Shown: positions 1 to 55,108 of the stretch, piece after piece | Position numbering within the stretch: position 1 is the first letter of the stretch | Layout of the letters: each line of letters opens with the position of its first letter | From: Candidatus Bathyarchaeota archaeon | Lineage (GTDB): Archaea > Thermoproteota > Bathyarchaeia > Bathyarchaeales > Bathycorpusculaceae | NCBI GenBank assembly: GCA_013388895.1 | Contig: JACAEK010000053.1 | Location: 1-55,108 of the forward strand | Direction of reading: 5' to 3' | DNA length: 55,108 bases | Program-made: the position numbers and the translations under genes | Notes under the pieces: model-generated | Told to the model about the DNA's origin: nothing | What the model saw: the letters and a program-made list of their open reading frames with translations, nothing else | The model's database searches: none

Positions 1-29
1 AGCTTATACCCAGACTGAGCTAGAGACCC
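1..29 (-). tRNA. possible 5' fragment of a tRNA, cut by the left edge
   Basis: Read on the minus strand from position 29, the sequence begins GGGTCTC-TA-GCTCAGTCTGGG, which fits an acceptor strand, the U8-A9 type linker and a D-arm with the conserved AG..GG. The D-stem can pair at three of four positions; 13-22 would be mismatched. The anticodon and T-arm lie outside the window, so the isotype cannot be given and chance similarity is not excluded. Confidence 0.38.
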
Positions 30-190
30 AGCCAAGACCTCGCCGTCAGCAAGATTTGTGGAGCACCCGAAGCTCTTTATGAAAACGCGCATAATTCTCC
101 ATCGCAGTCCATTTAATGCTTTAATAAGGAATAAAAACATAAGGGTTGCTGAAAACCAGAATTAACAATTTTATGACATAGCCTTTGATA

Positions 191-250
191 AACTTTATAA
201 GGGCATGAACTAACATGTTTGCTACATATTTGTGACATGTTATATAGAAG
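191..250 (+). promoter_or_regulatory. promoter/operator region of the RHH-ftsZ operon
   Basis: Two identical ACATGT palindromes lie at 213-218 and 235-240, 22 bp apart (two helical turns). The second abuts a TATA-like GTTATATAG at 239-247. A further TATA-like CTTTATAAGG lies near 193-202. The RHH protein encoded just downstream is the kind of dimeric protein that binds short palindromes, so autoregulation is a reasonable inference; no binding is shown here. Confidence 0.45.
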
Positions 251-299
251 TATAACCTCTACACATATTTCTTTTAATCCTCGTGGAGGAGAAAGCGAA

Positions 300-455
300 A
301 TGAAATTAATAACTCTATATTTGCCTGAACCGTATATAAAACTGTTGGATCAGCTTGTTACTGAGAGGTTTTATCCGAACAGAGCAGAAGCAATTCGCGT
401 ATCTATCCGCGATTTGATAAATGAAGAAGTTGTAAGGAGTAAAGTTGTTGGCTAA
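300..455 (+). CDS. ribbon-helix-helix regulator next to ftsZ (CdrS-like)
   Basis: A 51-residue protein with the RHH/CopG pattern: a first strand with KLITLYLPEPYI, helix one around LLDQLVTERFYPNRAEAI, helix two RVSIRDLINEEV. The ATG at 300 is preceded by a strong GGAGGAG at 286-292; an open frame reaches upstream to 219 but has no such site. The stop at 453-455 overlaps the first codons of ftsZ, so the two are translationally coupled. In haloarchaea a small RHH protein (CdrS) encoded beside ftsZ2 controls cell-division genes. Its position and size make this a likely counterpart, but homology to CdrS itself is inferred from context. Confidence 0.85.
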   Translation: MKLITLYLPEPYIKLLDQLVTERFYPNRAEAIRVSIRDLINEEVVRSKVVG

Positions 456-1569
456 AATGCACCATGCAACATTGCCCTCGGTTAAGTATTCTTGGGGCAA
501 CACTGAAGCCGAAGAGCTTCCGCCATCTGCCACATGTCACATAGCCATCATCGGCGTTGGAGGAGCAGGCAACAACACAGTAACGAGGCTAACGGAAATG
601 GGCATAAAACATGCAGAATGCATAGCGATAAACACAGATACAGTGCATTTACGTGCATCAAAAGCGCATAAGAAAATTTTGATAGGTGAAAAGCTCACCA
701 AAGGTTTGGGAGTAGGCGGCGACCCTCAGCTAGGTAGAGCAGCCATTAGTGAATCTCGAAAGCGTGTTGAGGATTTGCTTTCTGGCATGGATATGATTTT
801 CATAACAACTGGATTAGGGGGTGGAACAGGCACAGGCGCAGCGCCAGTCATTGCAGAAATCGCGAGGCAAAAGGGCGCAATAACAGTGGGCGTGGTGACC
901 ACGCCTTTCCGCATTGAAAAAGGTCGAATACAATATGCGACTATGGCTTTGAATGAAATGCGTAGGCAATGCGACACCGTGGTGGTGATTGACAACAACA
1001 AGCTTATGCAACTTGTTCCGCAGCTGCCAATAAACGAGGCATTTAAAGTTGCAGACCAGGTTTTGGCAAACATGATTAAAGGCATTGTTGAGACAATTTC
1101 AGCACCAAGTTTGGTAAACTTGGATTTTGCAGATTTCCGAACTATCGTTAAAAGAGGCGGAGTAGCAGTCATAGGCGTAGGTGAATCAGACGCTCCTAAC
1201 AGAGCGGAAGAAGCTGTGCGTAACGCTCTCAGGAGTCCCTTATTGAATGTGGATTATGCCGGCGCAACTGGAGCTTTGATTCATGTTATAGGCGATTCGC
1301 AGATGACTATTGAAGAGGCAAATCGTGTAGGAGAAATTGTTACCGAGATGATGCATGATGATGCTTTGGTTATTTGGGGTGCAAGGGTAAACCCTGAGCA
1401 GAATGGCAAACTAAAAGTGACTCTTGTGATGACAGGAATAAATTCGCCACATTTAACAAACGGATTAGGAACAATTGCACCAAAACTCTTCAATCTCGAA
1501 CAATGCACTGAACCAGAAAAACCCATAAACCTAACGCTAAACCTATACCAAATAGAAAACTTCCAATAA
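445..1569 (+). CDS. ftsZ: cell division GTPase FtsZ
   Basis: A tubulin-fold GTPase that assembles the division ring under the membrane. It shows the N-terminal nucleotide-binding GVGGAGNNTVTRL, the tubulin signature GLGGGTGTGAAPV near residues 123-135, and the T7-region sequence NLDFADFRTIV. Length (374 residues) is normal for archaeal FtsZ. The start is TTG at 445 (or 448), set by AAGGAG at 434-439; the ATG at 457 is too far from that site. The tail ends NLYQIENFQ and lacks an obvious bacterial-type C-terminal peptide. It is co-transcribed with the RHH gene just upstream. Whether it belongs to the FtsZ1 or FtsZ2 group cannot be decided by eye. Confidence 0.97.
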   Translation: MLAKMHHATLPSVKYSWGNTEAEELPPSATCHIAIIGVGGAGNNTVTRLTEMGIKHAECIAINTDTVHLRASKAHKKILIGEKLTKGLGVGGDPQLGRAAISESRKRVEDLLSGMDMIFITTGLGGGTGTGAAPVIAEIARQKGAITVGVVTTPFRIEKGRIQYATMALNEMRRQCDTVVVIDNNKLMQLVPQLPINEAFKVADQVLANMIKGIVETISAPSLVNLDFADFRTIVKRGGVAVIGVGESDAPNRAEEAVRNALRSPLLNVDYAGATGALIHVIGDSQMTIEEANRVGEIVTEMMHDDALVIWGARVNPEQNGKLKVTLVMTGINSPHLTNGLGTIAPKLFNLEQCTEPEKPINLTLNLYQIENFQ

Positions 1570-1574
1570 ATTTC

Positions 1575-1622
1575 CCTACTTTGTTTAACAAATAAGAAAA
1601 ATTTCTGTTTAACAAAACTAGA
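1575..1622. repeat. dispersed intergenic repeat, copy 1 (3' of ftsZ)
   Basis: About 47 bp containing two dyads, TTTGTTTAACAAA (1580-1592) and TGTTTAACA within 1606-1616, and ending ACAAAACTAGA. An almost identical element lies inverted at 34685-34730 behind mdh. The T-rich, self-complementary content could act as a terminator or protein-binding site. Confidence 0.7.
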
Positions 1623-1649
1623 CAAGCGTGGCTCATTTAATATTGTATT

Positions 1650-2291
1650 CTAGAATCTCTTTTTAAGTGCCAGCAATTCACGTTTTAGTCTCGTTCTTAT
1701 GGGTATTGCGCTGCCAAAAGGTTGGCACATTCCCTCGCTTATTGCCTTAACTATGTCATCTACTTCAAGCTCAGCATCAATGAGGGTGTAGGCATAACCT
1801 ATTTCTGGTCCGTAATGGGCGTCGCTTCCAGCCACGCTTGCAACTCCAAGCTTCGAAGCGATTCGTTGACTGCTTTTTACTGAATGATCAAACGGAAGGA
1901 CTGACGCATTAATCACTTCGACGGCATCAAACTTTGAATTTGCATAATTCCTTAGTTTTCCCTTTAGAAAAGCTGTGGGGTGGCAAGCTATTGCTATTCC
2001 TCCAGCTTTATGAATCCTCTCCACAGTTTCGTCGGTAGTCAGTTTCTGAGGAACGGCTTCTTGAAGACCAAGTCCCAAAACGTGCCCATTTGAGCATTCA
2101 ATTTCTATTCCAGGAATTATAAAAAAGTCTTTTTCTTTTGCTATTTTCAATGCGCTGTCTATTCTGCCGTGGTCTGTTATGGCAACACCGTCTAAATCAC
2201 GTTTCTTTGCGTACAAAACGAGTTCATCTGGCGTTATCAAAGAATCAGGAGAGTAACAAGTGTGGACATGCAGGTCTATCTTGAGCGTCAA
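1650..2291 (-). CDS. PHP-domain metal-dependent phosphoesterase
   Basis: A 213-residue single-domain PHP protein. The family motif DLHVHTCYSPDS is at residues 6-17, followed by GVAITDHGRIDSA, the PGIEIEC segment, CHPTA and a late GSDAHYG; these histidines and acids form the usual metal-binding site. PHP enzymes hydrolyse phosphoesters such as histidinol phosphate or nucleoside 3',5'-bisphosphates; the substrate is not evident here. The start is TTG at 2291, 23 bases after the MetRS stop, so it is likely in the metG operon. The C-terminus is basic (LKRELLALKKRF). Confidence 0.85.
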   Translation of the reverse strand: MTLKIDLHVHTCYSPDSLITPDELVLYAKKRDLDGVAITDHGRIDSALKIAKEKDFFIIPGIEIECSNGHVLGLGLQEAVPQKLTTDETVERIHKAGGIAIACHPTAFLKGKLRNYANSKFDAVEVINASVLPFDHSVKSSQRIASKLGVASVAGSDAHYGPEIGYAYTLIDAELEVDDIVKAISEGMCQPFGSAIPIRTRLKRELLALKKRF

Positions 2292-2314
2292 AGTACCACA
2301 ACCATAAGAAACGC

Positions 2315-4015
2315 TTAGGCTTCCTTTGCGAGTTTTTCTCCAATTTTTTCCAGCATTTCGTCAAGCTCTTTTTCATTTGCCTCTATTTTCTGGAACAAGG
2401 GCTTCGCTTTCGCTATTTCGTGGTTGGGTGGCAAAGGTGTCAGTGCTTCGGTCCATCTTTGCTTGTGAACGGTTCCATTAGAGTTGAGAGTCTTCCAGAG
2501 TTCTTCGGCGGCAGAAGGAATGAAAGGCGCTGAGACTATTGCTAATGCTTTAACAATTAGTGCTGCTACGTAAATGACGTTTGCTGCTTTGGCTTTGTCT
2601 TTTTTTATTAGGTTCCACGGTTCTTTCTCGTTGAGATATTGATTGCCCACACGAGCTATGCCTATCACTTCATTTGAGGCTGACTGCAGTTTGCAGTCTT
2701 CGATTTCCTTTGCTGTTGCATCCACTTTTTCTTTTAAGGTTTCTAGGATTCGCTTATCTTCTTCGCTTAAGTCTTCTGGCTTTGGAACTTGGCTGTCAAA
2801 TTGGCTGTTTATAAATTTTAGAGTGCGGTGTATGAAATTGCCAAACGTATCGTTCAAGTCAGCATTAATTTTCTCTATGAACATCGTCCAAGAAAAGTTG
2901 GAATCTTTTGTTTCCGGTCTCGTTGCCATAATGAAGTAGCGCCAATAGTCTGGAGAGAAAAGCTCGAGAGCCTCATCTAACCATATGCCTATTCTTCGGC
3001 TTTTCGATGCTCTTTCGCCTTTGAATTGCAGAAACTCGGTTGCTGAAACATTCCAGGGCAGATTATAGCCTTCGCCAGAAGCTAACAGCATAGCAGGGAA
3101 GATTATTGTGTGGAATGGAATGTTGTCTTTCCCAATGAAGTAGAAGGATTTGGCATTTTTGTTGAACCAGAAATCTTTCCATTTGTCTGGCTCTTTGTGG
3201 TTTTTGTAGTATTCGATGGTTGCAGATACGTATCCAAGCACATTTTCAAACCAGACATAGAAAGTTTTTCCTTCTGCTTCTGGATAGGGCGCTGGGATTC
3301 CCCATTCGACGTCTCTTGTTACTGCTCTGGGTTTCAGCTCTTCTTCTTTTACTATGTTTAAGCTGAAGTTTTTGGTGCTTGCTGAAAACTGTTTATTATC
3401 GCTAATGTATGTGGCAAGTTTATCGGATAGCTTTGGCAAGTCAAAATACCATTGCCTAGTCTTTTTAAAGATTGGTTTGCTTTTGCATATGACACAGTAA
3501 GGTTCAATTAGCAATGTTGGTTCCAACAGTCTTCCGCATATTTCGCATTGGTCGCCTCGGGCTGCTTCATAACCGCAGTAGGGGCATTTGCCTTCAACGA
3601 ATCTGTCTGGTAAAAAGCGTTTATCCTTTTCGCAGTAGAGCATTTCTGTTTCTTGGGTGAAGATGTACCCATTGTCGTAGATTTTTCTGTGAAGATTTTG
3701 TACGAATTCAATGTGTACTTGATTTTCTGTTCTTGTGTAGTTGTCGAAGGAAAAATTCCACTGTTTGAATAATCTTACTACTTTTGCGTGAATTCTATCT
3801 GTTAACTGTTTAGGCGTGATGCCTTGTTTGATGGCTTCAACTTCTATTGGTGTTCCATGTTCGTCTGAACCGCTCACCATGAGCACGTCTTCGCCCTTCA
3901 AACGGTAGTATCTAGCCACGACGTCAGCGGACAATACTTGTACAAGTGTGCCTAGATGTGGAAGATAGTTAACGTATGGCCATGCGCATGCGACTAAGAC
4001 TTTTCCGAGTTTCAC
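2315..4015 (-). CDS. metG: methionyl-tRNA synthetase
   Basis: Class I aminoacyl-tRNA synthetase charging tRNA-Met. The class I motif is PHLGT, as in crenarchaeal-type enzymes, followed by SGSDEHGTPIEVEA. A connective-peptide region has two zinc knuckles (CPYC/CEIC and further CVIC cysteines), and the KMSKS equivalent is ERASKSRRIGIW. An anticodon-binding helical domain follows. There is no EMAP/Trbp111-type C-terminal extension, so dimerisation or a separate tRNA-binding protein would be needed. A GGAGGTG lies just before a GTG at 4015; an in-frame ATG at 4045 adds ten residues without a comparable ribosome site. The PHP gene follows after 23 bases. Confidence 0.97.
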   Translation of the reverse strand: MKLGKVLVACAWPYVNYLPHLGTLVQVLSADVVARYYRLKGEDVLMVSGSDEHGTPIEVEAIKQGITPKQLTDRIHAKVVRLFKQWNFSFDNYTRTENQVHIEFVQNLHRKIYDNGYIFTQETEMLYCEKDKRFLPDRFVEGKCPYCGYEAARGDQCEICGRLLEPTLLIEPYCVICKSKPIFKKTRQWYFDLPKLSDKLATYISDNKQFSASTKNFSLNIVKEEELKPRAVTRDVEWGIPAPYPEAEGKTFYVWFENVLGYVSATIEYYKNHKEPDKWKDFWFNKNAKSFYFIGKDNIPFHTIIFPAMLLASGEGYNLPWNVSATEFLQFKGERASKSRRIGIWLDEALELFSPDYWRYFIMATRPETKDSNFSWTMFIEKINADLNDTFGNFIHRTLKFINSQFDSQVPKPEDLSEEDKRILETLKEKVDATAKEIEDCKLQSASNEVIGIARVGNQYLNEKEPWNLIKKDKAKAANVIYVAALIVKALAIVSAPFIPSAAEELWKTLNSNGTVHKQRWTEALTPLPPNHEIAKAKPLFQKIEANEKELDEMLEKIGEKLAKEA

Positions 4016-4100
4016 GGCACCTCCGATATTTACGATTAACAGCAAATAGAGATTCTATTACTTAAATGAAATGGAAAAATAAAGGGAAAGGGTTTTTGGT

Positions 4101-4679
4101 TTACTCTGTTTTCTGTTCTGCTTTCCATGATACTTGCGGTCTGCGCATCGCGAGGAATATTGTTGCGGCTACTATGACTGCGCCTACAATCACTAGCACG
4201 ACTAGAACAGTGAACAAAGTCACAATCTTATCCATGTTCTCAAAGGAGCCATACCATGGTACACTAGCCACGTTCAGTGCAATGTAGTCAGATGGATTTG
4301 GTGTCGAACTGCCGTATGTATAAGTGTATGTAATTGTAACGTATCCTCCTGTTGCTCTACCGTCTGTTGGAATAGTAAACGTGTCAGTGTAGGTCCAGTT
4401 CTGGTCTTTTGTCAAAGCAGCATTTATGTTTTTGATAGTTTTGTTTCCTCCCCAGAGAACGCTATACCATGGATATTCTATGGTAACATTTTTCAACACA
4501 ATGTCCTCTGGACCTAGATTATACACCCAGAATTTCAATGTCACTGTTTCGCCAGGTTTATAATAGGGTTTATCCGTGTATCCGTCGACTTCCACAGTTG
4601 GTGCAGCTTGAGCCAAGGACGCACATGCCAATAGTACCATAATCGTAGCAACTGAGATTGACAGTAATTTCTTTTTCAA
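4101..4679 (-). CDS. secreted, membrane-anchored surface protein
   Basis: About 192 residues. The N-terminus is a signal peptide (basic KKK, then a hydrophobic core ending near LAQA). The body is beta-rich, with the pattern KPGETVTLKFWVYN typical of Ig/CARDB-like surface domains, and carries N-x-T sequons. A single transmembrane helix near the C-terminus (VTLFTVLVVLVIVGAVIVAA) is followed by a short basic tail. The start is ambiguous: GTG at 4688, or TTG at 4679 which is five bases after GGTGA. A TATA-like TTTTAAATATA lies at about 4711-4722. Function is unknown beyond a probable cell-surface role. Confidence 0.75.
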   Translation of the reverse strand: MKKKLLSISVATIMVLLACASLAQAAPTVEVDGYTDKPYYKPGETVTLKFWVYNLGPEDIVLKNVTIEYPWYSVLWGGNKTIKNINAALTKDQNWTYTDTFTIPTDGRATGGYVTITYTYTYGSSTPNPSDYIALNVASVPWYGSFENMDKIVTLFTVLVVLVIVGAVIVAATIFLAMRRPQVSWKAEQKTE

Positions 4680-4791
4680 TTTATTCACCTAACCAGACAG
4701 TTTTAGAGCGATGTATATTTAAAACTTATCATACCGCATCAGACTCAGACCAAAATATTAATTTTATCACCATGAAAAGCCAAGAATCGCC

Positions 4792-6021
4792 CTATTCTAG
4801 CCGATTGCGGTTTTTAAGAACATTTCTAAGAATTTCTCTCATGCAAATGGCAGACGCGCTTGTTCTTATCCCTCTAGAATTGAAATGAGTCAGCGAGGCT
4901 TTAACGCCTTCTTTTCTCAGACTTTCAACAAACGCTCTAACAGGGGGCGATGGCAAATTCAGCTTTTGACAAAATTTATCTACAACATAGTACAAATTTG
5001 GGATTTCAGTTTCACTTTTTATAAGCGCTAACATCTTTCTGATTCTTTCTTTAAGTCTGAGCATTCTTTTTCTAGCCTCGTCCTCCATCACATCACAGAA
5101 TTCGCTATCGAATATTTTCCCAATCCATAATGGTCCAGCAAAACTAAGTTTTGAGTCACATTCGCTACACGTGCCAGAAGTGGAAATTGTTTCTTTTGCG
5201 ATTTCTCTGTGAAAGCAATTAAAGCAATGAAGTATGTACCCAATTTCTTTTATGCTTTCGTCAGCCTTTCTAGCGCCATATCTGATGAGGGCGTAAATTC
5301 GGATGTAGTGGTCTGTGCTGTGGCAGAAAACAACACTTGTGCCCATATCATATTTTGCAGCTGTAGTAGCCAAGCATCCAGCCAAAATCCTCACAGCCAA
5401 TTCATGACAATATTCAGTGCGCAAGGGTTTTCCGCCATATTTTCTAATGCATGCTTTTGGATGAACTCCACATAAAGGCGCCATGTCTGTGGCCGTCAAC
5501 GCCAAAAGTCCACCATCGTGCAAGGCTCTGATGGCAGAGTCCAAATAAGGCACTGGTGAGCCGAAAGGGTCTATGTCTATGACGTCGAATCTTTTGTGAG
5601 GTGCTCCATGACAGCCCAAAAGAGAGTTCGCTTCTTCATTCTTGACCGTAACACGTTCGTCCAGATGGTTCATTTGCACATTGTGTTTTGCAAGCTGGAA
5701 AGCTCTTTCATTAATGTCACTAATCAAAACTTCTTTGACGCCTTTCACCTCTCTGGCGAAACGTATTCCCCTGACTCCGCAGCCAGTTAAGGGTTCGCAC
5801 ACAGAAATTTCGCGGTTAAGCATGCGCTGATAGGCTTGTAAGGCTAACACTGCCATGTCGCGGTTTAACTCCATAACAGGGTTATAAAAAACAGGCGCTT
5901 TCGAAGGAGCATATTCCGAAGGCGACTTAACAAACGCCTTAAGTTTTGGAACAAATATTTTGACTTTGCCTTCTTGCACGATTTCTAATGGAAAATCCGC
6001 TTTGAAAATGTCTTGGCTCAT
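4792..6021 (-). CDS. trm1: tRNA (guanine-26-N2)-dimethyltransferase Trm1
   Basis: SAM-dependent enzyme that dimethylates G26 of tRNA. The Rossmann motif I is GCGVRGIRFA, with acidic motif LISDINERA and the catalytic motif IDPFGSPVPYLDSA. It also has the Trm1-specific TATDMAPLCGVHPKACIRKYG and a zinc-ribbon-like CFNCF...CSECDS segment in the C-terminal half. Length (409) is normal for archaeal Trm1. It is divergent from the NTPase gene at 6106, with an 84-base gap between the two starts. Confidence 0.96.
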   Translation of the reverse strand: MSQDIFKADFPLEIVQEGKVKIFVPKLKAFVKSPSEYAPSKAPVFYNPVMELNRDMAVLALQAYQRMLNREISVCEPLTGCGVRGIRFAREVKGVKEVLISDINERAFQLAKHNVQMNHLDERVTVKNEEANSLLGCHGAPHKRFDVIDIDPFGSPVPYLDSAIRALHDGGLLALTATDMAPLCGVHPKACIRKYGGKPLRTEYCHELAVRILAGCLATTAAKYDMGTSVVFCHSTDHYIRIYALIRYGARKADESIKEIGYILHCFNCFHREIAKETISTSGTCSECDSKLSFAGPLWIGKIFDSEFCDVMEDEARKRMLRLKERIRKMLALIKSETEIPNLYYVVDKFCQKLNLPSPPVRAFVESLRKEGVKASLTHFNSRGIRTSASAICMREILRNVLKNRNRLE

Positions 6022-6105
6022 GTTGTGCTTTCCCAGATTTATGATTGTAAGGAATCGTTAATTAAGACAGTGTTAGACTTTTTGGTTTGTAAAGGGCGAA
6101 ACAAT

Positions 6106-6657
6106 TTGAAAAAGCGCATATTACTTTTAACTGGTAGTCCCGGCGTAGGCAAAACGAGTGTTCTGCGTAAGGTAGTTGCGTCTTTGAAGGCTGAAGGCTA
6201 CAGTGTAGGTGGAATGATAAGCCATGAGGTTCGTTCACATGACACCCGAATTGGATTTGAAATTTTGGATATAAACAACAATAGACGAGGATGGCTTGCC
6301 CATGTTAACCAGAAAGCGGGTCCTCAAGTGGGCAGATACCGCGTGAACATGGAAGACCTTGAAGGCTTAGGCGTTTCCGCTATCGCAGAAGCCACTGAAA
6401 AATATGATATTGTGGCTATTGATGAGATTGGACCGATGGAACTCTTTTCGAAGAATTTTAGGGAAACAGTCACAAAAGCTGTTGACAGTCGAAAACTCGT
6501 TGTTGGCATTATTCATTGGAAGGCTAGAAATAAACTAGTAGATGATGTGAAGAAGCGCGGAGACGTAAAATTATACGTTGTTACATACGAGAACCGCGAT
6601 GATTTACATAGGGTTATAGTGAAAGAAGCCATCGAGTTTCTGAGGCATGTTTTCTAA
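6106..6657 (+). CDS. THEP1-type nucleoside-triphosphatase
   Basis: P-loop NTPase of the THEP1 family (nucleoside-triphosphatase, COG1618). Walker A is TGSPGVGKTSVLRKV close to the N-terminus, then GGMISHEVR, GFEILDI, and Walker B VAIDEIGPMELFS. Family members hydrolyse various NTPs in vitro and have no firm cellular role. The TTG at 6106 gives 183 residues, the usual length, and follows AAAGGGCG. A start at 6013 would add 31 residues and overlap the Trm1 start. Confidence 0.88.
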   Translation: MKKRILLLTGSPGVGKTSVLRKVVASLKAEGYSVGGMISHEVRSHDTRIGFEILDINNNRRGWLAHVNQKAGPQVGRYRVNMEDLEGLGVSAIAEATEKYDIVAIDEIGPMELFSKNFRETVTKAVDSRKLVVGIIHWKARNKLVDDVKKRGDVKLYVVTYENRDDLHRVIVKEAIEFLRHVF

Positions 6658-6734
6658 TTTGTATTTTAAATGTTGATTCTCTTTTCATAAAACAGTTATT
6701 TCAATAGTGGAAACTACATGTCTAGTGAAAATAT

Positions 6735-7208
6735 TTGACTCCATCAAAAGAAGTTGATGAACTCCGCAGTAAAAGGGCACAATTGGAAGAAGAATCGCGC
6801 CAACTAGATGATAAAGAGAAGAATTTGGAAGAACGAGTGCAAATTCTCGAAGAAAAACTGGCTATTCGCGGACTAGAAGATCACAATCAATCCAAGGTGG
6901 ATGCCATTAAGAGCTTGGAAGCGAAAATGAATGAGCTTGAGCAGAAACTGCAAGGTTCACTGTTCCCATTATCTAAAGAGGTTCAACCAGAACCAGAGCC
7001 AGAGTATGAGAAAGAAACTTTCACATCTACAGAAGAATCGCCAAAGGAAGAAGCTGCAGAAACAGCTCCACAAGAACCTGTTGCGGAAGAAGAGCCAGCG
7101 GACGAATACGTAGAAGTAACGCCTATAGAAGACGTTCAAATCCCACAATTCGAAGAAGAGCAAGAAGCTAGAAAACAACACGACAAAAAGAAACGCAAAT
7201 TCTTCTAA
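6735..7208 (+). CDS. coiled-coil protein with acidic low-complexity tail
   Basis: A 157-residue soluble protein. Residues 1-75 are predicted coiled coil by heptad pattern (repeated L/E/K: VDELRSKRAQLEEES...). The next 70 are Glu/Pro/Ala-rich, and the end is strongly basic (KKKRKFF). No enzymatic motif is visible. The start is TTG at 6735; a nearby ATG at 6718 is out of frame and stops at once. The C-terminal basic patch suggests binding to nucleic acid or membrane, but this is only a guess. Confidence 0.65.
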   Translation: MTPSKEVDELRSKRAQLEEESRQLDDKEKNLEERVQILEEKLAIRGLEDHNQSKVDAIKSLEAKMNELEQKLQGSLFPLSKEVQPEPEPEYEKETFTSTEESPKEEAAETAPQEPVAEEEPADEYVEVTPIEDVQIPQFEEEQEARKQHDKKKRKFF

Positions 7209-7221
7209 CCAAAAAACACGC

Positions 7222-7848
7222 TTAATATAATCCCATTAACCTTAGCCCTTCATACACGAAGAATAAAGCAAACAAAATCAGTGCGAACCCTAAAGCTCGA
7301 ATAACGTAAACATAATATTTGCTTCTGATAAAGGATTTAGACTTTTCCACAACCAATACAATGCCTATATTTGACCCGACAAGCAAGCTGTAAAATCCAA
7401 CAAGGAATACTGCTGATGCAGAAATGCCTAACTGAAAGCCTCTGAAAACCATTGGACCGCCGACGAAAAGCCAAAATATGTAGGGATTTGGATTTAGCAT
7501 ATTCACAATAACTGCGCGTTTGAAAGAGCTTTTCGTTTCACCTCTAACTTCTGTTTCTTTTGTTCTTATCTGGAGATTCTCTTTGCCTAGGTAAATGAGG
7601 AAGCAAGCGCCGAATAGCGAGATTATCCCAATAACAAGATTGTGTTCTACTAAATTTGATAATATGAATAAGACAAGCAACACGACTGGTATGTCAGTGA
7701 TAAGAGGAGAAACCGCTACTTTTGCTCCCTCTTTCTTTCCGCGCTTTAAGGTTTCAGAAATAATCAATGCAAAAAGAGGCCCGGGCGATATTCCCGCTGC
7801 TAGACCAAAAACAATTCCAGAAAGCAAGAATTCAAGCTCCTTGAACAT
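7222..7848 (-). CDS. LysE/RhtB family exporter
   Basis: An integral membrane protein of about 208 residues with six predicted hydrophobic segments. The family motif is AAGISPGPLFALIISETL near the N-terminus, followed by the GAKVA and PLITDIP segments and GACFLIYLG. LysE/RhtB proteins export amino acids or related small molecules; the substrate is not evident. The ATG at 7848 is preferred over a TTG three codons upstream; no ribosome site is visible, so a leaderless transcript is possible. It converges with the coiled-coil gene, 13 bases apart. Confidence 0.87.
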   Translation of the reverse strand: MFKELEFLLSGIVFGLAAGISPGPLFALIISETLKRGKKEGAKVAVSPLITDIPVVLLVLFILSNLVEHNLVIGIISLFGACFLIYLGKENLQIRTKETEVRGETKSSFKRAVIVNMLNPNPYIFWLFVGGPMVFRGFQLGISASAVFLVGFYSLLVGSNIGIVLVVEKSKSFIRSKYYVYVIRALGFALILFALFFVYEGLRLMGLY

Positions 7849-7954
7849 ACAAAGCAAATACTAGAATGCAACATATGAAGTTTAGCAAACCCGAGAAGAT
7901 TAGATTCTTAAATGTAGGAATCGCATAGATTATTTCAACCATGGGGAAACGGGC

Positions 7955-9397
7955 ATGAAAGTTCTTTTCATTGAACCTCCGAAAGAGCAATGGTTTGTTA
8001 TGGGCGATTATTTGCCTCCGCCCTACGGCATCATTCAACTTGCGGCTTATCTGGAAAGAGAAGTAAAAAATGTAGAAATTGAGATACTTGACTGCAATGC
8101 TCTGAAAGTAGATTGGAAAGAATTGGAACAAAAGATTGAATCGTCAAACCCTGACATCGTAGCTTCAAGCTCCTTAGCTACTTGCAACACATATGTTGTT
8201 GTAAGAACTCTTGAAACGGCCAAAAAAGTGAACCCAGACGTTTTAACCGTAGCTGGCGGCCAACATTTCACAGCAGTAGCCCAAGAGAGCCTAGAGGAAT
8301 ACTCTTCAATCGATGTTATTGTTCGAGGAGAAGGCGAGCGAACCTTCGCAGAATTGGTGAAAAGCGCAGAAAAGGAATCAGGTTTTCCCAAAATAGACGG
8401 TATGTCATTTCGAAATAACGGTAAAGTAATCCACAATCCTTCTGGGTCTTTAATTGAAGATTTGGAAAGCCTCCCGTATCCAGGTTATCATCGAGTCAAA
8501 GGTTGGCTTCACAAGTATCATTTTGCCGCTATGGCTGGACGAAATGCGCCTTTTCAGCTCATAGAGGGCTCTCGTGGATGTTCGCATGCGTGCACTTTCT
8601 GCACCCAATGGCGACATTGGCAAGGAAAATGGCGCGTGAAATCGCCCAAGCGCATCGCAGACGAATTTGCGTATTGCTATAACAATTATGGCGGCAGATT
8701 TATTTGGCTTACAGACGATAATCTAGGCGCAGGTAATCGTCCAAACGACATTGCTGAAGAAATTCTCAAACACAAACTACCAGATGATTTGTCATGGTTC
8801 GTGCAAGCCAGATGCGATGACATGGTTAGAAACAAAGATGCTTTGCCCAAACTGCGAAAGTCAGGACTCAGGTGGGTTTTGCTTGGCGTGGAGAATCCAG
8901 ACCCTTCCACCTTAGAAAATTTAAGAAAAGGAATAAACCCTCAAGAGGCAAAAACTGCTGTAAAACTGCTTAAAGCGAATGATATTTTTGCACATGCCAT
9001 GTTTATTATAGGTCACCGAAAAGACACACATGAATCAATAAAAAAGGTTCGCGAGTTTGCAGAGGAGTTAGACCCAGACTTCGTGATATTTGCCATTCTT
9101 ACACCGTTTCCTGGAAATGAAGTTTTTGACGAGGCGAAACGCAACGGTTGGATTGAAGATGCTAATTGGGCGAATTATGACATGGTTCACGCTATAATGC
9201 CCACAGAAACACTCTCAAGAAAAGAAGTGCAGGAAGAGCTGTATGAATGTTATCGGAACTTCTATGGCAATTGGAGCAGAAGAATCCATTCATTGCTTTC
9301 CAGCAACGAAATTAGACGAAGACTTTCTTGGCATATGGCGCGAAAAGGCATCGTACAACAGTTCAAAACTCTTTTCCAGAAGGACAACGAATGCTGA
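7955..9397 (+). CDS. B12-binding domain radical SAM enzyme
   Basis: A 480-residue protein with an N-terminal cobalamin-binding-like Rossmann domain (residues 1-140: PPPYGIIQLAAYL, SSSLATCNTY, VAGGQHFTA, VRGEGERTF). A radical SAM domain follows with the cluster motif CSHACTFC near residue 209, then a C-terminal extension. Relatives include BchE-type cyclases and methyltransferases on unreactive carbons. The substrate is unknown. The downstream membrane protein starts inside its last codons (ATG 9391, stop 9395-9397), so the two are coupled. A TATA-like CTTAAATG lies at about 7909-7916. Confidence 0.9.
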   Translation: MKVLFIEPPKEQWFVMGDYLPPPYGIIQLAAYLEREVKNVEIEILDCNALKVDWKELEQKIESSNPDIVASSSLATCNTYVVVRTLETAKKVNPDVLTVAGGQHFTAVAQESLEEYSSIDVIVRGEGERTFAELVKSAEKESGFPKIDGMSFRNNGKVIHNPSGSLIEDLESLPYPGYHRVKGWLHKYHFAAMAGRNAPFQLIEGSRGCSHACTFCTQWRHWQGKWRVKSPKRIADEFAYCYNNYGGRFIWLTDDNLGAGNRPNDIAEEILKHKLPDDLSWFVQARCDDMVRNKDALPKLRKSGLRWVLLGVENPDPSTLENLRKGINPQEAKTAVKLLKANDIFAHAMFIIGHRKDTHESIKKVREFAEELDPDFVIFAILTPFPGNEVFDEAKRNGWIEDANWANYDMVHAIMPTETLSRKEVQEELYECYRNFYGNWSRRIHSLLSSNEIRRRLSWHMARKGIVQQFKTLFQKDNEC

Positions 9398-10101
9398 ATA
9401 AGCTAAAACTGAATCTTGTCTTGCCGATTTACCTGATATTTTCCGCTTTCGGACTAACAACATTAATAATTCTCATGTTCTTTCCTCCATCACCCACAGT
9501 TGATATTCCATGGCGGAAACCAATCATCGGCGCACTTTTCACCGTGATCTGCATACTCGGAGGATTTGCAGCCACTATTCCAAGAAAATGTTCAAAGATT
9601 TTTGGTTCACATGGAGAAAACAGACTTGTCGCTTTTCCCACGGTGCATTCAAATAGCTATGTTGTGAAAGGTCATCATCTTGATTGCGGAAAATTTTCTT
9701 CGCATACAATAACTCTACGCGGACATGTGTTGTGTGTTGCTTGCACTGGACTGTTTCTCGGAGCAATAGCCGCAATCATTGGAGCAGTAGCATATTTTTT
9801 TGCTGGTTTAGACATTGAACAATTCGGCTTACCCTCAATTGCAATAGGGATAGGCTTCATTGCTTTAGGTTTTACACAATTCAGATTCAGTGGCTACGTT
9901 CGATTGTTATTGAATGCTTTTTTCGTTATTGGCGCCTTCTCCATTCTCACTGGAGCAGACGCTTTTATGAAAAACTTGTTTATCGATTTTTACTTACTCA
10001 GCCTGATGGTTCTCTGGGTTCTCACGAGAATTCTTCTCTCAGAGTGGGATCACTCGCGCATTTGCCGTTTCTGCACTTCAGAATGCAAACTAGACGAGTG
10101 A
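9391..10101 (+). CDS. DUF2085-like membrane protein with Cys pairs
   Basis: About 236 residues with two N-terminal membrane segments, a loop, then three or four more. The central GHVLCVACTGLFLGA after HHLDC resembles the C-x-x-C-T-G signature of DUF2085 membrane proteins; a second set, CRFCTSEC, sits at the end. The cysteines suggest metal binding at the membrane. The start overlaps the radical SAM gene by seven bases, which argues for a joint role, for example modification or export of a membrane-associated product. The function is unknown. Confidence 0.7.
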   Translation: MLNKLKLNLVLPIYLIFSAFGLTTLIILMFFPPSPTVDIPWRKPIIGALFTVICILGGFAATIPRKCSKIFGSHGENRLVAFPTVHSNSYVVKGHHLDCGKFSSHTITLRGHVLCVACTGLFLGAIAAIIGAVAYFFAGLDIEQFGLPSIAIGIGFIALGFTQFRFSGYVRLLLNAFFVIGAFSILTGADAFMKNLFIDFYLLSLMVLWVLTRILLSEWDHSRICRFCTSECKLDE

Positions 10102-10109
10102 TGCGGAAT

Positions 10110-10418
10110 TCAATAGTGCCTGCGTTGCGATGCAATGATTGCAACAATGATGATTATTACGCCTATGACTATTGGCCACATCCACGACGAAATATTTTGT
10201 AGCTCTGGATATGTTGCACCGAGGAATGCAATAATGCCAGAAGCAATAACTAGAATGCCGATTATTATCCAGAAGGTTAAGAGTGGCAGTCCGAAACAGG
10301 ATGTTTGCATTCGCCTATAGTGTTCGCTTTCTCTTGTCACATACAGCTTTGCGCCGCATTTTGTGCAGAATTGAGCATCATCTGGGTTTTCCGTTCCACA
10401 TTTTACACAGCGAACCAT
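10110..10418 (-). CDS. zinc-ribbon membrane protein
   Basis: A 102-residue protein that opens with a zinc ribbon (CVKCGTENPDDAQFCTKCGAKL) followed by two transmembrane helices (about 42-65 and 78-96). It ends in a basic stub. The ATG is preceded by AAAGGTGAT, a good ribosome site. Such zinc-ribbon/TM proteins are common in archaea and have no assigned role. It converges on the preceding membrane gene, eight bases apart. Confidence 0.8.
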   Translation of the reverse strand: MVRCVKCGTENPDDAQFCTKCGAKLYVTRESEHYRRMQTSCFGLPLLTFWIIIGILVIASGIIAFLGATYPELQNISSWMWPIVIGVIIIIVAIIASQRRHY

Positions 10419-10523
10419 AATATCACCTTTTAAGCGATTAACTAAGAAGTTGTCTTAAGGCTTTTGGTGAAAAGCATTGTCAAAAAAGCGCAGAAAACGC
10501 CTGCTATTGCTCAGATGGGGCTA

Positions 10524-11204
10524 TTATTCTATCGTTTTTAAGAATTGATATGCCAAAGCTGCGATGTCTTGCTCTGGTGTTATGCCTTTCCACGGTGAGC
10601 CAAACGGTACAACGTTCACGACTACAATGTCTGCTCCGTTGAAGGCTGCACTCTGCGCCTCCCTCAAATCAACGCCGCCAGCAGCAGAGATTAGAATGTC
10701 GTATTTGCTCTTTATTTTAGTAATATGCTTGTACTGAATCACTTTTCCCCGAGTGGTTTCTTCATCTCGTCCTCTATGCAGTATAGCCACAGTCGGCGGC
10801 TTTTTCATTGGTCTGAGCACTTTTAGCGGCATGTCCACACGAATCATGTCAACCATAGAATCCATTCCCAAGCTTTCGCATGTTTGCACGAAAATGTTTA
10901 GGGTTTCAGTGGACGAATTACCTAATGCTGTAATTGCGTGAGCACCTGCTTGCCAAGCCATTTCAACTTCTTCTTTGGCGCCGTCAGCGACTTTAATGTC
11001 TGCCACTATGTAGCCATTCCAAAGGGCGGCTAGCTTCTGGATTCCCTCAGTGCCATATCGTTTAACGAAGGGTGTTCCCGCTTCTATGAGGATTCGTCTG
11101 TCCCTGGGCACATGAGTAATCATTCTTTCAACGTCTGCCATGTGAACGTTGAAAGCGATTTGCAGATAGCGTATTTTTTCCTCTAATCTCAGAAATCCTA
11201 TTAT
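10524..11204 (-). CDS. 3-hexulose-6-phosphate synthase / OMPDC-superfamily aldolase, probable ATA start
   Basis: A TIM-barrel enzyme of the OMP decarboxylase superfamily. The diagnostic D-x-K-x-x-D is present as VADIKVADGAK; IEAGTPFVKRYG, SAAGGVDL and VVVNVVPFGSPWKGI complete the phosphate-site pattern of Hps-like proteins. The first conventional ATG (11141) would cut off strand one. The frame stays open upstream and encodes YLQIAFNVHMADVERMI, which matches the family's LQVALD start. A perfect GGAGG lies at 11210-11214, five bases before an ATA at 11204; no ATG, GTG or TTG lies in frame between it and 11141. Hps condenses formaldehyde with ribulose 5-phosphate, and archaea run it in reverse to make pentoses. 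Whether this protein is Hps or another superfamily member is not proven. Confidence 0.8.
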   Translation of the reverse strand: MIGFLRLEEKIRYLQIAFNVHMADVERMITHVPRDRRILIEAGTPFVKRYGTEGIQKLAALWNGYIVADIKVADGAKEEVEMAWQAGAHAITALGNSSTETLNIFVQTCESLGMDSMVDMIRVDMPLKVLRPMKKPPTVAILHRGRDEETTRGKVIQYKHITKIKSKYDILISAAGGVDLREAQSAAFNGADIVVVNVVPFGSPWKGITPEQDIAALAYQFLKTIE

Positions 11205-11235
11205 GTAAGCCTCCTAGCTTGCAGTAGCTTTTTGC

Positions 11236-12018
11236 CTATTTTTCTTTCGATTCTGTTTCGCCTAATTTCCCAAAGAGGCTAAGCATCTCCACAGGAAGTA
11301 ATATGACGATTTTGTCTGACGGGTCTGCGGCAATATCCGAAACTGTCTGTAGAGTTCTTAAAAGGAATGAGCCCTTGCTTTTTGTAAGCATGTCAGCTGC
11401 TTTTCTAAGGTTTTCCGAAGCGCCCAATTCGCCTTCAGAAGCAATTATTATGGCTCTTCTTTCTCTTTCTGATTCTGCTTGCCTTGCCATGGCACGTTTC
11501 ATTTCTGCCGGAAGCTCAATTTCTTGGATTTTTATGGAGATTATGTCAACTCCCCATTCGCCGGTTTCTGCATCTACAATCTTGCGGATGTTTTCTGCGA
11601 TTTTTTCTCTTTCCATCAGCACTGTGTCTAGGTCATTATTGCCAATAACATCGCGCAACGCAGCTTGTGTGTACTGGCGAACTGCGTAACTGTAGTTTTC
11701 AACTTTTATGATTACATCTTCAGGTTTTATCACTTTGTAATATACGACGGCGTTGACTAGTATAGGCACGTTGTCTTTTGTCATGACTTCTTGTTTAGGT
11801 ATATCCGCTGTGGTTATTCGCATGTCCACCTTTTGCAAGGATTGAACAATTGGAAAAACTAGTGTTAAGCCGGGTCCGCGTACGCCCACAAACCTGCCTA
11901 ATGTGAATACTATGCCACGGTCGTATTCGTATAGGACTCTGATGGAAGCCAAGAGTATGAAGACAAGTATGGTGATTATTGTAATAAGTGTCACCAAAAG
12001 AATGAAAAGCCCATCCAT
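11236..12018 (-). CDS. stomatin/SPFH (band 7) membrane protein
   Basis: About 260 residues: an N-terminal hydrophobic anchor (LFILLVTLITIITILVFILL), then the band 7 domain (YDRGIVFTLGRFVGVRGPGL, KQEVMTKDNVPILVNAVVYY, GEWGVDIISIKIQEIELP), then a coiled-coil oligomerisation region (MARQAESERERRAIIIASEGE). Stomatins form membrane microdomain scaffolds and usually pair with an NfeD-type protease partner; none is adjacent here. The ATG at 12018 has GGCGG five bases upstream and a TATA-like GGTTATATC further up, which favours it over a TTG at 12030. Confidence 0.93.
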   Translation of the reverse strand: MDGLFILLVTLITIITILVFILLASIRVLYEYDRGIVFTLGRFVGVRGPGLTLVFPIVQSLQKVDMRITTADIPKQEVMTKDNVPILVNAVVYYKVIKPEDVIIKVENYSYAVRQYTQAALRDVIGNNDLDTVLMEREKIAENIRKIVDAETGEWGVDIISIKIQEIELPAEMKRAMARQAESERERRAIIIASEGELGASENLRKAADMLTKSKGSFLLRTLQTVSDIAADPSDKIVILLPVEMLSLFGKLGETESKEK

Positions 12019-12144
12019 GCTAACCGCCAAAATCTCTATCTACTTTAATTCTTGATATAACCTTTTCGTGTGCACATATTCTACAAAATCTGGCAAAAAA
12101 AGTAGTGCAGAGTTTTTTGCAGAAGAAAAAACGGGAATGTGTTG

Positions 12145-12897
12145 CTAAAGCGAATGTTTTCTTCGTTTGTAAAGCAAAGCTGTCAATAGTGTTGCTGCCA
12201 TCGGCATCAATAAAACGAGTATTTGTGAGAACTCGGGAATCACGTGGTACTGATACTGGTATCCGTAGACCTCTTCAGTTGTGGCGGTGTTGCCAACGTT
12301 GTCCTCAGCCATTATGGTGTAGTTGACCCAAGTGCAATATTCGAAAGCCGGGATGGTGCCATTCCAAACGTTTTCCTCCAAGTTTGACATGTTCACAGTA
12401 ATCCATGTTCCGTTTCCAGTGGTATAGTTCAGAATCACCTGTTTCACGCCGCTGAAATTGTCGGTAACCGTAGCGTTGACTTTTACTGTATCTATAGGCA
12501 ACACGTTGTCTGCGTCGGGCATCTGAGAAACGTCTGTTATGTTCGGGGGAGTAGTATCAACGCCGAAGCATACTTTGTTAGAAACGCCCATTCTACCGCA
12601 CGTATCGTTAGCATAGACAACCACATCATGCGCTCCATCTTGAAGATCGGTCAAAGTTGTGTTGCAGCAGATGGTGACGTTTTCTTGCCCGTCAAGAGAG
12701 TAGCCAATCCAAGAAATCCATACAGCTGGTTTGTCTATGGTGAAGATCAGCGGAATCGAGTTTGTAGCATATGTCTTGTTTTCCGGCGATATTATTTCAA
12801 TTTCTGGTCCATCGTAGCAGGCTTGAACGACATTGCGTGCCGCAAATGTGAAGATAGCGCTTAGTAGGATCAGGCAGACTATTCGATAAGCTTTCAT
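12145..12897 (-). CDS. secreted surface protein with PEF-like C-terminal sorting signal
   Basis: A 250-residue protein with a signal peptide (VCLILLSAIFTFAARNVVQA), Ig-like beta domains (SPENKTYATNSIPLIFTI; VDTTPPNITDVSQ; VKVNATVTDNFSGVKQV), many N-x-T/S sequons and several cysteines. It ends with IPEFSQ, a hydrophobic helix and KRRKHSL. This tripartite tail resembles PEF-CTERM signals handled by archaeosortases. GGAG with a short spacer precedes the ATG. No archaeosortase gene is in the window. Confidence 0.75.
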   Translation of the reverse strand: MKAYRIVCLILLSAIFTFAARNVVQACYDGPEIEIISPENKTYATNSIPLIFTIDKPAVWISWIGYSLDGQENVTICCNTTLTDLQDGAHDVVVYANDTCGRMGVSNKVCFGVDTTPPNITDVSQMPDADNVLPIDTVKVNATVTDNFSGVKQVILNYTTGNGTWITVNMSNLEENVWNGTIPAFEYCTWVNYTIMAEDNVGNTATTEEVYGYQYQYHVIPEFSQILVLLMPMAATLLTALLYKRRKHSL

Positions 12898-13064
12898 TTT
12901 TGTCCTTTCTCCTCACGTAGTGTTTCGAGAGCAGTTGTTTAAACGGTATTCCCAGAAAGATAATATTATTTTCGCAAGAATACCATTACAAAACGTCATT
13001 AGGTAAGTATAAAACAATGATTATTCATACTTGAATAGCTTATCAGTCTACGAAGGGGATAATA

Positions 13065-13736
13065 ATGATTAGGGCTGTGCTTTTCGACCTCGGCGGCACA
13101 CTAATAGAGACTGCTGAAATTCCTGAAATTTTTAGGAGGATATTGAAAGTTTTCGGTATAACAGTTTCGTATGAAGAAATCTTTAATGCACATGAAGCAT
13201 GTAAGAAGGAATTCGATGTCGCAGCTGGACAAATAAAGCTAGGCATGGAGTTCTGGACTGAATACAATTCGGAGATTCTGAGAAAACTGGGCATTAAGCA
13301 TAACGTAAAAACGCTTGCAGAGAACATATCAAAATTGTGGTGGGACAATGCGGACCTGCGGTTTTATCCTGACGTGATTGACGCGGTAGGTTGGCTCAAA
13401 GACAGAGAAATTAAGGTGGGCGTAATCACTAATGCTTTGAAAGAAGATTATGAGCAGATTCTTCAGAGACTGAATGCAACATGTCTTTTTGATGTTGTTG
13501 TGGGAACTGACGCCTGCAAAAAGGCAAAGCCTAACAGGCAAATTTTCATGTGCGCACTTGACATGCTAGATGTGAAGCCTGAAGACGCATTGTTTGTCGG
13601 AAATGATCTGGAAACAGATTACCATGGCGCGTTAAAAGCTGGACTAAAAGCGTTGTTAATTGACAGAGATGGAAAGAATAAAGGTGAAGTCGAGACTATT
13701 GCTACTTTGAAAGAGATGCTTCTTCACATACGCTAA
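13065..13736 (+). CDS. HAD-superfamily phosphatase
   Basis: A 223-residue HAD hydrolase with a helical cap. Motif I is FDLGGTLIE (the second aspartate of DxD is replaced by Gly, as in some family members), motif II VITNA, motif III lysine in KKAKPNRQIF, and motif IV FVGNDLETDYHGA. The replacement of the general-acid Asp in motif I could lower phosphatase activity. The substrate is unknown. The ATG at 13065 follows GAAGGGGAT. Confidence 0.88.
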   Translation: MIRAVLFDLGGTLIETAEIPEIFRRILKVFGITVSYEEIFNAHEACKKEFDVAAGQIKLGMEFWTEYNSEILRKLGIKHNVKTLAENISKLWWDNADLRFYPDVIDAVGWLKDREIKVGVITNALKEDYEQILQRLNATCLFDVVVGTDACKKAKPNRQIFMCALDMLDVKPEDALFVGNDLETDYHGALKAGLKALLIDRDGKNKGEVETIATLKEMLLHIR

Positions 13737-13750
13737 ACAACAGAGCACAG

Positions 13751-13788
13751 TTTTGACCACTCAAAAATTTTCTTTTGATTAATCAAAA
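13751..13788. promoter_or_regulatory. twin dyads TTTTGA-N4-TCAAAA
   Basis: Two inverted repeats with identical arms and identical four-base spacers occur at 13751-13766 (spacer CCAC) and 13773-13788 (spacer TTAA). Their starts are 22 bp apart, so a dimeric protein would bind both on the same DNA face. They sit 15 bases after the HAD stop and about 100 bases before rnhB. Confidence 0.6.
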
Positions 13789-13790
13789 CA

Positions 13791-13820
13791 GCAAACGGTC
13801 TATAGCGGTTTGCCTCTTTT
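13791..13820 (+). terminator. hairpin followed by T-rich tract
   Basis: GCAAAC (13791-13796) pairs with GTTTGC (13808-13813), followed by CTCTTTT. This could end the HAD transcript. Archaeal termination usually needs only T-runs, so the hairpin may instead be part of the regulatory cluster next to it. Confidence 0.3.
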
Positions 13821-13903
13821 GTCACATGAGCAATGCATAAGTGCATAAAGGGTTATAGCCTTACAATTTAATACCATTTTCTCGTTAGATGGTGGTTTTC
13901 ACA

Positions 13904-14566
13904 ATGTTGATTGCTGGTGTAGATGACGCAGGACGTGGCGCTGTAATCGGTCCATTAGTTATCGCAGGCGTATCCATAGAAGAAAAAGATTTGCCCAGAC
14001 TCAAGGAACTAGGCGTCAAAGACTCAAAACTATTATCGCCAAGCAGACGCGAGATACTCGCAGTTGAAATCAAACGCGTTGTCCAAAACGTTGCCGTTGA
14101 GAAGCTTTCACCGAAGGAAATTGACAAAGTTGTTGAGACAGGCAGAAAACTGCACAGACTAAACCGCTTAGAAGCCCAGACCATGGCAAAAGTTATTGAA
14201 GCATTGAAGCCTGACATCGCTTATGTGGATGCTTCTGATGTTTTGGAAGAACGTTTCAAACTGCACATTCAAGAATGCCTATCATCTAAAACAGAGATTA
14301 TTTCGGAACATAAGGCTGACAGAAAATATCCAGTAGTTTCAGCCGCTTCAATAATCGCTAAAGTGGAGAGAGACAAAGAAATAGCTGAACTTGCAGAAAA
14401 ATATGGCTACTTGGGCTGCGGATACCCAACAGATCCCAAAACCATAAATTTCCTTCAACAAAGCCTCGAAAAAACGGGCGAATACCCAGACTTCGTTAGA
14501 AAATCTTGGAAGCCCGCTAAAAAAGCCAAAGACGAAAACAACACGCGCCAAAAAACGCTACTTTAG
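13904..14566 (+). CDS. rnhB: ribonuclease HII
   Basis: Removes RNA from RNA-DNA hybrids. The motifs are GVDDAGRGAVIGPLVIAG, GVKDSKLLSPSRR, YVDASDV and EHKADRKYPVVSAASIIAKVERD, in family order. The usual catalytic Asp-Glu of DEAGRG reads Asp-Asp, a conservative change at a metal ligand. The ATG at 13904 has GGTGG eight bases upstream; an in-frame ATG at 13889 adds five residues. TATA-like ATTTAATA lies at 13866-13873. Its 3' end overlaps the convergent COG1395 gene by nine bases. Confidence 0.94.
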   Translation: MLIAGVDDAGRGAVIGPLVIAGVSIEEKDLPRLKELGVKDSKLLSPSRREILAVEIKRVVQNVAVEKLSPKEIDKVVETGRKLHRLNRLEAQTMAKVIEALKPDIAYVDASDVLEERFKLHIQECLSSKTEIISEHKADRKYPVVSAASIIAKVERDKEIAELAEKYGYLGCGYPTDPKTINFLQQSLEKTGEYPDFVRKSWKPAKKAKDENNTRQKTLL

Positions 14567-15565
14567 AGTTTTAGCGATCAAATCTTCTGGATTTCTAATC
14601 TTCGAAAGCTCATCCTTGCAAACACATGCAATATCTTTTTGTGGTAAGCCTTCTTCTTCTGTTATGAGAATTGGGTGCGCCTTCACAATTTTGCTTACAC
14701 TCAAGATCTCGTCAACTCTTCTGCCTAATTCTTGCTCTTGATTACTGGCTACGCCACCGATAATTTTCATGTGCCCTTCAGAAGTTGTGAGAATGAAGTC
14801 AAACGGTGCCTTCTTCACAGTTGTAATTTGGTATTGGGCGAATTTCCTGAAAATCTTCTGTAAAAGTTTACTTCTGGATATTGCAAATTTAGCCTTCAAA
14901 AAGCACTTGTGCTGAGCCTTTGCTTTTTCAAGCACATTTATAGGCGTGGCAACTGGCATGCCTAAAATATAAACCATGTTGTATGCTGCTGCTACAGAAG
15001 CTTTAGCCATCCCGCGTTCATATCCGTAGAGGGTTCTGCGTGATATGCCTACTTTCTCTGCCATTTCGCCCACGGACAAGCCTAATTCTTGTCTCCTCTT
15101 CTTAACCGTTTCATTATCTATATCAACATAATAGCCGCCTGGGCCAGCATGAATAAGAGGGTGGGTTTTGTGAATCACAATATTTTCGAAAGTTTTTGGA
15201 GTAACAACTAAAACTTCATACCGTCTATAGACAGTGTCATCTTTCAAAGGTTTGTCACGTGATTTCTCCCCAACTATAAGCGAAGCTGCGTGTACACAGT
15301 CAGATATGGATTTCAGTTCAGCTGATTCGCTTAGAGGAAGGTTGTCAATGTCTGATTGCGCTTTAATCAAAATCAGCGTGCTGTTTTTTCTAGCTGCAAA
15401 ATCGAAACAGCTGGGTCTCGCACAACAACGTTCAGAGATGCTGAAACCTGCTTCCTTAAGCACGGCTTCTGGAGATTTTACTCTCTCCATCTCCCCATAA
15501 ACCATGAAATAATCACACAAAATATCCACATAAAGTCTGATATAAACCATGCCATTTTTTTTCAA
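14558..15565 (-). CDS. archaeal XRE-type regulator (COG1395)
   Basis: About 335 residues. A central helix-turn-helix of the XRE/Cro kind is seen (RRQELGLSVGEMAEKVGISRRTLYGYERG), with flanking domains as in the archaeal COG1395 family: an N-terminal endonuclease-like half (TLILIKAQSDIDNL) and a C-terminal half of similar fold (FDFILTTSEGHMKII). The TTG start overlaps the fibrillarin stop (TTGA), so it belongs to the nop5-fibrillarin operon; ATG codons inside (for example residue 6 or 21) are alternatives. The link to rRNA modification genes hints at regulation of ribosome production, which is inference. Confidence 0.85.
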   Translation of the reverse strand: MKKNGMVYIRLYVDILCDYFMVYGEMERVKSPEAVLKEAGFSISERCCARPSCFDFAARKNSTLILIKAQSDIDNLPLSESAELKSISDCVHAASLIVGEKSRDKPLKDDTVYRRYEVLVVTPKTFENIVIHKTHPLIHAGPGGYYVDIDNETVKKRRQELGLSVGEMAEKVGISRRTLYGYERGMAKASVAAAYNMVYILGMPVATPINVLEKAKAQHKCFLKAKFAISRSKLLQKIFRKFAQYQITTVKKAPFDFILTTSEGHMKIIGGVASNQEQELGRRVDEILSVSKIVKAHPILITEEEGLPQKDIACVCKDELSKIRNPEDLIAKTLK

Positions 15566-16269
15566 AACATTTTTTGCATTTGAGCCACAATCATAGCATG
15601 AGCTATATCATAAGGCTCCAAATGCACAACCTCTTCAACTCGGAAGCCACGATTTTCCAAAACCTTAATCTCACGCTTATAAACCTCAGAAGGCACTTCA
15701 GTCACATCAATGCTCTGCGCCTTAACAGCAAGCAATATCCAACCAGACTTCTTAAGAAATAAATCAGCGTTATCAGCCAAAATTTTAGCTTGCTCAGGCT
15801 GAGCAACATCACAGTAAACATCATCAACTTTACCATTTATAAACATGGCATATTTCTCTGGAAAACGTGCATCCTCCAAAATAGGCGACATATTCGGCCT
15901 ATAAGCGCAAACGTTGTTAACAAGCTCTCTTAAGGCTCTAGCGGCAAATTCTACACAGTAGACGTGGCCTTCTGCGCTAACAATGTCAGAAACGTGGCTT
16001 GCAGTCGTCCCAGAAGCAGCACCGAGATATAGAACCCTATGACCTGGCTTGATTGGAACAATCTTCAAATTCTTGATTATTGCGGCAGCCAGTTTACTTC
16101 TAAAGGCATCCCAGACACGATATTCAACGCCCTCATAACGTATAAGCCGCTCACCATAGACATTTCTTCCACGCACAAGATTCATTGTTCCCAGTCTTTG
16201 GGCGCCATCTTCAAGCATCACTTGATAAATTGCCTGAAAAGCGGGATGAGGTTTAACCTTTACCTGCAC
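15562..16269 (-). CDS. flpA: fibrillarin-like rRNA/tRNA 2'-O-methyltransferase
   Basis: The methyltransferase subunit of box C/D ribonucleoproteins. It shows VYGERLIRYEGVEYRVWDAFRSKLAAA, the SAM motif VLYLGAASGTTASHVSDIV, YCVEFAARALREL, VDDVYCDVAQPEQAKI and LAVKAQSIDVT. GTG at 16269 is five bases after GGAG and overlaps the end of nop5 by 17 bases. It gives 235 residues, the normal size. The longer open frame up to 16341 is nop5 sequence read in another frame. Confidence 0.97.
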   Translation of the reverse strand: MQVKVKPHPAFQAIYQVMLEDGAQRLGTMNLVRGRNVYGERLIRYEGVEYRVWDAFRSKLAAAIIKNLKIVPIKPGHRVLYLGAASGTTASHVSDIVSAEGHVYCVEFAARALRELVNNVCAYRPNMSPILEDARFPEKYAMFINGKVDDVYCDVAQPEQAKILADNADLFLKKSGWILLAVKAQSIDVTEVPSEVYKREIKVLENRGFRVEEVVHLEPYDIAHAMIVAQMQKMF

Positions 16270-17485
16270 GTCTCCACTTATTCCTCCGCTTCTCACGCTT
16301 AGGCTTAAACCTCTTCCCAGCAATGGGGGGAGGCTCAGCATACTTATCCTGAATCTCTTTGATTCGCTTTTCCAAATCAGCCTTCAACTCGTCGCCCATG
16401 TATTTGCCTCCGAAAGCGTCTATTCTTGCGGCTATACTCACTTTTCCAGCTAAAGCACGGGCGATTTTGCCTCTTTGCCATCTCTTGGCGTCATGCAAGT
16501 AAGTGTGTTGAAAAATCACTCCATGTTTAGGCGGCCTTGTCCCAGTTTTTAACGAGCGAAATAGCGCTTTTTCTGCGCCCAGAACTTGGATTGTGCTTGC
16601 TGGTCGTCTAGCCAAGTTCATTAAGCCTCCAGCCAATGCGATGAGGCGTGCGCCCAGCAGAGAACCAACCAAGGCTTTTGTGTTTGGGGCGACTTCTTCC
16701 ATAGTTTTGTCCAGATACTTTTCCATCGTCTGTCTTAATTCATGTAGGTTGAGGATGTCTTTGCATAGGGCTTGGATTTGTGTCAAATCTGCGTCGGATA
16801 GGTCTGCGCCCATTGATGTTTCAGCTGTTTTGACGATTTGTTCAGCCTTCGCCTTTGGAATTTCCTCTTCCATAAGCTTTTCAATTGTGAAGTTTTCTTT
16901 GCTTCCAAGTTCATGCACAAGACGCGCAAAAGTTTCATGCTTCTCTAATAAGCGGTCAAGTTCTGGAAAGTGAATTCCGTACCATTCTCGGATGCGACCC
17001 ACGAACAAGTTTATAGTTTTGTCTAAATCGTCTAAGGTTTGGATGGCTTGGGCAACTATCAAGTCTCTTTTTTCGACAGCGCCTTTTACTTTGAGTTTAG
17101 CCATTTCCAACGTGACGTTATGCGTCCATAATCTGAATTCATCAGCATTTCTAACAAAGCCTGTTTCAACGGCAAACCGTTCCATGTTGGAGCGAAACGT
17201 TTCACCTGCAGCAGATGATTTAGAAACTTCAACGTTCACGCCGAATTTCGCTTTAATTTCCTCTGCAAGGTTTGCATTTTCAAAGACAAAATTGTCATAG
17301 CCACTGTTCAGAAGTCTTTTAACTAGTTCTACGATTTCGTCTGCAATTTTTCCCGATTCGATTTTGTTCAGGTTTTTTGCTACTAACTGCGGGTTTTTAG
17401 GAAACAGAACCTTGTCTGCAAGCTTATTTTCTTCGTTGAAGGCAATTATGCCAAATGAGCATATGACTATGGTAGCTATCTTCAT
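16253..17485 (-). CDS. nop5: Nop5/Nop56-58 box C/D RNP core protein
   Basis: The scaffold of archaeal box C/D RNPs, bridging L7Ae-bound guide RNA and fibrillarin. The N-terminal domain contacts fibrillarin, then a long coiled coil occupies the middle. The NOP domain signature is ALAGGLMNLARRPASTIQVL, then GAEKALFRSL and KHGVIFQHTYL. The tail is strongly basic (FKPKREKRRNKWRR). The ATG at 17485 has GGGAG eight bases upstream. It is first in the operon with fibrillarin and the COG1395 gene; L7Ae is not in this window. Confidence 0.97.
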   Translation of the reverse strand: MKIATIVICSFGIIAFNEENKLADKVLFPKNPQLVAKNLNKIESGKIADEIVELVKRLLNSGYDNFVFENANLAEEIKAKFGVNVEVSKSSAAGETFRSNMERFAVETGFVRNADEFRLWTHNVTLEMAKLKVKGAVEKRDLIVAQAIQTLDDLDKTINLFVGRIREWYGIHFPELDRLLEKHETFARLVHELGSKENFTIEKLMEEEIPKAKAEQIVKTAETSMGADLSDADLTQIQALCKDILNLHELRQTMEKYLDKTMEEVAPNTKALVGSLLGARLIALAGGLMNLARRPASTIQVLGAEKALFRSLKTGTRPPKHGVIFQHTYLHDAKRWQRGKIARALAGKVSIAARIDAFGGKYMGDELKADLEKRIKEIQDKYAEPPPIAGKRFKPKREKRRNKWRRAGKG

Positions 17486-17647
17486 GTTCAAGTCTCCCTT
17501 ATCATTTAAATCATCAAGTGTCCAATTTACTATTCCATAGCTTTATCTTAATAAATAGTTGTTGCAACATCTGCCGGGTCTGCAAAAGTCTTAAGTGTGC
17601 AAAATCAGATATGGTAAATGTGATGGAAGAAAGGAGAGAGGGAGTCC

Positions 17648-17866
17648 ATGAGCAACCTAAGAGGTGTTGTTGAAAAGCTCAAATCGTTGGAGACTGAAAG
17701 AAGAAATCTTTTGCTGGAAATTGAGGAGCTGAAGAAGATGGCTGAATCTAAGACCAGAGCCTTAGAAAGCGAAATCGGCATGCTGCGCGAAGAAGTGAAA
17801 TCATTACGAGTATTGCTTGGCGCTGAAGAGACAGAACCAGAATTTAGCCCGAAAAAGAAGAAATAA
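17648..17866 (+). CDS. small coiled-coil protein
   Basis: A 72-residue protein made almost wholly of a coiled coil (two heptad-rich stretches of L/E/K) with an acidic then Lys-rich tail (SPKKKK). The ATG has a GGGAG ribosome site. The architecture (coiled coil plus basic end) is like the larger protein at 6735-7208, but there is no clear sequence similarity. It is divergent from nop5. Confidence 0.7.
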   Translation: MSNLRGVVEKLKSLETERRNLLLEIEELKKMAESKTRALESEIGMLREEVKSLRVLLGAEETEPEFSPKKKK

Positions 17867-17947
17867 CCATTTCCACCATTTAGCTTCTTATTGTTTAACG
17901 TCTGCCAGATTTTTCGTTGCTCTTCACAATCATAGATATAACAAAAC

Positions 17948-19072
17948 TTACGGAATTATTTCGCATCCGTTGTATTTCATAAACTGAAAATCGTTAATGC
18001 TTACCTTTCCGTTTTCAATGAGTCGTCTGATTCTCGGCACTTCACTCTCTACAGCATTTATCAAGTTTTTAACAGTGCTACACACTAGGCTGTATGCTTC
18101 CGTGTTCCATCTTTTAGTAACATTTGCATATAGGCAGCGTCCACCACAAATGCTATACGCATCGCATTTTGTGCATGGGTCGCTCACAAAAATCTTCTTC
18201 AACCCTAAAGGACATGTCTTGCTAATATGCCCCACATAGTAGTCTTTCATTCCCCACATAGTGGGACACGGAACAATGTAGCCGTCTGTTTGTATAGCGT
18301 AATTGGTCCATCCTCCTCCGCAACGAAGAAGACTTGACTCTTTACCTGACAGAAGCGACTCTGCAATGCCAAGAAAAGGATAAAGCCGCAAAACAGCACC
18401 ATTTTCTTCCATATAATCGACCCAGAATCTAGCAAGTTTGCGTATTCCTGGGTTATAGCTTTCTTCGCTCCAGCGTTTGAAATCTCGTCTTGCAAAATCG
18501 TTTCCCCAGAAACCCGCGTTTAGTTGCCAATGCACCGAAGAGAATGGAAATTCGCTATTAGTTACAAGCCATTTAACCTGTTTGTGGATATCTGTGTTTT
18601 CCATCACAGTCATTCTTGCAATCAATTCGCCTCCAAAACCGCGCTGCCTAATCCACTTCACATTTTCCATCACTTCCTTGAAACAGCCTTTGCCTCTATA
18701 AAAATCGGTCAATACTTCATCACCATCTAGAGAAACGAGAATAGTGTGGAAACGATTAACATATTCTGGCTCAAGCTTTTTCAAAAATAGTCCGTTTGTT
18801 TGAATCATGAAATACTTAGCCCTAACACAATCCATAATCTGCTTGATTTCTTCTATGCATAGAAGCGGTTCTCCACCATAAAACGTTAGCGCACAATCTG
18901 GGTCTTGACTGCAAAACTTGTCAAGCAAATCGATATCATAGCTTATCTTTTTGGGCAAAGAATACTCCACGTCAAAACCCAAGAAGTCCGTATCCATGTC
19001 TTCTAATGCTTCGCCATAGCAGTATCTACATTGCAGATTACATTCAGTCGTCAATATCACATGAAAGAACAT
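17948..19072 (-). CDS. radical SAM/SPASM peptide- or protein-maturation enzyme
   Basis: A 374-residue protein. The cluster motif CNLQCRYCYGE is at residues 11-21, then TFYGGEPLL, and MIQTNG. The C-terminal SPASM region has CGGG, CPTMW, CPLG and CTKCDAYSICGGRC. This resembles archaeal putative peptide-modifying enzymes of the AF1577/Mhun_1560 kind. No Cys-rich precursor was found in the adjacent gaps. The MFS gene ends 34 bases upstream, so the two form an operon that could make and export a modified peptide; that is inference. Confidence 0.88.
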   Translation of the reverse strand: MFFHVILTTECNLQCRYCYGEALEDMDTDFLGFDVEYSLPKKISYDIDLLDKFCSQDPDCALTFYGGEPLLCIEEIKQIMDCVRAKYFMIQTNGLFLKKLEPEYVNRFHTILVSLDGDEVLTDFYRGKGCFKEVMENVKWIRQRGFGGELIARMTVMENTDIHKQVKWLVTNSEFPFSSVHWQLNAGFWGNDFARRDFKRWSEESYNPGIRKLARFWVDYMEENGAVLRLYPFLGIAESLLSGKESSLLRCGGGWTNYAIQTDGYIVPCPTMWGMKDYYVGHISKTCPLGLKKIFVSDPCTKCDAYSICGGRCLYANVTKRWNTEAYSLVCSTVKNLINAVESEVPRIRRLIENGKVSINDFQFMKYNGCEIIP

Positions 19073-19106
19073 TTTTCTCTCTTGCGATAGGGTGAAAAAC
19101 TAGAAT

Positions 19107-20321
19107 TTAAGCATATTTTTGCTTGATTTTCTTTGCTTTATCAACATAAATTTTAAGCTCTCTTTCCTTAATGCTTTTTTCCGGCAAAGTTTCGGGAACA
19201 TACATGAGAGGAATTACTGCGACGAAAAGAAAAAAAGCTGCCAATGAAAAAGCGCTTGTTCTCGGAATCAAGGCTGTAAAAGGCGCTAGAATTGATGAGA
19301 CTATTCCAGTCAAGAAGTAAGGAACTTCACCGATGGCATAGGACTTTGGGACATGATGATAAGATATCTCACCCCATAACACAGCGACAAGCGTCACCCA
19401 AAGGATGCCCAGGGCTATGCCGTCCGCAAGGTAAAAGAAAAGCCATGAAAACCAAATTTCAGGAGCCAATCCTAGAATCGCATACGCCAAGCCTAAAGAG
19501 ACAAACCCAAAGGTAATCACGCGTTTTCGGCCAATCCAATCGCAAAATATGCCACTTATCAAGCCTGAAAAAGCAGCAACAGCGGGTTCTGTCAGCTTAA
19601 ATCTGTCTCGATATTCTCCGCCATAAAAAACTACTATGTTTGCTCCGAAGCCACTCACTAATGTGAACATAAACCATGTTGCAAAGTATAAAAGAAATGT
19701 TCGGTTAAGAAAACTGGTATATACTCTCTTATTTCTGCTGAAACCTTCAGAAGTTGTTAACTGTTCCGGGACTAGATTAAGAACAATAAGACTCCATCCT
19801 CTCCAAACTGCCAGAGCTGTGGCGTTCACCGCTAGATTTAGGCCTTGAAAAACCATTATGAAGGAGATTGCACTTATTACAGTTGCAAAAAATACTATTC
19901 CACTCATCTTTCCACGGTTTTGTGCTGGCGTAAGCTCTGTAAAATAGGTCAAAACTGTGGGCATTCCTACACCAAGAGAACTTCCCATGAAAACGGCAAC
20001 AGCTAGTTTTATTCCTAAAGGAGAATCTGACAAAAGTGCCGAAGTTGATGAAGACAACACACCAGCAAGTATCCACAGAAGAAAAAAACGCTTTTTGTGG
20101 GTATTGGTCAGTGAAAAAGAAGCCAAAACAGCAGAAACTATTATTGAAACTGAATATGTCAATTGAAGGCTTAAGCTTTCTAGGCTTCCCTCATTAAGAG
20201 CTTCGCTGATATTGTTTATAATTAAATTACAGAAAAAGTACCAAGAAAAAGCATTGAACAGGAGAGCAAAGGCAACTAGATAACTTGATTTGAAGTTGCG
20301 GATGCCGATTTTAGGAAGCAT
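19107..20321 (-). CDS. MFS transporter
   Basis: A 404-residue polytopic protein with about 12 hydrophobic segments. MFS features are the loop after TM4/5 (FTELTPAQNRGKMSGI) and the mirrored loop GIFCDWIGRKRVITFGF in the second half. The N-terminal half shows LTNTHKKRFFLLWILAG. The substrate is unknown. It is first in the operon with the SPASM enzyme. The ATG at 20321 follows AAGTGA; a TATA-like GTATAAATG lies upstream. Confidence 0.88.
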   Translation of the reverse strand: MLPKIGIRNFKSSYLVAFALLFNAFSWYFFCNLIINNISEALNEGSLESLSLQLTYSVSIIVSAVLASFSLTNTHKKRFFLLWILAGVLSSSTSALLSDSPLGIKLAVAVFMGSSLGVGMPTVLTYFTELTPAQNRGKMSGIVFFATVISAISFIMVFQGLNLAVNATALAVWRGWSLIVLNLVPEQLTTSEGFSRNKRVYTSFLNRTFLLYFATWFMFTLVSGFGANIVVFYGGEYRDRFKLTEPAVAAFSGLISGIFCDWIGRKRVITFGFVSLGLAYAILGLAPEIWFSWLFFYLADGIALGILWVTLVAVLWGEISYHHVPKSYAIGEVPYFLTGIVSSILAPFTALIPRTSAFSLAAFFLFVAVIPLMYVPETLPEKSIKERELKIYVDKAKKIKQKYA

Positions 20322-20410
20322 GGTTTTTCACTTTTACATTTATACATTCTTTACACTTTCAGATTAAGTTTAAGAGTTGATAATCCATATTGATGGTCAA
20401 TGTCTGAAAC

Positions 20411-20440
20411 TGTTCGTGTGACGAACAAAACGCTTAAATA
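20411..20440 (+). promoter_or_regulatory. promoter with palindromic operator ahead of a 20-residue ORF
   Basis: A perfect dyad TGTTCG-TGTGA-CGAACA spans 20411-20427, followed at once by a BRE/TATA-like AAAACGCTTAAATAAA (20427-20442). The TATA is at about 20433-20440, so transcription would start near 20463, about 20 bases before the ATG at 20484. Confidence 0.55.
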
Positions 20441-20483
20441 AAGTGTTCTACACATCTACAGTTGGAGCGAAGGGTGAAGGCTT

Positions 20484-20546
20484 ATGGCCAAGAAGAAGAA
20501 GGAACTTAAGGCTCCTCCAAGAGCATATTATGATTGGTTCACGTAG
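20484..20546 (+). CDS. tiny Lys-rich ORF, 20 residues, Trp near its C-terminus
   Basis: The ORF starts MAKKKKELK and ends YYDWFT. It has a ribosome site (GGTGA, six bases spacing), a strong TATA-like box and a palindrome upstream, which together make translation plausible although the ORF is tiny. Its 3' end overlaps by eight bases the 3' end of the convergent prenyl-synthase-like gene. Trp is third from the end, the same place as the prenylated Trp in the Bacillus subtilis ComX pheromone. No function is assigned; it could also be a leader peptide or chance. Confidence 0.4.
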   Translation: MAKKKKELKAPPRAYYDWFT

Positions 20547-21579
20547 ATGAGAGGATTGCCTTCCAATCTTTTGGAGTTATAAGTAGCGAAGCAGTTAACA
20601 GCCGAAGTTCATGTTTTTCGCCTTTTAACATTTGCAGTTGGGCGTTTGCTTCGTTAACTATTTTTGAGATTAAATCCGCGACATATTTGATTCCTTGTGA
20701 TTTATCTACAACTTTTGAAATTTCCCACAGATCTGCCTTTGATAATTTTTTCTCCGAGATTGCCGAGGTAAGTGTGGCTTTTGATTTCGATCTTTGCATT
20801 GCGTAGTTTAGGGGCAGTGGTAGTGATTCGTATCGTATTCTATGGAGTAGTACATTAGGTTCCAACATGTCTACTAGTTCGTTTCTCAAGATTGAAGCTG
20901 TGCCTAAAAGCCTGCCATATGCGCCTAACGCTTCAATCTCGCTTTCTGAACCGTTTCCCAGTATTCCGCCGATGCGTGTGATTGTTTCCAGTTCAGAGGC
21001 TCTCATTTTGATTTTGGCAAGGCTTTCCTGAAGTGTTGTGTCCATTTTTTTGCGGGATTGAAGTTCTGAGATTTCGCTTTCTGCTTGTTCGAACCAAAAT
21101 TTGTCGATTGTTTGGAGGATTTTTGTAGTTATTTGTTGAGATATGCTTAATTCAGCGTTTTTGCGCATTAGCGTGAAGGCTTTAAACATGAGTATGTCGC
21201 TTATGATTAGGGAGATTTCTTTGCCAAATTTTCCGAAAAGTGTTGGACGCTTATTTCTTGTTTTTAGGTTGTCTATTATGTCGTCGTGTATTCCTATGGC
21301 TTTGGCTAGCATCGTGAATGACGCACCGCACGGAATTGTAGTCTCTAGTTTACCGCCTACGGCTTTGCAGCAGAGAGAAAGGATTGTTGGTCTGAAATAA
21401 TCTGGGAGTTCTGCAGCGTAATTTAGTGCCTCTTTAAGTTGAGGATTATGGGTTTCCTGTTGTAGCAAAGTTTGTTTGGCGAGGTTCCAGCCTTTTGCGC
21501 CTTCTTTTTTCATCATTTTTTTTGTTTCTTGAAGTAGTGTTTCGCTGTTGAATTCAGTTTTTCCTATGATTTTCTTCAT
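20539..21579 (-). CDS. divergent trans-isoprenyl diphosphate synthase-like protein
   Basis: A 346-residue protein with the polyprenyl synthetase fold pattern: FRPTILSLCCKAVGG, the first Asp-rich motif IHDDIIDN, and GRLLGTASILRNELVDML where the second DDxxD should be. That second motif reads NELVD, so one magnesium site is degenerate, and the expected K-G-K-TLPL stretch is RIRYESLPLPL. It may therefore not be a normal chain-elongating GGPP/FPP synthase. The PadR gene lies 63 bases upstream on the same strand. Alternatives are a non-catalytic partner subunit or a prenyltransferase with another acceptor. Confidence 0.78.
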   Translation of the reverse strand: MKKIIGKTEFNSETLLQETKKMMKKEGAKGWNLAKQTLLQQETHNPQLKEALNYAAELPDYFRPTILSLCCKAVGGKLETTIPCGASFTMLAKAIGIHDDIIDNLKTRNKRPTLFGKFGKEISLIISDILMFKAFTLMRKNAELSISQQITTKILQTIDKFWFEQAESEISELQSRKKMDTTLQESLAKIKMRASELETITRIGGILGNGSESEIEALGAYGRLLGTASILRNELVDMLEPNVLLHRIRYESLPLPLNYAMQRSKSKATLTSAISEKKLSKADLWEISKVVDKSQGIKYVADLISKIVNEANAQLQMLKGEKHELRLLTASLLITPKDWKAILSST

Positions 21580-21642
21580 CGAAATCCCTGTCTAAAAAAG
21601 GCTTGAATTTATGGATCAGTTATTATTGAAATGAGTGTGCTT

Positions 21643-21963
21643 TTATGTTTTGTTTTGTATTTGTTCTTTTAGTACGTTGGCGTATGTTTCTATGTATTGT
21701 TTTCCTTTGTTTGTTATGGTGTAGACTTTTCGTGTTCTTCCGCCTTGTTGTTGTTTTTGGCTTGCTAGGAAGCCTTCAGTTTCTAGGCTGTTGAGAAGTG
21801 GGTATAGGGCTCCGTGTCTTAGTCTAACGTCAAAGTTTGTTTCTACTTCCTTTTTTATCCTGTATCCCCACATGGGTTGAGCTCGGATGAGCCTTAAAAT
21901 TTGGATGTCGAGCAGGTTTCTGATTATGCGTTGTACAATTTCTTTTTTGAAACTTTCCGTCAT
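21643..21963 (-). CDS. PadR-family transcriptional regulator (1)
   Basis: A 106-residue winged-helix protein: LLDIQILRLIRAQPMWGYRIKKEV, RHGALYPLLNSLETEGFL, then a basic wing QQQGGRTRKVYTIT and C-terminal dimerisation helix. PadR proteins commonly repress transporter or membrane-stress genes and are released by ligands. It is probably in one transcript with the prenyl-synthase-like gene. A TATA-like ATCTAAATAAG lies about 50 bases upstream on the minus strand. Confidence 0.92.
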   Translation of the reverse strand: MTESFKKEIVQRIIRNLLDIQILRLIRAQPMWGYRIKKEVETNFDVRLRHGALYPLLNSLETEGFLASQKQQQGGRTRKVYTITNKGKQYIETYANVLKEQIQNKT

Positions 21964-22044
21964 TTTTTCACGTTCTAGATGTGTTCTATTTTGTACTGGT
22001 TCAGGTTTTGGCTTATTTAGATTATGTATGATTTGGAATATTTG

Positions 22045-22064
22045 GGTATGCTTCGGTATGCTTC
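22045..22064. repeat. tandem direct repeat between the two PadR genes
   Basis: GGTATGCTTC occurs twice head to tail (22045-22054 and 22055-22064), a one-helical-turn period, in the divergent promoter region. It may be a regulator site. Confidence 0.45.
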
Positions 22065-22108
22065 TTTATGTTTGGGATAAGTGTGAACCTTTATATTTTC
22101 GTTTAGGC

Positions 22109-22146
22109 ATTATAAAGACTTGAGATATGTCTGGAAAAGGACATAT
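22109..22146 (+). promoter_or_regulatory. PadR promoter with dyad operator
   Basis: A TATA box, CATTATAAAG (22109-22118), is followed by a perfect inverted repeat ATATGTC-N8-GACATAT at 22125-22146 that would cover the transcription start. Known PadR operators have ATGT...ACAT arms, so autorepression by the downstream PadR protein is likely. Confidence 0.6.
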
Positions 22147-22200
22147 TGTATCCACGTATAACAAAAGAACTGTTAAACATAAATACAGAAGGGAAACAAA

Positions 22201-22617
22201 ATGGTAAACAATTCAAAAGAAGTTCAAGTCAAATTAATGAAAGGACTCCTAGACCTAATCATACTCCAATTCCTAAGCTCAACACCTATGCACGGCTACC
22301 AAATAATCACAAAAATCCGCAGAAGCTTCGGCGTATATTTTGGACCAAGCACCATTTATCCGCTTCTAAATACCTTAGAAAAGAAGAATTACGTAAAAAG
22401 CGAGTGGAACATGAACAGCGAACGTCCACGAAAAGTCTACAACCTAACAAATGAAGGTCGAAACCTACTGAACTTCACAGAAGACTCGCTGAACTTTATA
22501 TGCAGAAAAATCGGCACGCCAGGCGTATCAAAAAACGATCTGCTAGAAAATAATGGTCCACAACACGCTCTGCGTCCTCTGCTGAAGAAAATGGAAGAAT
22601 CAAAGACACTGATCTAG
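22201..22617 (+). CDS. PadR-family transcriptional regulator (2)
   Basis: A 138-residue protein with the PadR winged helix (LLDLIILQFLSSTPMHGYQI, FGPSTIYPLLNTLEKKNYVKSEW, SERPRKVYNLTNEGRNLL) and a longer C-terminal helical region than PadR (1). The two PadR genes are divergent from a shared 237-base regulatory gap. GAAGGGA is five bases before the ATG. The operator over its own start site suggests negative autoregulation. Confidence 0.92.
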   Translation: MVNNSKEVQVKLMKGLLDLIILQFLSSTPMHGYQIITKIRRSFGVYFGPSTIYPLLNTLEKKNYVKSEWNMNSERPRKVYNLTNEGRNLLNFTEDSLNFICRKIGTPGVSKNDLLENNGPQHALRPLLKKMEESKTLI

Positions 22618-22670
22618 CCCACAATTTCCCTACATCTTCTAAACCCGTAACAATTACCACATCCAAAAGG

Positions 22671-22814
22671 TTACTTTACAAATTTCGTTGGATGTCTTTT
22701 GAATCTCTTTTTGCAGGTCACGCTACAGAAATGGTATGTCTCGCCATCATAGGTTATCTTGAACTTAGCTGTCTTTTCGTCAAGGATAACGCCGCACACA
22801 GGATCTGTAGGCAT
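22671..22814 (-). CDS. YHS-domain small metal-binding protein
   Basis: A 47-residue protein that is essentially one YHS domain: DPVCGVILDEKTAKFKI, then YDGETYHFCSVTCKKRF and a basic end. The spacing Cys-(22)-Cys-(3)-Cys is typical of YHS/TRASH-like modules that bind copper or other metals. It would act as a metal chaperone or sensor fragment. GAGGT lies 12 bases before the ATG. Divergent from the ParB-like gene. Confidence 0.8.
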   Translation of the reverse strand: MPTDPVCGVILDEKTAKFKITYDGETYHFCSVTCKKRFKRHPTKFVK

Positions 22815-22952
22815 TATTCAGTCTTAACCTCACGTTAGAGTGTATATTCTGCTTATTATGGTTAGTGGTAAGCGGAGAAGGACTGTGAAATAAAACTTTT
22901 TGAACAGAATTGATTTATTTGTTTTCTTATACGCTATGGTAATGTGAATTTC

Positions 22953-23405
22953 ATGACTAAGACATTCATGATGAAGCTCAGCAAGCTGCAACCGAGCCAA
23001 TTATACATTAGTTCAGAAAAACTAGCTGAAGTAATGAAAACCTTCGATTCTGCAAACCCTGAGATAATTGAACCTATACCAATCAAGCAACTTGGAAATG
23101 AGCTAATCTTCGTAGATGGTCACACTAGGGCTTTTGCTGCTTTTCTGCATAATTTTTCCGAAGTCCCTGTATACTGGGAAGATGAGGAACTTGATTGGGA
23201 TGCTTACGAAATCTGCGTGGCATGGTGCAAGAAAGAGAGAATTCATACGATAGCGGATCTCAAGAACAAAGTTGTGTCCCAGAAAGATTATGAAATATTG
23301 TGGTATAGGCGCTGCGAAGAAATGCAACAAAATTTGGCAAAGAGACAGCAAAAAGAAGGAAACATGACCAACCATAAAAATTTTGATTGCACCGAGCAGT
23401 TGTAA
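22953..23405 (+). CDS. ParB-like nuclease-fold protein
   Basis: About 150 residues. The N-terminal half has the ParB/sulfiredoxin pattern: KLQPSQLYIS, EPIPIKQLGNELIFVDGHTRAFAAF. The GHTRA motif is the nucleotide-binding/catalytic signature of this fold. The C-terminal half is helical and charged, without a recognisable DNA-binding helix-turn-helix. The ATG at 22953 is close to the expected start of transcription (TATA-like CTTATACGC at 22926), so it may be leaderless; GTG at 22944 is possible. Function is unknown. Confidence 0.68.
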   Translation: MTKTFMMKLSKLQPSQLYISSEKLAEVMKTFDSANPEIIEPIPIKQLGNELIFVDGHTRAFAAFLHNFSEVPVYWEDEELDWDAYEICVAWCKKERIHTIADLKNKVVSQKDYEILWYRRCEEMQQNLAKRQQKEGNMTNHKNFDCTEQL

Positions 23406-23497
23406 GAAAATTGGCAATGAGAATTATCTACCCCACTGTTGTTGTGATGATAAATCTTTTTTAACCGCTTCACAATTGTTATTTGCTTCGTTAGGTC

Positions 23498-24466
23498 ATG
23501 GACATGCCTTCAATAATTCAGATTTCAAATCTTACAAAAAAATTCGGTAACATTGTGGCAGTTGACCACCTAGATTTGGAAGTTGAAGATGGCGAAATTC
23601 TTGGACTTCTCGGACCTAACGGTGCAGGAAAAACCACCACTATCCTTATGCTTGCAACTGTTATTAGACCGACAGAAGGCACAGCCACAGTCGGCGGCTT
23701 CGACATACGCAAAAATCCGGAGAAAGTGCGGGAGCTTTTCGGCATAGTTTTTCAAGAGCCTAAAATGCTATGGGTTAGCACACCGTGGGACATAGTGAAT
23801 TGGCACGCTAAAGTCTGTGGATTGTCAACAGAAGAGAGAAAACGTAGGGTTAAGGAAGTTTTAGAATCCTTGGATATGTGGGAGCACCGCCGCAAAAATG
23901 TTCATGCGCTTTCAGGTGGCATGCGCAAGCGGGTTGAATTGGCCAAAGTTTTGGTGCAGAGGCCCAAAATTGCGATTGTCGATGAGCCAACTGCTCAGAT
24001 AGATGTTGTTGGCAAACATAGGGTATGGAACATGCTTCGTAGGCTTCGTGATGAAGGAAGCACTCTTATTCTTGCTACAAACGAGCTTTATGAGGCTGAC
24101 GAGCTTTCGGACCGCGTGGCTATAATGCACCGGGGTAAGTTGCTTGTATGCGACACGCCGAAAACGCTCAAAGATAGCATTGTGGGCGGTGACATTGTAG
24201 AGATTCAACTTGAAAACGATGCGTCAGCCAAAATCGTTGAAGAACTCAAAAACTTCAAAGAAGTGGTCAACATCTTACAAGTTAAACCTTGTATCTTACG
24301 CTTGTACCTGAACAAAGTTGAGGAAGTAGTTCCGAAAATTATGAATACGCTTGTGAAGAAAAATGTTCCAGTAACGTCTATTCATATGAGTGAGCCAAGC
24401 CTCGACGACGTGTTTGCCCATTATACTGGCTTAACCATAGAAGAGGCGCAAAAAAGCGGAGAGTGA
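23498..24466 (+). CDS. ABC transporter ATP-binding protein (DrrA/Ccm-like exporter)
   Basis: A 322-residue ATPase: Walker A GPNGAGKTTT, Q-loop VFQEP, signature ALSGGMRKRVELAKVL, Walker B KIAIVDEPTAQID. The switch position that is normally His reads Asn (LILATNELYEADEL). A C-terminal extension of about 100 residues (IVEIQLENDASAKIVEEL) is typical of DrrA-type exporters. It is the first gene of a three-gene unit with two membrane permeases. The substrate is unknown. Confidence 0.95.
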   Translation: MDMPSIIQISNLTKKFGNIVAVDHLDLEVEDGEILGLLGPNGAGKTTTILMLATVIRPTEGTATVGGFDIRKNPEKVRELFGIVFQEPKMLWVSTPWDIVNWHAKVCGLSTEERKRRVKEVLESLDMWEHRRKNVHALSGGMRKRVELAKVLVQRPKIAIVDEPTAQIDVVGKHRVWNMLRRLRDEGSTLILATNELYEADELSDRVAIMHRGKLLVCDTPKTLKDSIVGGDIVEIQLENDASAKIVEELKNFKEVVNILQVKPCILRLYLNKVEEVVPKIMNTLVKKNVPVTSIHMSEPSLDDVFAHYTGLTIEEAQKSGE

Positions 24467-24488
24467 GCTTAAGACGAATAAGCTTTTT

Positions 24489-25253
24489 TTGGTGGTTGAA
24501 CGAGATATCCGCCTATTCTTCCAATATAAATTCTTGATTATACTACGTGCCATCTGGTTTGTGTCGCAGATAGTTCTGTTCGGGCTTATTGCTTCACGAA
24601 TGATTAACGTACGAGAAGTGCCAGACTATTTTCGCTATTACGTTTCTGGTCTTTCCATAATGACACTTTACTCCGCCGCAATATTCATCGGATTCGACAT
24701 TTACGAAGAAGCGGAGCATGGCGTGTTTGAATATCTGCTCAGTTTGCCAGTTTCCAGAAGGCAACTAGTGCTCGGACGATCAATTGGCGGAGGCTTGAGA
24801 TCTTTTATTTATGTTGGACCGTTGATTGCTGCTTCTTTATTCGTTATTGGAGCTGTTAACCCTCTAAATTTCTTGGTAGCTCTGTTTGCACTCTTCTTGT
24901 TCTCTTTTGGTGTTTCCGGCATGAGCATTACTATCGCTGTAATGATAAAATCAAGTGATCGCTTTGACATACTTATGGGCGTTCTAGACGCTTTGATAGT
25001 TCGGTTAAGCACTGCCATGTATCCTTTGGCTGTTGTGCAGGCTGCCAATCCGCTCTATGGGGGTGTTGCAAATTTTAATCCTGTCAGTTACGCTGCGGAC
25101 TTGTTTCGATGGGGCACTGGCATAGAATCTACCTATTTCACATTAGCCAATCCGCTGTTGCCATTGCTTGGCATAATCGCCTTTTTCGCCATTTTCACCT
25201 TTGTTGGTGTTACAATTTATGATAGGCGAATTGAGGGAGGCGGCTGGCAATAA
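24489..25253 (+). CDS. ABC-2 type permease (1)
   Basis: A 254-residue integral membrane protein with six hydrophobic segments. The N-terminus is VVERDIRLFFQYKFLIILRA, then GFDIYEEAEHGVFEYLLSLPVSRRQLVLGRSIGGG, the coupling region typical of ABC-2 permeases. The start is TTG at 24489 or GTG at 24492; no clear ribosome site is seen. The stop overlaps the start of the next permease (TAATG), so stoichiometric expression is expected. Confidence 0.9.
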   Translation: MVVERDIRLFFQYKFLIILRAIWFVSQIVLFGLIASRMINVREVPDYFRYYVSGLSIMTLYSAAIFIGFDIYEEAEHGVFEYLLSLPVSRRQLVLGRSIGGGLRSFIYVGPLIAASLFVIGAVNPLNFLVALFALFLFSFGVSGMSITIAVMIKSSDRFDILMGVLDALIVRLSTAMYPLAVVQAANPLYGGVANFNPVSYAADLFRWGTGIESTYFTLANPLLPLLGIIAFFAIFTFVGVTIYDRRIEGGGWQ

Positions 25254-26035
25254 TGAAAGCGATTATGCACATTGTTGAGCATGATCTTAGAAACTTCTTC
25301 CGCTATAAGTGGTGGCTTGTCGGCTTAATCAGCATGAACTTGGCTGACTTGTTCATAATGGCAATAGTCTACAATTACATGGTTAGCAGTGCAGTGATAG
25401 CGCAATACGATACTTATTTCAAGTTTTTTGCGCCTGGGCTCACTGTAACGGGCTTGTTTGCTTCGGCTTTCATGATTGGGCGAGAGATAAACATGGAAAG
25501 GCGCAGAGAAGTTCACCACTATATGCTAAGCCTACCCATGACCCGAATGGAGCTAGCCATCGGACGCGTGCTGTCTGGCGGAATACGCGGCATGATCTAC
25601 ATGTCGCCGCTTTTGCTGACTTGCTTCGTTTTTCTGGGATTTCCGACTGTTTGGGAACTTCTTGTAATCCTCATTGTTTTGTTTCTAATGGCTCTGGGCA
25701 TATCGGGCTTAAGCATAGCCATAGCCGTTTCCACCGCAAGCCTAGAAAAATTCATCACAGCACGCGGGTTAGTCTACTATACGCTGTTTTTCTGCAGTAG
25801 CGTCTTCTATCCGCTCTCATTGATTCAGCAGTTGGGAGCTGAAGGCAAATTCCCTGCACCTCTCGTGATATTGGCTGAGGTTAACCCGTTAAGCAGCGCT
25901 TCGGACATGATTCGCAGCTTCTTGCTGCCTGACCTCCCAGCATTTTCTTATACTTCAATTCTTAATGTGGTTGTTTTTTCGGCAATTTTCATTTTAAGCG
26001 CAGCTTTCGCCTACATCAAGATATTAGAGCGTTAA
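25253..26035 (+). CDS. ABC-2 type permease (2)
   Basis: A 260-residue membrane protein paralogous to the preceding permease: N-terminal IVEHDLRNFFRYKWWLVGL, then MIGREINMERRREVHHYMLSLPMTRMELAIGRVLSGG, and six hydrophobic segments. The two probably form a heterodimer with two copies of the ATPase. The ATG overlaps the stop of permease (1). Confidence 0.92.
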   Translation: MKAIMHIVEHDLRNFFRYKWWLVGLISMNLADLFIMAIVYNYMVSSAVIAQYDTYFKFFAPGLTVTGLFASAFMIGREINMERRREVHHYMLSLPMTRMELAIGRVLSGGIRGMIYMSPLLLTCFVFLGFPTVWELLVILIVLFLMALGISGLSIAIAVSTASLEKFITARGLVYYTLFFCSSVFYPLSLIQQLGAEGKFPAPLVILAEVNPLSSASDMIRSFLLPDLPAFSYTSILNVVVFSAIFILSAAFAYIKILER

Positions 26036-26111
26036 GTTTGCTTTTCATGGCGATTTTGGCTCCTTCAGTCAATAAGACGATGTGGACAGTGTGCGACAGA
26101 ATCAAACCTAA

Positions 26112-26573
26112 CTAGGCCATTTCGATTTGAAAGCTCTTCCATGAGACCGCTATTGCAATAAAAAGCATTAGATTAACCCACATACTTGCTTCACTAAAAG
26201 CGGAGAACACAAGCGACATGTAATTGAGAGTTCCATAACCACCCAAATATAGAGGTGAAATGAAAAGCATTCCTAAAGTTCGTTCTATGACTGCACCTAT
26301 AAGAGAAAGTAGCATACCCAGTATAGCAGCCCACCTTTTCATGCGTAGAAGCCCGTATCCAACCGCTATGTCTATCGCACTAATCAGCATACAGATGAGA
26401 GCGAAGGCAGAAAAGACGGATGACATAACACTTCCTATGATGGAGAGTCCCGATACTACCGTACCGATAAAGAATCCAGATGCCATTGCTATAAGCCATA
26501 TCAATCCAAAGACGAGAAAGCAAATTGAAACGGCAGTTACGGTTATGGGTCTTTTATTGCTCTTTTCGCTCAT
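26112..26573 (-). CDS. four-helix membrane protein
   Basis: About 153 residues with four predicted transmembrane helices and a basic N-terminus (SEKSNKRPI). Helices one to three are Gly/Ser-rich (FFIGTVVSGLSIIGSVMSSV). No catalytic motif is visible. It converges on the ABC operon. A TATA-like CTTTTAAAAG lies at about 26603-26613, near enough for a leaderless ATG at 26573; a GTG at 26582 is in frame. Confidence 0.72.
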   Translation of the reverse strand: MSEKSNKRPITVTAVSICFLVFGLIWLIAMASGFFIGTVVSGLSIIGSVMSSVFSAFALICMLISAIDIAVGYGLLRMKRWAAILGMLLSLIGAVIERTLGMLFISPLYLGGYGTLNYMSLVFSAFSEASMWVNLMLFIAIAVSWKSFQIEMA

Positions 26574-26708
26574 CGCAACCACAGCGCTTAGTTAACTGTT
26601 GCTTTTAAAAGATTTGCGCATCTGTCTGAATAAACTCCAAACGCAACTCTCTTTGAATTGCTTTTTCCCATTCCTTTTTTCCTTTCCTCTTTTGACATGG
26701 CGCATATT

Positions 26709-26721
26709 GACTTGTCAAGTC
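26709..26721. promoter_or_regulatory. odd-length palindrome in a 320-base gap
   Basis: GACTTG-T-CAAGTC is a perfect 13-bp dyad in the gap between 26574 and 26892. The rest of that gap holds only the promoter of the four-helix protein and a TATA-like GTTAAATTTAAG (26819-26830) for the CoA ligase gene; no gene was found. Confidence 0.35.
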
Positions 26722-26892
26722 TAATTTTGCCGGGCTTCGATGAGGAGTCTATGTTTCACCATTAAAAGCTAATGTGATATAATGTTACATTAAGACTATA
26801 GAACGTAGGTAATTTCTAAGTTAAATTTAAGAATAGGAATGGCATATTCTCTTACCTTCCACATTGGCAGATTTGATTTGAAGGTTAATCTG

Positions 26893-28248
26893 ATGAATGA
26901 TGTGAAGGCTATCTTTGACCCGAAAAGGATAGTTTTAATAGGTTCAAGCACAATTCGGGAAAAAGTCGGCATGGCTTCACCGCAGCTTTTCAAAAGCGTA
27001 GCACATAATATGCACAAGTTCTTCCATGGAAAAATACGCACTTTAGACGTGAATGGAAAAGCGAAACAGAATAATCTCAGCAAGATGCGCTGGGTTCCCG
27101 AGCTCGCTGTTATAATGTTGCCGCCAAAACAGTCAGTCGCCCAAGCGGAAAAATGTGCAGAGGCGGGTGTTCAGGCGCTTGTTATGATTACGGGCGGATA
27201 CAAAAACTGCGAACGAGAACAACTGTTCAAGCTTAAGGAAAAATACGGCGTTAGAATTTTGGGACCTAACACTATTATGGGCGTAATAAACACATCCAAC
27301 GGGTTGAACACAACTTTTGAAAGGGATGTTATGCCAAAAAAAGGAAATATTGCGGTCATATCACAAAGCGGCGGTGTTGGTGCGTACATACTTGATTGGG
27401 CCTGTTTCTACGGTGTTGGCATCAGTAAATTTGCATTTATGGGCGACAAAATAGACGTAGACGATGTTGAATTGTTGCAGTACTTCCGAAGAGACAAAAA
27501 TACAAAGGTAATTTGCTTATACATGGAAGGCGTGATAGACGGAAGAAAATTCATAGAAGAAGCCAGAAAAACCGTCAAAGAAAAGCCTATCGTAGCTTTG
27601 AAAGGTGGAATAACACAGGAATCTGCACAGCGGGCAAAATCGCACACAGCCTCAATCGCTGGTTCAGACGCAATTTTTGACGCAGCATTCAAGAAGGCTG
27701 GAATAATTCGCGCTGAAAACATAGAAGAGCTTATGGACACCGCCATAGCGCTTTCCAAACAGTCTCCAATGCGCGGCGATAATGTTGCCATTGTAAGCAA
27801 CGTAGGCGGACCAGCAATATTGGCTGCAGATGTAGTCGTTAAAAATAATTTAAAGCTTGCCACTCTGTCCGAAAAAACTAAGACAAAGATTGAAAAACTG
27901 TATCCGGGTGTTGATGCCACAAACCCTATTGATATGATAGCTGACGCTAGGAGTGAACGCTACGCACAAGTGTTGGAGCTTGTGCTTGAAGACAAGAATG
28001 TAGATGGCGTTTTGGTAATAAACATGCTTAAGTCATGTTTTTTTGAGCCTAATGATGCCAAGGTAATTCCGAAAATTGCGGTAAAATTTCCAGACAAGCC
28101 AGTTGTAGATGTGCCTGCAGGTGGACAAGACTTTGAACTCGTGTATAACGTGTTGGGCAATACGCGTATTCCATTGTATAATATGCCAGAAAAAGCTGCA
28201 AAAGCCCTGAAGGCGCTGAGAGCTTATGGCAAAATCGTTCAGAAGTGA
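26893..28248 (+). CDS. ADP-forming acyl-CoA synthetase, alpha-subunit type
   Basis: About 451 residues with the CoA-binding Rossmann domain (AIFDPKRIVLIGSST..., LGPNTIMGVINTSNG) and the succinyl-CoA-ligase-like domains (GNIAVISQSGGVGAYILDW; KEKPIVALKGG). The phospho-His is in QRAKSHTASIAGSD. It lacks the ATP-grasp beta part, which is not in the window. Such enzymes make ATP from acyl-CoA, releasing the acid. The ATG at 26893 has AAGGTT upstream and fits a TATA at about 26819-26830; the ATG at 26839 would lie too near that TATA. The segment KSVAHNMHKFFHGKI is longer than in simple alpha subunits. Confidence 0.88.
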   Translation: MNDVKAIFDPKRIVLIGSSTIREKVGMASPQLFKSVAHNMHKFFHGKIRTLDVNGKAKQNNLSKMRWVPELAVIMLPPKQSVAQAEKCAEAGVQALVMITGGYKNCEREQLFKLKEKYGVRILGPNTIMGVINTSNGLNTTFERDVMPKKGNIAVISQSGGVGAYILDWACFYGVGISKFAFMGDKIDVDDVELLQYFRRDKNTKVICLYMEGVIDGRKFIEEARKTVKEKPIVALKGGITQESAQRAKSHTASIAGSDAIFDAAFKKAGIIRAENIEELMDTAIALSKQSPMRGDNVAIVSNVGGPAILAADVVVKNNLKLATLSEKTKTKIEKLYPGVDATNPIDMIADARSERYAQVLELVLEDKNVDGVLVINMLKSCFFEPNDAKVIPKIAVKFPDKPVVDVPAGGQDFELVYNVLGNTRIPLYNMPEKAAKALKALRAYGKIVQK

Positions 28249-28252
28249 GTCG

Positions 28253-29101
28253 ATGAAAAAAGATAGCAACAATAGGATTCCTCTATATATCGTAGATGCG
28301 TTCACTGACAAACCTTTTGGAGGAAATCCCGCAGCTGTCTGCCTGTTACCACATGAGTATGCTGATTCTGTTTTGCAGTCTATCGCGGCGGAGATGAACC
28401 TGTCAGAAACAGCCTTTCTCCTTCCTCTTGATGGGGAACCTCTAAAAGAATCGAAGACTTTTTCGTTAAGGTGGTTCACTCCAAAAGTTGAAGTGCCTCT
28501 TTGCGGACATGCCACGCTTGCTACTGCGGCAGTTTTGTTTTATGACCTTCATATTTTAGCTGATGAGGCGAGTTTTGAAACAAAGAGTGGAATTTTGGTT
28601 GCTAAGAAAGATAAACGTGGAATACTGCTTGATTTTCCAACTGACAACCCTGTTCCCATTAAGCCTGATAGAGCGCTTCTTGAAGCAACGGGTATAGCTG
28701 ATTTTAAGAACGTGGAATATGCGAGAAGGTTAAAGAAACTTCTTGTCCATATATCAGACGAAGAAGCCCTAAAAAGCCTGAGACCAAACTTTGAACTTAT
28801 GAAGTCTTTACCTGCAAAAGAAGAAATTCTAGGAGTTATCGTAACATCGCATGGTCGACCCCCATACGATTTTGTTTCGCGTTTTTTTGCGCCTTGGCTT
28901 GGCATAAACGAAGACCCAGTGACAGGAGCAGCGCACACAATATTGACTCCATATTGGTCCAAAAAATTGGCGAAGAAGGAGATGTTGGCTTATCAGGCAT
29001 CTGCAAGAGGCGGTAAACTCATGGTGCGTTTACGCCCAAACAACCGAGTAGATTTAGTCGGCACCGCAGTTATCATTCTAAAAGGAAAGCTATACCTCTA
29101 G
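28253..29101 (+). CDS. PhzF-family isomerase/epimerase-like protein
   Basis: About 282 residues. Family motifs: DAFTDKPFGGNPAAVCLL near the start, MNLSETAFLLP with the catalytic-type Glu, LRWFTPKVEVPLCGHATLA, and INEDPVTGAAHTIL. PhzF-like proteins act on small acids, often isomerising double bonds. The true substrate is unknown. The ATG at 28253 comes after the CoA ligase stop (28246-28248); an ATG at 28226 would overlap it. The spacing suggests co-transcription. Confidence 0.9.
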   Translation: MKKDSNNRIPLYIVDAFTDKPFGGNPAAVCLLPHEYADSVLQSIAAEMNLSETAFLLPLDGEPLKESKTFSLRWFTPKVEVPLCGHATLATAAVLFYDLHILADEASFETKSGILVAKKDKRGILLDFPTDNPVPIKPDRALLEATGIADFKNVEYARRLKKLLVHISDEEALKSLRPNFELMKSLPAKEEILGVIVTSHGRPPYDFVSRFFAPWLGINEDPVTGAAHTILTPYWSKKLAKKEMLAYQASARGGKLMVRLRPNNRVDLVGTAVIILKGKLYL

Positions 29102-29182
29102 CAAGTCTGCTGAAAAACATAATTATATTTGTAGAGCTACAGATTCTATTTATGTAGTTGCTGTCCATATTTGGGTGAAGCT

Positions 29183-30901
29183 TTGATTCAGTCTTCAGAA
29201 GCCTCTAGCAAGAAACTATTTGGACAAATTCTTGATTTTAGTAGACATGTTGCTGGTTCTTGCCAGATTGCAGCTGCATGCGTATGCGGCGACTACGCTT
29301 CAGGACTATTCAACGCAAATGTTACAATCGAAGTTTTACTCGTTATTCACGGATTTCAACCTAAACTTATGAATTACCTGAAAGTCTTCGATGGAAGAAA
29401 CGCCATTATTCTTGCTGTTGACCGCGGAGTTTTTGAAATGGACGCTGACAGGGGTTTTCTAGGCGAAGCCATCGCAGGCGGATTAATTTTTCCATACGTG
29501 CCGTTGGCAAACAATGGATATTTACATTCTCAAGAGGTTATATTGAAAAAGCGTCTTATCCGCGAGCTTTTGGAAAACCTTGTTTTGGATTTTCCAGAAC
29601 TTTCCTACGAGATTCTCATTAAACCTGAGTATTTCCTATATGAATCAATGTTAAGCCGAGCCAGACTTTTTCCGCCAATGATATACGCTGTGCTAGGTTT
29701 TATGCGAGATGATGTTAAAGAACGAAACGTGAAAACTGCTCTTCAAGGCTACTGCGAAGCTTTGGAAGAACTGGAAAAGGAACACGCGATTAGCTTATCT
29801 AAAAGTTTTGTGAGAATTTCCAGAGAATTCGCAGACAAAGCCAAAAGTCGAAAAGCCCGATTCGTCAATTTGCTGAAACCCGCGCAGAAGGCATTATTCA
29901 TGTCTTTGCTAAGTGTCTTTCCCAAAATCGTGAGCTCTCTCTCACAAAACCGGCATTTGCTGGCTCGACTTCAACGAATATCGGGAGCAGACTCCGAAAT
30001 TATTCATCGAATCGAAGACCCTCAAAAATATCTGTACGTGCCTACCGCAACTGGACTTGTTCCCTTAACGAGCAGGGTTAACATTGGAGATTTCGCGCGT
30101 GAAGTGCTTTCTGCAAGCGAAGACACAAAAGTCAGCATCGAAAAAATTGGGGGAGTTTTGAATGATGCCTTTTTGATTAAAGTTTCTACAAACGGTGAGG
30201 AAAGAAAAGTTGTCGTTAAAAGGTTCAAAGATTGGTCAAGCTTCAAATGGTTTCCGCTCACGTTGTGGACTGTTGGGACTAGAACTTTTGCAGTCTTAGG
30301 GCGCTCTAGACTGGAAAAAGAATGTACTATAAATCAACTTTTATTTTCGAAAGGGTTTGCGGTTCCGAGGCTTCTGTACGTGAATCACGCTGAACGATTA
30401 CTTTTCATGGACCATGTGGAGGGGGAAAGCTTGGAAAAAGTGATAAGAAGAATCACAGAATCCAAAAATGCCGAAGAAACGAAAAAGGACCTGAACACGT
30501 TAGAGAGAGTAGGCGAAACATTCGCTGAGGTTCATGCGCTTAACATTGCATTAGGCGACGCAAAACCAGAAAATACCCTAGTTGGCAAAGGCGACGAAAT
30601 TTATCTGCTAGATTTTGAACAAGCTTCTCGAAATGGTGATAAGGTGTGGGACATCGCTGAGTTTCTGTATTATGCGGGGCATTACCTTTCACCGTTTGTA
30701 AGTGTTAAATCAACAGAGCTTATCGCCGAAGCTTTCATTGACGGCTATGTTAGGGCAGGCGGAGACACGAACATTGTCAAAAAAGCTGGAAACCCAAAAT
30801 ACACAAAAGTTTTTAGCGTATTCACATTTCCGCACGTAATACTTACCATTTCTAACATTTGCCGAAAAGCCGACAAGCAGAAGGGACAAAAAAATGGTTA
30901 A
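29183..30901 (+). CDS. nucleotidyltransferase-like/protein-kinase-like fusion
   Basis: About 572 residues in three parts. Residues 1-110 include CGDYASGLF, similar to the G-S/D-Y-A-x-G of minimal nucleotidyltransferases. The middle (about 110-270) is helical. The C-terminal 280 residues are an atypical kinase: KVVVKRFKDWSS for the ATP lysine, MDHVEGESL, FAEVHALNIALGDAKPENTLV for the catalytic loop, and LLDFEQA in place of DFG. The last part resembles Bud32/RIO-type kinases. TTG at 29183 has GGGTGA upstream; TTG at 29171 is also open. The end overlaps the RNase J-like gene by eight bases. The role is unknown. Confidence 0.78.
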   Translation: MIQSSEASSKKLFGQILDFSRHVAGSCQIAAACVCGDYASGLFNANVTIEVLLVIHGFQPKLMNYLKVFDGRNAIILAVDRGVFEMDADRGFLGEAIAGGLIFPYVPLANNGYLHSQEVILKKRLIRELLENLVLDFPELSYEILIKPEYFLYESMLSRARLFPPMIYAVLGFMRDDVKERNVKTALQGYCEALEELEKEHAISLSKSFVRISREFADKAKSRKARFVNLLKPAQKALFMSLLSVFPKIVSSLSQNRHLLARLQRISGADSEIIHRIEDPQKYLYVPTATGLVPLTSRVNIGDFAREVLSASEDTKVSIEKIGGVLNDAFLIKVSTNGEERKVVVKRFKDWSSFKWFPLTLWTVGTRTFAVLGRSRLEKECTINQLLFSKGFAVPRLLYVNHAERLLFMDHVEGESLEKVIRRITESKNAEETKKDLNTLERVGETFAEVHALNIALGDAKPENTLVGKGDEIYLLDFEQASRNGDKVWDIAEFLYYAGHYLSPFVSVKSTELIAEAFIDGYVRAGGDTNIVKKAGNPKYTKVFSVFTFPHVILTISNICRKADKQKGQKNG

Positions 30902-32228
30902 ACACACAACAACTCTGTCTTTCTACGGCGGAGTAAACGAAATCGGCGGAAACAAAATCCTACTAAAAGACAGAGACACAAAAATCTTCCTAGATTTCGG
31001 CATGTCCTACGCCCTAAAAAAGCTGTTCTACTCTCCACCTTTCCTGTCGCCGAAAACTGAAAAAAGCCTTAAAGAATTTGAAATTCTTCCAAACATCAAA
31101 GGCATTTACACTGACGAGAAGACGCCAGAAATTGACGCTGTATTTCTTTCTCACTCACACATGGACCATTCTGCCTACATCTCTTTCATAAACCGTCAAA
31201 TCCCAGTTTACTGCGGCGAAACAACACAGATTATTCTTCAGGCTTTGAGCGAAATGCGTAGAACAGATTTGGAATTCAACGTTGAAGACGTAAACTTCGA
31301 GACTTTCAGAACTGGCAAGGAAATAGCTATTGGCAATTTGAAGATTGAGCCGGTTCACGTTGACCATTCTGTTCCAGGTGCCTACGGCTTCATTATCCAT
31401 ACGTCTAGTGGGGCTGTTGTTTACACTGGTGATTTTCGTGCACATGGAGCTAAACCACAGATGACAAGAGAGTTTGTTGAAAAAGCCAGAGAAGCCGAGC
31501 CTATTGCGGTTGTTAGTGAAGCTACGAATATGACTGGTGCATCTGTTTCTTCGGAAGTTGAAGTTGAAAGCAAGTTGGACGATATTGCCAAACAGACAGA
31601 AGGCATTGTGCTGGCTGATTTTAGTTATGCTGATGTTGACAGACTAAATAGTTTCCATCGAATCGCCAAGAAGAACAGGCGGTGTCTAGCTGTTTCACTT
31701 AAACAAGCCTACCTATTGAATGCGCTGAGAAAAGACAAGCACTTAAGGATTCCAGATTTAAACGATGAGAGTGTCTTGATTTTTCGAAAGTCGAAGAAAA
31801 AATATGACAAATGGGAAAGCCAAATCATGGACCACTACAAGTCCAAAATCGTTGACGTGTTCGAAGTCTCGAAGCAGCAATGCAATGCAGTTCTTGCCAT
31901 GTCCTTCTACGATTTAGAAGAGCTCGTAGAAATAAGGCCAGAGCCAAGCAGCTGTTATGTTTTGTCTGCTTCTGAACCTTTCAACGAAGAGATGGAAATA
32001 GACTTTGAAAAACTTGTTAACTGGCTTAAGCACTATGGATTGCCACAATATCACGCACATGTTTCTGGACACATAATGCCGCTGCAACTGAAAACCATCC
32101 TAAAAGAAATCGGCGCGACAAAAATCTTTCCGGTACACACGGAACACGCAGATTTATTTGCCAAGTTTATGCGCAATCAGAAAAGCCAAGTCATACTTCC
32201 AGAGAAGAACATGGAGTATACGCTTTAG
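30894..32228 (+). CDS. RNase J/beta-CASP-type metallo-nuclease
   Basis: A 444-residue metallo-beta-lactamase-fold enzyme: GGVNEIGGNKILL at the start as in RNase J-like proteins, the metal motif SHSHMDHSAYI, HVDHSVPGAYG, YTGDFRAHG, beta-CASP block, then HVSGH and FPVHTEHADLF. It likely degrades or processes RNA 5'-to-3' in the cytoplasm. The ATG overlaps the kinase-like gene by eight bases, so it is translationally coupled; a kinase-nuclease partnership is possible. Confidence 0.88.
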   Translation: MVKHTTTLSFYGGVNEIGGNKILLKDRDTKIFLDFGMSYALKKLFYSPPFLSPKTEKSLKEFEILPNIKGIYTDEKTPEIDAVFLSHSHMDHSAYISFINRQIPVYCGETTQIILQALSEMRRTDLEFNVEDVNFETFRTGKEIAIGNLKIEPVHVDHSVPGAYGFIIHTSSGAVVYTGDFRAHGAKPQMTREFVEKAREAEPIAVVSEATNMTGASVSSEVEVESKLDDIAKQTEGIVLADFSYADVDRLNSFHRIAKKNRRCLAVSLKQAYLLNALRKDKHLRIPDLNDESVLIFRKSKKKYDKWESQIMDHYKSKIVDVFEVSKQQCNAVLAMSFYDLEELVEIRPEPSSCYVLSASEPFNEEMEIDFEKLVNWLKHYGLPQYHAHVSGHIMPLQLKTILKEIGATKIFPVHTEHADLFAKFMRNQKSQVILPEKNMEYTL

Positions 32229-32323
32229 GCGTAACTGTTTTTGCCAAATGTAAATATTGTGTTTTATGGAAGTTTCCCGCTTAGAACCAAACTGGTACCT
32301 CATGTGTGGCTGATCTTTTGTTT

Positions 32324-33613
32324 TTAGGAGATTTTTGCGCCTCTTCTTACTTCGATTTTTCCTTCCTTCATAACCATTTTAATACGGTTCTTGTCCTGTA
32401 GGACCTTCACATCTTTAAGCGGGTCACCGTCAACCACTATTACGTCAGCGAGCTTTCCCTCCTGCACAGTGCCTGTCACATTTTCTAAGCCGCATGCCTT
32501 CGCACCGTTTCGTGTAGCAACGACTATTGCATCCATAGGTTTGAACCCACAATGCTTCACCAGCAGTTCTAGTTCCATGGCGTTTGTGCCCATTTTCAAG
32601 AGGGGAGAACCGACAAAGTCGGTGGCGCTAGCAATCGTTAAGCCTGCTTTGTAAAGTTTTGCAATATTTTTCACCATAGTCTCCCAAACTTCCTTTCCCT
32701 TTGCCACTGCCCATAGCGGATAGCCTGCGTCTTCTCCTTCAGTTATTATGCGCCAAGCAATGGAAAGCGTCGGAACAAAAACCACATCTTTTCTTTTCTT
32801 AGCCATTTCTATCACTTCGTCATCTGGATAGAAAGCGTGATCAATCGTTTTTACGCCTGCTTTTAAGGAGTTTTTCATTGCTTCTGTTCCCTGGCAGTGT
32901 GCAGTGACATATTTTCCAACGTGTCTTGCTTCTTCGACCACTGCTTTGATTTCTTCTAACGTGAATTGTGTGTGTTCTGGTCTGTCAACCATGGACATGA
33001 CGCCGCCGCTTGTGCAGATTTTTATAAAGTCAGCGCCTTCCCTCAATGCATAGCGGGCAGCTTTGATGCATTCGGACACGCCGTCGCATAGGAGAGACAT
33101 TCCCCGTTTAGTTGTACGTGCGTCTACAAACTCGATTGGAATGTAATGTATGTCGCCGTGGCCTGCTGTCTGGCTCAGTATGTAGCCTGATGAGAGTATT
33201 CTTGGACCCCGCAAGGTTCCTTCGGCCATAGCTCTTTTCAAGTATATCCCGAAGCCACCACAGTCTTTGACTGTTGTAAAGCCCGCGTCCAAAAGGTCTG
33301 CTGCATCAAAAACGCTTTTTATTAAGCCTAGTTGGTGGGGTCTGATAAGCTCTTCTTCAAGGATGCGGTCTGTTTTCAGACCCATCAGATGAAGGTGCGA
33401 ATCTATTAAACCGGGCATGACTGTCATTCCGTCAGCGTTGATTTCTGTTTTCTTCACGTTTCTCGGTATGTCCACATCAGCTTCTTTGCCGACTGCCATG
33501 ATTTTTGCGTCTTCGACAACGACAACAGCGTTCTTTACTTGTTTGGCGCCAGTTCCGTCAATCAGACTGCCGCCTTTTATGACGGTTATACTTCGTTTTT
33601 TCTTTTTGCTCAT
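32324..33613 (-). CDS. amidohydrolase (imidazolonepropionase/prolidase-like)
   Basis: About 429 residues with the amidohydrolase pattern: GGSLIDGTGAKQVKNAVV at the start, metal ligands in GLIDSHLHLMG, the carboxylated Lys region DFIKICTSGG, HCQG, DHAF and ATDFVGSPLLKMG. These enzymes hydrolyse amide or cyclic amide bonds in small molecules; the substrate is not evident. ATG at 33613 lies eight bases after GGGTGG, so the GTG at 33625 is less likely. It is divergent from mdh. Confidence 0.9.
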   Translation of the reverse strand: MSKKKKRSITVIKGGSLIDGTGAKQVKNAVVVVEDAKIMAVGKEADVDIPRNVKKTEINADGMTVMPGLIDSHLHLMGLKTDRILEEELIRPHQLGLIKSVFDAADLLDAGFTTVKDCGGFGIYLKRAMAEGTLRGPRILSSGYILSQTAGHGDIHYIPIEFVDARTTKRGMSLLCDGVSECIKAARYALREGADFIKICTSGGVMSMVDRPEHTQFTLEEIKAVVEEARHVGKYVTAHCQGTEAMKNSLKAGVKTIDHAFYPDDEVIEMAKKRKDVVFVPTLSIAWRIITEGEDAGYPLWAVAKGKEVWETMVKNIAKLYKAGLTIASATDFVGSPLLKMGTNAMELELLVKHCGFKPMDAIVVATRNGAKACGLENVTGTVQEGKLADVIVVDGDPLKDVKVLQDKNRIKMVMKEGKIEVRRGAKIS

Positions 33614-33765
33614 TCTGTTTTCCACCCGAGGTTTAGAAATATGCAGTTATGAGGCAATTCGTATTTATGACTATTTATTGCTGCAGAAGGTAAGAATCGA
33701 CTTTCCATTTTTGGTGAGCAAGGTTTATAGTTTAATTAATTGAAGTGGCTTATTCGTGAAGAGTT

Positions 33766-34668
33766 ATGATTACCATAATTGGCGCTGGAAAAGTTGGAAG
33801 TGCTGCAGCCTTCAACATTCTACGTTATAGAATCGGCGACGTTGTCCTAATAGACGTTTTTGAGAATTTGGCCAAAGGTGAAGCGCTTGACATGATGCAG
33901 ACAGCTCCAGCTATAGAGTTTGACGGAAAAATTAAGGGCACAAGCGACTTCAGCGAGATGAAAAGCTCAGATCTTGTGATTGTGACTGCTGGTGAGGCAC
34001 GTAAGCCTGGGATGACGCGGATTGACTTGATGAATCAGAATGCGAAGATAATTAAGTCTCTTGTAGAGGAAGTTGTGTATTATGCTCCCGGATGTAAGTT
34101 GATGGTTGTGACAAATCCTGTTGACATCATGACCTACATAGCATATAAGGAGTCAGGCTTCGAAAGAAACAGGGTTTTTGGAATGGGCAACATACTAGAT
34201 GCTTTGCGCTTTCGGTCTTACATCGCTTTAGAGCTGAATGTTTCCAGAGAAGATGTCAGAGCTTTAGTTATAGGCGAGCATGGCGATTCTATGGTTCCAC
34301 TTGTCGAATACGCTGCTGTTTCTGGAATCCCTATAATCTCTCTGCTCAATAAGTCGCAAATTAAGAAGATAGTTGATTTGACAATTTCTTCAGGAGCTGA
34401 CGTTATCAAATTGAAGGGTTCGACAACTCACGCGCCAGCAGCAGTTATCGCAATTATGGCAGATGCCATTATCAGAGGCAGAAACCGCGTGATGGGCGTT
34501 TCCACTTATCTGCAAGGTGAATATGGATGTTCAGACATTGCTATCGGCATGCCAGTGGTTCTGGGAAAAAGCGGTGTTGAAAGAATCTTGGAGCTTAAGC
34601 TTACGCCAGAAACAAAGAAACGTCTCCAAAAATCTGTCTCAACAATAAAAGAAGCCATAAAAAACTGA
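33766..34668 (+). CDS. mdh: malate dehydrogenase (LDH-like)
   Basis: A 300-residue NAD(P)-dependent 2-hydroxyacid dehydrogenase: IGAGKVGSAAAF for the nucleotide, EARKPGMTRIDLMNQN with Arg at the substrate-specificity position (favouring malate over lactate), VTNPVDIMTY, and IGEHGDSMVP with the catalytic His. It interconverts malate and oxaloacetate in the cytoplasm. A TATA-like TTTAATTAATTG precedes the ATG. The intergenic repeat copy 2 follows 16 bases after the stop. Confidence 0.95.
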   Translation: MITIIGAGKVGSAAAFNILRYRIGDVVLIDVFENLAKGEALDMMQTAPAIEFDGKIKGTSDFSEMKSSDLVIVTAGEARKPGMTRIDLMNQNAKIIKSLVEEVVYYAPGCKLMVVTNPVDIMTYIAYKESGFERNRVFGMGNILDALRFRSYIALELNVSREDVRALVIGEHGDSMVPLVEYAAVSGIPIISLLNKSQIKKIVDLTISSGADVIKLKGSTTHAPAAVIAIMADAIIRGRNRVMGVSTYLQGEYGCSDIAIGMPVVLGKSGVERILELKLTPETKKRLQKSVSTIKEAIKN

Positions 34669-34684
34669 ATGCGTAGCGCACAAT

Positions 34685-34730
34685 TCTAGTTTTGTCAAAC
34701 AAAATTTTTTCTATTTGTTAAACAAAGGGG
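34685..34730. repeat. dispersed intergenic repeat, copy 2 (3' of mdh, inverted)
   Basis: On the minus strand this reads almost identically to 1575-1622: the same TTTGTTTAACAAATA, a short A-run, a T-run, then GTTTGACAAAACTAGA. Differences are one-base indels and one or two substitutions. The element again follows a gene's 3' end. Confidence 0.7.
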
Positions 34731-34919
34731 CAAGGGTTTTTCTAATCTCAAAGCTTAATTTCAAGTTTTTTTTGATGACGCTTAGAACTGTCTCTCACAA
34801 TGGGAAATCTGACTTCCAGTTTTTATATTCTCTGAGAACAATAATGCTCAACCCAGATAGAAGATAATTTCATAAGTCTTATTTGGACATTGAGAGCATT
34901 GGAGTTGAGAAGGGAAAAA

Positions 34920-36254
34920 ATGAGGCGTATTTACTGTCTGCTCCTGATTGGTTTTTTGTGCGTTTCCTTTTCTTGTTTCTGTACATCTCAAGCAAGGGCA
35001 GAGGAGGTAATTCCGAGATCTAGTTGGACTAAACTGACTAATCATTCTCAAGGTGCAGACTCCTCCTCATGGTCTCCAGATGGGATTGAAATTGTTTACA
35101 ATACGTGGGACGATGCACCACTGGGCGCAGTGTACAAAATGAGCGCTGATGGTTCCAATCAAACGTATCTCGGAATCTCAGAGGTTCAATATCCACACAT
35201 CTCACCTGATAATTCAAAGATTTTGACGGTCGGTTTTGGCTATGTATGGATTAGCAATTATGATGAAAGTGACCATCATCACATATATGGCGTTTATGAC
35301 AGTGGTTCCGGCGTTCCAGGAAGTTGTCATCATTATGCGACATGGTCTCCATCTGGCGATAAAATTGTTGTGCCTGAATACACTTACTATGGTTCAGGTT
35401 ATCTACATTCGCACATAATAACCATCAGTCCAGATGGAACAGATCCGACGGTTCTTACTAATGATGATCAAGCCTATCTTTATCCAGTTTGGTCACCTGA
35501 TGGAGAAAAGATAGCTTATCAGAAAACAGATCATTCAATAACTCCTGACGAAGCTGACATCTGGATAATGGACACGGATGGACAGAACCAACAGAGGATC
35601 ACGAATTTTGAAGATGCAATGTTTCCTATATGGTCACCTGACGGAGCAAGTATATTTTTCATCCGACGGTATGGACTGAATTTTGGGCAATTTCATATCT
35701 ATAGAGTGAACGCTAATGGAACAGATGCCAAACAGCTCACAGACTCCGATGGCGAGTGGTTTCCTTCAATCTCTCCGGACGGTACATGGATGGCTTTCAC
35801 TGCTTTTGATGAAAGCGGAGTTAGAAATATATTCAAAACTCAACTGAAAGTCTATGTGCCCTTATCAGTATCGATAAACCCACTTTCAACATCAATTAAC
35901 GTAGGTGATTCAGTAAATTTTGCTTCAACAGTTAGTGGAGGAATATCTCCATACAGCTACCAGTGGTATCTAAACAGCAATCCAGTTCCTGGAGCAACAT
36001 TAGCATCATGGATTTTTACACCGACCATGAGTGGAATCTATTATGCATACCTCGAGGTTACAGACTTAAGCAGTGACACAGTTCAGTCTGAGACGGCACG
36101 AGTAACTGCAACAAGCGTTCCAGTCGGTGGCTGTTCATTTCCGATAGAAGGACTTACATTAACAAAGCCTTTAACACCTTACCTAACTCTAATAGCTGCG
36201 ATAGCAGTAGGTTTTATTGTGATCAGGCGCGAAGCCACAAAAAAGGCAGAATAG
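34920..36254 (+). CDS. secreted TolB/PD40-like beta-propeller surface protein
   Basis: About 444 residues: signal peptide (YCLLLIGFLCVSFSCFCTSQARA), then five or six PD40-type repeats with SWSPDG, ATWSPSG, PVWSPDGEKIAY, PIWSPDGASIFF and SISPDGTWMAF. An Ig-like domain follows (NVGDSVNFASTVSGGISPYSYQWYL), and a C-terminal transmembrane helix with a basic end. It is likely an extracellular membrane-anchored binding protein. The ATG at 34920 has GAGAAGGGA upstream; the frame stays open to 34890 but contains no matching ribosome site. Confidence 0.86.
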   Translation: MRRIYCLLLIGFLCVSFSCFCTSQARAEEVIPRSSWTKLTNHSQGADSSSWSPDGIEIVYNTWDDAPLGAVYKMSADGSNQTYLGISEVQYPHISPDNSKILTVGFGYVWISNYDESDHHHIYGVYDSGSGVPGSCHHYATWSPSGDKIVVPEYTYYGSGYLHSHIITISPDGTDPTVLTNDDQAYLYPVWSPDGEKIAYQKTDHSITPDEADIWIMDTDGQNQQRITNFEDAMFPIWSPDGASIFFIRRYGLNFGQFHIYRVNANGTDAKQLTDSDGEWFPSISPDGTWMAFTAFDESGVRNIFKTQLKVYVPLSVSINPLSTSINVGDSVNFASTVSGGISPYSYQWYLNSNPVPGATLASWIFTPTMSGIYYAYLEVTDLSSDTVQSETARVTATSVPVGGCSFPIEGLTLTKPLTPYLTLIAAIAVGFIVIRREATKKAE

Positions 36255-36411
36255 CATTTCTTTTTTATTGTTTGGAATCAAAACAACGGAAGCCTTGCGT
36301 TGACGTGAGATGTTAATTGTCAGTTCAAAACTTTAATCTTGAGGTTTTGTCGTGTGTGGGGATTCATAATGTATAAGTCAACGTAGAGACTCTTGATATT
36401 TGCGATAAACA

Positions 36412-36651
36412 ATGAAAGCCGACACAAAGCTTGACCACCGAATACGAGTGCTCATACACAGCTTAGGCTTAAGCTGCATAGGCGGCGCCATATTCCTCCA
36501 AATCCTAGTCTTCGCAGACATTTTCCAAAACGGCTACTTCATGGCGGTTGAGCAAAACCCAACAATTCTAACGTTTGAAATAGTCCTAACGGCTTTCGCG
36601 CTTATCTACTTCATATACATATACCAACGCTTCATCCGATCAGTGAGATAG
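36412..36651 (+). CDS. small two-helix membrane protein
   Basis: A 79-residue protein with helices at about 14-34 and 49-70, a basic N-terminus (DHRIRVLIH) and a basic C-terminus (QRFIRSVR). A TATA-like ATGTATAAGTC at about 36367 supports expression. No homologue is recognised by eye. Confidence 0.6.
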   Translation: MKADTKLDHRIRVLIHSLGLSCIGGAIFLQILVFADIFQNGYFMAVEQNPTILTFEIVLTAFALIYFIYIYQRFIRSVR

Positions 36652-36775
36652 CCGATTTTAAGCATAAATCTTAAAAAATTGTTTTTGGACAAGCGCTGAA
36701 TAGCAAGAATGATAATGGAAAGTGTTAAATAAACTTCCATAAAACTCTCAATGACTTTATGTTGAAGGTGAAAGC

Positions 36776-37504
36776 ATGAAGAAAATAGTGAAACTAAGCT
36801 TCATAGTGAGCATCCTTATTCTCACAATTGCCTCATTCACAAACGCAAAAGCACAAACAATAACAGAAGACATGAAAACATTTTTTGATTCAATGATTCC
36901 TGGATTGAAAATCCAAGTTAACGCGACGATGGAAGCGCAGCCTACCCAGAATATTAGTGTAATTCTCAAGATGACAGCTCTGCTAAATGTAAGCGTTAAA
37001 TTCCTAAACCTGAGCATAGTGGGTTTCTCGTGGAGCAACGAGACATCAATTGGAAACATAGGTAACGGAACCAGCTTTTCACTGCAGAGTGCCTCCTCAA
37101 AAATATTCAACGCAACCTTTAGAGTGCCAGGAAATGTTTGGCACGTAACCTCTGGCAAACTCGCATTAACATATTCAACAAAAACCGAAAGTGGTGGTGT
37201 AAACGAGACAAAAGACTACCCGCCATTTTCTATGGGCTTCACAATGACTTACGTCGAAAATGTTTATCTTGAGGGCATGGAAGAACTGCTTGAAAACTTG
37301 AACAGCACTTTCCTGCAGAGCTTCGGCATGAATCTTACTTTAGACAATCTGGCTAAACTAAACGAGACTTACAGGGGACTCCAAGGAAGCGTCGGCGACC
37401 TCGACAATACAAGAAGAGTTGTTGCTATCTTAGCCGTGACCACCGTCTTCTTCGTAGCTACAACTGTTTACATGGTCATGCGAAAACCAAAAGAATCCTG
37501 GTAG
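36776..37504 (+). CDS. secreted membrane-anchored protein
   Basis: A 242-residue protein with an N-terminal signal peptide (ending near NAKAQ), an extracellular beta-rich region with many N-x-T/S sequons (QVNATME, NVSVKFLNLS, FNATFRVPGN), a short coiled-coil, and a C-terminal helix (VVAILAVTTVFFVATTVYMVM) with a basic stub. GAAGGTGA is a good ribosome site. The topology parallels the surface proteins at 4101 and 34920. Confidence 0.72.
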   Translation: MKKIVKLSFIVSILILTIASFTNAKAQTITEDMKTFFDSMIPGLKIQVNATMEAQPTQNISVILKMTALLNVSVKFLNLSIVGFSWSNETSIGNIGNGTSFSLQSASSKIFNATFRVPGNVWHVTSGKLALTYSTKTESGGVNETKDYPPFSMGFTMTYVENVYLEGMEELLENLNSTFLQSFGMNLTLDNLAKLNETYRGLQGSVGDLDNTRRVVAILAVTTVFFVATTVYMVMRKPKESW

Positions 37505-37519
37505 GCTACTGCCCTTCTC

Positions 37520-38803
37520 TCATTTTTTATGAAGCTTCTGAGCAGCAATAAATGTTAAACCATGTTCAGTCAGCGTCTTTGCTGTTCTGTTTACCGCGTC
37601 ATGCTTATCCAAATAATTGCGCAGAAGCTTTGGCATCAATCCTTTTTCGATTATGTCCGTTTTGGGCATGAAATAGTCTAAAATGTCAGATGGATGCTCT
37701 CGAGCCTGATCAACCTCAGGTATTCCGCCTTCATGTTTTGCACTTATGTTCTTTACGTGGTCTGCTATTTTGACAAGCTCGTTAAGTCGGTCATAAGGCT
37801 GTCTTACGATGCTTTTCTGAGTTTCTACAATATGATGTTCAATGCGAACAATATCTTCAAAGTTGAAGGCTTTTCGTATGTAAGCTGAAAGCTCAATTGT
37901 CTCATTGTTAACGGCGTTTGAAAGATTAAAGCCGATGAGCGGCGTCGTGCCATCCTCCCGGCTGAACAATTTTGCAGTCATTAGCGTCCAAAAGATTGAA
38001 TAGGGATTATCATTACCCAAGTAAACTGAAATTTTGAACTCAATGTCGATGCCAAGTTTGCGTAGCCAATAGCCCAGCAAAACCGTACCACAATTAACGT
38101 TTAAAACCTGCTCAAGCCCATACTCAGTATAATAATGGAGAAACTCATCAACCCACTTTAAGGTATACTGATTTGGCACGCCTACACCGCCAAAATAACC
38201 AGTAATAGTTTCTGGGCCTCCTAAGTGAACATTTATCGGTTTGCCATCTGCTCCAGGCATCGTTCCCTTAGTGTCCAATGTCTGCACATACGAAGCTCCA
38301 ATAATCTGCATAGCAGCTGCAAAAGCCAATATGTCATCTTCTTCAACCTGTTCCTTCATGTTGCGAACGCGAATGTAACGACTGGGCATAAGCTCCTGTC
38401 CAGCAATTGCCTGCTTTGCTTCTTCTATAAGCCATGGGAAAAAGTTGAAAGCGCTTATTTCAAGCGTAACAGCGAAAGAGTCGTCAAACCGTATAGAATC
38501 AGCCTTCTTGCCCAGAATTTTTCTGCGATAGTCTGAGACGCTTATGAAAGCCTTCTTGTCTCGTTGCTTAGCTAGCCAGTCAAGGTCTTTGGTGAACGGT
38601 GACTTTTTCTTCTCGAGGCGTTTCATGAGCTTTTCGAGTTTGCAGGATTCCTTAGCCTTGCGGTTGATTTCGCTTACTCCTCCATATTTTTCGACAATTT
38701 CTAATAAGTCGTTTACGAGAGGATTATCTTTTTTCAGCAGAAAACTGTTAATTTCTTTCAGATTCTCTTCGTTTATCTTTAGTTTTTCTCTAAGGCTGTC
38801 CAT
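37520..38803 (-). CDS. unrecognised conserved-looking soluble protein
   Basis: A 427-residue protein with no signal peptide or membrane helix. The first 90 residues are helical and charged. The rest is enzyme-like, with Gly-rich strands (INVHLGGPETITGYFGGVGVP, NCGTVLLGYWLRKLGI), a conserved-looking HEGG (KHEGGIPEVDQAREHPSDILDYFM) and two HH motifs (EHHIVE). I do not recognise the family; a TIM-barrel-type metabolic enzyme is one possibility. GGAGA precedes the ATG. It converges with the surface protein upstream and stands alone. Confidence 0.7.
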   Translation of the reverse strand: MDSLREKLKINEENLKEINSFLLKKDNPLVNDLLEIVEKYGGVSEINRKAKESCKLEKLMKRLEKKKSPFTKDLDWLAKQRDKKAFISVSDYRRKILGKKADSIRFDDSFAVTLEISAFNFFPWLIEEAKQAIAGQELMPSRYIRVRNMKEQVEEDDILAFAAAMQIIGASYVQTLDTKGTMPGADGKPINVHLGGPETITGYFGGVGVPNQYTLKWVDEFLHYYTEYGLEQVLNVNCGTVLLGYWLRKLGIDIEFKISVYLGNDNPYSIFWTLMTAKLFSREDGTTPLIGFNLSNAVNNETIELSAYIRKAFNFEDIVRIEHHIVETQKSIVRQPYDRLNELVKIADHVKNISAKHEGGIPEVDQAREHPSDILDYFMPKTDIIEKGLMPKLLRNYLDKHDAVNRTAKTLTEHGLTFIAAQKLHKK

Positions 38804-38863
38804 GCTAATGTCTCCTTTCTGATAGTTGTTGTGTTCAGCCTAATGCCATTTAAGGGTTTTCAC

Positions 38864-39323
38864 TTAGCGACTTTTCTTTTCGGGGAACCAGATATTATCA
38901 AAATTTGCCTTCTGTTTCTCTTCTTGTTCTTTGAGCCAGTTTTCATATCCAAGGCGCTTTAATCTTTTCGTAATTCTCATCTATTCTGTACGTTTTTCGT
39001 TGATAAGCAAGTTTTTCGCATTTAAGGAAATCCTCACAGAAATAGCAGTTTTTTAGGCTTTTTTCTTTGCAGCAGTTTCGCACTTCACAGTTGGGCATGC
39101 CTCCGCCTAGGAGACAATCTGGACAGCATGAACTGGCAAACCACTGTAGGCCTTTCATGAAATTTTCAAACGCAAAATCTTGAGTTATGTATCCTATCCA
39201 CTCGCCATGGCGATAAGCTTCCACAAATCCCTTAAGCTCTTTAGCCATTCTTGGAATGCGTGTTCGCATGCCACAATGACTACAGCAGACTCCACAAAAA
39301 CCTATTACTATTTGTTGACACAT
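38864..39323 (-). pseudogene. DUF3795-type Cys-rich protein, frameshifted near its end
   Basis: The intact frame (38943-39323, 126 residues) opens FCGVCCSHCGMR and has further Cys groups CCPDC, CEVRNCC, CYFCEDFLKCEKL, the DUF3795 pattern for a metal- or cluster-binding protein. It ends KIKAPWI. If one base at 38957 is skipped, the frame continues KIKRLGYENWLKEQEEKQ for 31 more residues to a stop at 38864; DUF3795 proteins commonly end this way. It may be a recent mutation, a sequencing error, or programmed frameshifting; the last is least likely without a known slippery site. Divergent from the DapA-Fae gene. Confidence 0.7.
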
Positions 39324-39419
39324 TATGAAGCCCCTTCTTTTATGGACGAATCATTCGCTTTTGAATTCAAAGCTTAAATGATATAATGGTTATGCTTTAA
39401 CATAAAAAGGGTGCAAGAC

Positions 39420-40898
39420 ATGTTTAAACCTGAGGGAATTTTTCCAGCGTTAGTCACGCCCTTTACTGACGACGGTAACGCTGTTGACGAAGAAAGACTG
39501 CGAACACTAGTCAATCACTGCGTCGAGTTAGGCGTGCATGGAGTTGTCCCATGCGGCACAACGGGCGAATTTGTGAACATGACGACAGAAGAGAAGAAAT
39601 GCGTCATAAAGGCTGTGGTTGACGAGGTTAACGGTCGAGTTCGTGTAATTGCTGGAACAGGAGCTAGCGGCACAGACCAAGCCTTAGAAATGACCAAATA
39701 CGCCAAAGATGTCGGTGCTGATGCCACGTTGATTGTTACGCCTTTTTATCTAAAACCCACAGACCGCGGAATCTACGAACATTTTGACACAATCGCCAGC
39801 ACGGTTGATTTGCCAATTATTCTATACAACATTCCACAGTGCACGGGCGTGGAGCTTACTTGGCAGATGGTTGAGGACTTGGCTCAAATCCCAAACATTG
39901 TCGGCGTAAAAGACAGCAGCGGACAACTCAAATATGTTCTGGCTGTGTTGGAGAAAGTGAGAGATAAAATTAATGTTTTATGCGGGCACGACGAAGTTGT
40001 GGTAGCAGCGTTAGCTGCAGGCTGTTCCGGGGCTATACTTGCAAGCGCAAACGTCATTCCTGACATCTGGATTCAAGTCTACAATCACATAAAGAATGGT
40101 GAACTGCAAAAAGCTCGTGAACTACAATATAAGGTGCAGAAAATAGCCAGAATCATCGCTGGCAGCGGTGCAGTGGGAACAAAAGAAGGATTAAACATGA
40201 TGAAAATCAAGGTAGGTCCTGTCCGAAAGCCGCTGAGTGTTGGAGGCGAGCTAACATACGAAGCGAAAGAAGAGCTGAGGCTGGACTTAGAGAAAATTGG
40301 TAAGATAAAGCCTAAACCAGTAAAGTTTGAAATTGCTGAAAAACCCATAGAAGAACGTTTTATGGCGGTAGACATAACTCCCGAAACGATAAAAGCTTTC
40401 AAGTTGCGAGTAGGTGAAGCGTTAGCGGGTCAAGGCGCAGAAGTAGCTCACATAGACCTTCTCGTAGGCGAGAAAAATGGGCCTGTTGGTGAAGCGTTTG
40501 CAAAGGCTAAGGCGGCTCCGACGCCGGGACATGAGCCGTTGTTGGCTATTTTGGAGCCGAATTTGTCCGTGAAACCTATTACGCTTATTGTTCCGACTGT
40601 TACGATTACGAGTATGCGGCAAGCGAGCATGGTTTTTGGACCAGCGCAGACAGCAGTGGCAAAAGCAGTCGTTGACAGTGTTGCAGATGGCACAATTCCA
40701 AAAGTGGTTGCTGACGACTTGATAATTATTGCTAACGTGTTTGTTCACCCAACTGCTGTTGATAGGCAGCGTGTTTACATAAACAATTACAAGGCTATGC
40801 GCCACGGCATACGCAAGGCAATAGAAGGCAGACCCACAACAGACGAGCTAATAGCGAACAAGGACAGGTCAAAGCATCCCTTCAAATATACACCATAG
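39420..40898 (+). CDS. fae: DapA-type aldolase fused to formaldehyde-activating enzyme (Fae)
   Basis: A 492-residue fusion. Residues 1-290 form a DHDPS/NAL-family TIM barrel: CGTTGEF (T47, T48), PFYLK (Y110), YNIPQCTG (Y136) and GVKDSSG with Schiff-base K164. All sit at the E. coli DapA positions plus three, but Arg138 is replaced by Cys141. A linker (about 300-325) leads to Fae (about 328-492): GAEVAHIDLLVG with catalytic His344, MVFGPAQTAVAKAV, ADDL and SKHPF. Fae joins formaldehyde to tetrahydromethanopterin. The ATG at 39420 has GGGTG six bases upstream; the GTG at 39411 is less likely. The TrmI gene starts 11 bases after the stop. The aldolase substrate is unproven; a formaldehyde-linked reaction is inferred. 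Confidence 0.93.
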   Translation: MFKPEGIFPALVTPFTDDGNAVDEERLRTLVNHCVELGVHGVVPCGTTGEFVNMTTEEKKCVIKAVVDEVNGRVRVIAGTGASGTDQALEMTKYAKDVGADATLIVTPFYLKPTDRGIYEHFDTIASTVDLPIILYNIPQCTGVELTWQMVEDLAQIPNIVGVKDSSGQLKYVLAVLEKVRDKINVLCGHDEVVVAALAAGCSGAILASANVIPDIWIQVYNHIKNGELQKARELQYKVQKIARIIAGSGAVGTKEGLNMMKIKVGPVRKPLSVGGELTYEAKEELRLDLEKIGKIKPKPVKFEIAEKPIEERFMAVDITPETIKAFKLRVGEALAGQGAEVAHIDLLVGEKNGPVGEAFAKAKAAPTPGHEPLLAILEPNLSVKPITLIVPTVTITSMRQASMVFGPAQTAVAKAVVDSVADGTIPKVVADDLIIIANVFVHPTAVDRQRVYINNYKAMRHGIRKAIEGRPTTDELIANKDRSKHPFKYTP

Positions 40899-40908
40899 TG
40901 AAAAGCCC

Positions 40909-41694
40909 TTGCAAAATCAGAAAATAGCGGAAGGCGACTACATTCTTCTTTATTTAAGTCAGCGGAAAACCTACTTAGTCAAAGTTGAAGCTGGCAAAAG
41001 CTTCCACACGCATAAAGGCTTCATAAAATTTGACAATTTGATTGGGAAAGATTATGGTTCAGGCGTTGTAAGCAGTTTAGGTTTCGAATTTGTTGTGTTG
41101 AAGCCGCTTTTGCGGGATTATGTTATGAAGTCTGTGCGGAAGACTCAGATAACTTATCCTAAAGACATAGCCCTAATCGTTATGTTCAGTGGTATCGGTC
41201 CAGGAAATCGTGTCGTGGAAGCTGGAACAGGCACTGGAGCGCTTACCACAGCTTTGGCACATTATGTTAAGCCGAACGGCAAAGTCTACAGTTACGAGTT
41301 TAGAGAAGAATTTCAGAAAGTTGCTGAGAAAAATCTGACCCGTGCAGGTTTACTTGATTTTGTGGAGTTGAAGGTTAAGGACGTGACTGCTGGGATAGAT
41401 GAGACTGACGTTGACGCGGTTGTATTGGATTTGGCGACACCATGGCTTGTTATACCGCACGCCTACACAGCCTTAAAGCCTTGTGGAACACTAATTTCTT
41501 TCAGTCCAACGATTGACCAAATTGTCAAAACGGTTGAAGCCTTGAATGAAAGTGGTTTTGTGGATGTGGAGACTGTTGAATGTTTAATGCGTGGAATGCA
41601 AGTTGAAAGGGGAAAAACGCGACCGCAAACATTGATGACGGCTCACACAGGCTATGTGACATTCGCTAGGAAAGCAGCGAAAACTACAGCTTAG
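40909..41694 (+). CDS. trmI: tRNA (adenine-57/58-N1)-methyltransferase TrmI
   Basis: A 261-residue SAM-dependent methyltransferase. The N-terminal beta domain (residues 1-75) is followed by the TrmI markers KTQITYPKDIALIVMFSGI, motif I VVEAGTGTGALTTALA, YEFREEF, and DAVVLDLATPW. It methylates N1 of A57/A58 in the T-loop. The start is TTG at 40909, just after the DapA-Fae stop (40896-40898), and it is probably in the same transcript. No other TTG/GTG/ATG fits the family length. Confidence 0.95.
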   Translation: MQNQKIAEGDYILLYLSQRKTYLVKVEAGKSFHTHKGFIKFDNLIGKDYGSGVVSSLGFEFVVLKPLLRDYVMKSVRKTQITYPKDIALIVMFSGIGPGNRVVEAGTGTGALTTALAHYVKPNGKVYSYEFREEFQKVAEKNLTRAGLLDFVELKVKDVTAGIDETDVDAVVLDLATPWLVIPHAYTALKPCGTLISFSPTIDQIVKTVEALNESGFVDVETVECLMRGMQVERGKTRPQTLMTAHTGYVTFARKAAKTTA

Positions 41695-41744
41695 GGTAAG
41701 AAAAATGGCAAAATGAGCCTTTTTGAGATGTGAAAAACAAAAAA

Positions 41745-41927
41745 TTAGGAGATTTGCTGCAATACAGTGGTTTTGGTTATGAGCGACCCTTGACAGCACG
41801 GGCAGTGTTTACGTGTTTTCTTATAGGAGAATTTTCTGCCGCATCGGAGACACACTTGGAATACTGTAATCTCTTTGTTATAGGGCAATCTTTGTTGTGT
41901 TTGCGTTAGGGCTTGAATCTGCTGCAT
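41745..41927 (-). CDS. small zinc-ribbon protein
   Basis: A 60-residue protein with one C-x2-C (CLRCGRKFSY) and one C-x2-C (CPCCQGSL) spaced as a zinc ribbon, and short polar ends. GAGGAG lies 11 bases before the ATG. The end of the 45-residue membrane protein's frame is two bases upstream, and the propeller gene precedes that, so the three look like one operon. Role unknown. Confidence 0.65.
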   Translation of the reverse strand: MQQIQALTQTQQRLPYNKEITVFQVCLRCGRKFSYKKTRKHCPCCQGSLITKTTVLQQIS

Positions 41928-41929
41928 TT

Positions 41930-42067
41930 TTAGATTTTCTCCTCTTTGACTTTGCGGTTTAATGTTTCGAGAAAAACTGCTATTTTGAAAACCACATAGG
42001 CTAGCATTATCGTAATTGCTATTTCTGCAATGTCTCCAAGCGTTCTCAGAAGTTCACTTAAGCTCAT
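41930..42067 (-). CDS. single-helix membrane microprotein
   Basis: A 45-residue protein that begins MSLSELLRTLGDIAEIA, has one hydrophobic helix (ITIMLAYVVFKIAVFL) and ends in a charged tail (NRKVKEEKI). GGAG lies about 10 bases before the ATG. It lies 15 bases after the propeller gene stop and directly before the zinc ribbon. Small size explains why it is easily missed. Confidence 0.62.
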   Translation of the reverse strand: MSLSELLRTLGDIAEIAITIMLAYVVFKIAVFLETLNRKVKEEKI

Positions 42068-42082
42068 CCGCTCGAGTCTCCT

Positions 42083-43831
42083 TTATGCGTCAAGCTCTAT
42101 GGTGTTGATTTCGCTGAGGTCTGACAATGAGTTCATTTTGATTCTGTTGTTTGAAATCGTATAAAGAACGTCGTCTATGTACAGCGTCCGTGTTATGTGG
42201 TTTGAAGTGTTGTGAACATTGTCATCTTCAATATGGGTTATAGTTCCTCTTAGCGCTATTTTCTCCTCGAGTTCCAGCGATATTGTGAATACGTAGGCGC
42301 CTTGCCACACAGTCTCGCCATAAGCATTAGATGGAACACTGTAGGGATATTTGCTTTCATCTATTTCTGCAACTGTAACTGGTATAACCATGAGACTTTT
42401 CTCCTTGTCAAATAAGAACACTTTGTGATCGCTTAGAATTGGCGAGTCTGTTCCTCTGTCGCCTATTTCGTATTTAGCTAGCTCTTTCGGGTCAGACATG
42501 TCTTCAACGTCGAAGAGTGATATTTTCACGCCTTGATACCATGCGAAGTTTCCTTCCTCAGCCTCAACGGTTTCTTTGCCTATGCCTATCACGTGATTCG
42601 CATCGTACAAATGCAAGTAGTCCGAATATCCTGATATCTTGAGTTCACCGCGTATGACTGGATTATAGGGATTCGAGAGGCTAATTACGAAGAACGGGTC
42701 GACTTTTTTGAAAGTCACAAGATAGCATGTGTCACCCATAAAACGTGCTGAGTGCATGTTCTCGCCAGGAGCGATGTTTTCCAATTTGCCCACAACGTCG
42801 AGTTCCATGTTTAAGACGTAGACGTTGCTTTCAACCTGCAGAATAGCAAAAGTACTTGCCGGGGTTGTTGTCGCTATTCTGAAGTAGCCTTCATGTTCAT
42901 CCATGGAAAACTGGTTCAGGATGTTTCCTGGAACTTGGCCGTCGGCTACGTAGGTGATGTTGCCGTTTTCAATGTGGATTCGGTGCAGATTTGTTTTGCC
43001 CGCGTTTCCTATGGCTATGTAAATGTTTTCAAATGAAACGTAGAGGTTTGTTGCTTCTCCTAATAGGATTGGTGCAAAAGTTGGCTGCTGAGAGTCATTT
43101 TGGACGTTTATTGCCAGAACTGTTGTAAAAGCGTAGGCGTCATCAGTTATATTGGAGTAGTAAACATCTGTGGCAGAAACGCCCACATATTCGTCTTCGG
43201 AATGGATCTCTGGAAGTTTCACCTCGCCTTCGTACAGCCAAGCTGGCTTTTTGACAACTGCATAAACGTATTCGCCTATCATTCTGGAACTGAAAAAGTA
43301 GCCCTCAACAGTGATTTCCCTCGTTTGAATGGGATTTTCCTTGTCTGATACATCATATGCATGAACGAAGGTTTTTCTTTCATCATAGGCGCCACATTCG
43401 TAGAACACGATAAGTCGTTCCTCGTTAATGAATATCTGTTTTAATGTACCGTCAATGGTGATTTTTGCGACTACGGCTGCTTCTTCAGGAGGATAAGCCT
43501 TAACTATGACCAGTTTTTGGTCTGAGATTACATAGATATATTCTCCATCAGTTTTTACTATATCTGCCTCGTCTACGCCTTCCACTTGAATGTTTGTTCC
43601 AGAAAAGTCGCCAAGACCTTCCGCGTTAAACGTGAATCCCTGTACAAAATCACGCCCTTCCCAATACCAATAATATCCATCGTTCACATTGTTTCTTTGC
43701 AAAAACTCCCTGAGCTCCTCATACGACCTAAACTTGTTTAGCGCTGCCTCAGAATCTTTTGTCAAAGTCAAAAATGTCATAGAGCCAACAGTAACAAGCA
43801 GAGTCAAAATCACAATCTTCATTGTTTTCAT
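42083..43831 (-). CDS. secreted beta-propeller protein (COG4880 type)
   Basis: A 582-residue protein with an N-terminal signal/anchor (MKIVILTLLVTVGSMTFLTL) and a large extracellular propeller. The family start is seen as FSGTNIQVEGVDEADIVKTDG followed by blade-like repeats (YIYVISDQKLVIVKAY, RLIVFYECG, YLVTFKKVDPFFVISL, FLFDKEKSLMVIPV). COG4880 proteins are found on archaeal and some bacterial surfaces; their ligand is unknown. AAAGGGA precedes the ATG. The motif CTATGTTTTAGAAC lies about 60 bases upstream. Confidence 0.87.
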   Translation of the reverse strand: MKTMKIVILTLLVTVGSMTFLTLTKDSEAALNKFRSYEELREFLQRNNVNDGYYWYWEGRDFVQGFTFNAEGLGDFSGTNIQVEGVDEADIVKTDGEYIYVISDQKLVIVKAYPPEEAAVVAKITIDGTLKQIFINEERLIVFYECGAYDERKTFVHAYDVSDKENPIQTREITVEGYFFSSRMIGEYVYAVVKKPAWLYEGEVKLPEIHSEDEYVGVSATDVYYSNITDDAYAFTTVLAINVQNDSQQPTFAPILLGEATNLYVSFENIYIAIGNAGKTNLHRIHIENGNITYVADGQVPGNILNQFSMDEHEGYFRIATTTPASTFAILQVESNVYVLNMELDVVGKLENIAPGENMHSARFMGDTCYLVTFKKVDPFFVISLSNPYNPVIRGELKISGYSDYLHLYDANHVIGIGKETVEAEEGNFAWYQGVKISLFDVEDMSDPKELAKYEIGDRGTDSPILSDHKVFLFDKEKSLMVIPVTVAEIDESKYPYSVPSNAYGETVWQGAYVFTISLELEEKIALRGTITHIEDDNVHNTSNHITRTLYIDDVLYTISNNRIKMNSLSDLSEINTIELDA

Positions 43832-43891
43832 TTTGTTTTTCCCTTTTCTTGATTTACGTGAATAATATGGTGTAGAGAGGGAGTGTTAATG

Positions 43892-43927
43892 CTATGTTTT
43901 AGAACGTGTTTGTACTAGAACTAGTAC
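43892..43927. promoter_or_regulatory. upstream motif and dyad of the propeller operon
   Basis: CTATGTTTTAGAAC (43892-43905) recurs as CTACGTTTTAGAAC at 44262-44275, in front of the next gene. Beside it is a perfect dyad GTACTAG-AA-CTAGTAC (43912-43927). A TATA-like CATATTATT lies nearer the propeller ATG, at about 43865-43873, so the motif would sit just upstream of the promoter core. Confidence 0.5.
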
Positions 43928-43940
43928 GGTGATGTGAGGT

Positions 43941-44216
43941 CTATGCTGTGCCTTGTTGGGGCACTCTGCGTCTGACTATTAGAAATGCGGTTAATGCTAG
44001 AGCGAAGCTTATGGCGAGAAAGCTCAACTCATTGGACCATGAACTTGCAGCGTTTGTGTTGTAACTTCCTCCTTCAAGCGATTGTAGTCGCTGAGTAGTT
44101 GCTGACAAGAAGACTCCATCGTGCTCGCTTTCAACTCTTATTGTAACTAGTGGAATCAGCACAAGCGTTAGCCCTAGAATTGCAGCGATTAAAGCGTAGA
44201 TGAAGCCTTTCTTCAC
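43941..44216 (-). CDS. small membrane protein of the propeller locus
   Basis: A 91-residue protein with an N-terminal hydrophobic segment (FIYALIAAILGLTLVLIPLV), an extracellular loop of about 45 residues, and a C-terminal helix (LSFLAISFALALTAFLIV) followed by RRR. The GTG start has AGAGG eight bases upstream. The shared 14-base motif precedes it. It lies between the regulator and the propeller gene and could be a sensing partner. Confidence 0.62.
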   Translation of the reverse strand: MKKGFIYALIAAILGLTLVLIPLVTIRVESEHDGVFLSATTQRLQSLEGGSYNTNAASSWSNELSFLAISFALALTAFLIVRRRVPQQGTA

Positions 44217-44261
44217 TGTGTACGCCTCTGTGAGAAATGAGCGTAACTGTGGCTTTTATGT

Positions 44262-44275
44262 CTACGTTTTAGAAC
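44262..44275. promoter_or_regulatory. second copy of the 14-base upstream motif
   Basis: CTACGTTTTAGAAC, 13 of 14 bases the same as 43892-43905, next to a TATA-like ACATAAAAG on the minus strand (about 44252-44260). It may be bound by the membrane winged-helix protein encoded next to it. Confidence 0.45.
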
Positions 44276-44289
44276 AGCAAACTGCCTTG

Positions 44290-44754
44290 TCAGAATGGGC
44301 GTTCCCTCCACAGCCTAATTGCTTCAACCCAAAAAATGAGCACAGCGATTGCGCCAAACATTAGCGTGTAGAAGCTTGGAACGAATTGTCCAATTGCGCA
44401 TATGGCTAAGTAAGCAGCTAGCATGGTTGAGAATAGCACAGAATAGAAGAGGTAGCGAGGCACTAGGAAGCGTCCCATGCGTGTGAAAAATTTCAGTATG
44501 CCAACTTTCACTTCGCCTTCCAACACGTATTCACCTGTCATCTTTTTTGTGATTAAGCCTAAATCCTGCAGTTTTTCAAGATGATGCACTGCAATGCTTG
44601 GGCTGGACAAGCCTAATGCGCGTTGAACTTCTCTGATGCCAACACTATGCGTGGGCTGATGCAGCAGATACCAGTAGATGAGAAGTGTTTTGCCTTTTAA
44701 CTCAGATTCTAAGGCGGCAGAATTGAATTCGTGCGCGTTTTTGGACATAAACAT
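44290..44754 (-). CDS. membrane-anchored winged-helix regulator
   Basis: A 154-residue protein. Residues 15-80 are an ArsR/MarR-like winged helix (KTLLIYWYLLHQPTHSVGIREVQRALGLSSPSIAVHHLEKLQDLGLI). Two transmembrane helices follow (about 100-120 and 128-147) and a short basic tail. A DNA-binding domain on the membrane suggests direct sensing of an envelope signal. It is encoded upstream of the small membrane protein and the propeller operon on the same strand. A TATA-like CTTTTTAAACG is near 44788-44797. Confidence 0.8.
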   Translation of the reverse strand: MFMSKNAHEFNSAALESELKGKTLLIYWYLLHQPTHSVGIREVQRALGLSSPSIAVHHLEKLQDLGLITKKMTGEYVLEGEVKVGILKFFTRMGRFLVPRYLFYSVLFSTMLAAYLAICAIGQFVPSFYTLMFGAIAVLIFWVEAIRLWRERPF

Positions 44755-45056
44755 CGCCGAGGATACACTTTATAGAAGTAGCGTTTAAAAAGCATAGTTC
44801 TGTAAATGCCGTCTGAGTAACTCTGAGATTTCATCTTGTACATCAATCTAATGCCTTCTCATCATCCGGCAAAAATAACTAATGAAAACCGAAAATAAAA
44901 ACGTTCTTAATTCACGTTATCAGGTGTAGTTTCAGCAATCAATTTAATCCATATGCACATTAGTCTTAATTTGTGGACTGTTTTGCCCCGTTTTGGGACT
45001 GTGCGTTGATGAATCATTCTACTAGACTGAGAGACCAGTTATCTTTAGCCTAATCA
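44755..45056. other. intergenic stretch, promoter only
   Basis: About 300 bases with the promoter of the winged-helix gene at its left end and the 3' remains of the broken protease at the right. I see no further gene, RNA or clear repeat. Confidence 0.5.
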
Positions 45057-47089
45057 TTAGTTAGATGTTAGGGTAAAGTTTTCTATGCGGCTGTTGTAGG
45101 TTGTTGTGCCCCATCTGAAATATGCAATTGTCCTTTGCCATCCGCCTAGGAACGTGTACATTCGTTTGGTCCAGTAGTGAATTGTCAACGCTGCGATTGA
45201 CCTGTGCCACTGGCGTTCCACTTGTTATCTCAGTCTCAACACCTTCGGCGCTACGCTTCCAGACACGAACACCCCAATAGACAGTGTTGCAAGCATAATC
45301 AGTGACTGACGAAACCCTGCTAATATCGCTTTGATTTGCGTCTAGCTTGTAGGCTTGTAATCCATTCACGCTATGTAGGTCGCCTCGCATATATCGGGGG
45401 CTGATGTAGCTGTAGTGTCCATTGATGAAATCATGAGAAATCTCTGAAGAAGATGCGTCAAATAAGCAATAATCAGCTCCAATGGTTGCTGTGATTGCCA
45501 GTCCAGTTGAAAGTGTTCCTCCTTCAGGAGGCGCTTGTATAATTTGGAATGTAAGGTTCACTAGCCACGTCGTGCCGTTGAACGATTGGACAGGCTCTCT
45601 AGCTGTTAAGCTTTGATGATAGCGTCCAATGCTATTTTCAATTGGGTTTGCGACCCATGGACCTGAGTAATATGCCCAGAAATCGTAGTTTACGATCTCG
45701 CCTGTGCAGTTTATCAGATCATGGTTCCATTCCAGCGTCATTTCCCAGCCGTATAGAGAGGACACGTTTTCAACTATGATGCTTACGTTGAAGGTGTCAC
45801 CAACGTCTGTGTTGGTCGTGTAGAATGTGTTTTCGTTGGGCTGAACCTTAAGCATTGTTGAATATTCTGTTTTTGGAGGATTATCCAGTTTCATTGTGCG
45901 CTGGGAGTCGTCTAGTCCTTCGCCAAAATTGTTGCCCAGTATTACTGCGTCTTCAGCATTGATAAAGTCGTCTTTGTTGATGTCTGCGTCAGGATTGTAT
46001 TGCTGCTCCCCATTACCCGTGCCGAACGAAATTCCGAGGAGAACTGCATCTTTCCCATTAACATAACCATCATCACTAATATCAGGAGGAATCATTGAAG
46101 GCTGAGACCAACCATCAAGGCAAGTCAACCAAGAAAGTGCCCCGTCACTAAGTAATTCATTAGGCGTGTCTTCGAGAATTGGATGTTCATCTTCAGGGTA
46201 ATACGGGTCGTTTGAAAGTCCGTAGTCGAAAGCCTCTTTCATCGAAACAATTCCATCTTGATTTACATCCGCTTCCATGAATTCTTGGGAAAAAGGAGAC
46301 AGACAATCCAAGAATGGTTTGCTAAAACAGCCAAGAGATTGATACCATACAACCCCCCAATAATCTGTGTAATTTGATCCCGTAGGAAGACACACGCTGT
46401 TTTCTTTTTCGCGACATGACGCGATGATAATGCGATTTTGTGCTGAAAGGTCTGACCAGAATCCGCCGCCAAAACACGAAGGCGCCGAAGTACTGTTTTC
46501 AGTTTTGCACGTCGCAAACGCACACACGAGTCTTGCATAACTAACGTTTAACAAATCCTCGCTTAGTTCATCGTCCCAATATTTCTCAAAATCTTCTTCT
46601 TCGTACTCCCAAGGTTCCATGTGCATCTGGTGTATCTGTAAGCATACACATTCATCAACTCCTACAAACGCTGTTCCATTCCAATAATCTTTCAAAGGTT
46701 CATCTCCATCGTAATCCTCTCTTCCCCAACACATATTTCCTAAAGTGTCGCAGCCACCGCCGTGACTAGAAAAGAATATAAAAACCAGATCATCTGAATC
46801 TGCGCGTTGACCAAGCCATGTCGAAATCGCATAACGCACATTGTACCAACTTGCAACCAGACTTACGTTATCATGCACAACAGGGCCAGATACAGCACTC
46901 CATCGAAACTATATTCGTCAACTAACAGGTCGTATGCAATGTCCGTATCAATCTGAAATTCTAACCATCCACACACCAAAACTGCCCAACGTTTATCAAT
47001 GTAAAGCTGAAAGTCAGCATTTGCCAAATTGAAAACAAATATTGAAGTAAAAAAAACATGACAAGCAATAAACCCGTAATTACTCTCAA
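45057..47089 (-). pseudogene. C13 (legumain/caspase-like) protease with dockerin and cohesin-like domains, broken
   Basis: The longest intact frame is 45061-46878. It has the clan CD His motif FIFFSSHGGG and Cys motif RIIIASCREKE, then a dockerin-like pair (DISDDGYVNGKDAV; DINKDDFINAEDAV) and a cohesin-like domain (VGDTFNVSIIVENVSSLYGWEM). The missing N-terminus lies upstream in other frames: a TTG at 47089, seven bases after GGAGG, starts a signal peptide that needs a one-base change in a T8 run (47049-47056) to reach FNLANA and KRWAVLVCGW. A missing G at 46886 or so would restore VLYLGPVVHDN. The tail also reads better in another frame from about 45207 (YFRWGTTTYNSRIENF), through a small or larger deletion. 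It is probably a decaying gene, though errors in the sequence are possible. Confidence 0.75.
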
Positions 47090-47091
47090 CC

Positions 47092-47667
47092 TTATACCTC
47101 CAAACCGAAGTGGAAAAGGACCCCGCGTCCAGAAACAAATTCTCCTGCTACATAGATTAAGTCGTTGTGGAGATTTAGCATGTCTAGGGGGAGCATTATG
47201 TAAAAAGTGGTTGCGTTTTCACTCTCTATCACGTGATGGTACGGGCTTGGATAAGGTGGTATTTTACATATACCATACATGCCTGACGTGGAGTTGACAC
47301 TGAGTACATCGCGATACTTAGGACCACCATAAAACATCCAGCCGTCATCACCCATTATCTTTCCATCGCCATCCCTGTCAAAGACGACTATGAAACCTCC
47401 TTGAGTAACATTCACCCAAGCAATTATAGAAAGATTCCCTTCAACTATCATAAAAGACAATTCCAACCTTACAAAAAGAGACCATTGCGGAAGCTCAAAA
47501 GTAAAATTCTTAATGTTCATTAAATCACTTATCTGTGTATTCAAGTTGTCGATTTGCCCAGTCAACTCCTCAACTTTGTTACGCAAATCCACCGTGTGCA
47601 TGTACAGGAAACCGTTAGACCCTAAAGAAACACCTAAACAAACAACCAACAAGACAATCGCTATCAT
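47092..47667 (-). CDS. membrane-anchored extracellular protein
   Basis: About 191 residues: an N-terminal hydrophobic anchor (IVLLVVCLGVSLGS), a coiled coil (DLRNKVEELTGQIDNLNTQISDL), then a beta-rich extracellular domain with a calcium-loop-like FDRDGDGKIMGDDGW. The ATG at 47667 has AAGGG; ATGs at 47715 and 47757 are open but lie nearer or upstream of the TATA-like CTTAAATATAA (about 47726-47736). It directly precedes the broken protease, which starts two bases after its stop. Confidence 0.7.
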   Translation of the reverse strand: MIAIVLLVVCLGVSLGSNGFLYMHTVDLRNKVEELTGQIDNLNTQISDLMNIKNFTFELPQWSLFVRLELSFMIVEGNLSIIAWVNVTQGGFIVVFDRDGDGKIMGDDGWMFYGGPKYRDVLSVNSTSGMYGICKIPPYPSPYHHVIESENATTFYIMLPLDMLNLHNDLIYVAGEFVSGRGVLFHFGLEV

Positions 47668-47830
47668 ATAAGCCCTTGAAGACAACAAAACCCGCCTACA
47701 ATAGTCACTGTGCATGTAATTATATTTAAGCCTTAATTTGCCAGCACTCTGCCACATCCAAATAACTAAGAATTAATTGAGAAGTCGTATACGAAAGCAT
47801 CAACCAAAGTCATCAGTAAGAAGCCTACTC

Positions 47831-48982
47831 TCACAGAGAAAGAATTTTCTCTTCAGCTGCAGCCAACCCTGCGCCTTCGTTGAGATTGTATCCCATATTC
47901 TTTAGCGTCGCCTCTATTGCCCCAATCGTGGCCAATATGTCGTTCTGGTTTACGTTACCCATGTGACCTACTCTGAAACCTTTCCCTTTTAAAGGTCCCA
48001 AAGTTGAGGCAACCACGATTCCACGCCGTCTCATCTCGCTTCGGAATGTGGCATCATCAATGTTGTCTGGATAATAGGCAGCTGTCATAGTGTCGGCTGC
48101 AGATTCCCGCTTTGCAACTAGTCTGAGATTCAACGCATCCATTGCGGCTCTAAAGGCTTCCGCAATAACGTGATGTCTCCTAAATCGCTGCTCTAACCCT
48201 TCGTTCAGCAAAATCTTCAATGCCTGATGCAAGGCGTAAATCATGTTAACTGGTGGAGTTGCAAAATACTGCGATGTGTCCCTCACAACAGGTAGCCAGT
48301 TGTTGAGGTCGCCATACCAAAAGCAAACTGGGCTTCTCCTTGAGTCCAGTAGCTTTAGAACATCATTGCCTACTGAAAGCATTGCTAGACCTGGGGGAGC
48401 CCCTATGCATTTCTGGGAGCCCGCTGCACAGATGTCTATGTTCCAATCGTCAACTCGAACTTCCATTCCACCAAGCGAACAAACTGCATCAACAATATAG
48501 AATGCGTCACTTTGTTCTTTGACTGTTTCGCCTATCTCCCTGATGGGATTGGCTATTCCAGTTGAAGTTTCCACGTGAGTAACAGTGACAGCCTTAAAAT
48601 TGCCTTTGTGCAAGAAATCTTTGACTGCTTCGGGTTTTATAGGCTCACCCCAAGGAACCTCCAAAACCTGTGTCACTGCACCGTGAGCTTTCGCTATTTC
48701 AACGAAATGCTGACCAAAAAAACCCGCCACAAGATTCAGAATCCTGTCTCCAGGCTCTACCACATTGGCGACAGCCATTTCCAAAGCCAAAGTTCCCGAA
48801 CCAGCGATAACGAAAGCTTCATCCTGCGTCATGAAAAGCTTCTTCAGGTCATTCAGAGATTCTTTAAAGATTCTAACGAACTCTGAACTCGTATGCGATT
48901 GCGTAGGTTTGCTAAGGGCACGCAAAACTGCTGGGTCAACGTTTGTTGGACCTGGAATCATGAGAAGCTCTCTTTCACTCAT
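47831..48982 (-). CDS. class V aminotransferase (serine/alanine-glyoxylate type)
   Basis: About 383 residues, PLP fold-type I: LLMIPGPTNVDPAVL at the start, GSGTLALEMAVANVVEPGD, VDAVCSLGGMEVRVDDWNID, and the Schiff-base Lys in AAGSQKCIGAPPGLAM. It fits the SGAT/AGT group acting on serine, alanine and glyoxylate. ATG at 48982 lies nine bases after AAAGGTG; the frame is open to 48994. Its gene is divergent from the M24 gene with a 79-base gap, so the two may act together. Confidence 0.93.
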   Translation of the reverse strand: MSERELLMIPGPTNVDPAVLRALSKPTQSHTSSEFVRIFKESLNDLKKLFMTQDEAFVIAGSGTLALEMAVANVVEPGDRILNLVAGFFGQHFVEIAKAHGAVTQVLEVPWGEPIKPEAVKDFLHKGNFKAVTVTHVETSTGIANPIREIGETVKEQSDAFYIVDAVCSLGGMEVRVDDWNIDICAAGSQKCIGAPPGLAMLSVGNDVLKLLDSRRSPVCFWYGDLNNWLPVVRDTSQYFATPPVNMIYALHQALKILLNEGLEQRFRRHHVIAEAFRAAMDALNLRLVAKRESAADTMTAAYYPDNIDDATFRSEMRRRGIVVASTLGPLKGKGFRVGHMGNVNQNDILATIGAIEATLKNMGYNLNEGAGLAAAEEKILSL

Positions 48983-49061
48983 AGTGGCTAACACCTTTTC
49001 TGGTGAAAAACATTTATTCAGTTCATGATATAACTCTTGGGTGTTGTTGGGAAGTGCCTAA

Positions 49062-50258
49062 ATGACAAGATTTGTGATTAGTGAAAGTGAATACAAAAGT
49101 CGCATTGAACGTGTTAGAAAGGTGTTGGCTAGGCGAAAATTGGATGCACTTTATTTAACAAATACTACGAGCATGTTCTATTTGACTGGTTATTCATTTA
49201 TTGCGACTGAAAGACCATTGGCACTGATCATACCGTTCGATGGCAAAGTAACATTCATGGGGCCCTTATTAGAGAAGGATCATATTTCTCTTAAGACGCG
49301 AGTTATTGAGGACATTAAGACTTATTTGGATTATCCTGGCGAGAAACATCCGATTGATTGTTTTGCAGAGTTTTTGAAGGATATGGGTTTGGCGAAGAAA
49401 CGAATTGGGATTGACAACAAGAGTGGAGCATCTGCCATGTGGGGTTATGAAGGTTCGCCTATTACGAAGAAACTGTTGGAAGCGAAGTTTGTGGACATGA
49501 AGGATTCGGTGCCTTCAATGCGCTTAGTTAAATCTGAAGCGGAGATAGCGCTTATAAGAGAAAGTGCAAAGTGGGCGAATCTGGCGCAGGCTCTTTTGCA
49601 TGAGTATACTGCTGAGGGTTTATGGGATGTTGAAGTGGCATTATCAGCTTCGCTTGAGGCTTGTTCAATTATGAAGAAGGCTCTTGGACCATGCTATGAG
49701 CCTTTGCGTAGAAGCACTCCTATAAGTGTTAGCTTTAGAGGTCAGATTGGCGAGATGAGTGCTATTCCTCATGCGTTGGCGACGAAGCGCATGATTAGGA
49801 AAGGTGATGTTGTTGGAACTGGCGCTACTGCGGATGTGGGCGGATACTATTGTGAACTTGAAAGAACAATGATTCTGGGTGAGCCAACTGCTAAGCAGAA
49901 ACGCTACTTCAATATTATGGTCAAAGCCCAAGAAGCCGCCTTCAATACTTTTAAGGCTGGAGTAAAATGCAGCGAAGTTGACAAGGCAACGTTTAACGTG
50001 TTTAAGAAGGCTGGTTTAGCGCATCTGGTGCTGCATCACACTGGACACGGACTAGGTTTAGAAGGACATGAGCCACCATTCATAGACATAGGCAACGAAC
50101 AACCATTAAAGGCTGGGATGGTTGTAAGCTGCGAACCAGGCATATACGAATTTGGATATGCAGGTTTCCGCCATTCAGACACAGTGCTAATAACCAAAGA
50201 AGGCTCAGAAATACTGACATATTACCCAAGAGACCTAGAAGCATTAACCATAATATAG
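49062..50258 (+). CDS. M24 (Xaa-Pro peptidase/creatinase-like) protein
   Basis: A 398-residue protein with the creatinase N-domain (residues 1-140: LDALYLTNTTSMFYLTGYSF) and the pita-bread M24 domain. Metal-ligand positions read ATADVGGYYCELERTM, HTGHGLGLEGHEPP, VSCEPGIYE and FRHSDTVLI. The second Asp is Glu and the last Glu is replaced by the H-S-D type, so dinuclear metal binding is doubtful and it may be a metal-free hydrolase like creatinase. Substrate unknown. The ATG has GGGAAGTG upstream and TATA-like ATGATATAAC at about 49024. Confidence 0.9.
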   Translation: MTRFVISESEYKSRIERVRKVLARRKLDALYLTNTTSMFYLTGYSFIATERPLALIIPFDGKVTFMGPLLEKDHISLKTRVIEDIKTYLDYPGEKHPIDCFAEFLKDMGLAKKRIGIDNKSGASAMWGYEGSPITKKLLEAKFVDMKDSVPSMRLVKSEAEIALIRESAKWANLAQALLHEYTAEGLWDVEVALSASLEACSIMKKALGPCYEPLRRSTPISVSFRGQIGEMSAIPHALATKRMIRKGDVVGTGATADVGGYYCELERTMILGEPTAKQKRYFNIMVKAQEAAFNTFKAGVKCSEVDKATFNVFKKAGLAHLVLHHTGHGLGLEGHEPPFIDIGNEQPLKAGMVVSCEPGIYEFGYAGFRHSDTVLITKEGSEILTYYPRDLEALTII

Positions 50259-50429
50259 CCGTCTAACCTTATTCTAGTTAAGCCTCTGGGCTGTAAGATA
50301 CCAACTGCGTAGGTCTCTCACGATATTGTGCTCGCAACTTGCGTAACTTCCTTGCGACGTGCCAAGCGTGTAGAAGCTTTCTCCATAAGCCAAATATAGA
50401 CTAAAACGCTACCAAGGTTTAGTGGAGAG

Positions 50430-51656
50430 ATGTTGCTGCGCATGGGGAAAAAGCGGATCTCGATAATATTGCTCTCGCTCCTCCTATTGAGCATTCTTCT
50501 TTTTCTAATCGACATTAAAACAGCGAAAGCAGATGGACCTATATACATCAGAGCTGACGGCTCAGTAGACCCGCCGACTGGAATCATACGTCGTGACGGA
50601 GATGTCTACACATTGACTCAGGACACTTCAAGCAACACAAGCGGAATCATCGTCCAAAGAAACAATATCCTTCTGAACGGCTCACACCACTACTTAACCG
50701 GAACATACGCAACTAATTGCTACGGACTACTCTTGTCATCGGTGAGTAATGTCACAATCAAGAACCTGATAGTTGATCACTTCTATATCGCTATGTTGCT
50801 CATTTCTTCCTCGAACAACACTATTGCCGACAATATCTTTACGAATAACCTAGAGGGAATATATCTTTCGTATTACTCATGCAACAACACCATTTTGCGT
50901 AACAGCGTTTCTGAAACCTTTGGTGACGGCGTCCTTCTTGAGCAGTCTTTCGACAATACTATAGCTAGCAACAGCTTCGAAAACAACGGCGCTAGTGTTT
51001 CTTTATTTTCATCCAACAACAACAGCATCAGTCATAACACTGTGGTAGACAGCATTTTTTATGGCATCTGGCTTGGAGATTCTTACTACAACATTATTGT
51101 AAACAACAATGTGGTTGCGGCTGGTGATTTCGGATTCCGTGGCGATAATGCCCATAACAATACCATTTGTGATAATAATGCGACTAACAACGGTGTTGGT
51201 ATGTGGCTTAATCTCTGTTCTAACAACAAGATTTTTCACAACAACTTTGTGAACAACGCGAATCAGACCCAAATCTTTCAGTTGTCAACAAATGAATGGG
51301 ATCATGGCTATCCTTCAGGCGGCAATTATTGGAGCAATTACAATGGAACCGACATCTATCACGGGCAATATCAGAACTTGACCGGGGGCGATGGAATAGG
51401 GGATATGCCATACGATATTGCTGGTGACCTTTCAGACAAATATCCACTAATGAATGTTTCTATTCCATTATTCGGCGATGTAAATGGAGACGATTTCGTG
51501 AATGCCAAGGATGCTGTTTTGCTGGGGATGGCTTTCGAAACGAACCCAAGTGACCCGAACTGGAATCCTTATGCTGACCTGAATGGCGATGGTTTCGTGA
51601 ATGCCAAAGACGCGGTAATCCTAGGCACTTATTTCGACAAACACAGAGAATACTAG
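50430..51656 (+). CDS. secreted right-handed beta-helix (NosD-like) protein with C-terminal dockerin
   Basis: A 408-residue protein: signal peptide (ISIILLSLLLLSILLFLI), parallel beta-helix repeats of the N-N-T-I/N-S-F kind (SNNTIADNIFTNN, CNNTILRNSV, NNSISHNTVV), then YPSGGNYWSNY, and a C-terminal dockerin-like pair (GDVNGDDFVNAKDAV; DLNGDGFVNAKDAV) with calcium-loop Asp/Asn. It is probably exported and bound to a cohesin-bearing partner. ATG at 50430 or TTG at 50433 after GGAG. The dockerin resembles that in the broken protease. Confidence 0.87.
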   Translation: MLLRMGKKRISIILLSLLLLSILLFLIDIKTAKADGPIYIRADGSVDPPTGIIRRDGDVYTLTQDTSSNTSGIIVQRNNILLNGSHHYLTGTYATNCYGLLLSSVSNVTIKNLIVDHFYIAMLLISSSNNTIADNIFTNNLEGIYLSYYSCNNTILRNSVSETFGDGVLLEQSFDNTIASNSFENNGASVSLFSSNNNSISHNTVVDSIFYGIWLGDSYYNIIVNNNVVAAGDFGFRGDNAHNNTICDNNATNNGVGMWLNLCSNNKIFHNNFVNNANQTQIFQLSTNEWDHGYPSGGNYWSNYNGTDIYHGQYQNLTGGDGIGDMPYDIAGDLSDKYPLMNVSIPLFGDVNGDDFVNAKDAVLLGMAFETNPSDPNWNPYADLNGDGFVNAKDAVILGTYFDKHREY

Positions 51657-52084
51657 ACTTTCTAACGTGTGCTTCTGCAAGTTTGGAGCCTGAAAAACTT
51701 CTCTCGTTCCCCTTCTTTACATACAAACGCTGTGAGTGTCACGGTTCTCAAAGGAAAAGGCATAAATGTGAAGATGTGACTTTCCAAGACAATTACGATG
51801 TCGCCAGCTTGGTACTCGTAGCTAAAGCAAATCCATCTATATGTACCATTATCCTTCTAACACGAGGTTCAACCTATAAAGGAGAGTCTAGTCTCCGCTG
51901 AGCGCTTAAGCCTATTGGCTCATCAAGCATAAATGAATCCAAGAGAGGGGCCTACAGCCGTTGCACGCACGCACGCACGCACACGCTATCAGCTCTGAAC
52001 ATGTATTTTGGATTCATATTTCCTATTCATAAGTTTGTTATATACTCTAAGCCTATTCTTCAGCGCTGATATGGAGGAAACTCC
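51657..52084. other. 428-base gene-free stretch with a GCAC microsatellite
   Basis: No convincing gene. Five tandem GCAC units lie at 51963-51982. A TATA-like GTTATATACTC at 52037-52047 belongs to the small gene downstream. Weak open frames in this stretch lack ribosome sites. Confidence 0.5.
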
Positions 52085-52267
52085 TTGACACAAAAACTCA
52101 CCATAAAACAACGTAAAGAGCTTGAAACTAAACTAGCAAGGGCCCTCAAACAAAGCATGAAGCATCTTTCGACAGAATTACAAAAAATAATGCTAGACGA
52201 CCTAGTCACAGCCTTCCAAAATAGAATAAAAGTGTTAAACCGCGCCCAAAAGAAAAGGAGCTACTAA
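52085..52267 (+). CDS. small helical basic protein
   Basis: A 60-residue protein, entirely alpha-helical by composition and basic (LTIKQRKELETKLARAL; IKVLNRAQKKRSY). TTG start eight bases after GGAGG, with a TATA-like GTTATATAC about 40 bases upstream, makes expression likely. It may bind nucleic acid. No family is recognised. Confidence 0.62.
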   Translation: MTQKLTIKQRKELETKLARALKQSMKHLSTELQKIMLDDLVTAFQNRIKVLNRAQKKRSY

Positions 52268-52352
52268 CCCAGACTAAAGAAGAGAAAGCCTTAGTTTGAA
52301 TCCATAAAAGCTTTATATAAAAAAGTTAAACAATACCGCAAGAGGTTTGGTA

Positions 52353-52646
52353 ATGAGACGCTCCAAACTAGAAATGTATATAGACATACTTAAAGTGTTA
52401 GCACACCGTGGTCCATTAAAGCTCACACACATCATGTATAAGGCTAATGTTAACTGCAGCGTATTAAAAGAATACTTAGACTTTCTCATAAAACAAAACT
52501 TAGTAGAAGAACGCACAGTTGGCAAACGCCGAGTAGTATACGCCGTAACCCAACGAGGCATAACAGTCCTCAAATACTTCAGAGAACTAAAACAAGTCCT
52601 GCCCATAGTGGAAGAAGCCAGAAACCGAATGCCCGTGCCATACTAA
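52353..52646 (+). CDS. archaeal winged-helix protein (HTH_45-like)
   Basis: About 97 residues: a single winged helix of the archaeal short type (YIDILKVLAHRGPLKLTHIMYKANVNCSVLKEYLDFLIKQNLVEE; wing with RRVVYAVTQRG) and a C-terminal helix. The ATG at 52353 follows GAGGT; TATA-like TTTATATAAA is at 52312-52321. Likely a DNA-binding transcription factor of unknown target. Confidence 0.85.
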   Translation: MRRSKLEMYIDILKVLAHRGPLKLTHIMYKANVNCSVLKEYLDFLIKQNLVEERTVGKRRVVYAVTQRGITVLKYFRELKQVLPIVEEARNRMPVPY

Positions 52647-52761
52647 CCTTCACCATTCAAACTTTTTAGAAAACTCTAACATTCTTACCTAGCCTACAGC
52701 ATATTCCAAACCGAAACACCACTTTTATTCCCAACACCAATTCTAATTCTGTCGACTAAAA

Positions 52762-52881
52762 ATGCTAGAACAAAGAGCCGTAATCGCACCAGCCCATGCA
52801 ACCACATTATTCATCACAATGCTAACAACAATAATACTAATAGGCGCCTACTGGGCAAAAACCAGTTTTTACCATAAGTAG
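52762..52881 (+). CDS. leaderless membrane microprotein
   Basis: A 39-residue ORF: MLEQRAVIAPAH, a hydrophobic helix (TTLFITMLTTIILIGAYW) and KTSFYHK. No ribosome site, but a TATA-like CTTTTATT lies about 35 bases upstream, consistent with a leaderless message starting at the ATG. Chance is not excluded. Confidence 0.4.
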   Translation: MLEQRAVIAPAHATTLFITMLTTIILIGAYWAKTSFYHK

Positions 52882-52980
52882 CCAGCGTTTATTTTACGAA
52901 TAATTACGATTGTTTCGCAAGACTTAATAAATGCTTTACTCTTAGCTTACTGTATACACGTAAAACACTGGGGAACCGTA

Positions 52981-53355
52981 GTGGCTAAACAAGAAGCGTT
53001 GGGCAAGAGACCTCTGCACGTTTTGGAGAAAATTCGAGAAAACCTTGCGAAGTTAAATGAAAAAATGGAAGTTATGATTGAGCTTCAGAAGCATGGCAGA
53101 AAAGACATTCAGTCAATGCCTGACGCGCCTTTGGATGTTATGACTTTGCTCTCTATGCCTGATCACCTTAGGAAGACGGCGATGACCGTGTGTAGGCTTG
53201 GTCGGGCTACGGCTGAAGAGATTGCTGAACAAACTCGTAGGGCTAGGGCTGTGGAAAGCGCTTATCTGAATCAGCTAGTTATTATGGGCTATCTAAAGAA
53301 GGAAAGACAGGGCAGAAAAGCCTACTTCTACGTGGAAAGGGAAAACCAAGAGTGA
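52981..53355 (+). CDS. winged-helix regulator coupled to a ParA-like ATPase
   Basis: A 124-residue protein: an N-terminal coiled-coil stretch (VLEKIRENLAKLNEKMEVMIEL), then a winged helix (MPDHLRKTAMTVCRLGRATAEEIAEQTRRARAVESAYLNQLVIMGYL, wing QGRKAYFYV). The GTG start at 52981 follows GGGGAACC. The stop overlaps GTG 53352 of the ATPase frame, so they form one operon. It could be the DNA-binding partner of the ATPase, as in archaeal segregation pairs. Confidence 0.82.
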   Translation: MAKQEALGKRPLHVLEKIRENLAKLNEKMEVMIELQKHGRKDIQSMPDAPLDVMTLLSMPDHLRKTAMTVCRLGRATAEEIAEQTRRARAVESAYLNQLVIMGYLKKERQGRKAYFYVERENQE

Positions 53356-53360
53356 TTGCT

Positions 53361-54140
53361 ATGGGAAAGATAATTGCTGTGCATTCGTACAAAGGCGGAA
53401 CAGGGAAAACACTTCTTTCAGTAAACTTGGCTGCGACTTTAGTTAAACATGGCAAAAAAGTATGCTTGTTAGATCTTGACTTCCGAGCTCCAAGTTTAGC
53501 CACGATTCTCAAAACTGAGAAGATTGAATGTTGGCTTAACGATTATTTGAACAGCGTATGCGAAATTGACAAAGTGCTGATAGATTTGAGTGATAGGATA
53601 CAGAATAGTGGCAAATTCGTTGTCGGATTAGCCAATCCATCAACAGAGGCAATCAGGGATATGTCTGCGAAGGATAGGAAGTGGGAGATGCGCGCTTTAG
53701 GAAGACTCTTAGCCTTGAGAGACTCGCTTCTAAACAATAAAGGATTTGATTACCTAATCTTCGACACTAGTCCTGGACTGCAGTATTCGTCTATAAACGC
53801 GATTGTGAGTGCTGATTTGGTGCTTGTGGCAACAACGTTTGATAGATCTGATGTGGATGGGACAAAGCGCATGTTGCGTGAGCTTTACGACTTGTTTGAA
53901 AAGAAGACTGAAGTGATTCTTAACAAGGTTTTGCATGATTTTTCTTCAAAAGCTGGAAAAGAAGAGATGCAGACTGCGATGAAGGATATCTATCAAGTGC
54001 CGTTGCTTGGCATAATACCATGCTTCTGCGATGTGTTAAAGGGTGAAGGTAACATTATTTTTGCACAGGATAAACCGGAGCATCCATTTGCAAAGATTCT
54101 AGACGAAATAGCAAACCGTATAGACAAAAATACATTGTAA
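53361..54140 (+). CDS. ParA/MinD-family ATPase
   Basis: About 259 residues with the deviant Walker A SYKGGTGKTLLSVNLA, CLLDLDFRAPSL, DYLIFDTSPGLQYSS (Walker B-like) and the LVATTFDRSDVDG pattern. Such ATPases position DNA or protein complexes in the cell. The C-terminal part has no membrane-targeting amphipathic helix that I can see, so ParA/Seg-type function is as likely as MinD. ATG at 53361 or GTG at 53352 (overlapping the previous stop). The wHTH gene upstream is the obvious partner. Confidence 0.92.
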   Translation: MGKIIAVHSYKGGTGKTLLSVNLAATLVKHGKKVCLLDLDFRAPSLATILKTEKIECWLNDYLNSVCEIDKVLIDLSDRIQNSGKFVVGLANPSTEAIRDMSAKDRKWEMRALGRLLALRDSLLNNKGFDYLIFDTSPGLQYSSINAIVSADLVLVATTFDRSDVDGTKRMLRELYDLFEKKTEVILNKVLHDFSSKAGKEEMQTAMKDIYQVPLLGIIPCFCDVLKGEGNIIFAQDKPEHPFAKILDEIANRIDKNTL

Positions 54141-54144
54141 ACGT

Positions 54145-54264
54145 TTATTGCGCTGCAATCTTGTTTACAAGTTGATATACCTTGCAAGCTTTGCATTTGT
54201 CGTAGTCGTTTTCGTCGCATTGTCTACATAACATGCGGTTTAATTCTCTAATTTCGTTGGTCAT
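54145..54264 (-). CDS. Cys-rich microprotein (zinc-binding type)
   Basis: A 39-residue protein with CRQCDEND...CKACK: two C-x2-C pairs 10 residues apart, in a helical setting (KVYQLVNKIAAQ). GAGGGG lies eight bases before the ATG, and TATA-like GGTATATACG is at 54303-54312, so expression is well supported. It converges on the ParA gene with four bases between. Function unknown. Confidence 0.7.
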   Translation of the reverse strand: MTNEIRELNRMLCRQCDENDYDKCKACKVYQLVNKIAAQ

Positions 54265-54435
54265 CTCACATTCCCCTCATACTGAAGAAAACCGACAAAA
54301 TCGTATATACCATATTCCCAACACGTAATATTATATGCAACTCGAAACTGCATTTAACAACATAATATACCTCTAAAAATTATGTTTCATCCCATGTCTT
54401 AGCAGTTCTTCTCACGTTTCCTTTCAGTACTTTAG

Positions 54436-55108
54436 TTAAGTTACAGAGGGTAGAAACAATTGGAACCATTTGCATCCTCTCTTTTTTCGAAGTACAAACA
54501 AAACCAAGGTGGACGTCATGAACAATTGAAAGAGCATGATTGATGGGAACTCCAGCATTATCACGACTTCTTTTGTTGAATGCGTATAAATGAAATATAA
54601 GTAAGTGTGTGTGCTGTTGGAGCATGCCAAGAGATTATATGAAACTTCTGTGCCATTTACAAATACACGATAGATTCCATTCATCAACGATGTTGGAATG
54701 CAAATTCTACAGAAGCCAGCAGTGTCATTTTCACCTGAAACATAGAAACTTATTATGGTGCCGTTAAATTGAAAATCAGTTATTGAAGAATTGCAGATGA
54801 TTTGAACGTGTTGTTCTGAAGTGGCGTTGAAATCAGAAAACGATCCCATCAGAGGGTAATTGTCAAACTGTACGAGCTCTGGAGGTGTCTGAGGATTACT
54901 ATTCACTCCATAACCTGAGTCTCCTACACCGTCACTGCCACTAATATTCTGATCCAAACCTTGCTGATAGTCGCTATTAGTGTAATCGTTCCAGTAGTTT
55001 CCGCCAGAAGGATAACCGTAATCCCACTTATTTATGGAATTGTAACTGTAAGCTTGATTAGAATTGTTGATGAAGTTGTTATGGTAAATCGAATTGTTTG
55101 AAGACTCA
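54436..55108 (-). CDS. NosD-like surface protein, 5' part outside the window
   Basis: The frame is open from the right edge. It begins with beta-helix repeats (SSNNSIYHNNFINN; YPSGGNYWNDY) like the dockerin protein at 50430, then SGSDGVGD, a beta domain with sequons and two cysteines, and a C-terminal MLEFPSIM followed by a hydrophobic helix and RKKRG. The last part resembles a PEF-like sorting tail. The stop is at 54436, beyond the usual end of that tail by about ten residues (CKWFQLF), which may be an extended end. Confidence 0.8.
   Translation of the reverse strand, partial: ESSNNSIYHNNFINNSNQAYSYNSINKWDYGYPSGGNYWNDYTNSDYQQGLDQNISGSDGVGDSGYGVNSNPQTPPELVQFDNYPLMGSFSDFNATSEQHVQIICNSSITDFQFNGTIISFYVSGENDTAGFCRICIPTSLMNGIYRVFVNGTEVSYNLLACSNSTHTYLYFIYTHSTKEVVIMLEFPSIMLFQLFMTSTLVLFVLRKKRGCKWFQLFLPSVT

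Follow-up and report, generated by a model that had tools for sequence, protein, structure and literature searches.

What did the minus strand between positions 47089 and 45057 of this archaeal DNA once encode, and is the gene found there broken in the cell or only in its assembled sequence? The window, by which we mean the whole stretch of 55,108 bases that we analysed, is contig G000:C29; the draft genome to which it belongs comprises 1.58 Mb in 58 contigs and has Candidatus Bathyarchaeota genomes as its nearest named relatives, so that the organism most likely falls within that class. An initial annotation had described a legumain/caspase-like protease with dockerin and cohesin-like modules, disrupted at several points. 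To trace the gene, we compared the three minus-strand frames by codon preference (trained on long ORFs in the remainder of the window). The frame translations, the codon bias and intact homologues agree on a single path made up of four segments. Specifically, the path begins at TTG 47089 in frame 47200-3k, which it keeps up to a run of eight T residues (T8) at 47049-47056; it continues from the T8 run to about 46886 in frame 47198-3k and from about 46881 to 45190 in frame 47199-3k, the segment that carries the His, the Cys, the dockerin and the cohesin; and it ends in frame 47198-3k between 45188 and 45057 (TIHYWTKR...NSRIENFTLTSN), where homology stops. Codon bias prefers frame 47198-3k at about 47065-46900, and between 46885 and about 45200 it prefers frame 47199-3k. 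The features along this path, and those of the gene directly upstream, are as follows.

47092..47757, minus strand: partner gene, an intact ORF of 221 aa with an N-terminal membrane segment, a short coiled stretch and a C-terminal beta-rich domain
47096..47101, minus strand: Shine-Dalgarno sequence GGAGGT for the peptidase gene, within the end of the partner gene and six bases ahead of the TTG
47087..47089, minus strand: peptidase start codon, TTG, two bases beyond the partner stop codon
47024..47089, minus strand: predicted signal peptide region, MRVITGLLLVMFF and then TSIFVFNLANA in translation, divided over two frames
47049..47056, minus strand: first frame break, the T8 run, inside the signal peptide; reads U UUU UUA in the starting frame
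46884..47023, minus strand: N-terminal part of the peptidase domain, DFQLYIDKRWAVLVCGW...YSFDGVLYLA in frame 47198-3k, from codon bias and alignment with L018, L019 and L050
46881..46886, minus strand: second frame break, within the peptidase domain, from frames, codon bias and homologues
46160..46881, minus strand: main clan CD peptidase domain, from homologues and a profile match to a metacaspase and legumains in the PDB
46762..46764, minus strand: catalytic His in SSHGGG
46474..46476, minus strand: catalytic Cys in CFGGG
46234..46269, minus strand: EF-hand-like loop DVNQDGIVSMKE in the peptidase domain, with similar loops at the aligned positions of L017, L018, L019 and L050
45928..46083, minus strand: type I dockerin (PF00404) with two complete calcium loops, DISDDGYVNGKD and DINKDDFINAED
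45400..45858, minus strand: cohesin module, from its AlphaFold2 fold, PDB structure matches and intact paralogues on contig C38
45188..45192, minus strand: third break, with about 57-65 residues of the C-terminal domain gone and a change of frame
45057..45399, minus strand: remains of the C-terminal domain, LHSVNGLQAY...GTPVAQVNRS and then LTIHYWTKR...TLTSN

Two features fix the frame ahead of the T8 run: the GGAGGT sequence, and a start position shared with three relatives, whose peptidase genes begin on the stop codon of the gene before. A start at TTG 47138 would bypass the T8 break but was rejected, as there is no codon bias there whereas a strong ribosome site precedes TTG 47089, whose position is the one seen in those three relatives.

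Intact homologues read through the positions at which the window gene changes frame. A peptidase gene from another Bathyarchaeota genome (L018, JAOZNA010000045.1) is a single open frame of 876 codons, and one from an Archaeoglobaceae genome (L050, JAMOPJ010000045.1) is a single open frame of 859 codons. WAVLVCG...YSFDGVLYLA in one frame of the window and VVHDNVSLVASWYNVRYAIS...SSHGGG in the next align to one frame of L050 (YYALIICG...CSFDDVYYLSV...GVNALSTKANVRWAIT...SSHGGG), and YSFDGVLYLA matches YSFDGITYLS of L018. At the third break, intact C-terminal domains hold a further 57 (G179), 62 (G046) or 65 (G025) residues. Because homology is found in every out-of-frame piece, chance is ruled out as a source of these matches. 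A 54% match of the wrong-frame C-terminus to contig C16 was discounted as DNA similarity, the right frame matching better and doing so in other genera as well. Compared with its intact homologues, the window gene thus carries several independent disruptions, two frame changes and one deletion, as is characteristic of a pseudogene. These findings bear out the multiple disruption that the initial annotation had claimed, including its break in the T8 run and its one-base break at about 46886, which we place at 46881-46886; they were obtained through the comparison with intact homologues that it had proposed. Its third change, near 45207, does exist, but lies at 45188-45192, slightly off the suggested interval of 45195-45215, and removes about 57-65 residues of the C-terminal domain by deletion, not a single base.

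Clan CD peptidases are defined by a catalytic dyad in which a His followed by Gly and a Cys stand at the ends of neighbouring strands (PMC4357240). Both blocks of the window protein, SSHGGG and CFGGG, are invariant among its homologues in alignments A1 and A4, so the catalytic motifs are intact, as had been annotated. Families C13 (legumain) and C14 (caspase/metacaspase) share this order of the His-Gly and Cys blocks; unlike them, the window peptidase would be secreted and modular, with a dockerin and a cohesin, and has an insert with a second Cys ahead of the catalytic Cys that is common to the window, L050 and L018. A PDB search with the single window sequence gave no match. When the subfamily profile A4 was compared with PDB sequences, it matched metacaspase-4 (E 7.7e-8) and legumains (E about 3e-6), and GPI transamidase weakly. 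Among relatives that exceed Pfam cut-offs, L020 and L017 belong to C13 and L018 to C14. The window peptidase itself is below every curated family cut-off and gives no match to PF01650 (C13), even when read through with X at the breaks. The description as legumain/caspase-like therefore stands as a position within the legumain/caspase zone of clan CD, and not as membership of a curated family. A scan of genome contigs with one protein detected no homologue; an alignment-based search then found L050. The structural model of the main part is weak (pLDDT 58.6), and nearly all of its best Foldseek matches belong to clan CD, none of them below E 0.001. We note that the peptidase of L050 (L050:5737-8313) carries an alpha/alpha-toroid of the squalene-cyclase/TED-like type and a C-terminal hydrophobic anchor, with no dockerin or cohesin there, and that L054:1-2739 (G003:C6) is one open frame in which a legumain-type peptidase domain is joined to a NosD beta-helix and to Ig-like domains.

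The dockerin is clear, with E 1.3e-7 and 32.2 bits against a cut-off of 22.9, and both of its loops are present. The cohesin scores 17.2 bits with PF00963, under the cut-off of 24.1, yet its model is good (pLDDT 88.6) and the best 50 listed PDB matches are all cohesins, with E values down to 4e-9. An Archaeoglobus fulgidus cohesin is among these 50 matches. In the genome as a whole, 13 dockerins and two cohesins exceed the cut-offs, in addition to cohesin-like paralogues on C38. Both modules are thus as had been annotated, and an archaeal origin of the protease is likewise supported. Taken together, these features support the view that the window protein is, as judged from its sequence, a secreted cysteine peptidase of clan CD that bears a dockerin and a module with the cohesin fold. 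Archaea that are not thought to degrade cellulose carry dockerin and cohesin proteins, and binding has been shown for archaeal versions (PMC9012536). The window protein has both modules, as do dockerin/cohesin proteins of Archaeoglobus fulgidus and of ANME archaea (PMC9012536), and differs from them in being a peptidase that bears both, and in being broken. The window contains a second dockerin protein, an intact NosD/right-handed beta-helix protein at 50430-51656 whose dockerin is C-terminal.

The C-terminal domain that follows the cohesin is a repeated ending of surface proteins and a point of breakage in the assembly. Three contigs each begin partway through near-identical DNA that encodes this domain (C16:1-167, C19:1-107 and C53:1-107), and a small 3′ remnant of it lies at C31:6116-6172.

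The intact gene upstream of the peptidase gene proved to have relatives in the same position elsewhere. We built a profile (A6) from four partner domains, namely those of L050 and L034 and two tandem copies of L033, which lie directly upstream of three homologous peptidases (two in Bathyarchaeota, one in Archaeoglobaceae). A6 detects the window partner at E about 1e-5, ranking it first among 66 window ORFs (the second has E 0.043), with a score of 39.3 against at most 19.7 in 100 shuffles. As a single-subject pairwise match has E 0.016, homology here comes from the profile comparison. Among 257 genomes of the class, strong A6 matches occur only in G043 and G199, both beside a peptidase, with a further weak match in G174 (E 0.003). 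The partner stop and the peptidase start overlap as ATGA in L033 and L034 and as TTGA in L050; in the window, the partner ends with TAA and the peptidase TTG follows two bases on. The overlap in three loci and the two-base spacing in the window indicate that the genes form a conserved, translationally coupled pair, whose predicted products are a clan CD peptidase and a small beta-domain protein, either anchored or secreted. Four paired loci are available in all (the window, L033, L034 and L050), one of which is at a contig edge. The partner gene is absent at the more distant peptidase loci L019 and L020, and it is likewise missing beside the genes for the small archaeal caspase-like proteins L066-L076. 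In L033 (2114-3633, G043), tandem partner copies, two full and one fragmentary, precede the peptidase. The partner profile has no match in the PDB, and none of the family members exceeds any Pfam or NCBIfam cut-off; the nearest approach is to CBM9 (PF06452), for which the best relative, an L033 copy, scores 18.9 bits against a cut-off of 23.4 (E 0.0015) and to which the window partner gives no match. Staphopain-staphostatin operons encode a cysteine peptidase next to a small beta protein. The window pair may be likened to them in just this respect, as gene order and partner fold differ.

We consider it likely that the broken frames are the remains of the second gene of this coupled pair, and that the peptidase gene has decayed. 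In the window, a seven-state codon-preference path, read for frame changes within one strand, places those outside the peptidase gene at gene boundaries, and along 19 kb of contig C38, a stretch of 12 genes, the same path likewise changes frame only at gene boundaries. Some 50 other genes in the window have no internal break, which makes decay likelier than poor sequence and agrees with the argument, short of proof, that the initial annotation had drawn from the intact neighbours. A second internally broken gene was found at about 8560-9770 of contig C21 (G000:C21, L026); it encodes cohesin-like, cohesin and dockerin modules, is paralogous to the intact gene C38:20304-22130, and carries two frame changes and an in-frame stop. 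Both internally broken genes in the roughly 97 kb examined (the window and stretches of C38 and C21) are therefore dockerin/cohesin genes, which favours lineage-specific loss. Among the four paired peptidases, two (those of the window and L033) are interrupted near the N-terminus, by different means, L033 by an in-frame TAG between AGSDRF and NIQLNDWD directly after the first strand (L033:1977-2113, G043:C59), a pattern that fits repeated loss. The peptidase gene is absent from the sister species G001.

The foremost alternative is that the peptidase is intact in the cell and that the breaks arose from errors of sequencing or assembly, the genome being a draft from a metagenome. One break does fall in a homopolymer, and the C-terminal domain is a DNA repeat in which C16, C19 and C53 begin, so the assembly evidently struggled with that sequence. 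In addition, the main part of the gene runs for 600 codons without an in-frame stop, which means that any decay would be recent. However, the unbroken state of the other window genes and of those on C38 speaks against a poor sequence, and a second T8 run (21516-21523) sits within the intact ORF 20539-21579. Moreover, the window copy of the C-terminal domain has only about 65% protein identity to the repeated copy, so a simple repeat collapse does not fit, and the third break takes out 57-65 residues. We regard error as unlikely on this evidence and infer decay; the window pair has probably lost its peptidase.

It is very doubtful that the long frame, of 605 codons, still serves as a peptidase-less dockerin-cohesin adaptor; the dockerin and the cohesin do stay open with coding bias, but these modules act outside the cell and the frame has neither a signal peptide nor a ribosome site at its GTG. 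U UUU UUA is the classical minus-one slippery heptamer. Phase variation, in which the T8 run would switch expression on and off through slippage or programmed frameshifting, is the most improbable reading, for although a minus-one slip on the heptamer in the starting frame would reach the next coding frame, the heptamer occurs at the T8 run only, the second break lacking one and the third being a deletion, so that a slip there would not by itself yield an active enzyme, and L018 and L050 are single open frames while the signal peptides of L033, L034 and L050 show no such run.

Returning to a decayed member of a coupled pair, we suggest that in working relatives the ribosome would end the partner gene and start the peptidase gene at the same spot, so that both products would be made together, presumably at the cell surface. 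The second product would be a secreted clan CD cysteine endopeptidase, probably calcium-dependent, that would serve extracellular protein breakdown. In the window lineage, to go by its predicted modules, the dockerin would plug the peptidase into other surface proteins and the cohesin would hold further dockerin enzymes. Here, the two frame changes would cut the catalytic part off from the signal peptide and the first strands, and the deletion would trim the last domain, with the result that no secreted active enzyme is expected; the partner frame remains open despite this decay. The partner might either bind the surface or a substrate through a CBM9-like fold or restrain the peptidase until it is outside, and the weak CBM9 match leads us slightly to prefer binding. 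More tentatively, archaea may share a surface unit of two genes, docked in some lineages through cohesins and dockerins, whose clan CD peptidase is translated together with a small beta-domain protein that belongs to an unnamed family and would control or aim the peptidase; this partner could be an inhibitor, an escort or a substrate-binding subunit.

How sediment archaea begin extracellular protein breakdown is an open question. In Thermoprofundales, secreted clan CD peptidases of families C11, C13 and C25 are thought to begin the breakdown of detrital protein (PMC6461988); the window family would likewise be secreted, and it differs in its modules and in having a dedicated co-translated partner gene. 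For Bathyarchaeota without recognised extracellular peptidases, it has been asked how this breakdown begins (PMC9534799). Since peptidases of the subfamily can fall under the usual family cut-offs, they may be missed, and enzymes such as that of the window could form part of the answer. The co-translated partner offers a handle for finding and testing such peptidases, and the broken copies indicate that the peptidase can disappear while its neighbours persist. Elsewhere in the window, a short run of CACG repeats occupies the intergenic positions 51960-51990.
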